Part shown: positions 1 to 64,000 of the stretch, in pieces
How the letters are laid out: the number at the start of each line of letters is the position of its first letter
Position numbering within the stretch: position 1 is the first letter of the stretch
Made by a program: the position numbers and the translations under genes
The notes under the pieces: model-generated
What the model was told of the DNA's origin: nothing
The model's input: only the letters and a program-made list of their open reading frames with translations
Databases searched by the model: none
NCBI GenBank assembly: GCA_003250355.1
Contig: QKGS01000005.1
Location: 62,001-126,000, forward strand
DNA: 64,000 nucleotides
Direction: 5' to 3'
Origin: Bacteroidota bacterium
Lineage (GTDB): Bacteria; Bacteroidota; Bacteroidia; Bacteroidales; SZUA-534

Positions 1-491
1 TTTTTGCTAAAGTGGCAAAGAAAGAAGGATACGAGCAAATATCGGCTTTGTTTCTTGAAACTGCATTACAAGAAAAAGCACACGCAAGTCGTTTTTGGAA
101 ATTTTTAGAAGGGGGAATGGTTGAAATTACAGCTGCTTACCCTGCCGGCAAAACAGGTAATACCATGGAAAACCTTAAGGCAGCAGCTGAAGGTGAGAAC
201 GAAGAATGGACAGAGCTATATCCTGAATTTGCAAAAATTGCTGAAGAGGAAGGTTTTAAAGATGTAGCCGTAGCATTTAAAATGATAGCTAAAGTTGAAG
301 CAAAACACGAAGCTCGCTACCGTGCATTACTTAAAAATATTGAAGAAGAGAAAGTATTCAAAAAAGAAGAAAAGGTTAAGTGGAACTGTCGTAATTGCGG
401 TTTTGTACATGAGAGCACAGGAGCTCCGCAAAACTGCCCGGCATGCAACCACCCACAAGCATACTTTGAGGTTGAATGTGAGAACTACTAA
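1..491 (+). CDS. rbr: Rubrerythrin, 3' part (5' end outside window)
   Basis: Non-haem di-iron peroxidase that removes hydrogen peroxide in the cytoplasm of anaerobes, taking electrons through its rubredoxin-like domain. The frame is open from base 3 with no stop before the window edge, so the first residues are missing; the GTG at 12 is internal. Visible are the ferritin-like helices with an ETALQEKAH iron-ligand motif near the start, a second EAKHE motif, and a C-terminal rubredoxin-like knuckle with CRNCG and CPAC cysteine pairs. By comparison with the family, roughly 30 N-terminal residues lie upstream. A good intrinsic terminator follows directly. Family assignment is secure. Confidence 0.93.
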
Positions 492-501
492 TGTGAATAA
501 A

Positions 502-529
502 GCTGCCTCGTTTCAAGGCAGTTTTTTTT
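502..529 (+). terminator. Intrinsic terminator after rubrerythrin
   Basis: A 6-bp stem CTGCCT/AGGCAG with a 7-nt loop is followed by eight T residues, 12 bases after the rubrerythrin stop codon. Confidence 0.85.
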
Positions 530-610
530 ATCTATATCAATGCATTATAAAAACAACACTACGCAATTTTTGCTAAGCTAAAAAGTATCCTATAAATTAG
601 CAGTAAAATA

Positions 611-3121
611 TTAAAACTTAAGCTGCATAACAGCAAGTAACCCAAACGGAAGTATATCGGGATTTTCGAGATACGATAATCGCCAAACAGCATCGACACG
701 GAAAAATTTGAAAATATTCTCAACCCCTAAACCGGCCTCCATATATGGGCGGCTTTTCAAATTGTCGAGCGTGACAGGAAACAGAAGCATTTCATCGTGA
801 CGCTGCGCTATATCGCCCATAAGTATTTTGAACCCTGCTATTTCGCGCCATTTTAATTTGCGCATTAGCGGTATATGATTCAAGAACAGTCCGTTAAAGT
901 GCTGCTCTATCATAACGGTAGCATAGCGGTCGCTTACAAATTCATAATAATTCATCAGGTTGAAAGCATACTTATCGTAAGCAAATGTTTGGTTCCCCTC
1001 ATGTATTTGTAAAAACGGAAATGGAACATTACCCAGTACCTGTCCTATATCGACAATATACTGAAAGTCGCCAAAGGTATGTACCGGGAATTTATGCTCA
1101 ATACTGAATTTGAGCTTGTAATATTCGTAATCGCCGCCAAAAACCTGTGGTATCCCTGTTGAAAAGCGGAATTGTAATATGGGGTATTTTGTACCAAGCG
1201 ACATACGTTCAAATTCGCCCAACAGAAACTTTTCGTTAAATGCAAGCCTGGTGTTTAATGTTAACTCCGTAGTTGCAATTTGCTGAACATCAACAGTGTC
1301 GATAGTATTAATTATTGTCTGAAATGGAACCTGTTCCGAAGCATATACTTCTTTATATCGTGCTTTTATTGTATTAGAAAATCCTTGAAACCATTCGTGT
1401 TCATAGCTTACGCAAATATTGTTGACAGTGGTAAGTTTATCGTTTTGTTTGCGAGCCAATATCGACGATAAAAAATTGTCGCTAAGGAATGCATTTTCCG
1501 AAACACCCAGCAGTTCATAATCGCGCAAATAATCGGCATAGAATGCACGCCTGGGCATTTTGTTAAACATATACTGAGTGCCTAGTCCATATTTTACTTT
1601 ATTGTCGAGTGTACCGTATGCTATGTGCCCTTTAAGCATTATTTTGGTGCTGAATGCGTTACTGGTACGTAAGCCAAGCTTAAAACGAGCCCCCTCAATA
1701 GGATTAAAACTAAATAGTGTATAATACGGCCCTATTTCTATTGGTCCATGTACATAATACCCTGTTATAAACATAGTTACAAGATCAACTATTGTGTTGT
1801 ATATAGGTAGCCCCTGAATAGAATCGACCATTTCGTAAATATTGGCCTCACGTTCCGATAAAGAATCGTGGCGCATTTTATTCCATTCTTCCTGCGAATA
1901 GCTGCTTGCATTGTCAAGAGTTTCGGTTTCCTGTGCAAACTGAGCCGAGAAAAAATCGGGACTGAAATAGGGGTTTAAATTAATATTGTGGTACGATGTA
2001 TTTTTGCGACCAAAGAAACCATATTCCTTATTTGTAATACCAAAATCAATAAACAAATCCTGCTCCTGAGGAAACCATGCAGAGTCGTTTACGTAAGTGT
2101 ACGATTGTTCGGCAACAAACTCGGTAACAAAGTTCAGGTTTATATCTTCCGACATTCGTATTTTATATCTCTGAATGGCGTATGTGGTATCGTGTACCCA
2201 AAAGTAGCCGGTAAATGTAGGCTCTTGCTTTCGTTTGGGCTGAAACGATATTTGATAGCAATGCCGGTTGTCAATATAAGCACTGTCTATAAGGTAATAC
2301 TTGTAATACATAAGCCCGTACGAAGCAATAGGGCTCACCAGATCTTTACCCATTATAGGAACCAAATTGTCATAAATATTAAAGTCGAGATACATTTGGC
2401 CGGTAAACTCGGTTATACGGTCACTATCTACCCCCGATATTTTACTTGCTTTTATTATCTCTTTACGCTTAGTTGGTTTTTTTTGATAGTAAAAATCCGA
2501 TAACGTTTCAGTAATGAATACCGGAAGAAATGTTTTACCCGTAATAGCCGATGTGTCAACATAATCAAATACAAACTGGAATGGGCGGAATGCAGCACTG
2601 TTCTTTAGGTCTTCACTAAAATTGTTTATATCTAACTCCATTTTGTTGTAAACCTCATATTGGTATTTTTCAAAACGGTTGGGATTATTTCGTTCCTTGT
2701 TATTGTTTATTTCGCGCAAAATGCGATGTGCAGGGTTTTCGCCGGGTGTAACCACCACTTCGTTCAGTTCTATGGTTTCGGGCTGTAAATATATCCGTAG
2801 TTCTTGGTACGACCCGATCATGATAGTTTGCTCATAAGGTTGATACCCAATGTACGATACTAAAAGTACCGACGATTGTATGCGGGTTTCTAAAAAGAAT
2901 TCGCCCGAAAAACCGGTTGTAGTTCCAATGGTTGTTCCCTTTAAAGCAACGTTTACAAAAGGGATAGGATCATTTGTTTCTTTGTCGTATACTACACCGC
3001 GAATACGGGTTATTTGAGCATTTGCCGAAAGGGATAGTATAATTAATGAAACTATAAATAACCACTTAGTGCTATTTGTATTTAAGTATTTTGTGGTGTT
3101 ACAGGTTAACATTTCAGGCAA
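611..3121 (-). CDS. DUF5686 outer-membrane protein with carboxypeptidase-like regulatory domain
   Basis: Predicted outer-membrane protein of unknown biochemical role. An N-terminal signal peptide ends around NAQ at residues 34-36; Met4 is an alternative start. A carboxypeptidase-D-like regulatory domain follows (about 37-125, with the GVVYDKETNDPIPFVNV pattern seen at the N-terminus of TonB-dependent receptors), then the DUF5686 region beginning near HRILREINNNKERNNP. The rest is rich in alternating aromatic segments typical of a beta-barrel and ends in KF, like outer-membrane barrels. It lies 32 bp downstream of lptB on the same strand, so the two are probably co-transcribed, which points to an outer-membrane assembly or LPS-linked role (inference). 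836 residues is in the family range. Confidence 0.85.
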   Translation of the reverse strand: MPEMLTCNTTKYLNTNSTKWLFIVSLIILSLSANAQITRIRGVVYDKETNDPIPFVNVALKGTTIGTTTGFSGEFFLETRIQSSVLLVSYIGYQPYEQTIMIGSYQELRIYLQPETIELNEVVVTPGENPAHRILREINNNKERNNPNRFEKYQYEVYNKMELDINNFSEDLKNSAAFRPFQFVFDYVDTSAITGKTFLPVFITETLSDFYYQKKPTKRKEIIKASKISGVDSDRITEFTGQMYLDFNIYDNLVPIMGKDLVSPIASYGLMYYKYYLIDSAYIDNRHCYQISFQPKRKQEPTFTGYFWVHDTTYAIQRYKIRMSEDINLNFVTEFVAEQSYTYVNDSAWFPQEQDLFIDFGITNKEYGFFGRKNTSYHNINLNPYFSPDFFSAQFAQETETLDNASSYSQEEWNKMRHDSLSEREANIYEMVDSIQGLPIYNTIVDLVTMFITGYYVHGPIEIGPYYTLFSFNPIEGARFKLGLRTSNAFSTKIMLKGHIAYGTLDNKVKYGLGTQYMFNKMPRRAFYADYLRDYELLGVSENAFLSDNFLSSILARKQNDKLTTVNNICVSYEHEWFQGFSNTIKARYKEVYASEQVPFQTIINTIDTVDVQQIATTELTLNTRLAFNEKFLLGEFERMSLGTKYPILQFRFSTGIPQVFGGDYEYYKLKFSIEHKFPVHTFGDFQYIVDIGQVLGNVPFPFLQIHEGNQTFAYDKYAFNLMNYYEFVSDRYATVMIEQHFNGLFLNHIPLMRKLKWREIAGFKILMGDIAQRHDEMLLFPVTLDNLKSRPYMEAGLGVENIFKFFRVDAVWRLSYLENPDILPFGLLAVMQLKF

Positions 3122-3153
3122 ATATCAGTTTATATTGCCACTTATACAAATAA

Positions 3154-3879
3154 CTATTCATGAAGTTTAAAATTCTGACCTAAATATACTTTACGTACTT
3201 GTTCATCTTCGGCAAGTTCTTTGGCTGTGCCGGCTTTAAGAATACGCCCTTCGAACAGTAGGTATGAGCGGTCGGTAATAGATAATGTTTCGTGAACGTT
3301 GTGGTCGGTAATGAGTATTCCAATATTCTTATCTCTAAGGGTTCGAACTATACCCTGAATATCTTCAACAGCAATAGGGTCAACGCCTGCAAATGGTTCG
3401 TCGAGTAAAATGAAACTAGGGTCAATAGCCAAACAGCGTGCTATTTCGGTTCTACGGCGTTCGCCCCCCGAAAGCTGTATGCCTAAGCTTTTACGTATAT
3501 GTTGCAAGCTAAACTCATTGAGTAGCGATTCTAACTTAGCCTCCTGCTCGACCTTGGTAAGCTTGGTTAGTTCAAGTACTGTTTTTATGTTATCTTCAAC
3601 ACTCAACTTTCGAAATACCGATGCTTCCTGAGCCAAATAGCCAATCCCCTTTTGTGCTCTGCGGTATACCGGGTCTTTGGTTATTTCTGTGTTGTCGAGA
3701 AATATTTTACCTCCGTTAGGTTTCACAAGGCCTACTATCATATAGAACGATGTGGTTTTTCCTGCTCCGTTAGGGCCTAATAGTCCTACTATTTCACCCT
3801 TTTCTACCTCAACAGAAACATCTTTTACAACAGTACGCGAACCGTATTTTTTCATTATGTTTTCAGCCCTTAACTTCAT
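3154..3879 (-). CDS. lptB: LPS export ABC transporter ATP-binding protein LptB
   Basis: Cytoplasmic ATPase of the LptB2FG complex, which extracts LPS from the inner membrane for transport to the outer membrane. All ABC motifs are present: Walker [10 protein letters not shown] (35-43), Q-loop in YLAQEASVF (about 81-89), signature LSGGERRR (136-143), Walker B ILLDEP (157-162) and switch histidine in ITDHNVHE. The 241-residue length and the [11 protein letters not shown] segment match LptB closely. The partners lptF, lptG and lptA/C are not in this window. The DUF5686 gene is immediately downstream. Confidence 0.95.
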
Positions 3880-3900
3880 CAGTTTTTATTTTTTAAAACA

Positions 3901-3908
3901 CAAATTTA
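3901..3908 (-). promoter_or_regulatory. Candidate -7 promoter box for lptB
   Basis: On the minus strand this reads TAAATTTG, a full match to the Bacteroidota TAnnTTTG -7 element, about 22 nt upstream of the lptB ATG. I see no matching TTTG at the -33 distance, so support is partial. Confidence 0.4.
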
Positions 3909-3972
3909 TAATTTTTTATTGTACTACCCTGTAAAGAGGATATTCAAAACAATATTGTTGCATTGTAAAAGT

Positions 3973-3999
3973 AAAAAAGGCTCATGCAATGCATGAGCC
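3973..3999 (-). terminator. Intrinsic terminator after lipoprotein pair
   Basis: A perfect palindrome GGCTCATGCAATGCATGAGCC apart from its centre is followed, reading on the minus strand, by six T residues. It lies 24 bases past the stop of the 133-residue lipoprotein and before lptB, so it separates the two transcription units. Confidence 0.85.
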
Positions 4000-4023
4000 T
4001 CTAAAATATTTACTAAAACTAAA

Positions 4024-4425
4024 TTATTTCTTATTGAAGATAAGTGTACCACCAATACCATTAGCTAAGTTACCCCCTAATGTAAATTGAGGATAAGATA
4101 CTAAAGCAGTTCCTGAACTAAGGTTTCTACTACCGCCTCCATAGAACATAATACTTGGGTGTGAAAATACACATGATCCTATTTCTGTGTAGTAAGCAAT
4201 ACCAAGACCTAAACCTAATAAATTTGTTGGGTCATCAACTGAAAAGTGGTATGTTCCTGTTTCTTTAATAACATATGTTACAACTGCAGATGCAGGTCCA
4301 TTATTTTCTCTGTACTCCCAAGTTCCTACCATTGGATGAGTTTCACTATCCTTTTTACAAGAGTTAAATCCTAAACTTGAAACAGCTACAATAGCTATTA
4401 ATAAAATTGCTTTAAAATTTTTCAT
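4024..4425 (-). CDS. Small hypothetical lipoprotein
   Basis: 133-residue exported protein of unknown function. It starts with a hydrophobic segment ending in a lipobox-like SLGFNSCKKD, so the mature protein probably begins at Cys23 and is membrane anchored. The MVGTWEYRENNG segment after the cysteine resembles the first strand of lipocalin-like or DUF-type lipoproteins in Bacteroidota, but I cannot name a family. It sits 50 bp downstream of the 620-residue lipoprotein on the same strand and ends at a strong terminator, so the two probably form one transcript. Confidence 0.7.
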   Translation of the reverse strand: MKNFKAILLIAIVAVSSLGFNSCKKDSETHPMVGTWEYRENNGPASAVVTYVIKETGTYHFSVDDPTNLLGLGLGIAYYTEIGSCVFSHPSIMFYGGGSRNLSSGTALVSYPQFTLGGNLANGIGGTLIFNKK

Positions 4426-4475
4426 TATTTCTATTTTTTTAATGTTTTATGTTTTTCTTTTTTTAAGTGTTTTAA

Positions 4476-6338
4476 TTATCGGGCTTCGTGTACAATAGTA
4501 CCTAACAGTATAGCGTCGCTATTAGTTCCGTTACCTGTTGCCTGAATCCAGAAACGGTATTGTCCATATTTGCCAATAGCATTATTTGTATTAGTAATAT
4601 AGAACTCATACTCAAATCCATTTGCAACATTCTTATCGTACCATACATTATCAACAGCTGCAGTAGCACTTGTTTTGGTTACAGCGGTTAAAGCTACGGC
4701 TTTAGTAAAATCCCACTGAATTTCACCATACTCAGCAATGTTAGCTACCTGAGTATTTGTATCAACATATTGGTATGAAATAGTATAGCTGTCGGCAGTA
4801 ACATCTAATGTATTTATCTCTTCCCATTTAATCATTACAGTATCGGTTGAAGTTTCAACAGCCGAAGGAGTAACAGATATTCCGGCTACCTGAGCAGCTA
4901 CCGGTGCAGGGAAATAAGTAACAGCACTTAGTATAGATGAGAATTGACCTTTAGCCGAAGCACTAATAGAAAGGTTGTATGGCATAGAATAGTCAAGGCC
5001 TAAACCTGAAACTGCTATTTCATTATCAACAGATGCAGCTACAGTAGTTAGAGCAATAGTATCAGCATTGGTCATATTGTAAATTTTGTAACCTGCTGCG
5101 GGAGTGTAAAGAACTTTATTCCAATAAAGCATTTTATTACCATCTTTGTCGAAAGCAATTCTAAAACCGGTAACTTGATCAAAGAAACTTGTAATTTGAG
5201 TGTTTCCTGCTGCTATTGGCGATTCAATACCTATTGCATTGAAACCTGTAATAGCATATGTATAAGTTTCACCTGAAACAAATGCGCTACCTTTTAAAGC
5301 ATCGGTAGTTACAGTGTATGATTCTCTTGCTGCCGAAAAATCGGTATTAGCAGCTACGTCAGCTACTATTATTCTGTTTCCGTTTTGAGCAATTTGGTAA
5401 ATTCTGTAGCTCGATTTTAAGAAATCTTTATTCCACGAAAGGATAATTTGATTTCCTGTAACTAAATAATCTAAATTAGTAGGTGCAGTTACAGCCTGGT
5501 TGCCTGGTTTGTAAGCAAATGCAGGAGCACCAAGCGGAGTTTGTCCGTTGTATGCAGCTACATAATAGTTGTACTCAGTTCTTGCACTCTCTTTTGGCAT
5601 TTCAATTGAAGTTTTACCTCCGGTAACATCGGCATAGTAAGCAAATGTTAAACCACCACCTGCAGTTGGGTTTGCACCTATAGTTCTGAATGCTGTAAAG
5701 TAAGTGTTTTTGTAATCGTCAGGGCTAACAGCTCTGAATACACGATAACTTGTAGCACCTTCAACAGCACTCCATGAAAGAGTTACCTCGGCCCATGCAT
5801 TACCTGCTCCTGCCTCACCTAATGAGTCGTTAGAAACTTTAATACTAAGACCACCAGGTACAGCTGCATATCCACCTTGTACTCCACTAAATAGTGTTAC
5901 AAACTTAGAAGCATTGCTGCTTGTAGTAGGATAAGCCAAGTAAGCGTGGTTTTGGAACGGAGGTAGTGTAATACCTGCCATACCCGACAAGTCGAACAAT
6001 TCAAGTTCTAATGTACCCTCTTTCTCAATACCGCGGGCAAAGGATGTTCCGTCTTCTTGTCTTAATACTACGTCGTAAGGAGGGATAGTTGCAAATGTAC
6101 CTCTTGAGATTTCAGTTGCACCATCGTAATTTACTACTGTGTATACGAAAGTAGAACCTGAAAATTTCAGAGTAATACCTGCCGTAACATCGGTTCCGGA
6201 GTTTACACCCCATGTGGTATTAGCAACTTTTATTGCCGGATCACCACTCACTTCATCGTCGTCTTTTTTACACGAAGTAAAGAGCAAACCTGCTCCCAAC
6301 GCACATAAGACAAGATGATTAAAAAATTTAATCCTCAT
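4476..6338 (-). CDS. Surface lipoprotein with fibronectin type III-like repeats
   Basis: 620-residue predicted lipoprotein. The signal peptide ends in a lipobox GLLFTSCKKDDDE; acidic residues just after the cysteine resemble the Bacteroidota lipoprotein surface-export signal (inference). The N-terminal 130 residues form a small beta domain beginning NTTWGV. At least three fibronectin type III-like units follow, each with a WSAVEGATSYRVFRA-type core (about 185-290, 290-390, 390-480), then a C-terminal beta domain. No catalytic motif is visible, so a binding or adhesive role is most likely. Its 130-nt upstream region up to the divergent-free spacer holds no clear promoter. Confidence 0.75.
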   Translation of the reverse strand: MRIKFFNHLVLCALGAGLLFTSCKKDDDEVSGDPAIKVANTTWGVNSGTDVTAGITLKFSGSTFVYTVVNYDGATEISRGTFATIPPYDVVLRQEDGTSFARGIEKEGTLELELFDLSGMAGITLPPFQNHAYLAYPTTSSNASKFVTLFSGVQGGYAAVPGGLSIKVSNDSLGEAGAGNAWAEVTLSWSAVEGATSYRVFRAVSPDDYKNTYFTAFRTIGANPTAGGGLTFAYYADVTGGKTSIEMPKESARTEYNYYVAAYNGQTPLGAPAFAYKPGNQAVTAPTNLDYLVTGNQIILSWNKDFLKSSYRIYQIAQNGNRIIVADVAANTDFSAARESYTVTTDALKGSAFVSGETYTYAITGFNAIGIESPIAAGNTQITSFFDQVTGFRIAFDKDGNKMLYWNKVLYTPAAGYKIYNMTNADTIALTTVAASVDNEIAVSGLGLDYSMPYNLSISASAKGQFSSILSAVTYFPAPVAAQVAGISVTPSAVETSTDTVMIKWEEINTLDVTADSYTISYQYVDTNTQVANIAEYGEIQWDFTKAVALTAVTKTSATAAVDNVWYDKNVANGFEYEFYITNTNNAIGKYGQYRFWIQATGNGTNSDAILLGTIVHEAR

Positions 6339-6536
6339 GAATTATAAAAATTTAGTTAATAAATACTTGTGAAGAATTTTGTCTTAGTATTTTTTCTATA
6401 AATAAATAAGATAAGATCCTTCATGGTTTAATTTTCAGTTAGCGAAATTATGAAGTTTTTTTTATTTACAACTATTTTCGGGTGCTTTTTTATGAATAAT
6501 GGTTAAGTAGAGAGTGTTTTTGCCCATTTTTATATG

Positions 6537-7658
6537 CTAAGAGTGATTATACATATGTATGTCGCGTTGAGGAAATGGAATGGTAATGCCATTATCGGCA
6601 AATTTTTGGTTTATCTTAAAGCGAAGGTCGCTCTTAATCATTTCAACGCGGAAACTGTTCTCGGTGTAAAACATAACTTCAAAATCGAGCGACGATTCTC
6701 CAAAGTTGCTAAAAAACACAAAAGGTTCGGGTTCGGAATTAATTTCGTTATGTTCCTTGCAGGCTTGTATGAGTATTGTTTTTACAAGTTCAACATTGCT
6801 TCCGTAGGCAACTCCCACTTTTACTCCAAAGCGCGTTTTTTTACTATTATGGCTCCAGTTTATTACATTTTCGGAAGTGAAACTTGAATTTGGTATAATA
6901 ATCACTACATCGTTGCGGGTTATAATTTTAGAGGTGCGTAGTTTTATCTCATCAACTTTACCTATTACTTCGCCCTGTATTTCTACCACATCGCCTACTT
7001 TTATTGAGTGGTCAAACAGTATAACTATACCCGAAATAATGTCGTTGAAAAAACCCTGAATACCAAGCCCAAGGCCTACCAATAATGCCGAAAGGCTCGC
7101 TATTAGAAATGTAATACTAAAACCAAGCGAATCGAGAAAAAAGGTGATTGCAAGTATCCAAACCAGATATTTGGTAATTTGAAATATGGAACGACTTTTT
7201 CCTTTCTCGGTATTTTCGGGGTCGATACTTCGGCTTACTAAAGTTTCGAGTACAAATATTATAACCTTTGTTATAAGTACTGTTATCAGTAATATCAGCA
7301 GCGTATATATGCTTATGGTTATTTTACCGGCATTTACAAGCTCATACCTGAGTACTTTACTTATATTTACATGGAGTACTTCAAATATTAGGTTAAATGC
7401 TATGAGTAGAATTATAAATTGAATAAGGCGAACTATCCGTTTTTTTTCATTTTTATTCAAATTAAAAATACTCTTGTTGCCCGATACTATTCTAACCAGT
7501 ATTTTATAAATAATAAACCCTACACATAATACAATTGCTGAAAGAATTATTTGTTTAACTGAAAATGAAAATGAGTTTGTATTTACAATACTTTGCTCTA
7601 AAAAAGCTTTTAGTTCGTTCATGACTGATAATATATTTTGTACAATAAATATAGACAA
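6537..7658 (-). CDS. MscS-family mechanosensitive ion channel
   Basis: Inner-membrane channel that opens on osmotic down-shock. About five hydrophobic segments occupy the first 210 residues; the pore-lining segment ASLSALLVGLGLGIQG is followed by the signature FNDIISGIVILFDHSIKVGDVV and the beta-domain motif GKVDEIKLRTSKI with IIPNSSF. The C-terminal alpha-beta domain runs to the end. At 373 residues it is larger than E. coli MscS (286), because of extra N-terminal membrane segments. It is a stand-alone gene, divergent from the 122-residue hypothetical. Confidence 0.9.
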   Translation of the reverse strand: MSIFIVQNILSVMNELKAFLEQSIVNTNSFSFSVKQIILSAIVLCVGFIIYKILVRIVSGNKSIFNLNKNEKKRIVRLIQFIILLIAFNLIFEVLHVNISKVLRYELVNAGKITISIYTLLILLITVLITKVIIFVLETLVSRSIDPENTEKGKSRSIFQITKYLVWILAITFFLDSLGFSITFLIASLSALLVGLGLGIQGFFNDIISGIVILFDHSIKVGDVVEIQGEVIGKVDEIKLRTSKIITRNDVVIIIPNSSFTSENVINWSHNSKKTRFGVKVGVAYGSNVELVKTILIQACKEHNEINSEPEPFVFFSNFGESSLDFEVMFYTENSFRVEMIKSDLRFKINQKFADNGITIPFPQRDIHMYNHS

Positions 7659-7704
7659 AACACAAAATTTACAATTTATTGTGTGCTTTTTTGCATAAGT
7701 AAAT

Positions 7705-7712
7705 TAAATTTG
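7705..7712 (+). promoter_or_regulatory. Candidate -7 promoter box
   Basis: TAAATTTGC matches the TAnnTTTG -7 element exactly and lies 33 nt upstream of the small acidic gene. A TTG at 7679-7681 lies 23 nt upstream, slightly further than the usual 17-21. Confidence 0.45.
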
Positions 7713-7744
7713 CACCGATTTTATAAATAATAAAAAATAAAGGC

Positions 7745-8113
7745 ATGGATCAAATTGTAATAAATAAGCAGATTAACAGAATTCAGCAAATTCTTATTGA
7801 TTCGGGTATGGATACTGATAAGTTGCTTGAAGGAATGAAAGAATTACGTGCTATGTTTTCGGCAGCTAACAATCCGCGAATGACTCGTTTGACACGTATG
7901 GCGCTGGAGCATATCGAAGAGAATGAAACTTTCCTTATCGAAATACCTGCCGATGAAGAAGATGAAGATACTGAAGTAGAAACAAACAATGAGCTAACCG
8001 ATGAGCAAAAGCAAATAGAGAGTTTAGATTATATGCTTTCGCTTATGACTAAGCCCGATAATAAATTAAATGCTGCTGAGCTGACTATTTATTACGATGC
8101 ATTGAAAGGTTAA
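7745..8113 (+). CDS. Small acidic hypothetical protein
   Basis: 122-residue cytoplasmic protein that I do not recognise as a named family. It has no signal peptide or membrane segment. Residues 1-60 look helical (INKQINRIQQILIDSG, then LLEGMKELRAMF), followed by a very acidic linker around 66-80 (ADEEDEDTEVE) and a helical C-terminus. It has a good promoter-like -7 box upstream and its own bidirectional terminator downstream, both of which support a real, monocistronic gene. Confidence 0.7.
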   Translation: MDQIVINKQINRIQQILIDSGMDTDKLLEGMKELRAMFSAANNPRMTRLTRMALEHIEENETFLIEIPADEEDEDTEVETNNELTDEQKQIESLDYMLSLMTKPDNKLNAAELTIYYDALKG

Positions 8114-8132
8114 CTAATTATATCGAATATAT

Positions 8133-8164
8133 AAAAAAGGCTTTCAGTGAGGAAAGCCTTTTTT
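8133..8164. terminator. Bidirectional intrinsic terminator
   Basis: A 9-bp perfect stem AAGGCTTTC/GAAAGCCTT with a 6-nt loop is flanked by an A-run on the left and a T-run on the right. It serves both the rightward acidic hypothetical and the leftward ammonium transporter, which converge here. Confidence 0.85.
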
Positions 8165-8182
8165 ATTGTTTTTATTTTTGTT

Positions 8183-9391
8183 TTAGTCTCTTGCTACCTC
8201 ACCGTGAAGAGCAGCATCGAGACCCATCTCTTCCATTTCGCGTGTTACTTTAACCGGAGTAATTTTGTTTATTAATATTAACATACCATAAGTAAAAAAG
8301 TAACCCACGGCCGATGCAAGTACAGTAGCAGCTATTTGCTTAAGCAATAATGATGAACCGCCTCCAAAAAACAGACCATCGGCTCCGTTTGGATTTATTG
8401 AGGTAGTTGCAAATAGTCCTAAAGCAATAGAACCTATTACACCACCAATACCATGAACACCCCATACATCAAGAGCATCGTCCCAATCGAACCAGTCTTT
8501 GATTTTTACTGCCACATAACAGCCTAATCCTGCAAGAATACCTACAATTACAGCAGTGTGTATGTTTACAAAGCCTGCCATAGGAGTTATGGTTGCAAGT
8601 CCGGCTATAGAACCTGTAAGTAGTCCGATAAACGATGGCCTCTTCTTGGTTGACCATTCTATTATTAGCCATGTAATAGCTGCAACCGAAGCTGCTACAT
8701 CGGTATTTAAAAATGCCATAGCTGTAATGCCGTTTACTTCTAATTCACTGCCTGCATTAAACCCATACCAACCAAACCACAATAAACCGGTACCTACTGC
8801 AACTAAAGGTATACTGTTGGGTTTTGAAGTTCTGTTGCTGCGCTTACCAACATATATTACCGAAGCCAAAGCAGCAAAACCCGCAGTAGCGTGAACTACT
8901 ATTCCACCCGCAAAATCGAGTACTCCCCATGTTGACAGTAAACCACCCCCCCATACCATATGTACAAATGGATAATAAACAACTATTTGCCACACTACCA
9001 AAAATATAAGGTATGCTTTAAATGAAACCCTGTTTGCAAAAGCTCCTGTAATAAGTGCCGGAGTAATAATAGCAAACATCATTTGGTATGAGATAAATAC
9101 TATTTCAGGAAATTTTTTCCCCGGATATACATCGGTTAAGTGTACACCACTGAGGAAAGCTTTGTCAAAGTTTCCGATTATTGCACCCTCACCTCCGCTA
9201 AAGCATAGCGAATAACCCACTGCATACCATAAGATTGTTGTAATTCCCAACGATACAAAGCTTTGTATCATAACGCCCAGAATGTTTCTTTTACACGCCA
9301 GACCTCCATAGAAGAATGCCAGTCCCGGTGTCATAAGCATAACGAGACTAGTGGCAATCAACATAAATGTTGTTGTTCCTGTATCAAACAT
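8183..9391 (-). CDS. amt: Ammonium transporter (Amt family)
   Basis: Inner-membrane ammonium channel. The 402-residue protein has about 11 hydrophobic segments beginning MLMTPGLAFFYGG, the Amt signature DFAGGIVVHATAGFAAL, and both pore histidines of the twin-His pair (in VVHATAG and in VWGVHGIGG). The cytoplasmic C-terminal tail ends with the conserved EMGLDAALHGE segment that contacts the PII protein GlnK. No glnK lies next to it, unlike the common amt-glnK pair. It has no export-type N-terminal extension. Confidence 0.95.
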   Translation of the reverse strand: MFDTGTTTFMLIATSLVMLMTPGLAFFYGGLACKRNILGVMIQSFVSLGITTILWYAVGYSLCFSGGEGAIIGNFDKAFLSGVHLTDVYPGKKFPEIVFISYQMMFAIITPALITGAFANRVSFKAYLIFLVVWQIVVYYPFVHMVWGGGLLSTWGVLDFAGGIVVHATAGFAALASVIYVGKRSNRTSKPNSIPLVAVGTGLLWFGWYGFNAGSELEVNGITAMAFLNTDVAASVAAITWLIIEWSTKKRPSFIGLLTGSIAGLATITPMAGFVNIHTAVIVGILAGLGCYVAVKIKDWFDWDDALDVWGVHGIGGVIGSIALGLFATTSINPNGADGLFFGGGSSLLLKQIAATVLASAVGYFFTYGMLILINKITPVKVTREMEEMGLDAALHGEVARD

Positions 9392-9434
9392 TTTACTTCC
9401 TTGTTTTTAAAAAATTATTTTTCTTGCTCGGGCG

Positions 9435-9442
9435 CAAAAGTA
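9435..9442 (-). promoter_or_regulatory. Candidate -7 promoter box for amt
   Basis: Minus strand reads TACTTTTGC, a full TAnnTTTG match about 43 nt before the amt start codon. No -33 element at the expected spacing. Confidence 0.4.
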
Positions 9443-9571
9443 ATAATTTATTACAACGAGTATTGTTTGTTGGCATGTTTATTTTTATAAACGCATATTT
9501 TAATTTTTAAACCCCTTCCAAAATGGGGGTGTTGTTTTGAAAATGACGTTATATTGATAGTTAATTATAAT

Positions 9572-9596
9572 AAAAAAACCGGCTTTCGCCGGTTTT
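9572..9596 (-). terminator. Intrinsic terminator after the glycoside hydrolase
   Basis: A 9-bp perfect stem AAAACCGGC/GCCGGTTTT with loop TTTC; on the minus strand it runs into seven T residues. It lies 23 bases past the glycoside hydrolase stop codon. Confidence 0.88.
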
Positions 9597-9619
9597 CAGA
9601 ATTTAAAATATATGAGAAT

Positions 9620-12600
9620 CTATTTTTTTATAATTAGCTTTTGAGTTGTTAATACCGTTTCAGCATTATTCTTAATTACTATTATATAATATCCATCAGG
9701 GATGTTAGAAACATCAATACTATTATCACCTGTTTGTATTGGAGAAGAAACTATCTCTACACCCTGAATATTGTAGATAGAAACAAAACAATTGTTGTCA
9801 ATTCCATCAATAAAAAGGGTTGAGCTTGCCGGATTTGGATATAAATCAATATTCATTGCTTCTGAATCATTGGCAGCAACATAGTGATCACCTACTTTTA
9901 CAAGAACCATTTTGTCAAGGTTCCATTGCCAGTTTGAACCGGTAGCTGTTATTTTAATATCATTATTACCCGATGCCAAATTAACCGGCATTGATGCTAT
10001 AATAGGGATATAAGTTTCCCAACCCGGAGTTCCTCCAATTCCGTTATTTTCGATATGTGTTTTTCCATTGTCAACGCCGCCAACACTAAATGTAATATTT
10101 CCATCATCTGTAGGACATGATATAAAGTATGTTACCTGATATGCTCCGGCTTCGGCTATATTAACACTATAAGTAGCCCAGTCGCCATTATTTACATAGT
10201 TTACTCCTAATCCGGCAACAACATTCATATTATCATTGTTTCCATCGTCATAAGTACCTCCGGTTGTAATTAAGTCTTCGGCCTCAATAGTAATGTAATT
10301 GCTTGCATTAACAATTACCACTTTACATGTATCAACCAGTATACTGCTATCTTGCGATACTATTACAATATTGGCTTCACCCGAGGTTCCTGTTATTTTC
10401 ACCATACCATTTTGATTTACAGTAGCTATATTCACATCGGTTGAACTCCATGTAACTCTTTTATTGCTTGCATTAGCCGGATATGCAGTAGCAACTAACT
10501 GTACTGAGTCGTTGGTTGCAAGTCCAATAAGTTGTTTGTCAATATCAACACGTGTAGTTGGTATTGCAATTACTGTCAGATTACAAGTGTCGGTAAACCC
10601 TTGATCGTTTGTAGTTACAATAATATGGGCAAATCCTCCATCTATCGGAGTTATTACACCATTGCTGTCAACGGTTGCAACGTCAGTATTCGACGAGCTC
10701 CATTTTACACTTTTGTCGGTTGCGTAGGCAGGAGTAACTGTTTCAGTTAAGTCGTAAGTTCCGTCGGTATCCATACTCAGTGTGGTTTTATCAAGTATAA
10801 CCCCGGTTACCAGTGTTGGTACAAATTCAGTAATAGTTAAGTAACATGTATCGGTAAGTATTCCGTTTGTTTCATCGTGAGCCTGAACAACTATTTCTGC
10901 TGTTCCATAATCTTTAGCATATACTTCACCATATTTATTAACTACAACCTTGCTTTCATCGGTCGATTTCCACGATATTATTCTATCGGCGGCAGTTACA
11001 GGCTCAACAAATGCCGAAAGATAAACCGTATCATATTGTTCAAATGTTAATGTTTTGGGTTCAACTTTAACTGCCGTAACGGCATCAGTTCCCAACCCAA
11101 ATCGTGTCAGATTTTTTGTGAAGTTGAAAACTTGTAATGCACAACTGCTTATATGGTTGCAAAGTACGCCGTTGTCATCAGTAAATACAACCTGAATCTC
11201 ATTATTTGAGCGTAATAGGTTTTGAGGAATTTCAATTTCAAGTAATCCAAAAAAATCATCTCTGTCGGTTTGATCGTCACCTCTGTAATTAATTGTACCG
11301 GCTAAAGTGCTGTCGTTAAATATTATCTGCGGATTTCTTGATAGTACTTTGTCTCTACCAATACCTATTCTAAGTACTGCCTCGCCATAATTTGCTGTTT
11401 CTACATTATTAATGTTGAATACTATTGGGGTATTTGCCGTAATTTGTTGCTTTATTTTTGAAGCGTAATACTTTGTTTCATAGCAAGTATCTACTATAGC
11501 TATGTCAGTATTGAATACATATTTAATAATAGCTGTTGCTTCAGGTTTTAGAGTAATTGAAGGGTTTGTTGCAGTAGAGAAAGCATTTGTATCAAGGGCT
11601 ACCGTATTTGTTGAGGTATTCAAATATAAAACATTTGCAGTTGCCGATGTTATGGTACTTGCACCCAATCCGGCTAACGAAATATTTATATCTGTATCGG
11701 CAGTGTTCAGGCTGTTAAGAATTATATATGCAGTATCGCCATCTACATAAGCATCAACATTAATATTTATATCATCCGATTTTGTATCTATTCGTACACC
11801 ATTTACATCGGCCCATAATTGGTAGAATTTAATATATTCTGACCATACCCATTCGCCTGTCCATGTACCTATGCCATTGCCGGCGGTTCTCCACGCTTTA
11901 TATCCGGCTTCGTCTGCCGGTCTCATCAAACTCCATGGATATACCAATCCGCTTTTTACCTGTCCAAAGCCCCATTCTGCTTTTATTGGAGTAAAAGGGA
12001 GTGCTTTTTCAATTCGGTTGGGTCGCTCTAAAAATTGCAACAGCATATTGTTGAATGCCTTTATACAAAGCCAGTCTCTGTATGAACTCCAGTTTTGACT
12101 GTACCAGTCGTGCAGCTGTGAGCCATATTCTGAAATAAGAAAGCCTTTTTCCTTGCCTACATTTGCCGAATAGCTTTCTATCATATCAAGTGTTGCTTCT
12201 ATGTTTGCCCCTTTGCGGTATCTTTCCTGACCTCCGCTTATACCCGGAAAGTCATACAGGTGAAGTGAGTAAAAGTCTGTAACATCTCCACATAAATCAA
12301 TGTATGCTTTCCAGCGATTTTCCCAATATTGAAAATTTGATTTTTCTAATTCAGGGAAAGCCTGAACGAATCCTCCAACTTTTATATTTTGATTAAGCTC
12401 TTTTACTTTTGCTGCAACATCATAGTGATATTGAAATATCTCTTCCAGTGTTTCAGAACCATTGTCAACAAGTGGGAATAGCGGCTCATTCATTATTTCA
12501 ATATAACCCGGATGCGGTAGTCCGTTTTTACCTCCTGTCCCATGAAAATTCTCGTAAAACGAAACCATTCTCTCGCCCAATTCAGTTCCACTGCTTACAA

Positions 12601-13006
12601 GGTCGTAAGCAGTGTGCTGAAAAGCATATATCAGATTTTGATTATTTTCAAACCTGTGGGCTAGTGTATTATTAGCATAGGTTGTCGATTTCCACCATGC
12701 ACCATGACCTTCTAATGCCTCTGCCGTATAACTTGTGCCCCAATAATTCAAATTTCCTGTTTCACGACTTAAATATGAATTAAGTTCATGAATAAGGTAT
12801 TCCATTTTAGCTGAATCATTCTTCCAGTCGGTTTCGTAATTAGCCGAGTGAATAGTTATAAACTTCTCACGGTTAAAAACCGACTCGCCTCCCACTGTGT
12901 GCCTTATGTCAAAGTTTACTTCAACATTCACTTGCGAAAAAGCTTGCCCACATATTGCTGCTGCAAATAGTATGGCAAATGTTTTCTTTAATAATCTCAT
13001 GTTCAC
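9620..13006 (-). CDS. Secreted GH86-like agarase/porphyranase with Big_2, CBM6 and T9SS domains
   Basis: Large secreted polysaccharide hydrolase. Order: signal peptide (1-25), TIM-barrel catalytic domain (about 26-400), two beta-sandwich regions (about 405-640), three bacterial Ig-like Big_2 domains (about 643-727, 730-815, 818-903), a CBM6-like domain starting at YITIEAEDL (about 907-1040), and a T9SS type A sorting domain from LYPNPAS to KLIIKK. Candidate catalytic acids are Glu174 in IEIMNEP and Glu293 in LISEYG, with YSLHLYDFP between them. This pattern and the domain set are most like GH86 beta-agarases and beta-porphyranases; other clan GH-A families remain possible. No SusC/SusD or sulfatase genes are near, so it is not in a recognisable polysaccharide utilisation locus. 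T9SS should deliver it to the surface or medium. Confidence 0.72.
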   Translation of the reverse strand: MNMRLLKKTFAILFAAAICGQAFSQVNVEVNFDIRHTVGGESVFNREKFITIHSANYETDWKNDSAKMEYLIHELNSYLSRETGNLNYWGTSYTAEALEGHGAWWKSTTYANNTLAHRFENNQNLIYAFQHTAYDLVSSGTELGERMVSFYENFHGTGGKNGLPHPGYIEIMNEPLFPLVDNGSETLEEIFQYHYDVAAKVKELNQNIKVGGFVQAFPELEKSNFQYWENRWKAYIDLCGDVTDFYSLHLYDFPGISGGQERYRKGANIEATLDMIESYSANVGKEKGFLISEYGSQLHDWYSQNWSSYRDWLCIKAFNNMLLQFLERPNRIEKALPFTPIKAEWGFGQVKSGLVYPWSLMRPADEAGYKAWRTAGNGIGTWTGEWVWSEYIKFYQLWADVNGVRIDTKSDDININVDAYVDGDTAYIILNSLNTADTDINISLAGLGASTITSATANVLYLNTSTNTVALDTNAFSTATNPSITLKPEATAIIKYVFNTDIAIVDTCYETKYYASKIKQQITANTPIVFNINNVETANYGEAVLRIGIGRDKVLSRNPQIIFNDSTLAGTINYRGDDQTDRDDFFGLLEIEIPQNLLRSNNEIQVVFTDDNGVLCNHISSCALQVFNFTKNLTRFGLGTDAVTAVKVEPKTLTFEQYDTVYLSAFVEPVTAADRIISWKSTDESKVVVNKYGEVYAKDYGTAEIVVQAHDETNGILTDTCYLTITEFVPTLVTGVILDKTTLSMDTDGTYDLTETVTPAYATDKSVKWSSSNTDVATVDSNGVITPIDGGFAHIIVTTNDQGFTDTCNLTVIAIPTTRVDIDKQLIGLATNDSVQLVATAYPANASNKRVTWSSTDVNIATVNQNGMVKITGTSGEANIVIVSQDSSILVDTCKVVIVNASNYITIEAEDLITTGGTYDDGNNDNMNVVAGLGVNYVNNGDWATYSVNIAEAGAYQVTYFISCPTDDGNITFSVGGVDNGKTHIENNGIGGTPGWETYIPIIASMPVNLASGNNDIKITATGSNWQWNLDKMVLVKVGDHYVAANDSEAMNIDLYPNPASSTLFIDGIDNNCFVSIYNIQGVEIVSSPIQTGDNSIDVSNIPDGYYIIVIKNNAETVLTTQKLIIKK

Positions 13007-13433
13007 TAAATTTTAGTTAATAGTTAGATAGTATTTAAATACCGAATAGCATCATAAAAAATAATGATGAAAAACAAATATATAAAACCAAAGCTATTTT
13101 GTCAACAACTTAAAATTTGCCATTCGCCTTACTCTACATTTTATATAAAACTTGCTTTTCCATATCAAAAAATTATTTCTTCAACATACCCTGATATAAA
13201 TCAGTATATCATTATTTTTAAATTCATATTTTTTTTCAAAATTGCCCCTGCGTTGATGGGGTGATTTTGCGAAATTTACATTTAAGCTAAAATACAGTGC
13301 GCAAACTTTTCTTTTAAATATTTGTTCCCTTTTTGTTTGTAAAATGGCTTGGTATTTAAAAATATTATATATAAAATTGCTATGCCTTTCAAAACAAGCT
13401 AACACGTATTTATAACATTTAATTTTTTTAACG
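13007..13433. other. Intergenic region between the glycoside hydrolase and mrp
   Basis: 427 bp of very AT-rich DNA between divergent genes. It holds a good promoter-like pair for the leftward gene (13075-13105). I find no convincing promoter box for mrp, no RNA gene and no supportable small ORF; the short open frames here have biased, AT-driven composition. Confidence 0.6.
13075..13105 (-). promoter_or_regulatory. Candidate promoter of the glycoside hydrolase gene
   Basis: Minus strand reads TTG (13105-13103), 20 nt, then TATATTTG (13082-13075), matching the Bacteroidota TTTG-N19-21-TAnnTTTG layout, about 70 nt upstream of the start codon. Confidence 0.5.
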
Positions 13434-14477
13434 ATGTCATTCACAAAAAATGAGGTTGAAGATGTGTTGCGTAATGTAATTCATCCGACACTGAATATTA
13501 GTATAATAGAACTTGAAATGGTTAAAAACCTTCATGTTAATGGTGGTGAAATATCATTTGAGCTAGGCGTAAATAAAAAAACAGCAACCAATATTCCTGT
13601 TTTAAAAAAGATGTGCATACACGCCATTGAAGAAAAATTTGGCGAAAAAGCCAATGTTAGAGGCAATATTAAAGTTGTACAGGAGGCAGAACCCGAAAAT
13701 GCATTAAGTAAAGTTAAACATATTATTGCTGTATCATCAGGTAAAGGGGGCGTAGGTAAATCGACCGTTTCGGTTAACCTTGCAGTTGCTTTGGCCAATA
13801 CAGGTGCGAAAGTTGGCATAATCGATGCCGATATTTTCGGCCCATCTATACCAAAAATGTTTGGTATGGAAAGTGCAAAACCCGATGTTTTTAAACATGA
13901 AGGGAAAGAAATTATAATTCCGGTCGAAAAATATGGTGTGAAAATTTTATCGCTGGGCTTTTTTGTTAATCCCGACGATGCTATGATATGGCGCGGACCT
14001 ATGGCAAGTAATGCCCTTACACAAATAACCATGAACAGCGATTGGGGCGAACTCGACTATCTGATACTCGATTTGCCACCCGGCACCAGCGATATACATT
14101 TAACGGCAGTGAGCATAATGAAAATAACAGGTGCAATAGTGGTAAGTACTCCGCAAGATATTGCATTAGCCGATGCAATAAAAGGGATAAATATGTTCCG
14201 TAGCGAGAAAATAAACGTGCCTGTTTTAGGGTTGATTGAGAATATGGCCTGGTTTACTCCGGCCGAATTGCCCAACAATAAATACTATATTTTTGGTAAA
14301 GGGGGTGCAAAGAATTTGGCAGGGAAAATGAATATTCCTTTCCTTGGTGAAGTACCTATAGTTCAAAGTATTCGAGAAGGTGGCGATAGCGGAAAACCTG
14401 TTGCAACAAACCCTGAAAGCATTACAGGTATGGCTTTTCAGGCAATAGCGCAAAAAGTAGTAGACGCTGTTTCTTAG
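13434..14477 (+). CDS. mrp: Mrp/NBP35-family iron-sulfur carrier ATPase
   Basis: Cytoplasmic P-loop ATPase thought to carry or insert Fe-S clusters. An N-terminal MIP18/DUF59 domain covers about 1-85; the ATPase domain starts with the deviant Walker A SSGKGGVGKST (101-111) and contains DADIFGPSIP and LILDLPPGTSD. The CPxC motif that bridges a cluster in many Mrp proteins is replaced here by WFTPAELPNNKYYIFG, with no cysteine pair. It is followed 48 bp later by atpB on the same strand and may be read into the atp operon. Length (347) is normal for the fused DUF59-Mrp form. Confidence 0.92.
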   Translation: MSFTKNEVEDVLRNVIHPTLNISIIELEMVKNLHVNGGEISFELGVNKKTATNIPVLKKMCIHAIEEKFGEKANVRGNIKVVQEAEPENALSKVKHIIAVSSGKGGVGKSTVSVNLAVALANTGAKVGIIDADIFGPSIPKMFGMESAKPDVFKHEGKEIIIPVEKYGVKILSLGFFVNPDDAMIWRGPMASNALTQITMNSDWGELDYLILDLPPGTSDIHLTAVSIMKITGAIVVSTPQDIALADAIKGINMFRSEKINVPVLGLIENMAWFTPAELPNNKYYIFGKGGAKNLAGKMNIPFLGEVPIVQSIREGGDSGKPVATNPESITGMAFQAIAQKVVDAVS

Positions 14478-14525
14478 CTATAATATTTTACGTATATTAG
14501 TTTGTTGAAAAAAATTATATCCATA

Positions 14526-15671
14526 ATGGGAATAACAAGGAAAGCACTGTTTGTATGTTTTATTCTATTTGCAGCATTAAATGTAACTTTTGCTGCCAAT
14601 GAAAAACATAATAATGAGCATAGTATCCATGCTCAGGCAAACCAAAATAATTCTGATACAATTGTCGAAGAGCATAACAGTAATTCGCACACCGAAAGCA
14701 ATGAGTTTAACCCAACCGACGTAATAATGCATCACATAGCCGATGCACACAACTGGCACTTGTTTGACAAAACCGATAAGGAAGCCGGCGAAAAACATGG
14801 AGTAAGTATACCGCTTCCGGTAATTATATTTCATAATGGGAATCTCGATATATTTATGTCCTCGAAGTTTCACCATGGACATAGTACTGTTGTAAAAGAA
14901 AACCGAGAATATGCTCTTTATCATGGTAAAATATACCTTGCGCAAAATGGGGAGTTGCAATTCGATGAACACCATCACCCAACAAACATTAAACCTTTAG
15001 ACTTTTCAATAACCAAAAATGTAGCATCAATGCTTATTTCAGTTATTATAATTCTAGGTATGTTTTTACCTATGGGCATTAAATATAAAAATGGACAAAT
15101 GGTACCTAAAGGCATTCAGGGTTTTTTGGAGCCTATAATACTATTTGTTGTAGATGATATTGCTAAACCAAATATAGGCGAACATAATTATAAAAGGTTT
15201 TTGCCATATTTACTTACTGTATTTTTCTTTATTTGGGTAAACAATATGTTGGGGCTTATTCCAACAGGAGCAAACTTTACAGGTAATATTGCTGTTACCA
15301 TGACTCTTGCACTATTTACACTTGTGTTAACCAATGTTAGCGGAAAAAAAACATACTGGGGGCATATTTTTACCCCTCCTGTTCCAAAATGGTTGTGGCC
15401 CATTATGGTTCCGGTTGAACTTATAGGTGTTCTGTCAAAGCCTTTTGCACTCATGATTCGTTTGTTTGCAAACATTACAGCCGGGCATATTATTGTACTT
15501 AGCTTAGTGTCGCTGATATTTATATTCAAAACAGTTTGGATATCGCCGGTTTCAGTTTTATTCGTATTATTTATGGATATACTCGAATTACTGGTAGCAA
15601 TATTACAGGCATATATTTTTACGCTTTTATCGGCTCTTTTTATCGGATTGGCGGTACAAGAGCATCATTAA
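14526..15671 (+). CDS. atpB: ATP synthase F0 subunit a
   Basis: Membrane stator subunit that forms the two proton half-channels against the c-ring. I prefer the ATG at 14526 to the in-frame TTG at 14502, since it gives a clean signal-like N-terminus MGITRKALFVCFILF ending near AA. As in other Bacteroidota, the protein has a long His-rich N-terminal extension (about 25-155) before the canonical helices. The essential arginine is in LMIRLFANITAGH. The C-terminal helices end GLAVQEHH. First gene of the atp cluster, 21 bp before atpE. Confidence 0.95.
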   Translation: MGITRKALFVCFILFAALNVTFAANEKHNNEHSIHAQANQNNSDTIVEEHNSNSHTESNEFNPTDVIMHHIADAHNWHLFDKTDKEAGEKHGVSIPLPVIIFHNGNLDIFMSSKFHHGHSTVVKENREYALYHGKIYLAQNGELQFDEHHHPTNIKPLDFSITKNVASMLISVIIILGMFLPMGIKYKNGQMVPKGIQGFLEPIILFVVDDIAKPNIGEHNYKRFLPYLLTVFFFIWVNNMLGLIPTGANFTGNIAVTMTLALFTLVLTNVSGKKTYWGHIFTPPVPKWLWPIMVPVELIGVLSKPFALMIRLFANITAGHIIVLSLVSLIFIFKTVWISPVSVLFVLFMDILELLVAILQAYIFTLLSALFIGLAVQEHH

Positions 15672-15674
15672 TAA

Positions 15675-15905
<231 letters not shown>

Positions 15906-15915
15906 AAAATCAATT

Positions 15916-15947
15916 CACCATGTAGCGGTTGGCTGCATGGTGTTTTT
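15916..15947 (+). terminator. Terminator-like hairpin between atpE and atpF
   Basis: An 11-bp stem (15916-15926 with 15932-15942, one G-U pair), a 5-nt loop GGTTG and a run of five T residues. By sequence it looks like an intrinsic terminator, but it lies inside the ATP synthase operon. It may act as an attenuator that lets more atpB-atpE than downstream message accumulate. Confidence 0.75.
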
Positions 15948-16004
15948 CTGAACTTTTGAACATTTTCCGGCTCAAGCCGAATTGAACATTAAAAATATAA
16001 TACT

Positions 16005-16499
16005 ATGGATTTAGTAACACCGGCAATAGGAATGATTTTTTGGACAGTATTTACATTTATATTATTACTGATCCTATTACGTGCATTTGCTTGGAAGCCA
16101 ATTTTAAATGCGGTAAACAGTAGAAATAAAAGTATTGAAGAGGCACTTAACTCTGCCGAAGAGGCTAAAGCTGAAATGAAAAAGCTTTATTCGCAGAATG
16201 AGGAAATACTTAAAGAAGCTCGAGCAGAACGTGACAAAATTCTTAAAGAAGCTCGCGATTTAAAGAATAAGGCAATTGAAGAAGCAAAAGAACAAGCTAA
16301 AACAGAAGCAGAATCTATTATTGCTGCGGCTAAAGCTGCCATTGATAATGAGAAACGCTCAGCTATTAATGAAATAAAGAATCAGGTGGCTAAACTTTCG
16401 GTCGATATTGCAGAAAAAGTTATAGCTCGCGAGCTTAAAGACAAGAAGAGTCAGGATGAATTAATTAACGACTTGCTTGACAAAACTAATATAAATTAG
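16005..16499 (+). CDS. atpF: ATP synthase F0 subunit b
   Basis: Peripheral stalk subunit. One N-terminal membrane helix (residues 5-28, IGMIFWTVFTFILLLILL) is followed by a long charged coiled coil with repeated KEAR and AKAE segments, then a C-terminal region ELKDKKSQDELINDLLDK that contacts delta. 164 residues is normal. It starts 99 bp after atpE, beyond the terminator-like hairpin. Confidence 0.95.
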   Translation: MDLVTPAIGMIFWTVFTFILLLILLRAFAWKPILNAVNSRNKSIEEALNSAEEAKAEMKKLYSQNEEILKEARAERDKILKEARDLKNKAIEEAKEQAKTEAESIIAAAKAAIDNEKRSAINEIKNQVAKLSVDIAEKVIARELKDKKSQDELINDLLDKTNIN

Positions 16500-16527
16500 A
16501 TAAGAGCAAAGGAATTATGTATTTATA

Positions 16528-16565
16528 TCACTACTCATATCTCATATCTCACTACTCATATCTCA
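16528..16565. repeat. Direct repeat in the atpF-atpH spacer
   Basis: TCACTACTCATATCTCA occurs twice exactly (16528-16544 and 16549-16565), separated by TATCT. With the flanking CATATCTC unit it makes most of the 79-bp spacer repetitive. Function unknown. Confidence 0.85.
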
Positions 16566-16578
16566 AAATCTATAATTA

Positions 16579-17121
16579 ATGAATCAAAGCAAAATAGCAG
16601 TTCGATACGCAAAAGCATTTTATCAATTGGCTACCGAAAAAGGAAAGATTGAGGAATATCGTTCCGATATTAATGCAGTTGATATGGTTTTTTGCGAAAA
16701 GGAGATGCAGTTAGTGGCAGGTAGTCCTACTTTAAAAATTTCCGAGAAAAAAAAGGTTCTTTCAAAAGTATTTGAAGGAAAAATATCGGACGATACCTTA
16801 AAGTTTCTTCATGTAATTACCGAAAATAAGCGTGAAATATATATTCCTTCTATTTGTAGAAACTTTATTGACCGTTATCGTAATGAAAAAGGGATAAAGG
16901 CGGCAATAGTTACAACAGCTGCCGATATTGATGATAATTTGAAAACAAAAGTGAGTAAAGTAATATCTGAAGTTTTTAAAACGCAGGTTGAACTTTCAAC
17001 TGTAACTGACGAAAAGCTAATGGGAGGTTTCATACTTCGTGTAGGCGATCAGCAAATTGATGCAAGTGTAGCAACTAAGCTGAATAATATAAAGCGTAAA
17101 TTTATAGAGCGTACAGTATAG
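16579..17121 (+). CDS. atpH: ATP synthase F1 subunit delta
   Basis: Connects the peripheral stalk to the top of F1. 180 residues with the usual N-terminal helical domain beginning IAVRYAKAFYQLATEKG and the C-terminal conserved segment DEKLMGGFILRVGDQQIDASVATKLNNIKR (motif described here by its ends only in function: the GGF and D-S positions are intact). It lies between atpF and atpA in the standard order. Confidence 0.95.
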   Translation: MNQSKIAVRYAKAFYQLATEKGKIEEYRSDINAVDMVFCEKEMQLVAGSPTLKISEKKKVLSKVFEGKISDDTLKFLHVITENKREIYIPSICRNFIDRYRNEKGIKAAIVTTAADIDDNLKTKVSKVISEVFKTQVELSTVTDEKLMGGFILRVGDQQIDASVATKLNNIKRKFIERTV

Positions 17122-17178
17122 TATTGGCGAAGAATAAAATTGTATTTAAGAAAATAAAAGAACAAAATAATTACAGAT

Positions 17179-18780
17179 ATGGCAGACATCAAACCCTCTG
17201 AAGTTTCAAGTATCCTGAAACAACAGCTTGAAGGATTTAAAGCAGAAAGCGAACTCGAAGAAGTGGGTACCGTTCTAACAGTAGGCGACGGTATTGCTCG
17301 TATATACGGATTATCGAATGTTCAGGCTAACGAGCTTATAGAGTTTGAAAATGGGGTAAAAGGTATTGCACTTAACCTTGAAGAAGACAATGTAGGAGCA
17401 GTAATACTTGGACAAACCGAGGGCATTCGCGAAGGCGACACAGTAAAGCGCACTAAACGCATTGCATCAATCAATGTAGGTGAAGGTTTGCTGGGTCGTA
17501 TTATAAACACCATAGGTGAACCTGTCGATGGTAAAGGGCCTATTGAAGGTAAAACTTACGAAATGCCCCTTGAACGTAAAGCCCCCGGGGTAATATATCG
17601 CCAGCCGGTAACCGAACCTCTGCAAACTGGTCTTAAGCCTGTCGATGCAATGACACCTATTGGACGCGGACAGCGTGAGTTAATTATTGGCGACCGTCAG
17701 ACAGGTAAAACAGCTATTGCTATTGATACTATAATAAATCAAAAAGAGTTTTACGATGCCGGCGAACCTGTTTATTGTATATATGTAGCTATTGGTCAGA
17801 AAGGGAGTACAGTTGCTAACGTGGCAAAAACACTTGAAAAACACGGCGTAATGGATTATACTGTAATAGTTTCGGCTACTGCAGCAGACCCGGCAGCAAT
17901 GCAATTTAATGCTCCATTTGCCGGAGCAGCTATTGGAGAGTACTTCCGCGATACAGGCCGTCATGCGTTGGTTATTTACGATGACCTTTCAAAACAAGCT
18001 GTTTCATATCGTGAAGTGTCGTTATTACTTCGTCGCCCTCCGGGTCGTGAAGCTTATCCGGGCGACGTATTCTACCTACATAGCCGCTTGCTGGAACGTG
18101 CAGCCAAAATAATTAACAACAATGAGGTGGCACGTGCCATGAACGATTTGCCTCCTGTATTAGCCGAGGCTAAAGATTCTAAGGGCGAACCGTTGGTAAA
18201 AGGTGGCGGTTCTTTAACAGCATTGCCAATAATTGAAACACAGGCCGGCGACGTTTCTGCATATATCCCAACCAACGTAATTTCAATTACCGATGGACAG
18301 ATATTCCTTGAATCAGACTTATTTAACTCCGGTGTTCGTCCGGCTATTAACGTAGGTATTTCAGTATCGCGTGTTGGCGGTAATGCACAAATAAAATCGA
18401 TGAAAAAAATTGCAGGTACGTTGAAAATTGATCAGGCTCAGTTCCGTGAACTTGAAGCTTTCGCTAAATTCGGCTCCGACCTCGACGCTGCTACTATGGC
18501 TATTCTCGATAAAGGACGCAAAAACGTTGAAATACTTAAACAAGGTCAATACGAACCTATGTCGGTAGAAAAGCAGGTAGCTATTATTTACTGTGGTGTA
18601 AAAGGGTTATTGTCGAAAGTGCCGGTTAATAAGGTGAAGGAATTTGAAGCCGATTTCCTTGAGCGTTTGAGCATGAAACATAAAGATGTTCTTGCGGAAC
18701 TTAAAGCAGGTAAAATAAACGATAATGTAGAGAATACAATTCGTCAGGTGGCTGCTGACTTATCAGAGAGATATGAATAA
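17179..18780 (+). CDS. atpA: ATP synthase F1 subunit alpha
   Basis: Non-catalytic nucleotide-binding subunit of the F1 hexamer. The P-loop GDRQTGKT is at 171-178, DDLSKQA and the arginine-finger region in [10 protein letters not shown] are intact. 533 residues, slightly longer than the E. coli protein (513). Followed 14 bp later by atpG. Confidence 0.97.
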
Positions 18781-18794
18781 ATTGCAGTGAGAAT

Positions 18795-19673
18795 ATGGCT
18801 AATTTAAAAGAAATACGGAGCCGAATGACATCGGTAAAAACCACGCGACAGGTAACAAGTGCCATGAAAATGGTATCGGCTGCCAAATTGCGAAGAGCCC
18901 AGGAAGCTATCATACAAATTCGTCCGTATGCGACCAAATTGTATGAAATATTGGGAAACTTAAGCCAAAATGTCGATTCCGGTGAAGATAATCCGTATTC
19001 AGTTGATCGAGGCGAAAACAAAATACTATTGGTAGTTATTAATTCCAATCGTGGTTTGTGTGGCGGCTTTAATTCAAATGTTAACAAGGTAGTAAGCAAC
19101 CTGTTAGCCGGAAAGTTTTCATCACAATTTCAAAGCGGAAACCTTCATTTATTAGCTATTGGAAAAAATGCTTTCGATTTCTTGCGTCGACGCAATTATA
19201 AAGTAACACATAAAAATGAGCTTTATAATAATCTCGATTTTGATCATGTGTCGCCGGTAGCAGAGCAAATAATGACCGACTATGTATCAGGAAAGTACGA
19301 TAGGGTATTTTTGATATATAACCAGTTCAAAAATGCAGCTACTCAAACTCTTATGATGGAACAGTTTCTTCCAATACTTGAACAGGAAGAAAGCAAAAAA
19401 ACAAATAATAATATCGATTATATATTTGAACCTTCGAAAGAGAAAATTGTATCAGAATTGATTCCAAAATCATTGAAAATACAGTTTTACAGAGCTTTGC
19501 TCGATTCGCACGCAGCTGAGCATGGAGCCAGAATGACTGCAATGCATCAGGCAACCGACAATGCAACCGGGTTGCTTCGTGAATTAAATTTAGTTTATAA
19601 TAAAGCGCGTCAAGCTGCTATTACCAATGAAATACTGGAAATAGTAAGTGGAGCAGAAGCTTTAAAAGGTTAA
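18795..19673 (+). CDS. atpG: ATP synthase F1 subunit gamma
   Basis: Central rotor shaft. N-terminal coiled-coil helix has the conserved RMTSVKTTRQVTSAMKMVSA segment and the C-terminal helix has SEMTAM-like HGARMTAMHQATDNA. 292 residues is normal. The next gene is not atpD, as would be expected for the B-E-F-H-A-G-D-C order, but an NAD-dependent epimerase 10 bp away. Confidence 0.96.
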   Translation: MANLKEIRSRMTSVKTTRQVTSAMKMVSAAKLRRAQEAIIQIRPYATKLYEILGNLSQNVDSGEDNPYSVDRGENKILLVVINSNRGLCGGFNSNVNKVVSNLLAGKFSSQFQSGNLHLLAIGKNAFDFLRRRNYKVTHKNELYNNLDFDHVSPVAEQIMTDYVSGKYDRVFLIYNQFKNAATQTLMMEQFLPILEQEESKKTNNNIDYIFEPSKEKIVSELIPKSLKIQFYRALLDSHAAEHGARMTAMHQATDNATGLLRELNLVYNKARQAAITNEILEIVSGAEALKG

Positions 19674-19683
19674 CATAACAAAA

Positions 19684-20640
19684 ATGCCGAATATATTAGT
19701 AACAGGAGGAGCAGGTTTTATTGGAAGCGCAATAGCTGAAAAGCTTATTGCCGACAGCAAAAACTATGTAGTAATAGTTGATGATTTGTCGACCGGTAAT
19801 ATAGGTAAGCTTCCGAAACTACCAACGCTTAACTGGCGATTTATAAAAGCCGATTGTAACAATTATCAGGAAATGGCTCCTATAATGACTTCGTATCAGT
19901 TCGATTATGTTTTTCATTTAGCAGCGGTTGTAGGAGTTAAAAGAACACAAAAGTATCCGGTTAAGGTTTTAAAAGATATCGACGGAATTAAAAACATACT
20001 TTTATTGTCAAAAAACACTACTGTTAAAAGGGTTTTCTTTTCATCGTCGTCGGAAATATATGGTGAACCATTTGAGATACCTCAAAATGTTTATACTACT
20101 CCATTAAATAGCCGTTTGCCCTATGCTATTGTAAAAAATGTTGGAGAGGCATTTATGCGAAGCTATTATCAAGAGTATGGTTTGCAGTATACTATATTCA
20201 GATTTTTCAATACTTATGGACCAAAGCAAAGTAAAGATTTTGTAATTAGTAAATTCCTGATTGCAGCACTCAATAACGATGCTATTACCATTTATGGCGA
20301 TGGTCAGCAAACCCGTACTTTCTGTTTTGTCGATGACAATGTTGACACGTGTATAAAAACATTAACTGAAAATAAATGTGTTAACGATGTTATAAATATT
20401 GGCGGAAACCGGGAGATAACAATACTTGAATTGGCCGAAATAGTTATTAAGGTTACCGGTTCAAAGTCGAAGATAGTTCATTTACCACCTTTAAAAGATG
20501 GTGATATGCGCCGACGCCAGCCCGATAATTCTGCAATGAAAGAGATTTTGGGGCGCGATTTAATTGTAGTAGAGGAAGGAATAAAAAGGATTCTTAATGA
20601 AGGTCTTTTTGAGTTGAATATTGATGACGATGATATATAA
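19684..20640 (+). CDS. NAD-dependent nucleotide-sugar epimerase/dehydratase
   Basis: Short-chain dehydrogenase acting on a nucleotide sugar. The Rossmann motif GGAGFIGS is at residues 7-14, the serine of the catalytic triad lies in SSSSEIYG, and the YxxxK pair in YAIVK. The overall pattern fits UDP-glucose 4-epimerase or UDP-glucuronate decarboxylase, but the substrate cannot be read from the sequence. 318 residues. It is placed inside the atp cluster, 10 bp after atpG, and overlaps the next gene by 20 bp, so all are probably on one transcript. A link to prenyl-linked glycan synthesis with its neighbour is possible (inference). Confidence 0.88.
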   Translation: MPNILVTGGAGFIGSAIAEKLIADSKNYVVIVDDLSTGNIGKLPKLPTLNWRFIKADCNNYQEMAPIMTSYQFDYVFHLAAVVGVKRTQKYPVKVLKDIDGIKNILLLSKNTTVKRVFFSSSSEIYGEPFEIPQNVYTTPLNSRLPYAIVKNVGEAFMRSYYQEYGLQYTIFRFFNTYGPKQSKDFVISKFLIAALNNDAITIYGDGQQTRTFCFVDDNVDTCIKTLTENKCVNDVINIGGNREITILELAEIVIKVTGSKSKIVHLPPLKDGDMRRRQPDNSAMKEILGRDLIVVEEGIKRILNEGLFELNIDDDDI

Positions 20641-21607
20641 TATAGAAGAGTTAAGTATTGAAATAGAAAGGAATATAACTCGGATAAACTGGGGAAAACA
20701 ACCTGAAGAACTGTATAAACCTATTGAGTATATATTAGGGAGTGCAGGTAAAAGAATAAGGCCTTTGCTTACATTAATGGCTTGTAATATGTTCTCTGAC
20801 AATATTGAAAATGCAATATCGCCGGCTATTGGTATTGAGATGTTTCATAATTTTACCCTCTTGCACGACGACCTTATGGACGATGCCCCGGTTCGTAGAG
20901 GTAATGAAACAGTACATTTGAAATGGAATGCCAATACAGCGATACTTTCAGGCGATGCAATGATGGTTGAAGCATACAGATTTATTTGCGAAAGCCCGAA
21001 TCAATACTTAAAAAGCATACTTGCTATTTTTAATGAAACAGCACTGGGAGTATGTGAGGGACAAATGCTCGATATGCAGTTCGAAAACCGGAATAATGTT
21101 TCTGAGGACGAATATATTGAAATGATTCGCCTTAAAACATCGGTGCTTATTGCGGCAAGTTTGCAGATAGGAGCTATTATTGGCGGAGCATCGGAAAGTA
21201 ATGCTAAATTGTTATATGATTTTGGCATAAATTTGGGACTGGCTTTTCAATTGCTCGACGACTGGCTCGATACATTCAGTAACCCTGAGGTATTTGGCAA
21301 ACGTACCGGTGGTGATATTGTAGAAAACAAGAAAACATTTTTGCTTATAAATGCTTTAAAATTAGCCGACAATAAGCAAAAAACGGAACTACAAAGTTGG
21401 ATTGCAAAGACCAATTTTAATGAAGAAGAAAAAATAAATGCCATAAAAAGCATTTATGAAAAGTTGAAAATTGGTGAGATAGCTTTGCTAAAAGCAGAAG
21501 AGTTTTCAGTAAAGGCATTTGATTGTTTAAATAAAATTGATGTTCCGGAAAGCAGAAAAAAACTACTTTTAGAACTAGGAAAAAACTTATTAAAAAGAGA
21601 TAAATAA
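20621..21607 (+). CDS. Polyprenyl (isoprenyl) diphosphate synthase
   Basis: Trans-isoprenyl transferase that elongates allylic diphosphates with isopentenyl diphosphate. Both aspartate-rich motifs are present: DDLMDD after LLH (first) and DDWLD in FQLLDDWLDTF (second), together with GKRIRP near residue 45. 328 residues fits octaprenyl or similar chain-length enzymes for quinones; product length is not certain. The ATG at 20621 overlaps the epimerase by 20 bp; a second in-frame ATG at 20627 is equally possible. It sits just before three palindromic repeats and atpD. Confidence 0.9.
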   Translation: MMTMIYNIEELSIEIERNITRINWGKQPEELYKPIEYILGSAGKRIRPLLTLMACNMFSDNIENAISPAIGIEMFHNFTLLHDDLMDDAPVRRGNETVHLKWNANTAILSGDAMMVEAYRFICESPNQYLKSILAIFNETALGVCEGQMLDMQFENRNNVSEDEYIEMIRLKTSVLIAASLQIGAIIGGASESNAKLLYDFGINLGLAFQLLDDWLDTFSNPEVFGKRTGGDIVENKKTFLLINALKLADNKQKTELQSWIAKTNFNEEEKINAIKSIYEKLKIGEIALLKAEEFSVKAFDCLNKIDVPESRKKLLLELGKNLLKRDK

Positions 21608-21608
21608 A

Positions 21609-21709
21609 GTAAAGACACAATATTTTGCGTCTATGATAGTAGTAAAGACGCAATATTTTGCGTCTCATAATAAAACGAATACGGTAAAGATGCAATTCAT
21701 TGCGTCTCT
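21609..21709. repeat. Three palindromic repeats before atpD
   Basis: Three copies of GTAAAGAnGCAAnnnnTTGCGTCT at 21609-21632, 21642-21666 and 21684-21709. The middle copy holds the perfect inverted repeat AGACGCAATATTTTGCGTCT; the first and third each have one arm mismatch. The same family recurs at 31396-31484. It resembles small dispersed REP-like elements and would form three RNA hairpins in the transcript. Confidence 0.9.
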
Positions 21710-21722
21710 TCATAAACTTTAA

Positions 21723-23243
<1,521 letters not shown>

Positions 23244-23307
23244 ATTATTATTGCCAGTTTTCTATTTCTTATTAATATATGCAATAGAAAATATAAAATA
23301 TTTTAAG

Positions 23308-23550
23308 ATGAAAATAGAAATAATAACCCCCGATAAAAAGGTATATTCCGGTAAAGTAAAATCGGTGCAAGTACCGGGAACCGATGGTTCATTTCAGGTA
23401 TTGAAAAACCACGCCCCTCTGATATCGACCTTGGGTAAAGGAAAAATTAAGGTGGTAGAGGAAGATAATAACGAGCTGTTTTTCGATGTTGAACAGGGAG
23501 TGATTGAAGTTAAAAATAATAAGCTGATATTGTTAGCTGAAAAAATATAG
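23308..23550 (+). CDS. atpC: ATP synthase F1 subunit epsilon, short form
   Basis: Rotor-foot subunit. The true start is the ATG at 23308, giving MKIEIITPDKKVYSGKV; a longer open frame upstream reads through spacer DNA and is not conserved-looking. Only the N-terminal beta-sandwich is present (80 residues); the C-terminal helical hairpin of about 50 residues that can inhibit hydrolysis in other bacteria is absent. A weak AU-rich inverted repeat (23258-23266 with 23283-23291) lies just before the start. A terminator follows. Confidence 0.92.
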   Translation: MKIEIITPDKKVYSGKVKSVQVPGTDGSFQVLKNHAPLISTLGKGKIKVVEEDNNELFFDVEQGVIEVKNNKLILLAEKI

Positions 23551-23575
23551 AAGTAATAATATATAGTGTTAATTG

Positions 23576-23614
23576 CAGGGATATCTCTAAACAGAATTAT
23601 CCCTGTTTTGTTTT
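23576..23614 (+). terminator. Intrinsic terminator of the atp operon
   Basis: An 8-bp perfect stem CAGGGATA/TATCCCTG with a 14-nt loop, followed by TTTTGTTTT, 25 bases after the atpC stop. Confidence 0.8.
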
Positions 23615-23657
23615 ATTTGTGTATTTGTTTTAATTTTAATATCCTTAAACTATTACT

Positions 23658-24863
23658 ATGAAATTTGCTAAATATCCGGTCTTGTTATTTATAATATTTA
23701 TTCATGTACACGCATTTGGTCAGGATAGTGAACAAGAACCGGGGGGCTTTAATTTCACTATTACTAATGAGGTTACGGGTTCGTCGGTTAAGGATCAATA
23801 TTTGTCGGGAACTTGTTGGAGTTTTTCGGGAATGGGATTGGTTGAGGCTGAAATGATTCGTATGGGTAAAGAACCTGTAGATATTTCAGAGATGTATGTG
23901 GTTCGTATGTGTTACGAAGAAAAGGCTATGAATTATGTACGAATGCATGGGGAATGCACCTTTAGCGAAGGTGGAGCTATTGACGATGTTATAAAAGTTT
24001 ATAAAAAGTATGGATTAATGCCCGAAAAACTATATCAAGGGCTTAATTACGGCGAAGAAAAGCATAATCACAATGAGTTAGAGGCTGTTTTAAAAGAGTA
24101 TCTCGACGGAGTTATAAAGAATAAAAACGGACGGTTGTCTACTGCATGGTTTGAGGGGTACAAGGGGATATTGGATGCTTACTTAGGTAAAGTACCCGAA
24201 AAGTTTACATTTCAAGGTAAAGAATATACGCCTAAAACATTTGCCCAAGAGCGTGTTGGCATGAACCCCGATGAATATTTGTTCTTCACTTCATTTACCC
24301 ATCACCCGTACTATACCGAATTTGTTGTGGAAATACCCGACAATTGGTCGTGGGAACGTTATATGAATGTAACTATTGACGATATGACCACTATAATTGA
24401 CAATGCCATTAAAAACGGATATGCAGTTGTGTGGGGAACCGATGTAACTGAAACAACATTAGTTAAAACAAATGACGGAATAGCGGTAGTGCCGGAAGAA
24501 GATTTTGAAGTATTGTCGAAAATTGAACGCTTAAATTGGGATAGTATGACAGATAAGGAACGTATAAGTTTGATTCATAGTTACAGCGAACCGCTGCCTG
24601 AAAAGCAAATTACCCCATTAATGCGTCAGCAGGCATTTGATAATTATAAAACAACCGACGACCATGGTATGCTTATAACCGGCATTGCTGAAGACCAGTA
24701 CGGCAAGGAGTATTATTATGTGAAAAATTCATGGGGCAAGGGTTATAACGATTACGACGGTTATATGTACGTATCTAAGGCTTATGCTCAATATAAAACC
24801 ATATTGTGGGGTGTTCATAAGAATGGGGTGCCTAAAGATATTTTGAAAAAGTGTGGTTATTAG
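23658..24863 (+). CDS. Secreted C1-family cysteine peptidase (bleomycin hydrolase-like)
   Basis: Papain-fold peptidase of the aminopeptidase C/bleomycin hydrolase type, here with a signal peptide (1-22) so it is probably periplasmic or exported. The triad is Cys53 in GTCWSFSG, His336 in DDHGMLITG and Asn357 in KNSWGKG. The central insertion carries bleomycin-hydrolase-like features such as YFGEEK-type YGEEKHNHNELE. 401 residues, slightly shorter than cytosolic PepC (about 450). It is a neighbour of the SulP gene 24 bp downstream, possibly co-transcribed. Confidence 0.9.
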   Translation: MKFAKYPVLLFIIFIHVHAFGQDSEQEPGGFNFTITNEVTGSSVKDQYLSGTCWSFSGMGLVEAEMIRMGKEPVDISEMYVVRMCYEEKAMNYVRMHGECTFSEGGAIDDVIKVYKKYGLMPEKLYQGLNYGEEKHNHNELEAVLKEYLDGVIKNKNGRLSTAWFEGYKGILDAYLGKVPEKFTFQGKEYTPKTFAQERVGMNPDEYLFFTSFTHHPYYTEFVVEIPDNWSWERYMNVTIDDMTTIIDNAIKNGYAVVWGTDVTETTLVKTNDGIAVVPEEDFEVLSKIERLNWDSMTDKERISLIHSYSEPLPEKQITPLMRQQAFDNYKTTDDHGMLITGIAEDQYGKEYYYVKNSWGKGYNDYDGYMYVSKAYAQYKTILWGVHKNGVPKDILKKCGY

Positions 24864-24887
24864 GGTTTTGCTATTTTTTTTAATCCT

Positions 24888-26531
24888 ATGAAATCATTAT
24901 TTGCACCCAAATTATTTACCCTTTTAGAAAGCGGAATAAGTAAAAAACAAGTTACAACCGACATATTGTCGGGCATAGTTGTAGGGGTAGTTGCGCTGCC
25001 ACTGGCAATAGCATTTGCAGTAGCTTCGGGTGTTTCGCCCGAAAAAGGATTGATAACCGCAATAGTAGCCGGATTCCTTATATCATTTTTAGGTGGTAGT
25101 CGTGTTCAAATAGGCGGCCCAACAGGGGCATTTATAGTAATAGTATATGGTATTGTTGAGCAATTTGGTATTAATGGGTTAGTAATATCAACAGTACTTG
25201 CAGGTATTATGCTGGTTTTATTCGGTGTTTTACGACTAGGAAACCTTTTAAAATATTTTCCTCACTCGCTTATTGTAGGTTTCACAAGCGGCATAGCATT
25301 GGTAATATTATCAACTCAAATAAAAGATGCATTAGGGCTAGAAATAGATAAAGTACCGTCTGATTTTATCGCAAAGTGGGGAGTCTGTTTTAACAGTATC
25401 AGTACACTAAATTACAGTGCATTAATAATTACGATAGTAACAATATTTACAACAATATATACTAAAAAGCTTACTTCAAAAATTCCGGGCTCTTTCATCG
25501 CAATAGTTGCTATTACATTGGCGGTAAAATTTTTTGATATAAATGTTTTAACAATAGAATCGTTTTTTGGTGATATACCCAATAAAGTAGAACTTTCATT
25601 ACCTGAAATTAATTTTGCAGATATTCATATTTATATAGTACCTGCCATAACTATAGCAATGCTGGGCGGAATAGAGTCGTTGCTTTCGGCAGTTGTTGCC
25701 GATGGAATGATAAGCGGTAAACATCGGTCAAATACTGAGTTGATAGCCCAGGGTATAGCAAATATTGTAACCCCTTTCTTTGGCGGTATTCCGGCAACAG
25801 GAGCCATAGCACGAACAGCTACAAACATTAAAAACGGAGGCAGAACACCTATTGCAGGCATTGTTCATGCAGTAACATTATTGTTGATAATGCTTTTTCT
25901 TGGCAAATGGGCAAAACTTATACCTATGTCGTGTTTAGCAGGTATACTTATAGTTGTGGCTTATAATATGAGCGAATGGCGTTTATTTGTTGGTATTTTA
26001 AAAGGTTCGCTTTTCGATATTATAGTAATGCTTTCAACATTTGTGTTAACAGTTATGGTAGATTTAACTGTTGCAATACAGGTAGGTGTTGTATTGTCGG
26101 CAATACTGTTTATGAAGCGAATGGCCGATATAAGCGAAAAACGAATATCAAACGTTATTGATACCGATATTATAGACGACTACTCCGATTTACCTCCCGA
26201 GATTAGTATTTATGAAATAAGCGGGCCTCTGTTTTTTGCTTCAGCAAAAACATATTCGCAAGTTATTGAAGATTTAGGATTCAATAGTAAGGTGCTAATA
26301 ATAAGAATGCGCCACGTATCATTTATTGACGGTACAGGACTTCATAATTTGAAGGAAACTATAAATATACTTCACCACAATCATGTAAAGGTAATACTTG
26401 CCGGGGTTAATGGTGATGTTTTAAATACATTGAAAAAAAGTAAACTCCTCAATATTATTGGTGTCGACAATATTTGTAATTCATTTGAAAGTGCTGTAAT
26501 AAAAGCCAAAAATGAATTAATAAAACACTAA
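24888..26531 (+). CDS. SulP-family anion transporter with STAS domain
   Basis: Inner-membrane transporter for sulfate, bicarbonate or related anions. About 11-12 hydrophobic segments span residues 25-420, with the SulP signature VGVVALPLAIAFAVASGVSPEKG at the start (key residues P, A, A, G) and SRVQIGGPTGAF. A STAS domain follows (about 440-547), including RMRHVSFIDGTGLHNL, which regulates transport in relatives. Substrate is not decidable here; nothing adjacent (carbonic anhydrase, sulfur genes) fixes it. Confidence 0.92.
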   Translation: MKSLFAPKLFTLLESGISKKQVTTDILSGIVVGVVALPLAIAFAVASGVSPEKGLITAIVAGFLISFLGGSRVQIGGPTGAFIVIVYGIVEQFGINGLVISTVLAGIMLVLFGVLRLGNLLKYFPHSLIVGFTSGIALVILSTQIKDALGLEIDKVPSDFIAKWGVCFNSISTLNYSALIITIVTIFTTIYTKKLTSKIPGSFIAIVAITLAVKFFDINVLTIESFFGDIPNKVELSLPEINFADIHIYIVPAITIAMLGGIESLLSAVVADGMISGKHRSNTELIAQGIANIVTPFFGGIPATGAIARTATNIKNGGRTPIAGIVHAVTLLLIMLFLGKWAKLIPMSCLAGILIVVAYNMSEWRLFVGILKGSLFDIIVMLSTFVLTVMVDLTVAIQVGVVLSAILFMKRMADISEKRISNVIDTDIIDDYSDLPPEISIYEISGPLFFASAKTYSQVIEDLGFNSKVLIIRMRHVSFIDGTGLHNLKETINILHHNHVKVILAGVNGDVLNTLKKSKLLNIIGVDNICNSFESAVIKAKNELIKH

Positions 26532-26537
26532 TAAAAG

Positions 26538-26545
26538 TACTTTTG
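26538..26545 (+). promoter_or_regulatory. Candidate -7 promoter box
   Basis: TACTTTTGC matches TAnnTTTG exactly, 20 nt before the MFS-like start codon and just after the SulP stop, suggesting a separate promoter. No clear -33 element. Confidence 0.45.
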
Positions 26546-26564
26546 CATATCAAATAACAAAAGT

Positions 26565-27866
26565 ATGTTTTTAAAACGCTTCAATAACCTTACGGTAAAT
26601 GAGAAGAAGGCATTTAAGCTTTATACTGCTCATGTGGTACTTGAAGGTATTGTAGACGGAGCCTTATTGCTCAATGAATTTATATTGGTAAAAAGTTTAT
26701 TTGGAACTAATTATCAAATTAGCTATCTGTTTCAGTTTAGTATAGTAATACTTCTTTTCTCAGTTGTAACAGGCGAGTTGCTCAAACGGACAAAAAGGAA
26801 GCGTCGATTATTGCGAAGGGTAGGAATTATTACACGTTTGCCGTTAGTCGCATTCGCATTTTTTCCAAGTAGTACTCAGGCAGTTCATGGAAATACAATA
26901 TATGTAACTTTATTTTTGGCAATATTCTTTTTTTACTATTTATATAAGCCGGTAATACTTCCAACGGTTAACTTACTGTTGCGTTTTAATTATACTCCTG
27001 CAAGGTTTGGTAAGCTTTACAGTTATTCCACTCAGGTAAATAAGGTTGCAGTTATGGTATCAACATTTGCATTTGGATTAATGCTCGACAATAACCATTA
27101 TGCATTCAATTATGTATTCCCAATTTTGTCGGTGGTAGGTATCATTTCAATTTACTTACTTACACTAATTCATTATGTACCACCTGAACTTCCTGAATAC
27201 AAGGTTACTTTTTGGCAATCTGTACGCAAATCGGTTACCGATATGTTTGCAATAATAAAGCGTAATAAACCATTCCGCGATTTTGAAATTAGCTTTATGA
27301 CTTACGGAATGGGCTGGATGGGAACAGTTGCGATTATTATCATATTTATGGATAAATATTTAGGATTGAATTATACTTCCATTGCGTTTTATAAGAATAG
27401 CTATCATATAGTTTCTATTTTTTTATTTCCCTTTTTTGGTAGGCTTATAGGTCGTATTGACCCTCGGAAATTTGGAATAATAGCATTTGTATTTTTTATA
27501 GGTTATTTGTTCTTTATGATATTTGCCAAATATTGGGGATTACATTGGGTTATTAAGGGTGTTGATGTATATGCATCGGTTTTTATATCGTTTTTCTTTT
27601 ATGGATTATTTACCGCCTCTATGACACTTTTGTGGAGCGTTGGGTCAAGTTATTTTTGTAAAAATGAAGATGCTGCCGGATATCAGGGTATACACTTGTC
27701 AATGGTAGGTTTCAGGGCATTGTTTGCACCCATAGTAGGGGTTGCATTGTACGAATGGCTAGGTTATACAGGCGCATTTGCAATAGGAATTGGGCTTATT
27801 TGTATAGCAGCTTTAATTATGTTTTATTCATATAAGACAAAGTCTCTTAACATTAAATTTTCATAA
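26565..27866 (+). CDS. MFS-like membrane permease
   Basis: 433-residue inner-membrane protein with about 12 hydrophobic segments, a basic loop after segment 2 (LLKRTKRKRRLLRR, near residues 65-78) and a conserved-looking RLIGRIDPRKFG loop in the second half, both typical positions for major facilitator signature loops. Substrate unknown. It follows the SulP gene by 33 bp but has its own promoter-like box. Confidence 0.75.
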   Translation: MFLKRFNNLTVNEKKAFKLYTAHVVLEGIVDGALLLNEFILVKSLFGTNYQISYLFQFSIVILLFSVVTGELLKRTKRKRRLLRRVGIITRLPLVAFAFFPSSTQAVHGNTIYVTLFLAIFFFYYLYKPVILPTVNLLLRFNYTPARFGKLYSYSTQVNKVAVMVSTFAFGLMLDNNHYAFNYVFPILSVVGIISIYLLTLIHYVPPELPEYKVTFWQSVRKSVTDMFAIIKRNKPFRDFEISFMTYGMGWMGTVAIIIIFMDKYLGLNYTSIAFYKNSYHIVSIFLFPFFGRLIGRIDPRKFGIIAFVFFIGYLFFMIFAKYWGLHWVIKGVDVYASVFISFFFYGLFTASMTLLWSVGSSYFCKNEDAAGYQGIHLSMVGFRALFAPIVGVALYEWLGYTGAFAIGIGLICIAALIMFYSYKTKSLNIKFS

Positions 27867-28015
27867 AAAGCTATTAACCATATCTACTGTAACTATTTGA
27901 TAAATAAAATCGTAAAAGCAAAAATACAACAAGGCAGCAAAGGGTGACAGAGTAAAGATTAAGCCGTCATTTTCAGATGATATTTCAATTAATATTAACC
28001 ATAAATATCTGAGTT

Positions 28016-29668
28016 ATGAAAAGGAATATTTACTATCTGATTCTATTGTTCGGATTACTCTCCGGAACAATAAACGGGCAAGTTTTAGATGTTACGTTTA
28101 ACACTAGTTATATTACCGGTAAGTCGTGGGTAATATGGGAATTGTTATATCCGCAAGGTACTACACCCGGTCATGCCGATTATGGGTTATTACCTGAGGG
28201 ATTTGGTATAATTGCTCCAAATTACAGCAATGGAATAAAAACGCCAATGTATGTAGCTGCCGACAATAAACTTACTATGGGTGCACCTGAAAATGCACAG
28301 ACACCGGCAGGTGAAGATACATGGTTTACATACACTGCTACCGGTTTAACTGTTGGCCGAACCTATAATGTATATGCAACAATAGTGCAGTTTCAGGGTT
28401 GGGCAGGTGTTAGCTATGCATTAGGTGCGTGGAGTGGCGCAAGACCTGCCGATGGTTACGTGGTGGCAAATTCTCAAACAACGAGTCCGGCTACCGACTT
28501 TATACTTACCGGAGTTTACATAGCATCAGAAACTACTATGACCTTTGGAATAGGTGCCGGCAAAGACGCAATATATTTTCATAAAACACAAATTAAGGAA
28601 TGGCGAATAGAGGAAGCAACCGGAGAAGCCGGTAAAGAAGCAAATATAGGTAAGTTTACTATCGACGGACAGGTTGGCAATACAATAATTAACCCTGTTG
28701 CTCATACAGTTACTGTTACTATGCCGTTCGATACCGATGTAACTGCATTAATGCCCGCAATAACCTTGTCGCCGGGTGCAACAAGTGACCCTGTTGCAGG
28801 AATAGCTCAGAATTTCACATTGCCCGTAGTTTATACAGTAACTTCGCAAGACCTGTCGGTAGAGCAGGAATGGACTGTTACAGTTAGTACACAAATACCC
28901 GGCTCGGCAAATAATATTATTAGTAATTCGGAATTTGACATTGCACCCGGAGCAAAAGTTGGAGTAACAGTTAATGATACTTTAATTACAGCCGGAGATA
29001 TAATACTATTTTCATACGAAATAGGACAAGTAAAATTTACCCAAAACAGTGAGGGAAAATTATCGGGAGCAAATAGTGGTTACGTTGAGATAGTTCATCA
29101 GGGATGGGCTCCGGGATATATTCGTTTTGAAACATCAAAAATGAACTTCAATAAAGGTACTTATGAGATATTCTTTGCATACGACTGCGGTAGTGATAAA
29201 GTGGCCATTACACCGGCTATAGTTGGAACAGCAGGAGTTGAGTCGCCTTTGTGGTCTGATACAGGTGTGGGTTTTATTACTGGTAAAGGTACTTATAGCA
29301 ATGAGTTTACTTTGGCCTCTAATGCTTCTTCGGTAAGTTTTATGCTTTTCCTTGGCTATCAGAGTGCAACAAATAATTCAGGTACCTCATTCTATATTGA
29401 TGCATTAATACTCAAACCTAAAGAAAGCGTAGGTGTTGCTGATAAAACAAATAGCAATGTGGCTATTTACCCAAATCCTACATCGGATAATGTAAATATT
29501 GACCTTACTCAGTTAGATAAACCGGTTCCGATACAAATTTACAATATTGCAGGAGTTGAAGTTTACAGCAATGATAATGCAATAGGGCTTATACAGATAA
29601 ATAATTTGATTACCGGTTTATATTTTGTGAAAGTCGATGATATGGTATATAAGTTGACTGTTAGATAG
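28016..29668 (+). CDS. T9SS-exported protein with DUF5018-like domain
   Basis: 550-residue secreted protein of unknown function. A signal peptide (1-22) precedes an N-terminal beta domain (about 23-200), a DUF5018-like strand-rich region from FTIDGQVGNTIINPVAH (about 215-295), a second beta-sandwich with carbohydrate-binding-module-like features (about 300-460), and a T9SS type A sorting domain from YPNPTSDNVNIDL to VYKLTVR. No enzyme motif is visible. Two hairpins follow the gene. Confidence 0.8.
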   Translation: MKRNIYYLILLFGLLSGTINGQVLDVTFNTSYITGKSWVIWELLYPQGTTPGHADYGLLPEGFGIIAPNYSNGIKTPMYVAADNKLTMGAPENAQTPAGEDTWFTYTATGLTVGRTYNVYATIVQFQGWAGVSYALGAWSGARPADGYVVANSQTTSPATDFILTGVYIASETTMTFGIGAGKDAIYFHKTQIKEWRIEEATGEAGKEANIGKFTIDGQVGNTIINPVAHTVTVTMPFDTDVTALMPAITLSPGATSDPVAGIAQNFTLPVVYTVTSQDLSVEQEWTVTVSTQIPGSANNIISNSEFDIAPGAKVGVTVNDTLITAGDIILFSYEIGQVKFTQNSEGKLSGANSGYVEIVHQGWAPGYIRFETSKMNFNKGTYEIFFAYDCGSDKVAITPAIVGTAGVESPLWSDTGVGFITGKGTYSNEFTLASNASSVSFMLFLGYQSATNNSGTSFYIDALILKPKESVGVADKTNSNVAIYPNPTSDNVNIDLTQLDKPVPIQIYNIAGVEVYSNDNAIGLIQINNLITGLYFVKVDDMVYKLTVR

Positions 29669-29709
29669 ATACATATCAAAGGTATATTATTTAAGTTTTT
29701 TTAGTTACT

Positions 29710-29744
29710 GAAAGGGACAAGAGTTAACAATCCTTGCCCCTTTC
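29710..29744 (+). terminator. Hairpin after the T9SS gene
   Basis: A 12-bp stem with one mismatch (GAAAGGGACAAG with CTTGCCCCTTTC) and an 11-nt loop, 42 bases past the stop codon. No T-tract, so it may be an mRNA-end stabiliser rather than a terminator. Confidence 0.55.
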
Positions 29745-29752
29745 ATTATATA

Positions 29753-29790
29753 AATAAAGGCTGTCTCAGAAGAAGCAGCCTTTATTTTTT
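29753..29790 (+). terminator. Intrinsic terminator
   Basis: An 11-bp perfect stem AATAAAGGCTG/CAGCCTTTATT followed by six T residues, just after the previous hairpin. Confidence 0.85.
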
Positions 29791-29989
29791 CAACCTCTCA
29801 CCGACAAACTTTCCTTATTCACCGATTTTAATATTTTATAGTTTGAAATACATAGTAGTTTCGTGGTGAATTTATGATTGAATTAACATGGAAAGGATAA
29901 TTTATTATAACTTTCCGTCTCGAAAGTTTCAATTCCGATATCTATCGGGATTATCGGGATTAAAAAAGAACAAAATTTACCGCATTATC

Positions 29990-31399
29990 ATGACACAGTT
30001 AAAAATTTTAACACTATTTGCATTTAGCCTTGGGCTTATTACTGCCCAGTATGCACAGAATGATTCGGTTTACCGATTTTCACTTACCGAAGCACAAGAT
30101 TTTGGTATTGAAAACTATTATCAAACCAAAAATGCGGCTCTCGATATTGAAGCTGCAAAAAAGAAAGTATGGGAGACAACTGCAATAGGGTTGCCACAAG
30201 TTTCAGGTAAAATACAGGGTTCATACACTCCTGAGCTTACCGAAACGGTTGAAAGTTTTTCAAGTTTTGGCTCATTATTCGACTGGATGTATGGAGCAGA
30301 TCAGGCATTGTATAACTTAACCAGCGACCCTGCTTTTGGCAATATTCCACAACCTCAAGCACAAGAGCCGGTTAATCCTGACGACATGAAATGGAGTATG
30401 AATGCTTCGCTTACCGTATCGCAATTGCTGTTTAGCGGCTCGTATATTGTTGGTTTGCAGTCGGCTAAGGTATACAAAAATATTTCTGCCTTAAACAAAA
30501 TTAAAACCGATCAGGATGTAAAAGAAATGATAGCAAACAGCTATTATAATGTACTTATTGCAGAAGAGAATAAAATAATACTTCAACAAACGTACGATAA
30601 CCTTGGTAAAACATTTGCAGAAATGGAGGCAATGCAAAAGCAGGGACTTATTGAAGATACCGATGTTGACCAAATGGAGCTTACAGTATCAAATATTAAA
30701 AGCTCGCTTGATATGATTACCAGATTATCTGATATATCTATTAACCTTTTAAAAACACAGCTTGGGATAAATATTAATTCAAAATTAGAATTAACCGATA
30801 ATCTTGATATGCTTACCGGCAACTTATCATACGAAAGTTTATTAACAAAAGAGTTCAATACCGATAACAATGTTACCATAGCTTTACTTGAAAATAGCGT
30901 AGAGGCTCAAAAATTGCTCAACAAGTTAGATAAAGCTGCTTTTTTACCCGACCTGGCCGCATTCTATATGTACTATAATGAGTTTAACGAGAATGCCTTT
31001 TCGTTCAATCCTCCACATACATTAGGGGTAACAATGAATATTCCAATATTTAGCAGTGGTCAGCGATTGTCAAAAGTATCGCAGTCGAAAATTGAATATT
31101 TGAAGGCTGAAAATACTTTGGAGCAAGTATCACAAGCTATGATTGTTGATTTTCAAAACAGCAAATCGGCACTTATTGCAGCAAGCGAAAAGTACGATAC
31201 CGAAAAGAAGAACCTTGAGCTATCGAAACGTATATACGATAAAACATTGATTAAATTCAACAATGGTATGACATCGAGTCTTGATTTGACCCAGGTTCAG
31301 AATCAGTACTTTACATCGCAAACAAATTATTACGGTTCACTCCAGGAATTAATATCAGCAAAAAATAAACTGGAGAAACTACTGGCAGATATCAGGTAA
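29990..31399 (+). CDS. TolC-family outer-membrane efflux protein
   Basis: Outer-membrane channel of a tripartite RND efflux pump. I start it at the ATG at 29990 because it gives a proper signal peptide MTQLKILTLFAFSLGLITAQ; the open frame extends upstream to 29888 but that part has no signal sequence. The 469-residue protein has the two internal repeats of long helices typical of TolC (segments around YYNVLIAEENKI and KLLNKLDKAAFLPDLA) and ends in the coiled region LISAKNKLEKLLADI. First gene of the operon with the HlyD-like and AcrB-like genes. Confidence 0.92.
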   Translation: MTQLKILTLFAFSLGLITAQYAQNDSVYRFSLTEAQDFGIENYYQTKNAALDIEAAKKKVWETTAIGLPQVSGKIQGSYTPELTETVESFSSFGSLFDWMYGADQALYNLTSDPAFGNIPQPQAQEPVNPDDMKWSMNASLTVSQLLFSGSYIVGLQSAKVYKNISALNKIKTDQDVKEMIANSYYNVLIAEENKIILQQTYDNLGKTFAEMEAMQKQGLIEDTDVDQMELTVSNIKSSLDMITRLSDISINLLKTQLGININSKLELTDNLDMLTGNLSYESLLTKEFNTDNNVTIALLENSVEAQKLLNKLDKAAFLPDLAAFYMYYNEFNENAFSFNPPHTLGVTMNIPIFSSGQRLSKVSQSKIEYLKAENTLEQVSQAMIVDFQNSKSALIAASEKYDTEKKNLELSKRIYDKTLIKFNNGMTSSLDLTQVQNQYFTSQTNYYGSLQELISAKNKLEKLLADIR

Positions 31400-31484
31400 A
31401 GACGCAATATCTTGCGTCTCACCGAGAGGTAAGACCGCAAGATATTGCGTATTAGAGATAAAGACGCAAGATATTGCGTCTCTA
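31396..31484. repeat. Palindromic repeat cluster between tolC-like and hlyD-like genes
   Basis: Three copies of the AGACGCAA-N4-TTGCGTCT palindrome: 31396-31420 (good), 31426-31453 (degenerate arms) and 31454-31484 (perfect arms around GATA). The first copy starts within the last bases of the tolC-like stop region. Same family as 21609-21709. The piece TGCGTATTAGAGATAAA (31446-31462) recurs exactly at 53303-53319. Confidence 0.9.
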
Positions 31485-31507
31485 GTAAAACAATAAAAAA
31501 ACAAAAT

Positions 31508-32617
31508 ATGAAAACACTTGTAAAAATACTCCCGATTGCATTACTGCTTGTAGCCTGTGGTGGCAACAACGATGAAAAAATAAAAAAGCAGATAATACAA
31601 AAAAAACAACAAATTATTGGTATAGAACAAAAAATTGCAGAACTGGAAGCTAAGCTTTCCGACACAGTTGAAGTATCGAAGAATATACCTGTAAATGTTA
31701 AGGAAATGAAAGGTGAAGCCTTCAATCACTATTTCCTTGTATTTGGTAATGTTGAAGCCGACAAGTACGGAAATATCAGTCCTGAAATGTCGGGTAAAAT
31801 CCAAAATATTTACGTTAAGGAGGGGCAATATGTAAACAAAGGCGACCTTCTGCTTTCACTCAATACCGATGCTATTAATAAACAGATAGAAGGCACTGAA
31901 GCAACTCTTGAACTTGCAACAGTAACCTACGAAAAGCAGAAAGCTTTGTGGGATCAGGGTATTGGTTCTGAAATACAGTTTTTGCAAGCCAAGTCGAATA
32001 AAGAGGGTCTTGATGCTCAGTTAGAAGCCTTAAAATCGCAACAGCGTATGGCTCAGTTGCGAGCTCCATATAATGGAACAGTAAACCGTGTATATCCTAA
32101 GGTTGGCGAAATGGCATCGCCCGGATTTCCAATGGTTGAGTTTGTTAACCTTAGCAGTATGACTGTTCGCGCACAAGTATCGGAAAAATACATTGGCAAT
32201 GTTAAAGAAGGACAATCGGTTGAACTTACTTTCTCAGCCTTGCCAAACTATAAAGCAAATCCAAAAATTGTACGTGCATCAAAAGTTATTAATCCTAAAA
32301 GCCGAACTTTTGAAATAGAGTTAGAAATAGACAATCCGGGCGAAGTTATAAAACCCAATATGGTATCTACTATCAAAATAAACGATTATAACAACCTGGC
32401 AGCATTTGTAATACCTTCGCTTATAATTCGTAAAGATATTTCGGGAAGCTATGTTTATACTGTGAATAGCAAAAGCATTATAGATAAAAAATATGTAAAA
32501 ACAGGTTATTCGTACGAAGACCAAACCGAAGTAATAGATGGTTTAACAACCGGCGATTTAGTTGTAGTTAAAGGGTTTAACCTTGTAAGTACCGGTATCC
32601 CGGTCGACATAAAATAG
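31508..32617 (+). CDS. RND efflux periplasmic adaptor lipoprotein (HlyD/AcrA type)
   Basis: Membrane-fusion protein linking the inner-membrane pump to the outer-membrane channel. The start is the ATG at 31508; it gives a lipobox LLLVACGG, so the protein is anchored through Cys18. A basic coiled coil (KIKKQIIQKKQQIIGIEQKI) follows, then the lipoyl-like half with IYVKEGQYVNKGDLL and its partner QLRAPYNGTVNRVYPKVGE, the beta-barrel domain, and a membrane-proximal end. 369 residues. The frame continues upstream through the palindromic repeats, which I take as non-coding. Confidence 0.92.
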   Translation: MKTLVKILPIALLLVACGGNNDEKIKKQIIQKKQQIIGIEQKIAELEAKLSDTVEVSKNIPVNVKEMKGEAFNHYFLVFGNVEADKYGNISPEMSGKIQNIYVKEGQYVNKGDLLLSLNTDAINKQIEGTEATLELATVTYEKQKALWDQGIGSEIQFLQAKSNKEGLDAQLEALKSQQRMAQLRAPYNGTVNRVYPKVGEMASPGFPMVEFVNLSSMTVRAQVSEKYIGNVKEGQSVELTFSALPNYKANPKIVRASKVINPKSRTFEIELEIDNPGEVIKPNMVSTIKINDYNNLAAFVIPSLIIRKDISGSYVYTVNSKSIIDKKYVKTGYSYEDQTEVIDGLTTGDLVVVKGFNLVSTGIPVDIK

Positions 32618-32661
32618 AGCGTTCATTAGTTCATGATTTCATGTGCTGATTATAATGCGAG

Positions 32662-32688
32662 AATTTGGAAATAAGAAAATTTGGAAAT
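32662..32688. repeat. Short direct repeat before the AcrB-like gene
   Basis: AATTTGGAAAT occurs exactly twice, 16 bp apart (32662-32672 and 32678-32688), in a 162-bp low-complexity spacer inside the efflux operon. Confidence 0.7.
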
Positions 32689-32779
32689 GAGTTGGCAGTC
32701 TTCAGTTTTCGGTAGACAATAAGGAGCAAATTCAAACTTATAAATTGTAAATTGAAACCTGCAACCTAAAACATAAAAA

Positions 32780-35700
32780 ATGAGCGATAATAACACACAA
32801 AGCAGCGGCGGCAAAACAAGGGAGTTTAAACTTACCACGCTTGCCCTTAAAAATAAAAATACAGTTTACCTGCTTACTTTCATTTTGCTTATAGCAGGTG
32901 TAATGTCGTACAGGAATTTGCCGAAAGAGCTTTTCCCCGAAATAACCTGGCCGCAGATAATTGTAAATACAGTATATCCGGGTAATGCTCCCGAAGATAT
33001 TGAAAATCTTATAACCCGACCTATTGAAAAAGAGGTTGAAAATGTTAAAGGGCTTAAAGAAGTAAAATCAATATCGGCACAAGATGCTTCAATGATATTT
33101 GTTGAATTTAACACCGATGTTGATATAGAAGATGCCCTTCGCAGGGTAAAAGATGCCGTTGACAATTCAATGGGTGAACTGCCCAATGACCTAACCATGG
33201 ATCCGATGGTTATGGATATTGACTTTTCGGAATTTCCCATTCTAAGCATTAACCTTTCGGGAAATTATAGCCTCGAAGAATTGAAAGGTTATGCCGAAAC
33301 TATGGAGGAATTAATTGAGGAAGTGAGCGAGGTTTCAAAAGTACTGATAGAAGGAATTAACGAAAAAGAGATAAAAATAAATGTAGACCTGTTGAAACTT
33401 GAAGCTTACGATCTTACATTTAACAATATAATAGGTGCTATTCAAAATGAGAATATGACCATGTCGGGTGGAGAAATCCTACTTGGCAAAACACGCCGCA
33501 ATATCCGTGTTCTTGGCGAGTTTAACAAGATTAAGGATATTGAAAATATAATTATAAGCAACAAAGACGGCGATATAGTATATATGCGCGATGTAGCCGA
33601 TGTAATAAACGGATACGAAGAACCAAGCAGTTTTGCCCGCTTAAATCAGGAATCGGTTGTTTCAATTCAGGTAGTAAAAAAGAGTGGAGAGAACTTACTC
33701 TCAGCTACCGCCCAGGTTTATGATTTATTGGAACAGGCCAAGCGAGATCATCTTATTCCCGAAGATTTGAACATTTCTATTACCAATGACCAGAGCGAGC
33801 AGGTAAAAATGCAGCTTAGCAATCTGGAAAACAGCATGATAATGGGTGTTATATTTGTTGTTGTTGTTCTTTTCTTCTTTTTGGGTACCCGAAATGCATT
33901 ATTTGTAGGTCTTGCCATTCCGCTCTCTATGTTTATATCATTTGTAATAATAGGGATGATTGATTTCAGAATAAACATGATAGTTCTGTTTGCTCTTATT
34001 CTTGCACTTGGAATGTTGGTTGATAATGCAATAGTAGTAGTAGAAAATATATACCGCTATATCGACTCCGGATTTAAACCCTGGGAAGCCGCCAAACGAG
34101 CAGTTGGTGAAATAGCTATTCCAATTATAGCATCTACCGCTACTACACTTGCTGCATTCCTTCCGCTTGCTATGTGGGAAGGCATAATGGGTGAATTTAT
34201 GAAATATCTCCCTATTACCCTTATTATAGTTTTGTCATCGTCGCTGTTTGTAGCTTTGGTTATAATTCCGGTATTTGCCTCGTCATTTATCCCCAAAAAA
34301 GGAGAGGAAGACGAGAGTAAGAGTAAGAAGAAGAAAATGGGCTTGTACACAGGTTTATCGCTTATGATTCTTGGTGTACTTTTCCTTTTGGGGAATAAAA
34401 TGATATTTGGTAACCTGTTAATAATATTTGGCTTTATTGGCATAATGAATATGCTTTTTTTAAGCCGTATGGAGTCGTGGTTTCAACAAATATTTCTTGT
34501 AAAACTCGAAAAAGCATATAGCCGAGCTTTAGTATATGCACTTAAAGGTAAAAACTTGCTGTGGTTTTTCTTTGGTACATTTGTACTTATGATTATTACC
34601 ATAATACTGTTTTTTAGCAGTATGCCTAATGTGGTATTATTCCCCGAAAGCGACCCCAATTATGTAAATATGGTGGTAGAATTACCGGTTGGTACCGATA
34701 TTACAGGCACTAATGAATTTGCAGCCAAGCTTGAACAAGATGTAATTGATTACCTGAAACAGACAAGGGCATTAATTCCCGGCGACAGCAATAGTGTAGT
34801 AGAATCAATACTAACAACAGTTGGCAAAGGCGACCCTAACGATTTTTCGGCACAAGGAAGCCCCAATAAAGCACTTATTACTATAAGCTTTATTGACTAC
34901 GAGTTGCGTGGCGAAATAAGTACAGCCGACATAATGCAGGGTATAAGCGAAAATTTTGTTAATAACTATCCGGGTGTTGAAATAGAGGTTGCCAAAGATG
35001 AAAACGGCCCTCCAACAGGTAAAGATATTAACCTTGAAATAATTGGAGCCGATTTCGATCAGCTTGTATACCTAGCCGATACTATTAAGGCTTATTGCGA
35101 ATTAGCCGACATTGAAGGTATTGAAGGGCTTAAAATGAATATAAGTACACAACAACCCGAACTGCTTATTCATGTTGACCGCGATAAAGCAAACCGTTTT
35201 GGGCTGAGTACAGGGCAAATTGCCATGAGCTTGCGTAATGCTTTATTCGGATTCGAAGCATCAGATTTTAAAGTTGGTGAAGACGAATATCCTATTCAGG
35301 TTCGGTTGAAAGATGAGTATCGCTACGACTTGCCTGCTTTGGAGAATATGAAAATAACAGTATTTGGCGACGAAGGACCTTCGCATATTCCGCTATCATC
35401 GGTTGCTGAATTTGAATACAGCACTACGTTCAGCTCGGTGCGCCGTAAAGACCTTGACCGTGTGGTTACTTTATACTCAAATGCTGTTCAGGGTTACAAT
35501 GCCAATACTATAAATATGCAACTGGCTGCACATATGGAAAATTTTGAGATGCCTACCGGGTATCGTTACGAGTTTACCGGGCAACAGCAGGAGCAACAAG
35601 AATCGTCAGATTTCCTTGGCAAAGCGATGTTAATTGCATTGGCGTTAATTATGTTAATACTTGTTACGCAGTTTAACTCGCTTATACGTACCCTTATAAT

Positions 35701-36298
35701 TATGGCAAGTATACTATTTAGTACTATTGGGGTATTTGGCGGTTTATATACTTTTAAAATGGACTTTGTTGTAATTATGACCGGTATAGGTATTATATCG
35801 CTTGCAGGTATTGTAGTAAACAATGCAATAGTACTTATTGACTATATTGACCTGCTTAAACAGCAACGCCGCAAGTCGATGGGATTACCCGACGATGCAT
35901 TCCTGCCTGTAAGTGTAGCTACCGACTGTATTGTTGAAGGTGGTAAAACACGTTTGCGCCCCGTTCTTTTAACTGCTATAACTACCATACTTGGGCTCAT
36001 TCCAATGGCCGTTGGTCTTAACTTCGATTTTGAAGGATTGTTGCGCAATTATGACCCAAATATTAGCTTTGGTGGCGATATGGCAGCCATGTGGAGCCCT
36101 ATGAGCTGGACAGTAATATTTGGTCTTACATTCTCAACCTTTCTTACACTTATAATAGTTCCGGTTATGTACCGTATGACAACTATTGCGCAAAAGAAAT
36201 TTATGACTCTTGCCGAATTTGTTTCTGCTAAGCGTAAAGAGTTTGAAGATAAACGTAACGGCGACTCCGACGACGAAATGGATTCAATATTGAATTAG
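32780..36298 (+). CDS. RND efflux permease (AcrB/HAE1-like)
   Basis: Proton-driven inner-membrane drug or metabolite exporter. 1172 residues with the two-fold RND layout: TM1 near 30-48, periplasmic porter domain (about 60-330), six-helix block containing ALGMLVDNAIVVVENIYRY with the essential aspartate motif, second porter domain, and second block with GIISLAGIVVNNAIVLIDYID. It is longer than AcrB (1049): an extra segment of about 70 residues after FIPKKGEEDESKSKKKK (about 505-575) contains two additional hydrophobic stretches. C-terminus is charged and acidic. Third gene of the operon, with a terminator downstream. Confidence 0.93.
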   Translation: MSDNNTQSSGGKTREFKLTTLALKNKNTVYLLTFILLIAGVMSYRNLPKELFPEITWPQIIVNTVYPGNAPEDIENLITRPIEKEVENVKGLKEVKSISAQDASMIFVEFNTDVDIEDALRRVKDAVDNSMGELPNDLTMDPMVMDIDFSEFPILSINLSGNYSLEELKGYAETMEELIEEVSEVSKVLIEGINEKEIKINVDLLKLEAYDLTFNNIIGAIQNENMTMSGGEILLGKTRRNIRVLGEFNKIKDIENIIISNKDGDIVYMRDVADVINGYEEPSSFARLNQESVVSIQVVKKSGENLLSATAQVYDLLEQAKRDHLIPEDLNISITNDQSEQVKMQLSNLENSMIMGVIFVVVVLFFFLGTRNALFVGLAIPLSMFISFVIIGMIDFRINMIVLFALILALGMLVDNAIVVVENIYRYIDSGFKPWEAAKRAVGEIAIPIIASTATTLAAFLPLAMWEGIMGEFMKYLPITLIIVLSSSLFVALVIIPVFASSFIPKKGEEDESKSKKKKMGLYTGLSLMILGVLFLLGNKMIFGNLLIIFGFIGIMNMLFLSRMESWFQQIFLVKLEKAYSRALVYALKGKNLLWFFFGTFVLMIITIILFFSSMPNVVLFPESDPNYVNMVVELPVGTDITGTNEFAAKLEQDVIDYLKQTRALIPGDSNSVVESILTTVGKGDPNDFSAQGSPNKALITISFIDYELRGEISTADIMQGISENFVNNYPGVEIEVAKDENGPPTGKDINLEIIGADFDQLVYLADTIKAYCELADIEGIEGLKMNISTQQPELLIHVDRDKANRFGLSTGQIAMSLRNALFGFEASDFKVGEDEYPIQVRLKDEYRYDLPALENMKITVFGDEGPSHIPLSSVAEFEYSTTFSSVRRKDLDRVVTLYSNAVQGYNANTINMQLAAHMENFEMPTGYRYEFTGQQQEQQESSDFLGKAMLIALALIMLILVTQFNSLIRTLIIMASILFSTIGVFGGLYTFKMDFVVIMTGIGIISLAGIVVNNAIVLIDYIDLLKQQRRKSMGLPDDAFLPVSVATDCIVEGGKTRLRPVLLTAITTILGLIPMAVGLNFDFEGLLRNYDPNISFGGDMAAMWSPMSWTVIFGLTFSTFLTLIIVPVMYRMTTIAQKKFMTLAEFVSAKRKEFEDKRNGDSDDEMDSILN

Positions 36299-36643
36299 TT
36301 ATCAATAAAAAAGAGACCTGTGCAATTTTGTACAGGTCTCTTTGTTTTTATAACACTACTGAAAAGAGTAATTTCAAACGTCATACAATATTACTAAATG
36401 AAAATTTTCTACTCTCGGAATGAGGCGAAGAATCTACTTGTGGTTAACTAGTTTAACCGGACACCAATATTTTTGCAATTAAAATGTTGCAATGCTGAGC
36501 CTGTATACTCATTGTGTGCTTTAAGCTATACTTTTCCATACAGTTTTTGCTATTACTCTCAATAGTATTGTACAAAATAGAGAACTCTTCTGTAATATTT
36601 TTTTGTTTGTGGTTTGAAATTTCATAATTTGCTCCACTAAATA
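36299..36643. other. Intergenic region after the efflux operon
   Basis: 345 bp. The left end holds the operon terminator (36310-36349). The rest is AT-rich leader of the phosphatase gene with a TTTG...TAATTTGC promoter-like stretch near 36605-36630. No other feature is visible. Confidence 0.6.
36310..36349 (+). terminator. Intrinsic terminator of the efflux operon
   Basis: A 12-bp perfect stem AAAGAGACCTGT/ACAGGTCTCTTT with a 10-nt loop, followed by GTTTTTA, 12 bases past the permease stop codon. Confidence 0.88.
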
Positions 36644-37882
36644 ATGAATTTAATGGAGCAAAAAGCGTCATCGAAGCGATTACAGTTCAGTAATTTTAAG
36701 CTTGAAACCATATTAGACATTACATTGGCTATTAACGATAATTTGCCGGTGAGCGACTTGCTTAAACAATTTGAAAGAATTTTAAAAGAAGAGCTCAACA
36801 TAGGTAAAATGCTGGTTTATAACTATGACCAAAAATGGAAATGTCTGCTTACTTCAGGCATTCACCGTAATGTTGCCGAAAGTATAAATGTTGAATCTGA
36901 CCTTTTATTCTACAAACAAATAACAAATTTGTCGGTAGCATTAAACCCTGCACTTGAACTTTTCGATGTTATAATACCCGTATATCATCACGAAGCACCT
37001 ATTGCGTATGTAATAATAGGCGATATTGATGAGGAACAGGCCGGAATGAGCCCAACTATAAAACACCTCCATTTTATACAAACACTTACAAATATTATAA
37101 TTGTTGCTATTGAAAACAAACGATTATTTGACGAAAGTGTAAGGCAGGAGGCTATTAAAAAAGAGCTTGAACTGGCATCGCGAATGCAAACCATGCTTAT
37201 TCCCAACCCCAATGCAATGCCCAATAACGACAGCATTCATGCATCGGCGTATTACAATCCGCACTACGATGTAGGTGGCGATTATTACGATTTTATAAGG
37301 CTCAATAATAAGGAATATGGTTTCTGTATTGCCGATGTTTCAGGCAAAGGTATTTCGGCAGCACTGTTAATGTCGAATTTTCAGGCTAATATACGGGCAC
37401 TTTTCAGCGCAAATTATACACTTACCGAAACGGCTGTTAAACTTAACGACCGTGTAATGCAAAGTGCAAAAGGTGAAAAATTCATTACCCTGTTTATAGG
37501 TCGTTACAATATCGAAACACGCATACTTGAATACATTAATGCAGGCCATAACCCACCGGTATTTTTAGATGGCGACACCAACGAAACATCGACCCTAACC
37601 AAAGGGTGTATGGGTATGGGTATGTTTGAAGAAATACCGGTAATAAATGTAGGCGAACTAAAGGTAACTAAAGGGAGCAAACTGGTATGCTTTACCGACG
37701 GGGTGGAAGAACTTGAAAATAATTCAAACCAAATGTTTGGCATTGAGCCTGTTGAAGAGGTAATGAAAAAGCGGATAGGGATAAACCTAATAATAGATGA
37801 GATAATTGAAAAACTCGATAAGCACCGCCAAAACAACGACTTTTTCGACGATGTAACACTGCTTGGAGTAGAGTTTCATTAA
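36644..37882 (+). CDS. SpoIIE-type (PP2C-fold) serine phosphatase with GAF-like domain
   Basis: Predicted cytoplasmic serine/threonine phosphatase of partner-switching type. A GAF-like sensory domain covers about 20-165, then a linker helix KKELELASRMQTMLIPN and the PP2C/SpoIIE catalytic domain (about 195-412). Metal-binding and core motifs are intact: YDVGGDYYDFI, CIADVSGKGISAALLMS, YINAGHNPPVFL and LVCFTDGVEE. No anti-sigma kinase or STAS antagonist gene is adjacent, so its substrate is unknown. The ATG at 36644 is the first possible start; an ATG at 36653 is an alternative. Confidence 0.88.
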   Translation: MNLMEQKASSKRLQFSNFKLETILDITLAINDNLPVSDLLKQFERILKEELNIGKMLVYNYDQKWKCLLTSGIHRNVAESINVESDLLFYKQITNLSVALNPALELFDVIIPVYHHEAPIAYVIIGDIDEEQAGMSPTIKHLHFIQTLTNIIIVAIENKRLFDESVRQEAIKKELELASRMQTMLIPNPNAMPNNDSIHASAYYNPHYDVGGDYYDFIRLNNKEYGFCIADVSGKGISAALLMSNFQANIRALFSANYTLTETAVKLNDRVMQSAKGEKFITLFIGRYNIETRILEYINAGHNPPVFLDGDTNETSTLTKGCMGMGMFEEIPVINVGELKVTKGSKLVCFTDGVEELENNSNQMFGIEPVEEVMKKRIGINLIIDEIIEKLDKHRQNNDFFDDVTLLGVEFH

Positions 37883-37894
37883 ATATTACCGGTA

Positions 37895-37943
37895 AAACAG
37901 GAAACAGGAAACAGGAAACAGGAGACAGGAGACAGGAAACTGG
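37895..37943. repeat. Seven tandem heptamers
   Basis: Seven consecutive 7-bp units of AAACAGG or AGACAGG, the last AAACTGG, beginning 12 bases after the phosphatase stop codon. Slippage-prone simple repeat. Confidence 0.92.
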
Positions 37944-37952
37944 ATAGCGAGA

Positions 37953-37997
37953 AATGTCGTTTAATTAAGAAAATCACCCCATTAACTAAACGACATT
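37953..37997. repeat. 11-bp inverted repeat between convergent genes
   Basis: AATGTCGTTTA (37953-37963) and TAAACGACATT (37987-37997) are perfect inverted copies with a 23-nt loop. Located between the convergent phosphatase and pdxT genes. It has no T-tract, so it is a weak terminator candidate. Confidence 0.75.
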
Positions 37998-38017
37998 AAT
38001 TCTTACTTCATACTTAC

Positions 38018-38677
38018 CTACTTCCTTACCGGGTTTGTTACCCTGGCATAACGCATCCAACTGGTGCGGTTAAGACGCTTGGTTGCATCGGCGGTTATGG
38101 TTAGTCCGCATTTTTCTACAAAATACTTATGAAACATAAGCGACGGAGTAAGCTCAGGGTGAAAAACAGTAGCTATACACATATCGGTTTCCGCTGCTGC
38201 AATAAAACCCTCCATTTCAAGTAAAACTTCTACCCCCTCACCCACATTAGTAATTTTAGGAGCGCGTATAAATGTAAGCTCTATATCTTGATCCGACACT
38301 TTAGGTATAGATGCTTTTGAGTTAAAACTATCAATTTGGAAACCGAAAGCATTACGCTCAACAGTAATATCCATTAACTGTAACTGAGGAAAGTCATTAA
38401 TAAGTTTATTGGCTATTAATATGGTGCCAGCACAAGTACCCCATATTTTCATACCATTGGCATGATTTATTTTAATAGGCTCCACCATATCGAATATATT
38501 GAGCAAGCGAATCATGCAGGTGCTTTCGCCTCCGGGTAAAACCAAACCGGCCAATTGGTTCAACTGCGCACTATTTTTAACCCTTACAACCTCTATCCCA
38601 AGTTCTTCGAAATGCTCAACGTGTTCATGTACTCCACCTTGTAAGTCTAATACTCCTATTTTTGTTCTTTCTGCCAT
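38018..38677 (-). CDS. pdxT: Pyridoxal 5'-phosphate synthase glutaminase subunit PdxT
   Basis: Class I glutamine amidotransferase that supplies ammonia to PdxS for vitamin B6 synthesis. The N-terminal GVLDLQGGVHEH, the PGGEST segment, the nucleophile cysteine in WGTCAGTIL and the histidine-glutamate pair in VFHPELTPS are all present. It is 219 residues with a basic C-terminal tail of about 20 residues beyond the usual end. It lies 232 bp downstream of pdxS on the same strand, with a terminator-like hairpin between. Confidence 0.95.
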   Translation of the reverse strand: MAERTKIGVLDLQGGVHEHVEHFEELGIEVVRVKNSAQLNQLAGLVLPGGESTCMIRLLNIFDMVEPIKINHANGMKIWGTCAGTILIANKLINDFPQLQLMDITVERNAFGFQIDSFNSKASIPKVSDQDIELTFIRAPKITNVGEGVEVLLEMEGFIAAAETDMCIATVFHPELTPSLMFHKYFVEKCGLTITADATKRLNRTSWMRYARVTNPVRK

Positions 38678-38750
38678 TTTCCGGTTTATTTAATACTTAT
38701 AGGCTCATTCTGCCTAATTAGTAATACAATAAATACTTGCTGTTCTATTC

Positions 38751-38783
38751 AAAACGAGGGTATGACAGTGAGCCATACCCTCG
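38751..38783 (-). terminator. Terminator-like hairpin between pdxS and pdxT
   Basis: A 10-bp perfect stem CGAGGGTATG/CATACCCTCG with a 9-nt loop; on the minus strand it is followed by four T residues. It lies 127 bp past the pdxS stop and 74 bp before the pdxT start. Confidence 0.7.
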
Positions 38784-38909
38784 ATATATTAAACGTATTA
38801 TAGTTCTGTTTGTTTCGGTTACATCTTAAAAGAAATCAGCTGCTAAAAAAGTGCAACAAATAGGTTATGCAAACCTAATATCCTAAAATCTGTAACTTAT
38901 AACCTAATA

Positions 38910-39791
38910 CTACCAACCTCTGTTAGCCATTTTATCTTGATCGGGCATAGTAGAAATGCCAATACCCACCATTGCTTCGCCCAAACCTTTAGAAGCCTCC
39001 ATTACAACAGCAGGGTCGTTAAATTGCGCTGTTGCTTTAACAATAGCTCGGGCACGTTTCGAAGGGTCGCCCGATTTAAAAATACCTGAGCCAACAAATA
39101 CGCCATCGCAACCAAGCTGCATCATAAGAGCAGCGTCGGCAGGTGTAGCAATACCACCTGCGGCAAAGTTAACCACCGGCAGACGACCTAACTCACGAAC
39201 CTGCATAGCTATATGGTAAGGTATACCGTTAACCTTACAGAAAGGCATTACCTCCGCTTGCTCAAGTGAACAAAGCATTCTGATATCTTTATTCATTTGG
39301 CGCATATGGCGTACAGCCTCAACAACATCGCCTGTTCCGGGCTCACCTTTAGTACGAATCATAGCAGCACCTTCGGCAATACGACGTGCAGCCTCGCCAA
39401 GGTTCTTAGCACCACACACAAACGGCACTTTAAATGCAGCCTTGTCAATATGGTTTTCTTCGTCGGCAGGAGTTAATACTTCACTTTCGTCAATATAATC
39501 AATTTTTAAAGCTTCAAGAATCTGCGCCTCTACAAAATGACCGATACGTGCTTTAGCCATTACCGGAATAGAAACAGCAGCCTGAATTTCAGCAATCATT
39601 TCAGGATCTGACATACGAGCCACACCACCATTGGCACGAATATCGGCAGGAACACGCTCTAATGCCATTACTGCTACCGCACCGGCCTCTTCTGCTATTT
39701 TTGCCTGCTCGGGGTTTGTCACATCCATAATTACCCCGCCTTTTAGTTGCTGGGCTAATTGAGCATTTAACTCAAAACGATTATTTTCCAT
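38910..39791 (-). CDS. pdxS: Pyridoxal 5'-phosphate synthase subunit PdxS
   Basis: TIM-barrel synthase that makes pyridoxal phosphate from ribose 5-phosphate, glyceraldehyde 3-phosphate and ammonia. The start is the ATG at 39791 ([19 protein letters not shown]); the frame extends further upstream but that part is basic, cysteine-rich and unlike the family. Active-site lysines are in [10 protein letters not shown] and in [13 protein letters not shown]. 293 residues is the normal length. With pdxT this gives the DXP-independent route to vitamin B6. Confidence 0.97.
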
Positions 39792-39913
39792 TTGTTGATC
39801 TTTTATAAATTCAATTATTAAACGCCTGTACACACAGCACTTACGTGCAAATGCAGTTGGTTTTGTACAGGTATATTTACTATTGTTATAATACCTTTTT
39901 GGTAAATTTCGGA

Positions 39914-39921
39914 CAAAATTA
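39914..39921 (-). promoter_or_regulatory. Candidate -7 promoter box for pdxS
   Basis: Minus strand reads TAATTTTG, a TAnnTTTG match about 123 nt before the pdxS start, implying a long leader. No -33 box at the right distance. Confidence 0.3.
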
Positions 39922-40063
39922 AACAAAAAACCCAAACTTGCTAGTTATTACTTGTTTGAATAGTAAAATATGAGTAATAGATACCACAAAAAATTTCATC
40001 CCTGTTAGGTATGAGGTTATACTTCTTGTTCATAATTTTGACTTCATTATATATATTTACACC

Positions 40064-40567
40064 ATGAATAAAAAGGAAACAATATATTTGGGGATAGGTG
40101 GAAATATTGAAAACAGGTATAATTACATACTGGAAACACAAAAGCATATTGAAGAGAGGATAGGTGAAATTATAGCTTTATCGCCGATTTATGAAACTCC
40201 ACCATGGGGTTTTAAGGCTGAAACCAATTTTTTGAATCGTGTGGCAAAAGCAGAAACAACACTTAACGTAAATGAGCTATTAATTGAAATAAATGAAATA
40301 GAAAAAAATCTAAACCGACAACGAAGTAAAGATGGATATATTTCACGTACTGCCGATATTGATATTTTATTTTACGGAAGTGAAATAATTAATACTCCAA
40401 ATATTGAAATTCCACACCCCAGACTTCACAAGCGCAATTTTGTACTTTTACCATTAAACGACATAGCTTCAGATTTTATTCATCCGGTTCTAAAAAAAAC
40501 TATCTATCAACTTATTGCTGAGTGTAATGATAAGGGGGAATGTAGAAGGTTTTTTTATGCAACTTAA
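40064..40567 (+). CDS. folK: 2-amino-4-hydroxy-6-hydroxymethyldihydropteridine diphosphokinase
   Basis: Cytoplasmic folate-pathway kinase that pyrophosphorylates hydroxymethyl-dihydropterin. Family motifs are clear: IYLGIGGNIENR at the start, the ETPPWGF loop, the metal-binding DIDILFYG and PHPRLHKRNFVLLPL. 167 residues is normal. It is a single gene, tail-to-tail with the putative porin (14 bp between stops) and with no terminator visible between them. Confidence 0.95.
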   Translation: MNKKETIYLGIGGNIENRYNYILETQKHIEERIGEIIALSPIYETPPWGFKAETNFLNRVAKAETTLNVNELLIEINEIEKNLNRQRSKDGYISRTADIDILFYGSEIINTPNIEIPHPRLHKRNFVLLPLNDIASDFIHPVLKKTIYQLIAECNDKGECRRFFYAT

Positions 40568-40581
40568 AAAAATATTGTTGA

Positions 40582-42726
40582 TTAATTGTAAAAAGTCCAA
40601 ACCAAACCGTATCGTAAATTAAACTCCTTGGCCGGATACGATGGCGACATAAAGAAATTACGGTCGGAATATTTACTGTTAAGGTGTTCAAAACGGAAAT
40701 AGAACCTCAGCCTTTTTATTTCAATACTTGTAAATGCCCCCATAAACGGATAATTACCTGTTTTTTGAACTGTTTGATTAGCAAAAGATGCCAACGAAGG
40801 GATATATTCCTGCGAATAGAATTCAGACCAGTACAATACATCGGCGCCCAGCTGTATTTTCATATGCCCGTCGGTAGATTTGAAGTGTACAGGACTTTCA
40901 AACATAAAAGCTCCATAGTAAGTTAGCTCGGGCACAGGCAGTACATCAGCATTGTCGGAATTTTGATAGTTGAGCTGAGTAACCAATGCAAACCTCCAGA
41001 ATGGGAGTCGGTTTTTGAAATAAACATCAAAAACATTTAACCCCTGATCGTATTGTTGCGGTACAGCCTCGGTGTTGAAATAAATATAATCGGTAATAAA
41101 CGAATTGCGCCAACCAATGTATGTGTTTAGCCCGGGCATATCAATTTTAGCCTGCATAGTAGTTGATACAGGTGCTTCAAAGTTATTATTCCAGCGAAAA
41201 TGGTTCGAGTAGTATTGATAGTAGAAATAATCGGGTGTTTGTTTTATAACATCCCCTTCGAACCTTACGGTAAATGCCCATTTGTTGCGTCCGAAATTTT
41301 GAAAAACGGAACCGTACATTTCCATATCGCCCTTACGACGGCCATATATAAACAGCTTATACTTTCCCGAAAAGTTTATGTATTTCGATTGCAAACGGTA
41401 TATACCTGCTTCAAGATACCTGTCGCGGAAATAGTTGCTGTGCGAATTGCGGAATATTGAATCTTTATTAAAATAATAGTTCTTATAGTAATTGAACCCT
41501 ATACCGCCATAAGCTCCAAAACCGGGAAACTTGCCGGGTATCTCTTCAAGTCGGAGTCGGAATACATTCTCATGCGAAACGTATGAACACGAATCGAATG
41601 TTTTGGGATTATTGCTGTAATTGTTTTTATAAAAATTACTGTCGCGTAAAGTGATGGGGTTTAAATAATTGTCGGTTGTGTGGGTGTACTGCTTAAAACT
41701 GTTGTCCCATTGATAGTTATACTGAAGGCTGAACCAATAACCGCCAATCCCTGTTGTATCTTTCATGCGGGCTTTAACAAATCCTATTTTTTGGTCTAAA
41801 AAAACCTGCTTATTCTTAATTGCCGTTTCTCCGTCGGTTATGCGAGCACCTACATTGGCTTCGTCGAGTATAGTGTCGGTTATATATCGAGTATCGAGTA
41901 TACCCCCACTTTCATTTACACTAATTTTATTAAATGCTATGGCTGCATGGGTCGATAACCACTTTTTGTTAAATGAAAAACCTGCAATAGTTGCATTGTT
42001 GCGGCTCTTACGGCGAGGATATGTTCCCAATCCGGTTGCACTTTTATAGTGTGCAAAAAAGTTGAAATACTGATTTACGTTTTGTGTATGCAGTATGTTT
42101 ACATTTTGCTCATCGCGTGAGCTTATACTTACGTTAAATTTCGTAAACGGATTACGTACGTTATAGTATTTTGCGTTATTGGCATGAAAATAGTACGACG
42201 AATAACCCTGAGCAAACATAAACTTGGTTTCGGGCTGTTGCTCAAAATATAAATTCGATTTCGATGCTAAGCCTGTATGCCCCAAATAGTTATTGTTTAC
42301 CGAGTATTCATATGCAGGATGGTCGAGATACATATTATTCAAAGCACTGTCGTAATAACTCATTTGTATTACATTCGTAGCTTGGTTATAATTCCAGTAT
42401 CCAACCTTTTGACTATCGGAAATATGTATAATATGGCCATAGAACGAATAGTAAGTTGTGTCTTTGGGCTGCCGTACCTTTTTTAAGCTGTCGGAAAGTT
42501 CAGGTAAAGATTCAATTGAGTTAACTAATTCGCCTGTAATTGAATCAGTTGTAGATTGTGTAGTAACAGTTTCAACATTAATAGTTGTATCACTAACCAA
42601 GTCTACTTGGCCGGCTGTATAGTCAGAACCGGAACTAACATTATAGCTACTCATTTGGGCGAAACCCGAAAATGAAATAGCCGACAACAAAATTGAAAAA
42701 ATAATATTTAACAGGTATTTGCTCAT
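40582..42726 (-). CDS. Putative porin (Bacteroidota outer-membrane family)
   Basis: Predicted outer-membrane beta-barrel of the large 'putative porin' family. I use the ATG at 42726 because it yields the signal peptide MSKYLLNIIFSILLSAISF and because a promoter-like box overlaps the longer frame that begins at 42735. After a short periplasmic stretch rich in Ser/Thr (about 25-85), alternating aromatic and polar residues continue to the end, with a C-terminal aromatic motif RYGLVWTFYN typical of barrel proteins. Pore substrate unknown. Downstream of the polysaccharide genes. Confidence 0.85.
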   Translation of the reverse strand: MSKYLLNIIFSILLSAISFSGFAQMSSYNVSSGSDYTAGQVDLVSDTTINVETVTTQSTTDSITGELVNSIESLPELSDSLKKVRQPKDTTYYSFYGHIIHISDSQKVGYWNYNQATNVIQMSYYDSALNNMYLDHPAYEYSVNNNYLGHTGLASKSNLYFEQQPETKFMFAQGYSSYYFHANNAKYYNVRNPFTKFNVSISSRDEQNVNILHTQNVNQYFNFFAHYKSATGLGTYPRRKSRNNATIAGFSFNKKWLSTHAAIAFNKISVNESGGILDTRYITDTILDEANVGARITDGETAIKNKQVFLDQKIGFVKARMKDTTGIGGYWFSLQYNYQWDNSFKQYTHTTDNYLNPITLRDSNFYKNNYSNNPKTFDSCSYVSHENVFRLRLEEIPGKFPGFGAYGGIGFNYYKNYYFNKDSIFRNSHSNYFRDRYLEAGIYRLQSKYINFSGKYKLFIYGRRKGDMEMYGSVFQNFGRNKWAFTVRFEGDVIKQTPDYFYYQYYSNHFRWNNNFEAPVSTTMQAKIDMPGLNTYIGWRNSFITDYIYFNTEAVPQQYDQGLNVFDVYFKNRLPFWRFALVTQLNYQNSDNADVLPVPELTYYGAFMFESPVHFKSTDGHMKIQLGADVLYWSEFYSQEYIPSLASFANQTVQKTGNYPFMGAFTSIEIKRLRFYFRFEHLNSKYSDRNFFMSPSYPAKEFNLRYGLVWTFYN

Positions 42727-42732
42727 TGGGGG

Positions 42733-42761
42733 CAAAGATAGATATTTTTTGTGCCTGCAAA
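42733..42761 (-). promoter_or_regulatory. Candidate promoter of the putative porin
   Basis: Minus strand: TTTG (42761-42758), 17 nt, then TATCTTTG (42740-42733). The predicted transcription start falls a few bases before, or at, the ATG at 42726, so the message would have almost no leader. Confidence 0.5.
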
Positions 42762-42793
42762 AGTTTTGCCAAAATTACTATGCAGAAAACCAA

Positions 42794-44263
42794 CTATTCA
42801 TTAATTGCTGTTTGTTCAGAATTTTCTTCTTTTGGGTTACGGTAATAAATGTCGATAGCTACCAACATAGCAGTAAAACCCCAAAATGGTACGGCAACTT
42901 TATCAATATCGAGAAAGTTGTTGAATAAACCATGAAAATAGTATGTAATAAGCCCTACAATAGCGGCGTAACCCAGCATACGCATTTCACTGTCTTTGCT
43001 TAGTTTTATAGCACAAATGCCATAATATAATGTAAAACCTATAACCATTAGTAGCATTAATAAACCGGGCCATCCTTGTTCCGACAATGCGCTTAAATAC
43101 TCACTATGGGCATTGCCTACGTCGCCGTGGCGTGTGCTTATAATAGTAAGGTCGGTGCTATACTGAAACGGGGCATAATACTTAGTATAATTACCGGGTC
43201 CAAAACCAAACAAAGGTTCGTGTAAAAACATACGTATTGCACAGCTCCAACGATTTAGTCGCTCAAGGTTCGAAGCATCGGTTGATACATTGGCGGCTGA
43301 AACTACGTGTTCGGAAAAGTTGTCGGACGAGTCCTGGTCGTTGCTCATTAACGAATACATGACATTATCATTGCTTAGGTGATATGCGATAAGAGCAATA
43401 ATACCCACAGCCGATAATATGTATACAAAATGTATCCGCAATTTAAGAATAGCCCATACACCTGCTGCCAGTATAAGACTTAACCATGCTGCACGCGAAT
43501 ATGAATATACAAGTGCCAGAAATAAATAAGCCGATATAAACAAAAATATCCAACGTTGAATTTTTGAATATCCCTTATAAAAAGCAAGCCCTAAAGCTGC
43601 AGGAATAAACATGGCCAACACAGCACCATACGAAGTATGGTCTTTAAAGAACGGGTTTGCCGACCAATGTGCTATCTTTTCATCAACTCCACCTTCTGTT
43701 ATTATCCGTACCATAGCATACGTAGCAACTAAGCATAAGCCGTAAATATAGTTTCGCATATACTTGCGGTTTATATTGCGCTTTATAAACATCATGCCCA
43801 TAATAATGTAAAACACTACTATAAACCACACCCTGTTTATAAATAGCTTAACCGATACTAGTATATCGTAGCTTTGAACAGTAGATATAAACATCCACAT
43901 AAGGTATGCCCATATAATTAAAGATACCGGGTGAAGGAGAAATTTTTTGTCGAGATACTGCCCATGAAAAAATTTTAGTATAAAAAGGATAAGTATTCCA
44001 ACTATAAGCAATTCCGAGGGTAAGAACATATCAATGGGTAACTTAACCGACACCACCTCGCTCAATTGGAACGATACCGGTACCAGAAATATAAGGGCAA
44101 GCATTAATTTTTCGAAATGAAACACAACTGCCCATATTACCGGCAATACAAATGGCAAACCCCAAAGGTAATACTCCTCATTTTTTATAAAATATGTTGC
44201 TGCAAATGCATACAATGCTGCAATTGCCCAAAGAACATATTTGTTTTTTAAAAGCTTTATCAA
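42794..44263 (-). CDS. O-antigen ligase/polymerase-like membrane protein
   Basis: 489-residue inner-membrane protein of the Wzy_C/WaaL superfamily, with about 11-12 hydrophobic segments. Family features: SYSRAAWLSLILA in the middle, then a large periplasmic loop holding LNRWSCAIRMFLHEPLFGFGPGNY and the conserved histidine in NAHSEYLSALSEQGWPG. It could ligate glycan to lipid A or polymerise repeat units; the two cannot be told apart by sequence. It lies 12 bp downstream of the Wzz-like gene and probably shares its transcript. Confidence 0.88.
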   Translation of the reverse strand: MIKLLKNKYVLWAIAALYAFAATYFIKNEEYYLWGLPFVLPVIWAVVFHFEKLMLALIFLVPVSFQLSEVVSVKLPIDMFLPSELLIVGILILFILKFFHGQYLDKKFLLHPVSLIIWAYLMWMFISTVQSYDILVSVKLFINRVWFIVVFYIIMGMMFIKRNINRKYMRNYIYGLCLVATYAMVRIITEGGVDEKIAHWSANPFFKDHTSYGAVLAMFIPAALGLAFYKGYSKIQRWIFLFISAYLFLALVYSYSRAAWLSLILAAGVWAILKLRIHFVYILSAVGIIALIAYHLSNDNVMYSLMSNDQDSSDNFSEHVVSAANVSTDASNLERLNRWSCAIRMFLHEPLFGFGPGNYTKYYAPFQYSTDLTIISTRHGDVGNAHSEYLSALSEQGWPGLLMLLMVIGFTLYYGICAIKLSKDSEMRMLGYAAIVGLITYYFHGLFNNFLDIDKVAVPFWGFTAMLVAIDIYYRNPKEENSEQTAINE

Positions 44264-44275
44264 AATAGTAAAGGT

Positions 44276-45298
44276 TTACTCTTCTTTTTTTATAGGAAAA
44301 TATGTTTTTAGCGACTCGTTTATGCCAAGAATAATTACAAGCAATAAAAATGTAATAATACCTGTAGTAATAGCGATAGAAGTACGCTTAGGAGCGGTTT
44401 TCTTATAGGTAGGCTGAGCTTTGCTTACTACAAATACCCTGTCAAGGGTTTCTATCATATCAACCTTAGCCTCTATGTATTTTTCTTCCAGTTTTCCAAG
44501 GCGACCGTAATATACCCTCAAAACATCGCGCATTTCAAGGAATGCTCCGCCATACTCACTAAGGATATCAAGTTTCTGCTGAAGTATTTGTTCTGCTCTT
44601 CGGTTATTTTCAACCAAAGCCAAACCTAAAGCTTCGGAATAGCGTTCGGTTTGTAATTCGTAGTCTTGTATTCCTAAAGCTCTGAGTGTACTCAATGAAT
44701 CTTCGGCAGTTGCAATCTGGTTTTTCAACAGTAGGTATTCAGCCTCAACAAGCTTAAATGCATCTTCGGCTTTTTTCTTGAACATACGGGTTACCATCAT
44801 ATTGGTATATGAAGCTATTTCATTAGTCATTTCGGCAGCCAGTTCGGGGTCGGTATCACTAACTTCTATAATTATTGATACATATTTTGTAGCTCTAACA
44901 AAAAAGCGTTTACTTACCTTTTTTCGCATTGTCCATCGGTGTGTTTTATCGGTAAGTGAGTCAACTTTGTATCGTTCGTATAAGTTATACTTGTCAATCA
45001 GATGGTCTTTTAATTCGTCCGATGCTAATATTTGCAGCATTTGGTCTACTTCATTTTCCTTACCTAAACGTAATAAATCGCGTTTGCTATCGTAAGCAAA
45101 TAAATCGTGCGAAGGGGTACCCTCTGCCACCGGGAATATTATAACCTCCGATGTGTATTTGTTAGGTATAAAAAGGGTAATAATTCCTGATATTACCATT
45201 GCTATTAATGCACCTATTACAAGTAACTTACGTTTGTTCCATAAGAACACAAATATGCTTGTAGAGTTAAGTTCGAATTGTTGATTGCTTCCTGACAT
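44276..45298 (-). CDS. Wzz-family polysaccharide chain-length/export protein
   Basis: 340-residue inner-membrane protein of the polysaccharide co-polymerase class. TM1 is at about 25-48 (LLVIGALIAMVISGIITLF), preceded by cytoplasmic residues, and TM2 near 305-328 (IAITTGIITFLLLVIILG). The periplasmic part is largely coiled coil with the opening segment PNKYTSEVIIFP. There is no C-terminal tyrosine kinase domain and no Gly-rich BY-kinase motif. It pairs with the ligase-like gene downstream; no glycosyltransferase genes are in view. Confidence 0.85.
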   Translation of the reverse strand: MSGSNQQFELNSTSIFVFLWNKRKLLVIGALIAMVISGIITLFIPNKYTSEVIIFPVAEGTPSHDLFAYDSKRDLLRLGKENEVDQMLQILASDELKDHLIDKYNLYERYKVDSLTDKTHRWTMRKKVSKRFFVRATKYVSIIIEVSDTDPELAAEMTNEIASYTNMMVTRMFKKKAEDAFKLVEAEYLLLKNQIATAEDSLSTLRALGIQDYELQTERYSEALGLALVENNRRAEQILQQKLDILSEYGGAFLEMRDVLRVYYGRLGKLEEKYIEAKVDMIETLDRVFVVSKAQPTYKKTAPKRTSIAITTGIITFLLLVIILGINESLKTYFPIKKEE

Positions 45299-45359
45299 AA
45301 TATATTTAAATTTTAAACCGCTAAAATAGAAAAAGAATCAGATTTTAAAAGCATATACA

Positions 45360-45367
45360 TATATTTG
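45360..45367 (+). promoter_or_regulatory. Candidate -7 promoter box
   Basis: TATATTTG matches TAnnTTTG, 17 nt before the LPP20-like start codon. No -33 element seen. Confidence 0.4.
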
Positions 45368-45383
45368 TTTTAACTAAACAAAT

Positions 45384-46388
45384 ATGATGAAAACTAAACT
45401 AACAGCAACCTGTTTTTTGCTAAGTATTACACTATTGACAAATGCTCAGCTTACCAAAGACAAATTCCTTGATATAGTTGACCAAGAGAGCCCTGCTAAT
45501 ATGTATGGAGTCAGAGAAAATCATTCATCGCAGTATTTGCATAAAAGTGAAAATAATTTGCCACAGTGGTTTTTTAACCCTCCGCAAATGGATTCAAAAA
45601 TTTATGCAATAGGAATATCTGACCCCGCAATGGATTCGGCCAATGCAATTAATTTAGCTATTTACAGAGGTATAGTTTTGGCAAATGTGTTAAATCGTTC
45701 TGTTACAAAGCTTTTATGTGAGTTTTATTCCGATGATGTTGCCAACACCATTAGCGTTTCATACGAGAATTTTTCACGTATCAGTTCCGAATTTTCGCTG
45801 AATAAAACCGATTATACTATTGTAAACAGCTATACTACAAGTTACGACGAGGTAATAGTACTGCTCGAATTTGACAGTCCAATTGCAGTTAATGACAGCT
45901 TAAAGAAAAAAGTACTGATTGAAACATACCGCAACGAAACCGAAACAAGTATTTACGGAACGTACGAGTCGGTTTATGAGTTGCTGGTTAAAGAGAATTA
46001 CCCTTTGCGGGATACTCATTCATTGTATCAAACTACTGAACTCGCCAATAGTTTCGATGTGGTTTCGAAATACGACACACTGAATTATAATATCCCTATA
46101 TTTTCATTGAGTTATTCCAATTTTAGTACCGTCGATTCTGTATCAACCATATTTATGCCAAATGGATTATGGAAAGAGTACTTAAAAGCTTTTGCAAATG
46201 AAATAGTAAATAAAGCAAAGCAAAAGCCCGAAAATATTAGCAACCTTTCGGAAAAGAATAACACTAACTCGTACCAAAAACTCACCAAAGGTATTTCTAA
46301 AAATATAATGAGCTTCAGGCTTGATAACATTTCAAGTTCTAATTCAAATGTAATTATCTATTTAACGGAGGTTCAGGTAGATAAATGA
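45384..46388 (+). CDS. LPP20-like exported protein
   Basis: 334-residue secreted protein of unknown role. A signal peptide (1-22, MMKTKLTATCFLLSITLLTNA; Met2 is an alternative start) is followed by a stretch with the LPP20-like pattern PQWFFNPPQMDSKIYAIGIS and a helix of NAINLAIYRGIVLANVL type, in which multiple small helices alternate with strands. A second similar unit may begin near LYQTTELANSF. The C-terminal part ends in a strand-rich region. It is divergent from the Wzz-like gene, so it may belong to the same envelope neighbourhood. Confidence 0.7.
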   Translation: MMKTKLTATCFLLSITLLTNAQLTKDKFLDIVDQESPANMYGVRENHSSQYLHKSENNLPQWFFNPPQMDSKIYAIGISDPAMDSANAINLAIYRGIVLANVLNRSVTKLLCEFYSDDVANTISVSYENFSRISSEFSLNKTDYTIVNSYTTSYDEVIVLLEFDSPIAVNDSLKKKVLIETYRNETETSIYGTYESVYELLVKENYPLRDTHSLYQTTELANSFDVVSKYDTLNYNIPIFSLSYSNFSTVDSVSTIFMPNGLWKEYLKAFANEIVNKAKQKPENISNLSEKNNTNSYQKLTKGISKNIMSFRLDNISSSNSNVIIYLTEVQVDK

Positions 46389-46445
46389 AACACATAAAGT
46401 TATATAACAATTTATTAATTGAGTTTATAAATAATGTCTAATGTG

Positions 46446-47807
46446 TTAATTATAATCAACAATAAATTTCTCAGTTATTTGCTCATTATTGATTTTAAGT
46501 TGTATAAAATATACACCTTTCATTAAATCACTAATATTTATTATGTCAGAGTTTACATTTCCTTCTTTAAATATAAATCCATTATATCCCATTATTTTAT
46601 AATTAATATTATGGCTTGAAATTTCTTTAATTTTAAGGTATGTTTTTGCAGGATTTGGATACAATTTAATAGTATTCACATACTCATTACTTATTGAAGC
46701 AATGTTTGAGGTGTTAAACCATATACTATTTGCAGCATCGAAATTTGCAACCACAATATCCAGTTTATCATCACCATTTAATTCTGAGGTTGTTAAATAC
46801 ATACTTGCTTCTGTTCCGAACTGAGCATTTGATTCTGTGAAGTTTCCATTGCCATCATTAATCCACACAATATTTTTTACTGCACTATAGTATCCGTTTG
46901 CCACAATGGCATCTAAATCGCCATCATTGTCAATATCGGCTAAATCAACACCTGAACTTTTTGAATTGCCTAATAGTTGTCCACTATCGGTAAATGTACC
47001 ATCTCCATTGTTCATCCACACCCTGTTTTCATTGTTGGTTGCACCAAAAAAATTAATGTGAGTTATAAAAATATCGAGGTATCCATTTCCATCAAGATCG
47101 CCTAATTTAAGCCCCATACTTCGGTTTGTTCCTATAGTTTGACCTTTTGTAAAAACCCCGTTATTTTCGTTTATCCAAACCATATTATATTCATTTCCGT
47201 CATTGGAACTTATAACAACATCAATATCACCATCGTTGTCAATATCACCTGTATCCATTCCGGTATTCCATCCGTTGCCTAAATCCTGACCACTATCGGT
47301 GAAATTTCCATATCCATCGTTTAGCCATAGTTTGTGTCCACCATCAGTTTCTGTATTACCTTTTACGTGATTGCAAACAAACACATCAATATCACCATCG
47401 TTATCAAAGTCGGCAAATCCGGCATCGTACGATACACTGTGACCAAGTAATTGTCCGGTATTTCGGAATGTACCGTTTTTATTATTAAGCCATACCTCAT
47501 TTGGTTCGCCGTTGGTATAGTTTCTTCCCAGGTTAAAAATATCAAGATAACCATCAGAATTAAGGTCATAAAATTTGCCGTACAATGGCAATGAGTCTGT
47601 ATTGCTTTTTGAAAATACGCCTTTACCGTTATTAATCCAAAGGCCCTCATTGTCTAATAAATCAATATCACCATCGTTATCAATATCGCCGCATGAAACG
47701 TATGGTGTAGTTACATTTGCAAAATTGTGAGGGCTTTTCTCAAAAGTTATTTGTCCTACCAGAGTAGCACTTATGATACAGGTAATAATAGTTATTAATA
47801 TTTTCAT
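46446..47807 (-). CDS. FG-GAP/VCBS-repeat T9SS protein (copy B)
   Basis: 453-residue secreted beta-propeller-like protein. A signal peptide (1-18) leads into about seven repeats with the calcium-binding DxDxDGxxD core (for example DIDNDGDIDLL, DFDNDGDIDVF, DIDNDGDLDAI), each paired with a WLNDGNGNFT segment. A T9SS type A sorting domain follows from KLYPNPAKTYLKI to EKFIVDYN. No enzyme motif. It lies 11 bp downstream of a paralogue of similar layout, so the pair are probably co-transcribed tandem duplicates. At the DNA level the repeats share near-identical blocks around 46911, 47221, 47387 and 47668. Confidence 0.85.
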   Translation of the reverse strand: MKILITIITCIISATLVGQITFEKSPHNFANVTTPYVSCGDIDNDGDIDLLDNEGLWINNGKGVFSKSNTDSLPLYGKFYDLNSDGYLDIFNLGRNYTNGEPNEVWLNNKNGTFRNTGQLLGHSVSYDAGFADFDNDGDIDVFVCNHVKGNTETDGGHKLWLNDGYGNFTDSGQDLGNGWNTGMDTGDIDNDGDIDVVISSNDGNEYNMVWINENNGVFTKGQTIGTNRSMGLKLGDLDGNGYLDIFITHINFFGATNNENRVWMNNGDGTFTDSGQLLGNSKSSGVDLADIDNDGDLDAIVANGYYSAVKNIVWINDGNGNFTESNAQFGTEASMYLTTSELNGDDKLDIVVANFDAANSIWFNTSNIASISNEYVNTIKLYPNPAKTYLKIKEISSHNINYKIMGYNGFIFKEGNVNSDIINISDLMKGVYFIQLKINNEQITEKFIVDYN

Positions 47808-47818
47808 GCATTTAAATT

Positions 47819-49201
47819 TTATTGCTCAATTACTATTTTCTGAACTGATTCTTTTCCATTGAATAAGATGCGGGCAATATAAATTCCCGGTTTTTGTGCC
47901 GAAAGGTCAATACTGTTTAAACCCGATATATAAGAATTGCAAAAGGTTAGTTCTTTTCCTGATAAATCATATATAGTAGCTGATATGTTTGCGTTTTTAC
48001 CCGAAATAGCATTTATGTATATTATACCATTTGTAGGGTTGGGATATATTATAAAATCTTTATTATCAAGTGAATCAGTTATGGAAGTAATGTTTCCCGT
48101 GTAAATTTTATTGTTTATAATGGCATCAGGAATACTATCGTTATTCAGGTCTGCAATTATAGCATTTCCTGACGGATAAATATTTTCGCTAACCTGAAAT
48201 GTTGCAATATTACCACCTTGTTCATTTCCCTGATTAATAAATAATGCTCCCGGTTTATTAAAATATCCGAAAAACAGATCCATGTCGTTATCATTGTCTA
48301 CATCAAACACCTCAATTGAGAAGGTTATATTTGAATCGCCCAATATTTGCCCTGATTTAGAGAATTGTCCCGAACCATTATTCAGCCAAAGTTCATCGGG
48401 CTGATTTCTTTTTCCGACAATTACATCGGGATAATTATCGTTATTCAAATCGCCGATTTTTAAATATAAATCATCACTGCTATCCCAGCTTGTTTTACCG
48501 GAATTTGTAAAAATACCTTTTCCGTTGTTTAACCAAATGCTGTCTTCAAAAATCACATCTGTGTCATTATCAAGGTCTATGTCGCTTAAATAAGCATCTG
48601 TCATACCAGAGCCCAAAGTTTGACTACTTAATGTAAATGTACCTGTTGAATCGTTTAACCACAATTGGTGAGGGAAATAATCGTAGGGAGGGGTGTCGTC
48701 TGCTCCATGATAATTAAGAACAAGAGCATCAACAGTACCGTTTCCGTCAAAATCGGCAAGGAGTACATCGCGGCTTGGTTTGCTGTCGAATGTTTGGTTT
48801 GTTTTTGTGAAATTCCCATTTCCATCATTTAACCATACTTCATTTGGTGTTCCGGAATTGGGTAGAAGGTACGAGGCATCGTTTCTTAGAAAAATATCCT
48901 TAAAGCCATCGTTATTTAAATCGGCAAATGCTACACTGTGCATTATTCCATTAGTACCAATAGTTTGTTTTGCAATGAAATTACCTGTACTGTCGTTCAA
49001 CCATATTTTTCCGGGCGATGCGTTTGTCATAGCATTAGTTGATGCATACATATCAATAAAACCATCGTTGTTAATGTCGGCTAATGATATATTGTAAACA
49101 TTCTGATCTATTGTTTTTCCAACGTCAGTAAGTGATAATTGAGCATATACGATATTAGAGAAAACTATTATAGCACTAAAGAAAAAAATATGTTTTTTCA
49201 T
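47819..49201 (-). CDS. FG-GAP/VCBS-repeat T9SS protein (copy A)
   Basis: 460-residue secreted protein with the same layout as its downstream neighbour: signal peptide (1-20), about seven FG-GAP-like blades with DINNDGFIDMY, DLNNDGFKDIF, DFDGNGTVDAL, DLNNDNYPDVI and DVDNDNDMDLF calcium-binding cores, and a T9SS type A domain from IYPNPTNGIIYINAI to SVQKIVIEQ. It is the first of the pair and lies 166 bp downstream of the HTCS-like regulator on the same strand. Role unknown; surface binding or adhesion is plausible. Confidence 0.85.
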   Translation of the reverse strand: MKKHIFFFSAIIVFSNIVYAQLSLTDVGKTIDQNVYNISLADINNDGFIDMYASTNAMTNASPGKIWLNDSTGNFIAKQTIGTNGIMHSVAFADLNNDGFKDIFLRNDASYLLPNSGTPNEVWLNDGNGNFTKTNQTFDSKPSRDVLLADFDGNGTVDALVLNYHGADDTPPYDYFPHQLWLNDSTGTFTLSSQTLGSGMTDAYLSDIDLDNDTDVIFEDSIWLNNGKGIFTNSGKTSWDSSDDLYLKIGDLNNDNYPDVIVGKRNQPDELWLNNGSGQFSKSGQILGDSNITFSIEVFDVDNDNDMDLFFGYFNKPGALFINQGNEQGGNIATFQVSENIYPSGNAIIADLNNDSIPDAIINNKIYTGNITSITDSLDNKDFIIYPNPTNGIIYINAISGKNANISATIYDLSGKELTFCNSYISGLNSIDLSAQKPGIYIARILFNGKESVQKIVIEQ

Positions 49202-49367
49202 AATTATTGGTTTTTTAAATTAATTGTTCAAATAAAGAAACTAATTATTTACAGAATATATGGTTAAAATGACAATTGGTTGAGGGGAAATGGCACTGTT
49301 TGATTATCAATGATATAGTGAGTTGTTGAAACTGATATGAATGCAGAAATTGTAATGTCAGAATAAA

Positions 49368-50981
49368 CTAATTGAATTTTGAAGGAAGTTCTCCGTGATA
49401 TTTTTTGAAAGTATTTGAAAAACTAACAACATCTTCGTAACCAACTTCCGAAGCAACTTCATATATTTTTAAGTTTTGCTTTTTCAATAGCAATGCTGCA
49501 AATTCCATTTTATATGATTTTACAAAATCGCCCGGTGTTTTATTTGTCAATGCTTTTATTTTACGATAAAAAGTACGTTGTGTTAAGTTAAGTTCATCCG
49601 ATAATTTAATTGCTGTAAATGCAGGATTTTGTATGTTTTTGTTAATTATTTCAATACAATTATTTATAAACTCCTGATCGCTGTTCTTATATATTGTTTT
49701 TTCTGTATCAATATTAAAACTGAATTTATTGCGTAGTTTTTCTTTAAGAATAAGTAAGTTTTGAACTTTTAGTTCGAGTATATCAGAATTAAAGGGTTTT
49801 GAAATATAATCATCAGCACCTGTATTATAACCATCAATAATAGCTTTGTTGTTATTTTTGGCTGATAGCAATATAACGGGAATATGATTTGTAATACGGT
49901 TGTTTTTCAATAGCGTACATAACTCGAAGCCATCCATTTCAGGCATCATAACATCGCTGATTATTAAATCGGGAATTTCTGATTCGGCAATTTGAATAGC
50001 TTCATTACCATTTTTTGCAATAAGAATATTGTAATTGTTTATAAATATTGAATGCATATAATTAATAAGTTCCTCATTGTCATCAACTAATAATAATGTA
50101 TGTTCTTTATCATTAGTCGTATTATTTATATAATCAATATTTTTAACGGCATTATTGGATTTTATTTGCAGCGAACAAGGTTTTTCATTTACTATTTTTG
50201 CATAGCCTATATTAAAATTAAGAGAGAATACGGAACCTTGGTGATGTTTGCTTTCTAAAGATAGAGATCCATTCAGAAGTTCTGCCATTTCTTTTACATA
50301 AGCCAGTCCTATTCCTGAACCTTCACGATAATCGTAATACTCTGTTAAGCGGGAGTAACGGTTAAATATTTCGTTTTGGGCTTCATCTGGTATCCCGATA
50401 CCGGTATCTTTTACTTCAATCTTCATGATTTTGTCAGTAATTACCAGTGTTATTATTATATCGCCATTATCAACATTATATTTGAAAGCATTTGAAATAA
50501 GGTTTGAAAGCATTATTTCGAACTTTTGAAAATCGAAAGAAATATAAGCTGAACTGTAATTTGAATTATAGTATAGGTTGCAATTATACTTATTGCAATA
50601 GTGTTCAAAAGAGTTTATTAGGTCGTTAACATATTTTACTACATCTAAGTTTTGTATGTTAATTTGCAACTCATTGTCATCGAGTTTGCGAAGATCGAGT
50701 ATTTGATTAATCAGGTTTTTAAGTTTATTAGTATTACTAAGCATTAACTCATAAACATTTTTTGTTTCTGAATTTTCACTTTGCTTTTTAATTAACGTTT
50801 CTAATGGCGATTGTATTAAGGTAAGAGGTGTTCTGAATTCATGTGAAATACCGGTAAAAAACGATAATTTGGCTTTATCCGATAAATTTTGATTTACAGT
50901 ATCGGATTGGATATAATTTAAACCGGCAACCACCTGAAAATTTGAAAAAATAATAAATAAAATAATTGAAAAATATCGCAT
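49368..50981 (-). CDS. Truncated HTCS: histidine kinase, receiver and AraC output without sensor
   Basis: 537-residue hybrid two-component protein, starting at the ATG at 50981. Domains: short hydrophobic N-terminus (MRYFSIILFIIFSNF, residues 1-20), HisKA with His47 in GISHEFRTPL, HATPase_c with DTGIGIP (192-198) and GSGIGLAYV, a receiver domain with Asp343 in ISDVMMPEMDG, and an AraC-type DNA-binding domain (about 435-537). Normal HTCS proteins have a periplasmic two-component propeller and Y_Y_Y region of about 750 residues followed by a second membrane helix; both are missing here. It lies upstream of the two FG-GAP T9SS genes on the same strand and may control them. Confidence 0.87.
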   Translation of the reverse strand: MRYFSIILFIIFSNFQVVAGLNYIQSDTVNQNLSDKAKLSFFTGISHEFRTPLTLIQSPLETLIKKQSENSETKNVYELMLSNTNKLKNLINQILDLRKLDDNELQINIQNLDVVKYVNDLINSFEHYCNKYNCNLYYNSNYSSAYISFDFQKFEIMLSNLISNAFKYNVDNGDIIITLVITDKIMKIEVKDTGIGIPDEAQNEIFNRYSRLTEYYDYREGSGIGLAYVKEMAELLNGSLSLESKHHQGSVFSLNFNIGYAKIVNEKPCSLQIKSNNAVKNIDYINNTTNDKEHTLLLVDDNEELINYMHSIFINNYNILIAKNGNEAIQIAESEIPDLIISDVMMPEMDGFELCTLLKNNRITNHIPVILLSAKNNNKAIIDGYNTGADDYISKPFNSDILELKVQNLLILKEKLRNKFSFNIDTEKTIYKNSDQEFINNCIEIINKNIQNPAFTAIKLSDELNLTQRTFYRKIKALTNKTPGDFVKSYKMEFAALLLKKQNLKIYEVASEVGYEDVVSFSNTFKKYHGELPSKFN

Positions 50982-51104
50982 TTGAATTATGATTTTATAT
51001 CGATAATAATACAAAAAATGGTGTAGAGAATTTATTCGAAATATACTTTATCAAAATGGCAAAACAATTATTATATATTTACACAAGCATTAAAAATCAA
51101 TATT

Positions 51105-51707
51105 ATGGCAGGATTCAACATTGTAGAAATATTTTCGGCGTTTATAGTTTTGTTTGCAGTTATCGACATTATAGGAGGCATACCTTTAATACTCGATTTG
51201 AAAAATAAGTCGGGGGGTATAAATGCTTTTCAGGCCACATCGGTTTCGTTTATAATACTTATAACCTTCCTGTTTGTGGGCGAAGCACTGCTGGGTTTAT
51301 TTGGCGTTGACATATCATCGTTTGCAGTAGCCGGCGCATTTGTATTACTTGCCCTTGCCTTTGAAATGATATTTGACCGCGAAATATTCAAATACAAACT
51401 AAAAGGAGCTGCAACAATAGTTCCAATAGCTTTCCCGCTCATAGCCGGTGCAGGCTCGTTTACAACCATACTGGCTTTAAGAGCCGAATATCACACTATT
51501 AACATAATTATAGCACTATTTCTTAATATAGTAATAGTTTACTTTGTTTTACATTCAATAAAGCATATCGAAAAAATATTGAGCGAAGTGGTAATTTATG
51601 TTTTAAAAAAATTCTTTGGTATAATTCTGCTTGCCATAGCAGTTAAATTATTCGTAGCTAATATATCGGTACTATTCCAGAATGTAGGTACCCGATTAAT
51701 TCCATAG
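51105..51707 (+). CDS. MarC-family membrane protein
   Basis: 200-residue inner-membrane protein with six hydrophobic segments. Conserved family parts are FAVIDIIGGIPLIL near the N-terminus, and AFPLIAGAGSFTTILAL in the middle. Members are annotated as NAAT transporters, but the function is not settled; a link to antibiotic resistance is not supported. It overlaps or abuts the M28 peptidase start: the last base of its TAG is the first of a GTG in the next frame. Confidence 0.9.
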   Translation: MAGFNIVEIFSAFIVLFAVIDIIGGIPLILDLKNKSGGINAFQATSVSFIILITFLFVGEALLGLFGVDISSFAVAGAFVLLALAFEMIFDREIFKYKLKGAATIVPIAFPLIAGAGSFTTILALRAEYHTINIIIALFLNIVIVYFVLHSIKHIEKILSEVVIYVLKKFFGIILLAIAVKLFVANISVLFQNVGTRLIP

Positions 51708-51709
51708 TG

Positions 51710-52933
51710 ATGAAAAGGCTCATTATATTCGCCTCACTTATAATATGCTCCGTATTTGCAAAAGCACAGGATATTAACTATGCCCGATACGTAATAGATA
51801 CTCTTGCGGCACCGGGTATGCACGGGCGTGGATACTCAAACAACGGAGTAAAAATTGCCGCAGAATTTATTGAACAAGAACTTAAAGTAATAGGTGTTAA
51901 ATCATTTAATAACAGTTATTTGCAATATGTAGGATTTCCTGTAAATACTTTCTGTGACAAAATGTTAGTAGTGGTAGACAGTGACACTCTCAAACCTGTA
52001 ACGCAATATATTATAGACCCAATTAGCAAAGGAGTATCCGGTACATTTCCACTTATATTTATTCCCCTCTCAAATACAAATTTCGATAGTTTATTCAATA
52101 TTGATTATACAAACAAAGCACTGGTTACAAATTCCGATAACTACCGATTGTTTACAAACAACTCGCTTTCGACAGGTATGGTTATAAGAAATATGCAAAG
52201 CCCCATGTGGTATTTGAATTCTTTGCCCCAATTACCCAATGTTCCAATAATAAATATTTGCGACAGCATAATTGCAAATAAGAAAACTATAACTGTTGAT
52301 ATAGAGAATGAATTTATAAAAAGTTACTCTTCTGAAAATATAATTGGTTATGTGCCCGGCACTGAATACCCCGATTCATTTGTTGTATTTACAGCTCATT
52401 ACGACCATTTGGGCGAAATGGGCCATGGGAATATATTTCCGGGAGCTAACGACAATGCAAGCGGGGTAGCTCTAACGCTCAATTTGGCACGGTATTTTCA
52501 AAAAAACAGACCTGAATATTCAGTTGCATTTATGTTTTTTACAGGCGAAGAAATTGGGCTGCAAGGCTCCCGACAATATATTGAACAGCCACTATTCCCG
52601 CTTTCGCAAATAAGTATGCTTGTAAACCTCGATATGGTTGGAACCGGAAGTGCAGGGATAGGAATAGTTGCAGGAAAAGAGAATAAACAGATAACTTCAA
52701 AAATTGAAAAAATAAATAATGAATTTCACTACTTCGATTCATTAAAAATACGGCCGCAGTCGTGTATTAGCGACCATTGTCCGTTTTACAAAACCGGAGT
52801 TCCGGCAATATTTATTTATACTATGGGCAGTGAATATTCTGATTACCATAATTTTAACGACACTTCTAATAGGTTGCCATTAACAAAATACAGTGAATTA
52901 TTTAAGTTATTGGTAGGGTTGGCAGGAGAATAG
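51710..52933 (+). CDS. Secreted M28-family zinc aminopeptidase
   Basis: 407-residue exported peptidase. Start is the ATG at 51710 (an upstream GTG overlaps the MarC stop). The signal peptide is MKRLIIFASLIICSVFAKA. Zinc ligands and catalytic acids of the M28 family are all present: TAHYDHLG, GANDNASGVAL (bridging aspartate), FTGEEIGLQGS (catalytic and ligand glutamates), VNLDMVG, and SDHCPFYKTG (last histidine). An N-terminal PA-type insert likely lies at about 60-180. Translationally linked to marC. Confidence 0.93.
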   Translation: MKRLIIFASLIICSVFAKAQDINYARYVIDTLAAPGMHGRGYSNNGVKIAAEFIEQELKVIGVKSFNNSYLQYVGFPVNTFCDKMLVVVDSDTLKPVTQYIIDPISKGVSGTFPLIFIPLSNTNFDSLFNIDYTNKALVTNSDNYRLFTNNSLSTGMVIRNMQSPMWYLNSLPQLPNVPIINICDSIIANKKTITVDIENEFIKSYSSENIIGYVPGTEYPDSFVVFTAHYDHLGEMGHGNIFPGANDNASGVALTLNLARYFQKNRPEYSVAFMFFTGEEIGLQGSRQYIEQPLFPLSQISMLVNLDMVGTGSAGIGIVAGKENKQITSKIEKINNEFHYFDSLKIRPQSCISDHCPFYKTGVPAIFIYTMGSEYSDYHNFNDTSNRLPLTKYSELFKLLVGLAGE

Positions 52934-53032
52934 GTAGATGTAACTGCCTGAGTATCTTACCCATTAATACTAAGCTAATTTAAAAGCATTGATCTGAAAC
53001 CCACTTTAAGGTGTTGGATATTTTAATTATAT

Positions 53033-53092
53033 AAGTACAAAGTATCAAGTAAAAACAACTACACAAGTCTTGATACTTGATACTTTGTACTT
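53033..53092. repeat. 18-bp inverted repeat
   Basis: AAGTACAAAGTATCAAGT (53033-53050) and its exact reverse complement (53075-53092), with a 24-nt loop. Around the right arm, CTTGATAC is repeated several times. Possibly a decayed mobile repeat or an mRNA-end hairpin after the M28 peptidase, but with no T-tract. Confidence 0.9.
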
Positions 53093-53196
53093 GATACTAA
53101 AAGTGATGATTGCAAATGTCAGAATATCAATATATTGAGCAATTCCTTACATCGAACTCACACTATTAGTTCCTTAATAACAAAAAATCGTTTGGG

Positions 53197-53204
53197 TAGA
53201 TTTG
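53197..53204 (+). promoter_or_regulatory. Candidate -7 promoter box
   Basis: TAGATTTGC matches TAnnTTTG, 152 nt upstream of the next gene. No clear -33 partner. Confidence 0.3.
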
Positions 53205-53355
53205 CCAACTTCACTGCTCGTAATATAACTGTTGATGTATGTCAGATTACTATATGTTGTTAGGCATGAATGACTAAAATCGCAAAACTTTATTCCTCTA
53301 ACTGCGTATTAGAGATAAAACAATTTCGACTATTGAAACTTAAAAATATTGACAA

Positions 53356-53991
53356 ATGAAAAAGTTACTTACTGTTGCAGTTTTGCTTTTTATACTTTCG
53401 GCAGTTGCTTTTGGCAATGTTGTGCTTAAAGTAAAAGGTACTGTAAAGTACGATAAATTGCCTGTAAACGACGTTCAGGTTATACTATATAAAAACGGAG
53501 TACAGGAGAGTACATCAATAACTATAAATGGTAAGTTTGCTGCCGACCTTGAAAAAGACAGCAAATACAAAATAGTATTGAGCAAGAAAGGGTTTTATAC
53601 CCAGTATATCAATATTGACACAAAAATGTATGGTGGTGCCGGTGAATCGTGGAGTTACCGTTGTGTGGTAGATTTGCTTCCTGAAGTTAACGCAATAAAC
53701 GGCGATATTTTCAACGAATCGCTTTGGAACATCAAATACGATAAGGATATAGAGAAATTCGACAACGAATCGGTTCCTGAATTGGTAGAAAGGCTCAAAT
53801 ACTTTCTTGAAAAATATGAAACAGCCAAACAACAGGCATATAACAATATGATTAAAAATGCCGATGAAGCTTTCAATAACAAAGATTATCAGCTTGCAGC
53901 CAAGCTTTACAACAATGCTGTAATACTAAACAGCGAATATACTTATCCCGACGAACAACTGAGCAGGATAAGAAAACTGGCACTGAATTAA
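53356..53991 (+). CDS. Exported protein with carboxypeptidase-like and TPR-like regions
   Basis: 211-residue protein of unknown function. A signal peptide (1-20, MKKLLTVAVLLFILSAVAFG) precedes a carboxypeptidase-D-like regulatory beta domain (about 22-110, with the LKVKGTVKYDKLPVNDVQV pattern) and a C-terminal helical segment AYNNMIKNADEAFNNKDYQLAAKLYNNAVILNS that looks like one TPR unit. Similar small proteins with the two parts occur near T9SS genes in Bacteroidota, but I cannot assign this one. It ends before a terminator. Confidence 0.65.
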   Translation: MKKLLTVAVLLFILSAVAFGNVVLKVKGTVKYDKLPVNDVQVILYKNGVQESTSITINGKFAADLEKDSKYKIVLSKKGFYTQYINIDTKMYGGAGESWSYRCVVDLLPEVNAINGDIFNESLWNIKYDKDIEKFDNESVPELVERLKYFLEKYETAKQQAYNNMIKNADEAFNNKDYQLAAKLYNNAVILNSEYTYPDEQLSRIRKLALN

Positions 53992-54018
53992 GCATAGCAA
54001 AGGGGTATATATACACAC

Positions 54019-54053
54019 GAAGCTCTTACCGTATGGTGGAGCTTCTGTTTTTT
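54019..54053 (+). terminator. Intrinsic terminator
   Basis: A 7-bp perfect stem GAAGCTC/GAGCTTC with a 13-nt loop and a six-T run, 27 bases past the preceding stop codon and between convergent genes. Confidence 0.75.
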
Positions 54054-54102
54054 AATACTACACCCTTAATTATATGTCTTTTAAAAAATGCAGAATTAGG
54101 TT

Positions 54103-55704
54103 TTAATCAATCAACAATTTTTTTGAATATAAACCATTATCATTGGTCAATACTCGCAAAACATAATAGCCCTTAGGCAAGTCTGAAATATCGATATGCG
54201 AATCACCAATGCTCTCTTTTTCAATTTGTTTCACAAAACTTCCGGTTATAGTGTAAATACTAATTTGCAAAATAGTTTCATCGCACTCAATAGCAAAATA
54301 ATCAGTTGCCGGGTTAGGATACACTGCAATAGCAGCATTTGCCACTTCATGTTCTATTCCAACTTTCTGCTCAGGGAATGCAGCAACATAACTGTATGAA
54401 CTATTATAAGTAGCTGTCATAGAACTTTGAGTTTCAAAATTAATCAGTGTCCCATTTACAAACCACCCGGAACAAGTGTCACCATTCTCGTTTATAGGTT
54501 TTTGCAATATCAGGGTATCTATTAAAGTGCCATAAAATGCATAAGCTTCCAAATACTTCATACTATTAGGCAAGTTAACCCATTCCAAAGAAGAGTTGTT
54601 GTAAAAAGCCATTCCATTCACCTTCTCAACCCCCTCATTTAAAGTGAGTTCAGCAAGCTTATTGTTAGTAAAAGTATAATCGTAAACAGTATTTATACCT
54701 CCCGGAATTGTAAGCGATGTAAGCGAGTTATTAGCAAATGCCAAAGGTTTTACCAAAGCAGAATCGGGTAGTTTCAGGTAACTTATGTTGTTATTTTTAA
54801 ATGCCGATTCTTCAATAAGTTTCATACCCAATGGTAATATTACCGTATCAATTTTATTGTTGTTGAATGCCGACACACCTATAGATACAAGACTATCAGG
54901 AAATACAACCTTGCCAATAAGATTGTTGCCAAATGCCATAGCACTAATAGAATCGGTGTTTTTAGGTATTACCAATTCCTCTATCATATTGTCGAAAAAT
55001 GCCTGCATTCCAATATATTCAGTACTTACCGGTAACAAAAGCCGTGTTATGCCACACGATGCAAAAGCACCCTCGGCAAATACTTTTACCCCCTCGGGAA
55101 TAAAATCAACCACCAATGAACTGCCTCCATATCCGGTTACTACCGTTTTGTTAAGCGTTCCATCGGTATTCACTGCATAAATAATCCCATTTGTAGCTTC
55201 GCCATTAACTGTGGCTATTTTATTGTTATTAAATACACTTGTACCTAATAATACACTTCCGGGTATTGTAATATCGGTTATGTTGTTGCTCCAAAAAGCA
55301 TACGATTCTACATTTATAACAGTAGCAGGTATACTCACTTGTGTAAATAAGTTGTAACTAAATGCTCCTGCCCCAATACCGGCAACAGATGCCGGGATAT
55401 TAAATACAACCAAATTATTGTTTCCGAAAGCATAATCGCCAATAGTTTCAATACCATTGCCTATGGCAACAGAATCGATATTCTTATTATAAAATGCCCG
55501 ATAACCTATGCTCTTTATGGTTATGCCATTAATTACAGCAGGTATTATTATTTTACTAGGAGCAGTTCCCACACCGCTATAATGATAAGTACTTATTTCA
55601 TTATCGGTTATGGTAACATCGTTTTCGGTAATTGTATATTGAGAAAAGCCATAGCATACAAGCAAAGTGAGTGCTGTTAGTACATATAATTTTTTAAAGC
55701 TCAT
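54103..55704 (-). CDS. BspA-type leucine-rich-repeat T9SS protein
   Basis: 533-residue secreted protein. A signal peptide (1-21, ending near GFS) is followed by about 15 leucine-rich repeats of the BspA/LRR_5 class with the unit pattern LTIPGGINTVYDYTFTNN, in which I-x-I/A-F-N-N positions recur from about residue 55 to 400. A T9SS type A sorting domain occurs at the C-terminus (AVYPNPATDYFAIECD to YSKKLLID). In relatives such proteins bind host or surface ligands. The start of the gene is 27 nt downstream of a strong -7 promoter box. Confidence 0.88.
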   Translation of the reverse strand: MSFKKLYVLTALTLLVCYGFSQYTITENDVTITDNEISTYHYSGVGTAPSKIIIPAVINGITIKSIGYRAFYNKNIDSVAIGNGIETIGDYAFGNNNLVVFNIPASVAGIGAGAFSYNLFTQVSIPATVINVESYAFWSNNITDITIPGSVLLGTSVFNNNKIATVNGEATNGIIYAVNTDGTLNKTVVTGYGGSSLVVDFIPEGVKVFAEGAFASCGITRLLLPVSTEYIGMQAFFDNMIEELVIPKNTDSISAMAFGNNLIGKVVFPDSLVSIGVSAFNNNKIDTVILPLGMKLIEESAFKNNNISYLKLPDSALVKPLAFANNSLTSLTIPGGINTVYDYTFTNNKLAELTLNEGVEKVNGMAFYNNSSLEWVNLPNSMKYLEAYAFYGTLIDTLILQKPINENGDTCSGWFVNGTLINFETQSSMTATYNSSYSYVAAFPEQKVGIEHEVANAAIAVYPNPATDYFAIECDETILQISIYTITGSFVKQIEKESIGDSHIDISDLPKGYYVLRVLTNDNGLYSKKLLID

Positions 55705-55730
55705 TTTTATATAATTAAAAAAATTTCGTG

Positions 55731-55738
55731 CAAAGGTA
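55731..55738 (-). promoter_or_regulatory. Candidate -7 promoter box
   Basis: Minus strand reads TACCTTTGC, the commonest Bacteroidales form of TAnnTTTG, 27 nt before the LRR gene start. No -33 box at the usual spacing. Confidence 0.5.
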
Positions 55739-55854
55739 GCTTTTTTGCAATAAGGTTAAAACGGTAAATATTTATTAATGTTGTAACAACTGTTTTTTTC
55801 TCTTGCTCAAAAATATGTACTTTGGCAGGCTGTTTAAATTAAACAATTAAATAA

Positions 55855-56433
55855 ATGCAAAAACTATCAAAAGAGCTTGAAACCCGATGTGCAGGAAAGT
55901 GTGAACTATGTGGTTCCGATAACAATGTAACTACATACATAATTCCACCCGATAATTCGGACAATATAAACAACGTAATAGCAATCTGCGAAACCTGTTA
56001 TGAACAAATAAACGGAACTGTAGAGCCGGAAGCCAACCACTGGCGTTGCCTCAACGACAGTATGTGGAGTGAAGTAGCCGGAGTACAAATAGTAGCATGG
56101 CGAATGCTAAACAGGTTAAAACACGAAGGCTGGCCTCAAGACCTTCTCGACATGATGTATCTTGACGAAGAAACTCTTTCCATTGCGGCGTCAACCGGCG
56201 AAGGAGCCAACGACGACACACCAAAACATAAAGACAGCAACGGTGCTGAACTTAAAGCCGGCGATACCGTAGTTCTAATTAAAGACCTGAATGTAAAAGG
56301 AGCCAATTTTACTGCCAAACGGGGCACAGCGGTTAGAAATATTTCGCTGGTTCACGATAACCACGAACATATTGAGGGGCGTGTTAACGGGCAACAAATA
56401 GTAATACTAACACAATACGTAAAAAAACAGTAA
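55855..56433 (+). CDS. PhnA/YjdM-like zinc-ribbon protein
   Basis: 192-residue cytoplasmic protein of the PhnA-like family. The N-terminal zinc ribbon is present as CELCGS and CETCY (two cysteine pairs, residues about 18-46), followed by an unassigned middle part and a C-terminal SH3-like domain (SNGAELKAGDTVVLIKDLNVKG, about 120-190). The alkylphosphonate link implied by the old name is not established. First gene of the operon phnA-like, rdgB, porZ, recO, with 12 bp to rdgB. Confidence 0.85.
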   Translation: MQKLSKELETRCAGKCELCGSDNNVTTYIIPPDNSDNINNVIAICETCYEQINGTVEPEANHWRCLNDSMWSEVAGVQIVAWRMLNRLKHEGWPQDLLDMMYLDEETLSIAASTGEGANDDTPKHKDSNGAELKAGDTVVLIKDLNVKGANFTAKRGTAVRNISLVHDNHEHIEGRVNGQQIVILTQYVKKQ

Positions 56434-56445
56434 TTATTACCCGAT

Positions 56446-57030
56446 ATGGACAAACTGGTATTTGCCACTAATAATGAACACAAACTTCAGGAAGTTTGCG
56501 ATATACTGAAAGGGATATACCAAGTGGTGGGACTAAACGAAATAGGTATAACCGAAGATATACCCGAAGATGCCGATACATTGGAAGGGAATGCTCTTCA
56601 AAAGGCAAAATATATTTATGACCGTACAGGAATAAATGTATTTGCCGACGATACCGGCTTAGAAATAGATGCTCTAAATGGTGAACCGGGAGTGTATTCG
56701 GCCCGATATGCCGGCGAACAAAAAAATGCAGCCGACAATATGAAAAAGGTTCTTGAACAGCTAAATGGTATTACAAACAGAAAGGCCCGTTTCAGAACTG
56801 TTATATCGCTTATTTTAAACCATAAAGAGTATTCATTTGAAGGAACTGTTGAGGGTGAAATTTTGGAGTCGGCTTCAGGTAACAAAGGATTTGGATACGA
56901 CCCAATATTTAAACCCGAGGGCTTCAATATCTCTTTTGCTGAAATGAATTCGGAACAGAAAAACCAAATATCGCATAGAGGAAGAGCCGTACAAAAACTA
57001 ATTTCGTTTCTTAAAAACCATCACGCCTAA
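56446..57030 (+). CDS. rdgB: Non-canonical purine NTP pyrophosphatase (RdgB/HAM1)
   Basis: House-cleaning enzyme that hydrolyses ITP, dITP and XTP to monophosphates, preventing their use in nucleic acids. Family features: [12 protein letters not shown] at the N-terminus, [23 protein letters not shown] in the active site, and FGYDPIF near residue 145. 194 residues is normal. It lies between the phnA-like gene (12 bp) and porZ (57 bp). Confidence 0.95.
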
Positions 57031-57087
57031 AATATTTTTAACTTTAAATAGTTATATATTAAAGTCAGTTTTTCAAGCATTTACATT

Positions 57088-59385
57088 ATGATAACATATT
57101 TAAGAACTTTGTTTTTTATAGTTATACCCGTTATAACAACATATGCACAGATACCAACCAATACCTGGCGCGACCATTTACCATATCACAATGCACACAA
57201 AGTTGTAGTTGCCGGAAATAAAATATATTGTGCAACAGAATCGGCACTGTTTTATTTGAATAAAACCGACAACAGCCTCAACAAACTAAGCCGAATAAAT
57301 GGATTGTCGGATCTTGGTGTAGGAAGCATTGCATTCGACGAAAAAAGTAAAACCCTTATTATTGGTTACGATAATGGAAACATTGACCTAATTAACAATG
57401 ATATAATATACAACCTTCCGGATTTAAAAAACAAAAACCTTCTTACCGACAAAGGGATTCGCAATATAAATATTTACACTGACTATGCTTACCTTTCGTG
57501 CGGTTTTGGCGTAGTTGTTATTAATATTGCCAAACGAGAAGTTTCTGATACATGGCTCATAGGCGACAAAGGCTCTTATTTGGGTGTAAACTTTATAGGA
57601 ATAGTTGGCGATTCTATATATGCTTTAACCGATAATGGTATACTTATAAGCAACGCTAATAGTGCTTTTCATAACTACTACGGAAGTTGGATTCTCGACA
57701 CTACATTACAGAATTATAATGGGAAATTCTATTCAGGAACTATACTCAATGGTGAATTATTTGTAATAAACAACTCAGCAAATTTATACAAACTAACCAA
57801 TGACTATAAATGGCAAAAGCTTTTCGATGCATGGAATGTTAATTCGCTGTCATCATCAGCCGATAAACTTTACCTAAATACAAACAATTTAGTGTCTATA
57901 CTTAACTCATCGGGTTCGCTAATAGAAACCATTGATATAAAAAATGCCACATATACTACAACCGATGCTAACGGCAATATATATACAGCAAGCTCAACCG
58001 ATGGATTGGTTTTTTATGATAATGCAAAATACACAGCACATTACCCTAACGGCCCTATTAGCAACCGCACATTTCGAATTGCCAACAACGGAACCCAAAT
58101 AGTTGCCGTATTTGGTGGATACAACGAAGGTACGGGAGTAAACTCATGGGCGGGCATAGAATTTTATTCACTCAACGACGATATGCAGTTATGGAAAAAC
58201 TACACCTCAACCGAATACGACACCCTAAAATACGGGTCTGACGCTTCTATTGTCGGGGCAACCGGATACGAAGGCAATTACTACATAGGCACATGGGGAA
58301 CAGGAATTATCGAAGTAAAGAACGACAAAGTAATAAAACGGATATACGAGGAAACTACCAATAATGTTTTTACAACCAATAAAACTACATATTGCGGAGT
58401 AAGCGGAATGGATTTTGATAAAAACGGCAACCTATGGGTGGTTCAGCGTAACCTCGAAGCACCATTTTTTGTAAAAACACCCGATGGCAAATGGTACAAC
58501 TACCGATACGATAATATACTGTCAAAAACACTTACCGGTCCTATTTTAGTTAGTGCCAATAACGATATATGGGCAATTCCAATTTACGGTGGTCTTATAG
58601 GGGTAATTAATGCCGGTAGCAACCCCGCTACAAAAAGCGACGACAATTGGTTAGAGTTTGCATTCTACGACGAAGAAGGCAACATTATAAGCACTGAAGT
58701 AAAATGTATAGCCGAAGATAAAGAAGGTGCTATATGGATAGGTAGTAATAACGGTATTGGTGTTTACGATAATCCGTCTGAGATATTGCAAAATAAAAAT
58801 GAAAACAAAAAGCCAAGATCCAGAGTTCCGGTGCAGGAAGTTGACGGATATTTGCACAAACTACTCGAAGGTGAGGTAGTAAAGTCAATAGTAGTTGACG
58901 GTGCCAACCGCAAATGGATAGGTACCGCAGGTGGCGGCTTGTTCTTGCTCTCGCCCGATGGTACAGAGCAAATACTTAACCTTAACAAAAGCAACTCGCT
59001 ATTGTTTTCAAACAATATATACTCTATGGCAATGAACCCCCGCAACGGTGAGTTATTTATAGGAACCGATGCCGGGTTACAATCGTATATGACTTCGGCT
59101 TCGGAGGCTAACAAAACATTTACCAATGTATATGCATTCCCTAACCCTGTACAGCCCGGATATTCAGGTTTAATTACTGTTCGCGGCTTAATGTTTGATA
59201 CATCGGTAAAAATAACCGACATTTCGGGAAACCTTGTATACGAAGGCATTAGCAACGGAGGCGACTTTGTATGGAATGGTAAAGATATGGCCGGAAACGA
59301 TATTATGTCGGGCCTTTATGTGGTTATGTGTGCCAATAACGATGGTAGCGAATACGAAGCTACAAAAATTTTAATTGTAAAATAA
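57088..59385 (+). CDS. porZ: Type IX secretion system component PorZ
   Basis: 765-residue secreted beta-propeller protein that closely matches PorZ, which in Porphyromonas gingivalis binds anionic LPS and helps the sortase PorU process cargo at the cell surface. A signal peptide (1-20) is followed by NTWRDHLPYHNAHKV, the start of the first propeller, in which many blades of the GNLWV or EGAIWIGSNNG type occur (about 30-650). A T9SS C-terminal domain closes the protein (FPNPVQPGYSG to ATKILIVK). P. gingivalis PorU and PorV partners are not in this window. In operon with rdgB and recO. Confidence 0.85.
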   Translation: MITYLRTLFFIVIPVITTYAQIPTNTWRDHLPYHNAHKVVVAGNKIYCATESALFYLNKTDNSLNKLSRINGLSDLGVGSIAFDEKSKTLIIGYDNGNIDLINNDIIYNLPDLKNKNLLTDKGIRNINIYTDYAYLSCGFGVVVINIAKREVSDTWLIGDKGSYLGVNFIGIVGDSIYALTDNGILISNANSAFHNYYGSWILDTTLQNYNGKFYSGTILNGELFVINNSANLYKLTNDYKWQKLFDAWNVNSLSSSADKLYLNTNNLVSILNSSGSLIETIDIKNATYTTTDANGNIYTASSTDGLVFYDNAKYTAHYPNGPISNRTFRIANNGTQIVAVFGGYNEGTGVNSWAGIEFYSLNDDMQLWKNYTSTEYDTLKYGSDASIVGATGYEGNYYIGTWGTGIIEVKNDKVIKRIYEETTNNVFTTNKTTYCGVSGMDFDKNGNLWVVQRNLEAPFFVKTPDGKWYNYRYDNILSKTLTGPILVSANNDIWAIPIYGGLIGVINAGSNPATKSDDNWLEFAFYDEEGNIISTEVKCIAEDKEGAIWIGSNNGIGVYDNPSEILQNKNENKKPRSRVPVQEVDGYLHKLLEGEVVKSIVVDGANRKWIGTAGGGLFLLSPDGTEQILNLNKSNSLLFSNNIYSMAMNPRNGELFIGTDAGLQSYMTSASEANKTFTNVYAFPNPVQPGYSGLITVRGLMFDTSVKITDISGNLVYEGISNGGDFVWNGKDMAGNDIMSGLYVVMCANNDGSEYEATKILIVK

Positions 59386-59388
59386 AAA

Positions 59389-60105
59389 ATGCTAGTTTCT
59401 ACCAAAGCAATTGTTCTATATCACAAAAAATATAACGATGCTTCGGTAATACTCCATTTGTTTACAAAAAATCTGGGGCGCATTCCTGTTATGGCATATG
59501 GGATATGGACGAAAAAACATAAAAAAACAGCTTACATACAACCGCTTTCACTGGTTGATGTGGTAATAGAAAATAAAAGTAACAGGCAAATACAGGTACT
59601 AAAAGAGATAAAACCATACCATATATTAAACAGTATCGGTACTGATATGTACAAAAGCACACAAGCTATATTTATAGCCGAAGTACTATCGAAAGTAATT
59701 TCCGAAGAACATACCGAACCCGAAATATTCGATTTTACCGAAGCTTCGGTTTTAACTCTGAATGAGATTAACTCTGAAACGAATATGTTTCATATAGCTT
59801 TTCTGATAAAAATATCGCGCTTGCTAGGCTTTGCCCATTCATTCGCCACATTTGAAGGTCAATACTACGATTACCGAACAGGGCATTTCGACACAACAAA
59901 ACCATCGCACCCCTATTACTTTACTGAACCCACCCACAATTATATGATTAGCTTTGCTCAGCAGCCTTATTATATGCTTTCGCAAAATGTTTTTTCGCCC
60001 GAAACAATAAATACAATATTTGCGACAATACTTAAAATATACGATATTAACATTCCAGGATTCAGAAATATAAAATCGCTGGAAATAATAAGGGAGCTGT
60101 TTTAA
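59389..60105 (+). CDS. recO: DNA repair protein RecO
   Basis: Recombination mediator that anneals single strands and loads RecA with RecR. The N-terminal OB-fold segment KAIVLYHKKYNDASVILHLFTKNLGRIPVMAYG and the helical C-terminal half with FHIAFLIKISRLLGF fit the family. No zinc-binding cysteine cluster is present, as in many Bacteroidota RecO proteins. 238 residues. It starts 3 bp after the porZ stop and its stop overlaps the converging response-regulator gene by 4 bp. Confidence 0.92.
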   Translation: MLVSTKAIVLYHKKYNDASVILHLFTKNLGRIPVMAYGIWTKKHKKTAYIQPLSLVDVVIENKSNRQIQVLKEIKPYHILNSIGTDMYKSTQAIFIAEVLSKVISEEHTEPEIFDFTEASVLTLNEINSETNMFHIAFLIKISRLLGFAHSFATFEGQYYDYRTGHFDTTKPSHPYYFTEPTHNYMISFAQQPYYMLSQNVFSPETINTIFATILKIYDINIPGFRNIKSLEIIRELF

Positions 60106-60758
60106 CTAGAGCCACTACTAATATCAATAAGCTTATTTAAAATTGCATGCATAACCAAATGTGCAGTATTTCGTGTTTCGGTTTTCGCTATTAAAGAGTG
60201 ACGATATTTTTCAATTGTTTTTACACTCAAACACATTTTATCCGATATCTCTTTGTTTGTGTATCCGTTGCATATATATGTAAGCACATTTTTTTCCCTG
60301 TCGTTCAATGCAAGTTGAGCCTCTACATTTTGATTATTAACTCGGAAGATTACTTTTTTCAATAAATCCTGGGCAAAATAATTATTCCCCTTAGCAACTT
60401 CAGTTATAGCACACGTAAGCTCATCTACTCCCGAGTTTTTAAGCACAAAACCTTTTGCGCCAGCCTCAATCATTTTAAAATAATACTCTTCGTCGCTAAG
60501 CATTGACAGCACTATAATTTTAAGGTTGGGGTATTTTTCTAAAGCAAGCTTGGCGGTTTCGTAACCATTAAGTTCGGGCATTGATATATCAAGCAGTACT
60601 ATATCGGGCATAAAGCTTTCGAGCTGACACAAAAAATCGTTGCCGTTAATTGCTTCAATTACTATTTCCCAGTTGCTGTTTTGTGAAAGTATAAGTTTTA
60701 TACCTGAACGAAACATTTCGTGGTCATCGACAAGGGCTATATTTGTTTTTTCATTCAT
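60102..60758 (-). CDS. LuxR/NarL-family response regulator
   Basis: 218-residue two-component output regulator. The receiver domain (about 5-120) has the acidic pair DDHEMFRSG (Asp11-Asp12), the phosphoacceptor Asp57 in VLLDISMPEL, and the lysine in GFVLKNSG. The helix-turn-helix domain (about 150-210) carries the NarL/LuxR motif LNDREKNVLTYICNGYTNKEISDKMCLSVKTIEKYRHS. It sits 35 bp downstream of the multi-PAS kinase, so the two form a kinase-regulator pair. Confidence 0.93.
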   Translation of the reverse strand: MNEKTNIALVDDHEMFRSGIKLILSQNSNWEIVIEAINGNDFLCQLESFMPDIVLLDISMPELNGYETAKLALEKYPNLKIIVLSMLSDEEYYFKMIEAGAKGFVLKNSGVDELTCAITEVAKGNNYFAQDLLKKVIFRVNNQNVEAQLALNDREKNVLTYICNGYTNKEISDKMCLSVKTIEKYRHSLIAKTETRNTAHLVMHAILNKLIDISSGSS

Positions 60759-60793
60759 AAATGATACTTTAATCTTAAATGTATTTAAAATAA

Positions 60794-63700
60794 CTATTCA
60801 TTGGGTATTTTAATACTATATAGTACCCCGTTCTCGATATTTTCATTAAAATGCAATTCGCCGTTTAACGACTGTACCCTGTTAACAATATTGAACAATC
60901 CCATCCCTTTTTTTGAATCTTTCACCTTTTTAAAATCAAATCCTACGCCGTTGTCGGAATATTCGAGGCAAATAAGCTTTTGATTTTCAAATACATTAAC
61001 CGAAATAACTGTTGCTCGGGCATATTTCAATGAGTTATTAATTAACTCAGTAGCTACACGATATACAGTAGTTTCAATCTCTTGCGTCAAAGTCATTTCA
61101 ACACTATACTTGAACAAGTACTCTGTTTTCGACAATTTTTTAATACGCTCAATAAAACGTTCCAGAGCAGCCTTTAGTCCAAAGTCGTTGAGTACGTGAG
61201 GGCTAAGGTTGTTCGATATGGTAGATACCTGCAACAATGCTTCATCGATACTGTCGAGCAATTGGTTTTCGATAGTTGCCTTAAATGCCTTATTATCGGT
61301 TTTGATGTATGACTCGGTAAACAGTTTTACAGTAGAAAGAACAGGGCCTAACCCATCGTGAAGTTCCTGTGCCACACGCTTGCGCTCAGCCTCTTCGGTA
61401 CTAATAACCGCCTGGAGTATACGCTGCTGAACTTGTTTTTGTGCTGTTATATCAATATGTGTTCCACTCATTATAAGTGGTTTATTATCGTTAGTCCATT
61501 CAATAACTTTACCGCGGGCGTACACCCATACAGAATGTCCGTTTTTATGAATTTGGCGAAATTCGCAATCGTAATAGTCTATTTCTCCGGTAAAATGTTT
61601 TTTTAGCAATGTATTTGCTTTTTCAATATCATCGGGGTGAACCGACTTAATCCATGTTTCAATATTTGGAGTTAATTCCTCAAGCTTATAACCTATTATA
61701 TCGGCCCAGCGGTCATTCAAAACTATATTACTTGTTTGAACATTCCACTCCCACGTTCCGGCATTGGTTCCTATTAGAATATTTTTACTCCGGTTTCGTT
61801 CATTAATTATTTCGCGTTGTGCTTTTTTCTGTTGTGTTATATCGTCAATTATCACAAGGTATGTATCGGGGTTTTGTGTTGCTATGGTCGACGACACATA
61901 AACATCAATTTTATTGACTCTCCCATTTTTTTTAAATGAAAATTCTGCTTCGTTTTTATTAACAGCCTCTCCTGTTGTAATGGTATGTTCAATTGTTGAC
62001 CTTATGCCACAAAAACGGCAATTACCACTGCCTCCACAACCATTTTCAGCAGGGTTGGTATAAATACAGTTAAATGCATCGCCGCTTTTGTAGTAGTGTA
62101 TTTGTTCATAATTTTTGCCTACTAATTCGAGTGCAGCCTTATTGGCTTTAAGTATTCGCAATTCGGGGTCGATAAGCATCATTATAGCCGGCGAATTGTC
62201 GAAAACAAGCTGTAATTGTTTTTCATTTTCAATTAATCCTTCCTCTGCTTTTTTTCGCAATACTACATCAAAGGCTATATCGGCAAGTTTTCCTATTATA
62301 TCTACATCTTGTTTGTTATATACACTCTCTTTATTGCCTATTCCGAGAATTGCTACAATTTTATTATTACGAAACACAGGAACCACTGCTTCGCGAACCA
62401 CCGTGGCATGACCATCGGGTAATCCTTTTTTATGTTTCAAATCGGCATATGAGTTATGAATTACCGGTTGGCGTTCCCGAATGCAATCGACCCAAACTCC
62501 GGCTTTGTCAATATGGTAATGCATACTGTTTTCATCGGCTTTACACATATTTTGTTTTGTGTTGGTTGACCATGCATGAAGAGCTATATTTCCGGTTTCT
62601 TCATTATAAAAATGGTAAAAGCCTATTTGGCTTTGTGTTAACTGCTCAGCTTCATCGAGTATTTTAGTAAGTAATTGTTTTGAGTTATTGTTTGCTGCAT
62701 ATTCAGATATTCTGAATTTTGCCTCATTTATTATTTCATTACTGCGGCGTTCGTTAACATCAATAAGTGTCCCTTCAATAAACTGGAGAGCATTATTTTC
62801 ATATACTCCTATACCATACTCCTCAATCCATTTCAGCTCTCCTTGTTTAGTTTTTATTCTGTAAGTAAGGCTAAATGGAGTGCGTTCTTTCAGTGCTTTA
62901 TCAACTGTATTGCGAATATTATCTTCATATCCGGCATCGTATAAATCGACAAAACTAAGGTTTCCAAGCAGAAAATCTTCTTTCTTGTATCCGGTAAGCT
63001 CTTCAACTTTGTCGTTCAAATATAGCATACTGTATTTACTGTCGTTCATGCACAAATAAATAACTCCGGGGCTGTTTTCGGCCAAAGCCCTGAAACGCTT
63101 TTCACTCTGAATTAGTTTTTGTTCAGCTAAAATACGGTCGGTTACATCGTCGAATATTGCTACTATTTCGCCCGTAGGGAGTTTATAAAACTGGTTATTG
63201 GTATATGCCTCATTTTTGGGGTCGTATACTTTTTGTGCATTTGCCTTTATGGTTTTTCCTGTTTTATATACCTCTTTCAGGTTTTTAAAAGTTACACTTT
63301 GTTCAAAATTTGGAATCAAACTACAAATAGTTTTGCCTATGGCTCTTTCACGTGATATTCCGCTAATAACCTCGGCAGAACGGTTGAAACCTATTATTTC
63401 AAAATTTTGCCCGTTATTGACAGGCTTGTACACAACTACACCGCTAGGCATATTTTCCTGAAGGTTGCGATAACGCTCTTCGTTGTCGCGCACCTGACGT
63501 ATCATCTCGGTTAACCCATCGTTAGCTGCTTTAAGCTCAAACTGTGCTGTATTAAGTTCTGTGTTTTTTTCAATTAATGTTTTTTCACTTTCTGCAAGTT
63601 TTTGTACATACTCTTTCAAAGCTTCGTTACCTGCTCTTAACTCCTCTTCGGCAGCCTGAAGCTCATAGTTTTTTTGCAGCAGCAGTATTTCCGCCTCCTT

Positions 63701-64000
63701 TATTGCAGTTATATCCCTGTTACTAACCCTTATGCCATTGTATTCTCCATTAGTTGTATAAACATTGTTACAAACATGGCTTATCCATTTTTCATCACCT
63801 TGCTTTGTAACTATTCTAAAACTTATTTCCTCACTTGAGGAAACAGGGTTCGTTTCATTATTTAAATGATTGTTCCATATATCAAGGTCATTTTTATGAA
63901 TTATATCGTATATGAGTGATGGATTATTTATAAATTCATGCGCAGCGTATCCTGTAACATTGACACAACTAGGCGACATATACTCAATAGAACCATCGGG
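60794..64000 (-). CDS. Multi-PAS, GAF sensor histidine kinase (NarX type), partial
   Basis: Sensor kinase whose 5' end lies beyond the right edge: the frame stays open to base 64000 (PDGSIEYMSPSC), and Met at 63979 is internal to a PAS fold. In order: PAS remnant (1-65), coiled coil (about 75-160), two PAS domains (about 168-285, 290-410), a GAF domain (about 425-580, with GVWVDCIRERQPVIHN), a cysteine-rich PAS (about 585-715), another PAS (about 720-840), HisKA_3 with the phosphoacceptor in VAQELHDGLGPVLSTVKLF, and HATPase_c with DNGVGFDF and KGMGLFNI. It likely phosphorylates the adjacent LuxR-type regulator. The ligand is unknown. Confidence 0.9.
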   Translation of the reverse strand, partial: PDGSIEYMSPSCVNVTGYAAHEFINNPSLIYDIIHKNDLDIWNNHLNNETNPVSSSEEISFRIVTKQGDEKWISHVCNNVYTTNGEYNGIRVSNRDITAIKEAEILLLQKNYELQAAEEELRAGNEALKEYVQKLAESEKTLIEKNTELNTAQFELKAANDGLTEMIRQVRDNEERYRNLQENMPSGVVVYKPVNNGQNFEIIGFNRSAEVISGISRERAIGKTICSLIPNFEQSVTFKNLKEVYKTGKTIKANAQKVYDPKNEAYTNNQFYKLPTGEIVAIFDDVTDRILAEQKLIQSEKRFRALAENSPGVIYLCMNDSKYSMLYLNDKVEELTGYKKEDFLLGNLSFVDLYDAGYEDNIRNTVDKALKERTPFSLTYRIKTKQGELKWIEEYGIGVYENNALQFIEGTLIDVNERRSNEIINEAKFRISEYAANNNSKQLLTKILDEAEQLTQSQIGFYHFYNEETGNIALHAWSTNTKQNMCKADENSMHYHIDKAGVWVDCIRERQPVIHNSYADLKHKKGLPDGHATVVREAVVPVFRNNKIVAILGIGNKESVYNKQDVDIIGKLADIAFDVVLRKKAEEGLIENEKQLQLVFDNSPAIMMLIDPELRILKANKAALELVGKNYEQIHYYKSGDAFNCIYTNPAENGCGGSGNCRFCGIRSTIEHTITTGEAVNKNEAEFSFKKNGRVNKIDVYVSSTIATQNPDTYLVIIDDITQQKKAQREIINERNRSKNILIGTNAGTWEWNVQTSNIVLNDRWADIIGYKLEELTPNIETWIKSVHPDDIEKANTLLKKHFTGEIDYYDCEFRQIHKNGHSVWVYARGKVIEWTNDNKPLIMSGTHIDITAQKQVQQRILQAVISTEEAERKRVAQELHDGLGPVLSTVKLFTESYIKTDNKAFKATIENQLLDSIDEALLQVSTISNNLSPHVLNDFGLKAALERFIERIKKLSKTEYLFKYSVEMTLTQEIETTVYRVATELINNSLKYARATVISVNVFENQKLICLEYSDNGVGFDFKKVKDSKKGMGLFNIVNRVQSLNGELHFNENIENGVLYSIKIPNE

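Follow-up and report, generated by a model that had tools for sequence, protein, structure and literature searches.

The window, i.e., the whole 64,000 nt stretch of DNA that was analysed, comes from a genome of 3.7 Mb and carries an ATP synthase operon. The gene order assigned by Pfam is a ParA/NUBPL-type ATPase, atpB, atpE, atpF, atpH, atpA, and atpG, followed by an epimerase, a polyprenyl synthetase, and then atpD. The open reading frames (ORFs) of the NAD-dependent epimerase and the polyprenyl synthetase (19684-21607) lie on the same strand, overlap by up to 20 bases, and split the ATP synthase gene set between atpG and atpD. A direct repeat, CACTACTCATATCTCA, is present in the atpF-atpH spacer (16529-16544 and 16550-16565). 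We were particularly interested in the junction between atpE and atpF, which shows the following features:

15693..15905, + strand: atpE, ATP synthase subunit c, 70 aa; ORF with Pfam PF00137 (E 3.3e-17), directly upstream of the hairpin
15903-15905, + strand: stop codon of atpE
15916-15926, + strand: 5′ arm of the hairpin, CACCATGTAGC, from sequence reading, fold, and covariation
15925-15926, + strand: G-C, the last two bases of the 5′ arm, which form the conserved R-C before the loop
15927-15931, + strand: pentaloop GGTTG, conserved (GRUUG in the class consensus), on the closing pair C15926-G15932
15932-15942, + strand: 3′ arm of the hairpin, GCTGCATGGTG, from sequence reading, fold, and covariation
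15943-15947, + strand: terminator-like T-run TTTTT 3′ of the stem, present but less constant in relatives
16005..16499, + strand: atpF, ATP synthase subunit b; ORF with Pfam PF00430 (E 1.6e-29), downstream of the hairpin

An earlier, sequence-only reading had described an 11-bp stem with a 5-nt loop and a five-T tail between atpE and atpF, and this was confirmed at 15916-15947; the hairpin is real. CACCATGTAGC and GCTGCATGGTG form 11 pairs, including six G-C pairs and one G-U pair. The stem base at 15916 lies 10 nt past the atpE stop, and the stem ends 62 nt ahead of the atpF start. The fold of a 71-nt segment was estimated to be -20.3 kcal/mol, compared with an average of -12.06 over shuffles (z -3.09), and none of 200 shuffles was as good. 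Two sequence features of an intrinsic terminator are present, a stable stem-loop that contains G-C pairs and a U-rich tract right after the stem. Terminator-like sites were also counted in the region as a class, and showed no clear excess (10 versus 7.7 ± 2.8 in shuffles); among these ten sites, the atpE hairpin has the longest stem. The seven other hairpins found in the window by the same detection rule have loops that differ from GRUUG. Between the hairpin and atpF, two copies of a direct repeat, TTGAACATT (15956-15964 and 15982-15990), flank a small hairpin CGGC-TCAA-GCCG (15968-15979). Neither the repeat nor the small hairpin at 15956-15990 was seen in the inspected atpE-atpF spacers of family members.

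The lack of a clear excess of terminator-like sites would be in line with a hairpin that arose by chance or belongs to a dispersed repeat family. A covariance model of the hairpin, R1, was run on the window's genome with an E limit of 10. One match was obtained, the atpE hairpin itself (E 1.5e-4; 150 of the 545 first-look candidates were scored). A REP-like family would show many copies per genome, compared with this one match among the scored candidates, and the loop motif CGGTTGG was little enriched in the same genome (320 versus 266 for the reversed control). The repeat reading was rejected on this criterion. The exact 11-mer AACGGTTGGTT was also tried as a marker in 149 class genomes; it stayed mostly at the reversed-control level and was of no use.

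A search of 296 phylum genomes with R1 (E limit 0.1) gave 52 matches in 48 of them, where up to about 30 matches are expected by chance. The matches were concentrated behind atpE: 34 of the 52 share the strand of the atpE match and lie 13-41 nt beyond its 3′ end, and 26 of the 28 best matches (E 1.6e-4 or better) are at this position. All 34 belong to class Bacteroidia (34 of the 73 class genomes sampled, by hand count), and an R1 match at atpE was found in none of the 223 genomes of the phylum sample outside the class. Moreover, the 11 out-of-class atpE loci that were inspected contained no CGRTTGG hairpin. Of the 18 matches away from atpE, 10 overlap ORFs that encode 80 aa or more. Two others, L140 (genome G297, E 6e-5) and L141 (genome G066, E 1.6e-4), are strong and sit at position about 2001-2029, each flanked by convergent ORFs; in the genome of L140, atpE and atpF are separated by just 12 nt (locus L165). 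The strict R1 search misses copies. Among the class genomes in which R1 found nothing at atpE, 29 were inspected; about nine without coordinates, and G289, which has no atpE match, were left out. GRUUG hairpins were present in 14 of the 28 readable ones, and their stems were often shorter or bulged.

Conservation of the junction was analysed from the gene outward. atpE was searched in 60 relatives, with a match in 52, and in the contigs of named genomes (80 loci kept). The spacer behind atpE was readable at 128 of 130 loci; L049 and L086, in which atpE was unreadable, were dropped. Spacers from 28 of the 29 further class genomes, picked for having no R1 match at atpE, were added (L166 was unreadable). 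Stems with 7 or more pairs were found in 132 of these 156 spacers, 18 spacers were under 28 nt, and six had no 7-pair stem. The loop was exactly 5 nt in 118 of the 132 hairpins. Among these five-base loops, 112 end in G, 104 of them closed by C-G. The full motif C[GRUUG]G was present in 89 (68 GGUUG and 21 GAUUG), and another five GRUUG loops had a G-C closing pair, bringing GRUUG to 94 of 118. These frequencies are lowered by a few other-phylum loci among the 156 (L075, L080, L115, L127, and L130). A loop-blind first pass, in which one hairpin, the best local one, was kept per spacer, recovered C[GRUUG]G in 76 of the 108 spacers that bear a hairpin. In the draft genome of L005, an in-frame TAG was seen inside the atpE match, perhaps a sequencing or assembly error.

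Across the class, stem length is mostly 8-18 bp. The stem starts at a median of 10.5 nt 3′ of the atpE stop (80 copies) and ends at a median of 35 nt ahead of the atpF ATG. The latter distance would suit an element for translation of atpF, or a barrier against translational coupling from atpE to atpF. However, it ranges from 20 to 87 nt, and folds of the spacers, with atpF codons excluded, reveal no common pairing that involves the start of atpF, so that a role in atpF translation is considered improbable. The sequence-only reading had suggested that the hairpin may be a transcriptional attenuator, an idea that would be refuted if close relatives lacked the stem. Both the stem and its place are kept, and the attenuator survives this check.

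Covariation of the stem was then scored, over 12 flanking pairs, in 69 distinct copies whose selection rested solely on the loop motif CGRTTGG; copies truncated at a contig end (L010, L017, and L064) and exact duplicates were left out. Pairing was observed in 91.4% of the cells, compared with 59.3% after shuffling. Two-sided change occurred at 11 of the 12 stem pairs (290 such cells versus 88 in shuffles), and the covariation score was 0.855, compared with 0.241 for shuffled pairs and at most 0.213 when the partners were slid. Compensatory base changes, by which membership of conserved structured RNA motifs is recognised, are thus found in this stem. In the same loci, 118 other CGRTTGG sites occur on both strands; one of these extends to more than 4 pairs, and it lies in L049, whose atpE is unreadable. 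The pair adjoining the closing pair was A-U (47) or G-C (22) only in the 69 rows, indicating that the fixed tip reads R-C-[GRUUG]-G-Y.

Constancy of the loop was measured in a separate set of 79 rows, chosen by stem score only and blind to the loop letters. The loop columns contain 0.78-1.44 bits of information and the closing pair 1.3 bits, while the outer ten columns of each arm contain 0.02-0.71 bits. Mean pairwise identity was 0.75 for the loop with its closing pair, against 0.35 in the outer stem. Place, fold, compensatory change, loop conservation, and the presence of about one copy per genome are thus shown, and they are best explained by a cis-acting RNA element in the atp mRNA that has been inherited throughout class Bacteroidia with a variable stem and a fixed tip, 5′-R-C-[GRUUG]-G-Y-3′. 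Chance is ruled out by the retention of the hairpin, compensatory changes included, in this spacer throughout Bacteroidia, and with the repeat counts given above, an accidental hairpin or a repeat family member is an extremely improbable explanation.

The tip is not invariant. Other pentaloops at the atpE junction include GUUAG, AUUAG, GCAUG, AAUGG, ACAGG, AAAGG, GCUUG, and ACUUG, nearly all of which end in G, and UUCG-type (TTCG) loops were found in L097, L103, and L170. GUUAG, AUUAG, GCAUG, AAUGG, and ACAGG seem to be clade-specific and occur in several families (loci L094, L102, L067, L068, L070, L098, L114, L171, L172, and L179). In Prevotella-like and Dysgonomonadaceae loci, and in L165, the spacer is short or shows no such hairpin, and the operon junction is still present. 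Since some families have other loops at this place, the GRUUG sequence is not needed everywhere. The loop variants and the hairpin-less loci suggest that the hairpin probably predates the exact loop sequence and that it can be lost.

The tail was compared in 74 copies. T makes up 75-79% of the first three bases past the outermost G-C pair and falls to about 40% by position 8; at least five T in eight were counted in 51 copies, and the tail was weaker in the other 23. Upstream of the stem, A makes up 63-69% at the first four positions, so that the U-rich tail can pair into the stem. The enrichment of U directly after the G-C core makes partial termination at the atpE hairpin plausible. The attenuator that had been proposed is therefore upheld in part. 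It agrees with the conserved stem and place and with the U-rich tail of most copies, but less well with the weaker tail of the remainder. Moreover, the best-conserved part of the hairpin, which had gone unnoticed in the sequence-only reading, as had its spread over the class, is the loop sequence, and a plain attenuator does not need it.

This point bears on the reading that the hairpin is a plain internal intrinsic terminator or 3′-stabilising stem that has no partner, its loop being kept as a stable cap or by slow evolution of the junction. The U-rich tails are in its favour, as are the TTCG-type loops that substitute for GRUUG in three loci and the fact that this kind of element is known from Clostridia. 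A stable cap also agrees with the nearest-neighbour model, in which the 64 pentaloops of the form GNNNG, set on a C-G pair, share the top rank in stability. Stability could account for the conservation of the first and last G. For the R-U-U between them the energy model offers no explanation, and stability was rejected as the only cause of the conserved loop on this account. In addition, the large majority of five-base loops are GRUUG even though 64 loops rank equal and the stems are at about 35% identity, and the seven other window hairpins bear other loops. We regard a partnerless terminator or stabilising stem as possible but rather unlikely.

A partner of the loop was looked for within the operon. 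Complements of the loop, which could form a pseudoknot or an operon-internal pairing, were searched in the flanking atp loci, and no conserved position was found among 42 loci. A hairpin followed by a U-tail is the usual 3′ end of small RNAs, and the atpE hairpin might accordingly form the end of a small RNA released from the atpBE transcript and serve as its seed, its GRUUG loop then base-pairing with distant targets. The typical form and the unpaired state of the conserved loop would agree with such a role. On the other hand, the loop varies between some clades, and no complement is conserved within the atp loci; a small RNA is given as little credence as the atpF translation element.

The simplest reading of the conserved GRUUG tip suggests that it is recognised by a putative trans-acting partner. 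This predicted partner would probably act together with partial termination or with 3′-end protection of the atpBE mRNA. In the mechanism we propose, the hairpin would set the 3′ boundary of the atpB-atpE message, as part of the polymerases would stop at the U-rich tail, and/or 3′ exonucleases would be blocked after cleavage. The message for subunit c would then exceed that for atpF-H-A-G. Less certainly, the tip may be read by a trans-acting partner, a protein or, less likely, an RNA, which would strengthen or relieve the effect. The short distance between the atpE stop and the stem start also makes translation-sensitive termination possible; a ribosome finishing atpE could, speculatively, cover the stem base. 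The explanation as a whole, a cis element that bounds the atpB-atpE message and whose tip is read by a putative partner, is given a probability of about 0.5. A further extension is offered tentatively, as it is more doubtful. The GRUUG tip may be the site of a dedicated Bacteroidia RNA-binding factor that senses the state of the cell and switches termination or decay at the hairpin, thus setting the ratio of the atpB-atpE rotor to the rest, and the hairpins would then form a new class-wide regulatory RNA family.

How about ten c subunits per single a or gamma are made from one operon is a classic question. In E. coli, the dosage of subunit c is controlled mainly by translation. A hairpin at the c/b junction, with a fixed tip and about one copy per genome, offers a defined target for the stoichiometry question in a whole class, and the retention of the tip across Bacteroidia hints at a putative RNA-binding factor. 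The combination of a free stem and a near-fixed tip (GGUUG/GAUUG) points to a so far undescribed candidate control element for ATP synthase production in Bacteroidia.

The element was compared with known RNA families. No Rfam family was matched in the window at the gathering cut-off, and the sub-threshold matches near the site were weak (SNORD51, E 0.61; rli40, E 0.4). The ATPC RNA motif of cyanobacteria is a structured RNA in the ATP synthase operon, near and upstream of the subunit c gene. The atpE hairpin resembles it in its location in an ATP synthase operon but lies after the subunit c gene, and it matches no Rfam family. Literature text searches gave no description of the atpE hairpin; a main motif survey from 2017, which may list it, was outside their scope. 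Nothing on ATP synthase was found in PMC4423207. The GUCCY-hairpin of Bacteroidetes and Proteobacteria (PMC2864571) is likewise a Bacteroidetes hairpin motif, set beside the atpE hairpin by its table listing and not by sequence; the terms ATP synth, atpE, and ATPC are absent from the main text of that source.

Operon-internal hairpins that set stoichiometry are described in Clostridia (PMC9045158, PMC8219983, PMC10311766, as available in part), so that the atpE hairpin would be of a known kind; neither Rfam nor the literature searched yielded a class-wide version of it at atpE with a sequence-conserved cap. The stem-loops of selective RNA processing and stabilisation (SRPS), which are predicted to include those of ATP synthases in Clostridium, are likewise 3′ stem-loops in operons for complexes with unequal subunits (PMC8219983, in part). 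They differ in coming from another phylum, and the atpE hairpin has a conserved loop. Another parallel is provided by the internal intrinsic terminators in ABC importer operons of cellulolytic Clostridia (PMC9045158, in part), where a stem-loop likewise lies right after the over-produced gene. These have long stems and a U-rich tail that contains fewer U than canonical terminators and is partly paired upstream. The tail and stem of the atpE hairpin fit such a weak internal terminator as measured in Clostridia, and also the SRPS stem-loop. However, the Clostridia stem-loops are described, in the available parts of PMC9045158 and PMC10311766, without conserved sequence, those of PMC9045158 being unconserved beyond G-C richness. 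The loop conserved throughout class Bacteroidia therefore sets the atpE hairpin apart.

Follow-up and report, generated by a model that had tools for sequence, protein, structure and literature searches.

A sensor-less derivative of a TPR-type hybrid regulator in a Bacteroidales genome and the possible loss of its sensor by in-frame deletion

In Bacteroides, the major glycan regulators include the proteins of hybrid two-component systems (HTCS). The window analyzed here, a stretch of 64,000 nucleotides from a Bacteroidota bacterium of the order Bacteroidales, encodes a hybrid regulator that has the kinase, receiver and DNA-binding parts of such a protein and no sensor in front of them, and the question raised by this locus is which sensor was lost, by what route, and whether the remaining protein can still work. 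A sensor-less form would show what a tethered kinase, receiver and DNA-binding core does without input, and a gene that is merely broken would offer a clean case of regulator decay with a surviving signal peptide. We have found that the gene is a sensor-less derivative of a TPR-type hybrid regulator. The explanation that we favor, at close to even confidence, is that the TPR array went together with the membrane helix in an in-frame deletion, which was probably recent and probably inactivated the regulator.

Domains and genomic neighborhood of the regulator

The reading frame is open from the ATG at 50981, and 22 more codons are open upstream of it, with a TTG at 51014. All four Pfam matches of the product (Table 1) lie above the curated cut-offs and follow one another on a single chain in the HTCS order of HisKA, HATPase_c, receiver and AraC-type domain. 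No Pfam match was found N-terminal to residue 38, where only 37 residues are present, and of the 25 NCBIfam families listed for the protein none reached its cut-off. The original prediction of a regulator without a sensor is borne out by these Pfam results, as the 537 aa hold the four domains and nothing else. Besides the two phospho-acceptors, the residues N160, N164, D192, G194, G196, G223, G225, D301 and K395 are kept. The predicted structure is confident for the core (mean pLDDT 82.3) and low for the first 30 residues (48-62 by block), so that it does not help with the topology of the protein.

Table 1. Coordinates in the window of the regulator, its parts and the genes downstream of it
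Feature	Residues	Position	Strand	Basis
Sensor-less hybrid regulator, 537 aa (HisKA + HATPase_c + receiver + AraC-type HTH)		49368..50981	(-)	ORF, Pfam
Hydrophobic N-terminal segment, signal-peptide-like	4-19	50925..50972	(-)	Logistic comparison with homologue segments
GTG codon 17, possible start of a cytoplasmic 521-aa form		50931..50933	(-)	Codon list
HisKA, phospho-acceptor His47	38-102	50676..50870	(-)	Pfam, residue check
HATPase_c	154-256	50214..50522	(-)	Pfam
Receiver domain (Response_reg), phospho-acceptor Asp343	297-405	49767..50093	(-)	Pfam, residue check
AraC-type helix-turn-helix (HTH_18)	460-536	49374..49604	(-)	Pfam
Two FG-GAP proteins with T9SS sorting domains, ~11 bp apart, downstream of the regulator		46446..49201	(-)	Pfam

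Only 123 bp separate the ATG of the regulator from the start of the divergent marC gene (51105), which leaves no room for a sensor upstream. A partner gene carrying a separate sensor, raised with the original prediction, was looked for among the 29 scanned window proteins, and no sensor was found in the 28 other than the regulator. The only Reg_prop match among the scanned proteins belongs to a PorZ-like protein at 57088-59385 (+), a T9SS component that lies on the other strand, 6 kb away, and was rejected as a partner. A split sensor partner elsewhere in the same genome was also rejected: a search with the TPR sensor (512 aa) of a relative from genome G193, described below, gave 11 matches, in frames of 422-935 aa, that reach no more than 20% identity and include a paralogue of the regulator on contig C89.

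The two FG-GAP genes are possible targets of the regulator, by position only. The Bacteroidota promoter pattern TTG-N19-TANNTTTG fits with one mismatch at 51067..51038 (-); the pattern gave 62 matches against 47.4 expected from shuffles, so that this fit is uninformative. Neither HTCS nor FG-GAP genes were found in the stretches of 10-13.5 kb that contain the marC relatives of G001, G002, G003 and G006, and the putative deletion event is therefore not visible at the locus. In G003 and G006 (L216 and L217, compared with window positions 42794-51707) the wzy/wzz genes lie on the opposite side of marC, and the neighborhood is rearranged. Elsewhere in the window, the product of 9620-13006 (-) combines beta-porphyranase domains with Big_2 repeats and a T9SS sorting domain.

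An error of assembly or binning, in which a TPR-coding stretch was skipped, would also produce a regulator of this shape, and the 3.70-Mb genome is indeed a draft in 106 contigs. We consider such an artefact quite improbable, as the gene lies in the middle of a 163-kb contig, so that no contig end is involved, and as the join is in frame to a plausible signal peptide, while an accidental join would be in frame one third of the time.

Ancestry of the core and the lost sensor

No close orthologue was found in the 19 other genomes of the family, where identity reaches 36-38% at best, in proteins of Reg_prop size; a class-level search of 395 genomes at E 1e-103 returned the window's own gene only, and the best match in a plasmid search with the regulator was 36.8%. 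Among 393 genomes of the order, the source genome included and three candidates scored per genome, the closest relatives are those of G189, G193 and G363 (41-43% identity over the whole kinase-receiver-AraC core, E 1e-120 to 1e-128), which have open frames of 1029-1080 aa and show TPR family matches, and no propeller, in their N-terminal halves before the kinase. The paralogue on contig C89 has a TPR match too. Within the families of G193 (100 genomes), G363 (11) and G189 (17), only those three genomes have a TPR-type relative; the G193 family holds three further relatives of 1451-1518 aa (E ~1e-109), among which L161 was confirmed as Reg_prop type. One list of stretches in the analysis comprises the best 80 of 591. 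For two of the TPR proteins (L149, L154) there is a match, below the cut-off, to the model NF053520 for the family of FimS, a TPR sensor kinase whose TPRs are periplasmic (PMC5706477). In all three genomes the TPR-type regulator is followed by an ORF of 609-610 aa (L148:11027-12856, L149:11148-12977, L150:10565-12397), with matches to SBBP repeats and DUF3471 in the L148 copy.

A quick tree of 125 cores, taken from matches that start before query residue 60 and reach past 520, with a core of at least 440 aa and duplicates removed, groups the window core with those of G189, G193 and G363 (SH-aLRT 99), with the C89 paralogue next (93). The careful tree, built from 51 cores that were hand-picked to keep the clade and the spread, with three further long relatives added, places the window core with the TPR-type proteins at 100/99 and joins the C89 paralogue at 85/86. 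Because the core groups with TPR-type proteins, the sensor lost by the regulator was most likely a TPR array; this array and the one membrane helix expected of the TPR-sensor branch are both absent. The original prediction had proposed instead that a 14-bladed propeller with a Y_Y_Y domain was lost. Most HTCS do carry a Reg_prop/Y_Y_Y sensor, and 4 of the 6 proteins of the source genome that match the whole core are Reg_prop-sized (1339-1429 aa), but the top scores of Reg_prop-sized relatives are 350-367 bits, below the 403-427 of the TPR-type proteins, and TPR sensors are present both in the nearest relatives and in the own-genome paralogue that is nearest in the tree, so that the proposal is not supported and we regard a propeller as very improbable.

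N-terminus, short relatives and state of the gene

The pre-kinase membrane helix of HTCS is missing as well, since the only hydrophobic segment before HisKA is signal-peptide-like and is separated from HisKA by ~20 residues. The original prediction had spoken of a lost second membrane helix; the helix is absent, but the wording does not suit relatives that have a single pre-kinase membrane helix. One Arg precedes the segment, and no Lys or Arg occurs in the 12 residues after it, where the homologues' pre-kinase membrane segments have a median of four. A classifier using hydropathy, flanking charge and polar content, based on 76 signal-peptide (N-terminal) and 77 pre-kinase membrane segments of homologues above hydropathy thresholds, had 94% cross-validated accuracy and gave the window segment a P(TM-like) of 0.003, a value that comes from comparison with homologues and not from a dedicated topology predictor. 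We take V17-V18-A19 followed by G20 to be a possible cleavage site, by the usual cleavage rule. A likeness of SDTVN in the window protein to ADTLN in the G189 protein, seen in an alignment of three, was too weak to count. Because the N-terminus resembles the signal peptides of the homologues and not their membrane helix, the protein as annotated, read from the ATG, should be exported, and the earlier view that export would be unworkable is supported, since the protein uses ATP and binds DNA.

The explanation that we favor starts from an ancestor that would have been a TPR-sensor hybrid regulator with a signal peptide, a periplasmic TPR array, one membrane helix, HisKA, HATPase_c, receiver and AraC domain. 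An in-frame deletion would have cut out array and helix alike, so that the signal peptide, with a few residues of the mature protein, would now meet the kinase core ~10-20 residues before His47. The product from the ATG would be sent through the Sec pathway, away from ATP and DNA, and for this reason the gene is most likely a regulator inactivated so recently that decay has not reached its core. An in-frame deletion joining the signal peptide to the kinase core, as originally predicted, fits both the N-terminus comparison and the phylogeny. The genus is represented by the source genome only in our comparisons, which include no pre-deletion sister, so that we infer the deletion itself rather than see it; we likewise infer deletion rather than gene fusion, its recency and the inactivity of the product.

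In-frame deletion as a route of sensor loss is documented, by sequence comparison, in the same family. An allele of G016 (L207:2186-4075 (-), contig C14) lacks 2196 bp (732 codons) in frame relative to G010 (L218, contig C43), with ~82% DNA identity in both flanks and 88% identity in the aligned kinase part; nearly the whole sensor is gone, and the N-terminal hydrophobic segment and the membrane helix are kept. As to whether relatives share the short form of the window regulator, a search with a profile from four sequences of the TPR clade found no short sister among the matches listed in the 393 order genomes (three candidates scored per genome) or in the 20 family genomes. Ten short open frames were fetched from the list. 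L204, L208 and L211 are cut short by a contig end. Of the others, L205 and L206 retain one membrane helix each, L207 has a membrane helix along with a signal-peptide-like segment, L209 begins within a sensor-like stretch and still has a membrane helix, L210 has several membrane segments, and L212 and L213, of 750 aa each, have ~200 residues before the kinase and no membrane segment that we could find. A signal peptide fused directly to HisKA was seen in none of the 7 complete short frames. The N-termini of L212:2686-4935 (-) and L213 look receiver-like by eye; Pfam gave L212 no second receiver. At L157:3941-8176 (-) (G001, contig C380) a Reg_prop HTCS is split by an in-frame stop, with 33 bp between the sensor and kinase ORFs, which is either a nonsense change or an assembly error. 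A Saprospiraceae MAG has a sensor-less HTCS core (L062:5134-6816 (+)) as a tandem copy beside a full-length sister (L062:496-4689), and the two copies pair at 100 in the quick tree.

The core itself shows little sign of decay. The regulator keeps 58 of 62 near-invariant core positions (0.935), the four changes being conservative, and so falls inside the span of 0.905-0.984 set by the 31 other rows. Its branch of 0.97 in the careful tree, compared with summed sister paths of 0.80-0.89, is not clearly faster. Single substitutions create a stop in 5.2% of cases, which amounts to ~0.84 stops expected per 1% neutral divergence. The conserved core and open frame therefore mean either that the deletion was recent or that the core is under selection, and core conservation and branch length are equally compatible with a functional protein and with a recent loss. 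It had been argued that intact catalytic residues speak for function; His47 and Asp343 are intact, but they would be so after a recent deletion too, which takes force from the argument. Among the 26 window genes whose GC content was measured, this gene comes last (28.4%), and one window gene (o40064) is below its GC3 of 23.2%; the C89 paralogue is nearly as AT-rich (GC 30.2%), so that AT content is no proof of decay.

The main alternative is a working sensor-less regulator that stays in the cytoplasm, through a start at GTG17 or failed export, as a soluble 521-aa protein dimerising via HisKA, which we regard as possible, if somewhat unlikely. Such a protein would act constitutively, or cytoplasmic cues or gene dosage would set its activity, and it would perhaps control the adjacent FG-GAP genes. 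All checked catalytic residues are kept, the frame is intact despite the share of changes that would close it, and the branch is not clearly accelerated, all of which would suit a working protein, as would L212 and L213, HTCS-type proteins of the order in which no membrane helix was detected, but with the residues that they have before the kinase these two are not sensor-less. The GTG is the sole ATG, GTG or TTG in codons 2-45, and GTG start codons are uncommon in Bacteroidota; the lack of a conserved short sister among the listed order matches and in the family genomes also weighs against a cytoplasmic regulator. The specific version in which the TPR sensor and helix were deleted and an internal GTG restart made the protein a one-component or constitutive switch is a tentative and rather unlikely reading.

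Comparison with known hybrid regulators

The window chain resembles the Bacteroides HTCS of Reg_prop/Y_Y_Y type, such as BT4663 and BT0366, in its HisKA, HATPase_c, receiver and AraC-type domains, and differs from them in having neither a periplasmic sensor nor a pre-kinase membrane helix and in a core that belongs to the TPR-sensor branch. For the motif of contact between receiver and DNA-binding domain, which may be mostly kept, the protein has NHIP (365-368) where HTCS have S/CHIP, and candidates for the D and K of the S/CHIP-DK contacts, D435 and K474, are present as mapped by eye. In PMC11253607, the unphosphorylated receiver of HTCS is described as restraining the DNA-binding domain via S/CHIP-DK contacts, and some HTCS that deviate from S/CHIP-DK as able to bind DNA without phosphate. 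The TPR-sensor regulators (G189, G193, G363 and C89), three of which are the closest in core sequence, are 918-1050 aa long with an N-terminal hydrophobic segment, TPRs and one membrane helix, whereas the window regulator has neither TPRs nor helix.

A search of the literature, judged by titles and abstract openings, gave no description of a sensor-less HTCS, and swapping or loss of HTCS sensors is little described in the papers that it turned up. All HTCS identified in a genome study (PMC3878776) have an N-terminal periplasmic sensor, with BT1754, the fructose HTCS, exceptional in sensor type; there the sensor is exchanged for another periplasmic type, which shows HTCS cores working with other sensors, while in the window regulator the sensor is absent. 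In a chimeric HTCS, another sensor has been shown to drive the cytoplasmic part (PMC3404733). The G016 deletion allele resembles the window gene as an HTCS that is without nearly its whole sensor through an in-frame deletion, and differs from it in having Reg_prop-sized siblings and in keeping the membrane helix, and hence the topology.
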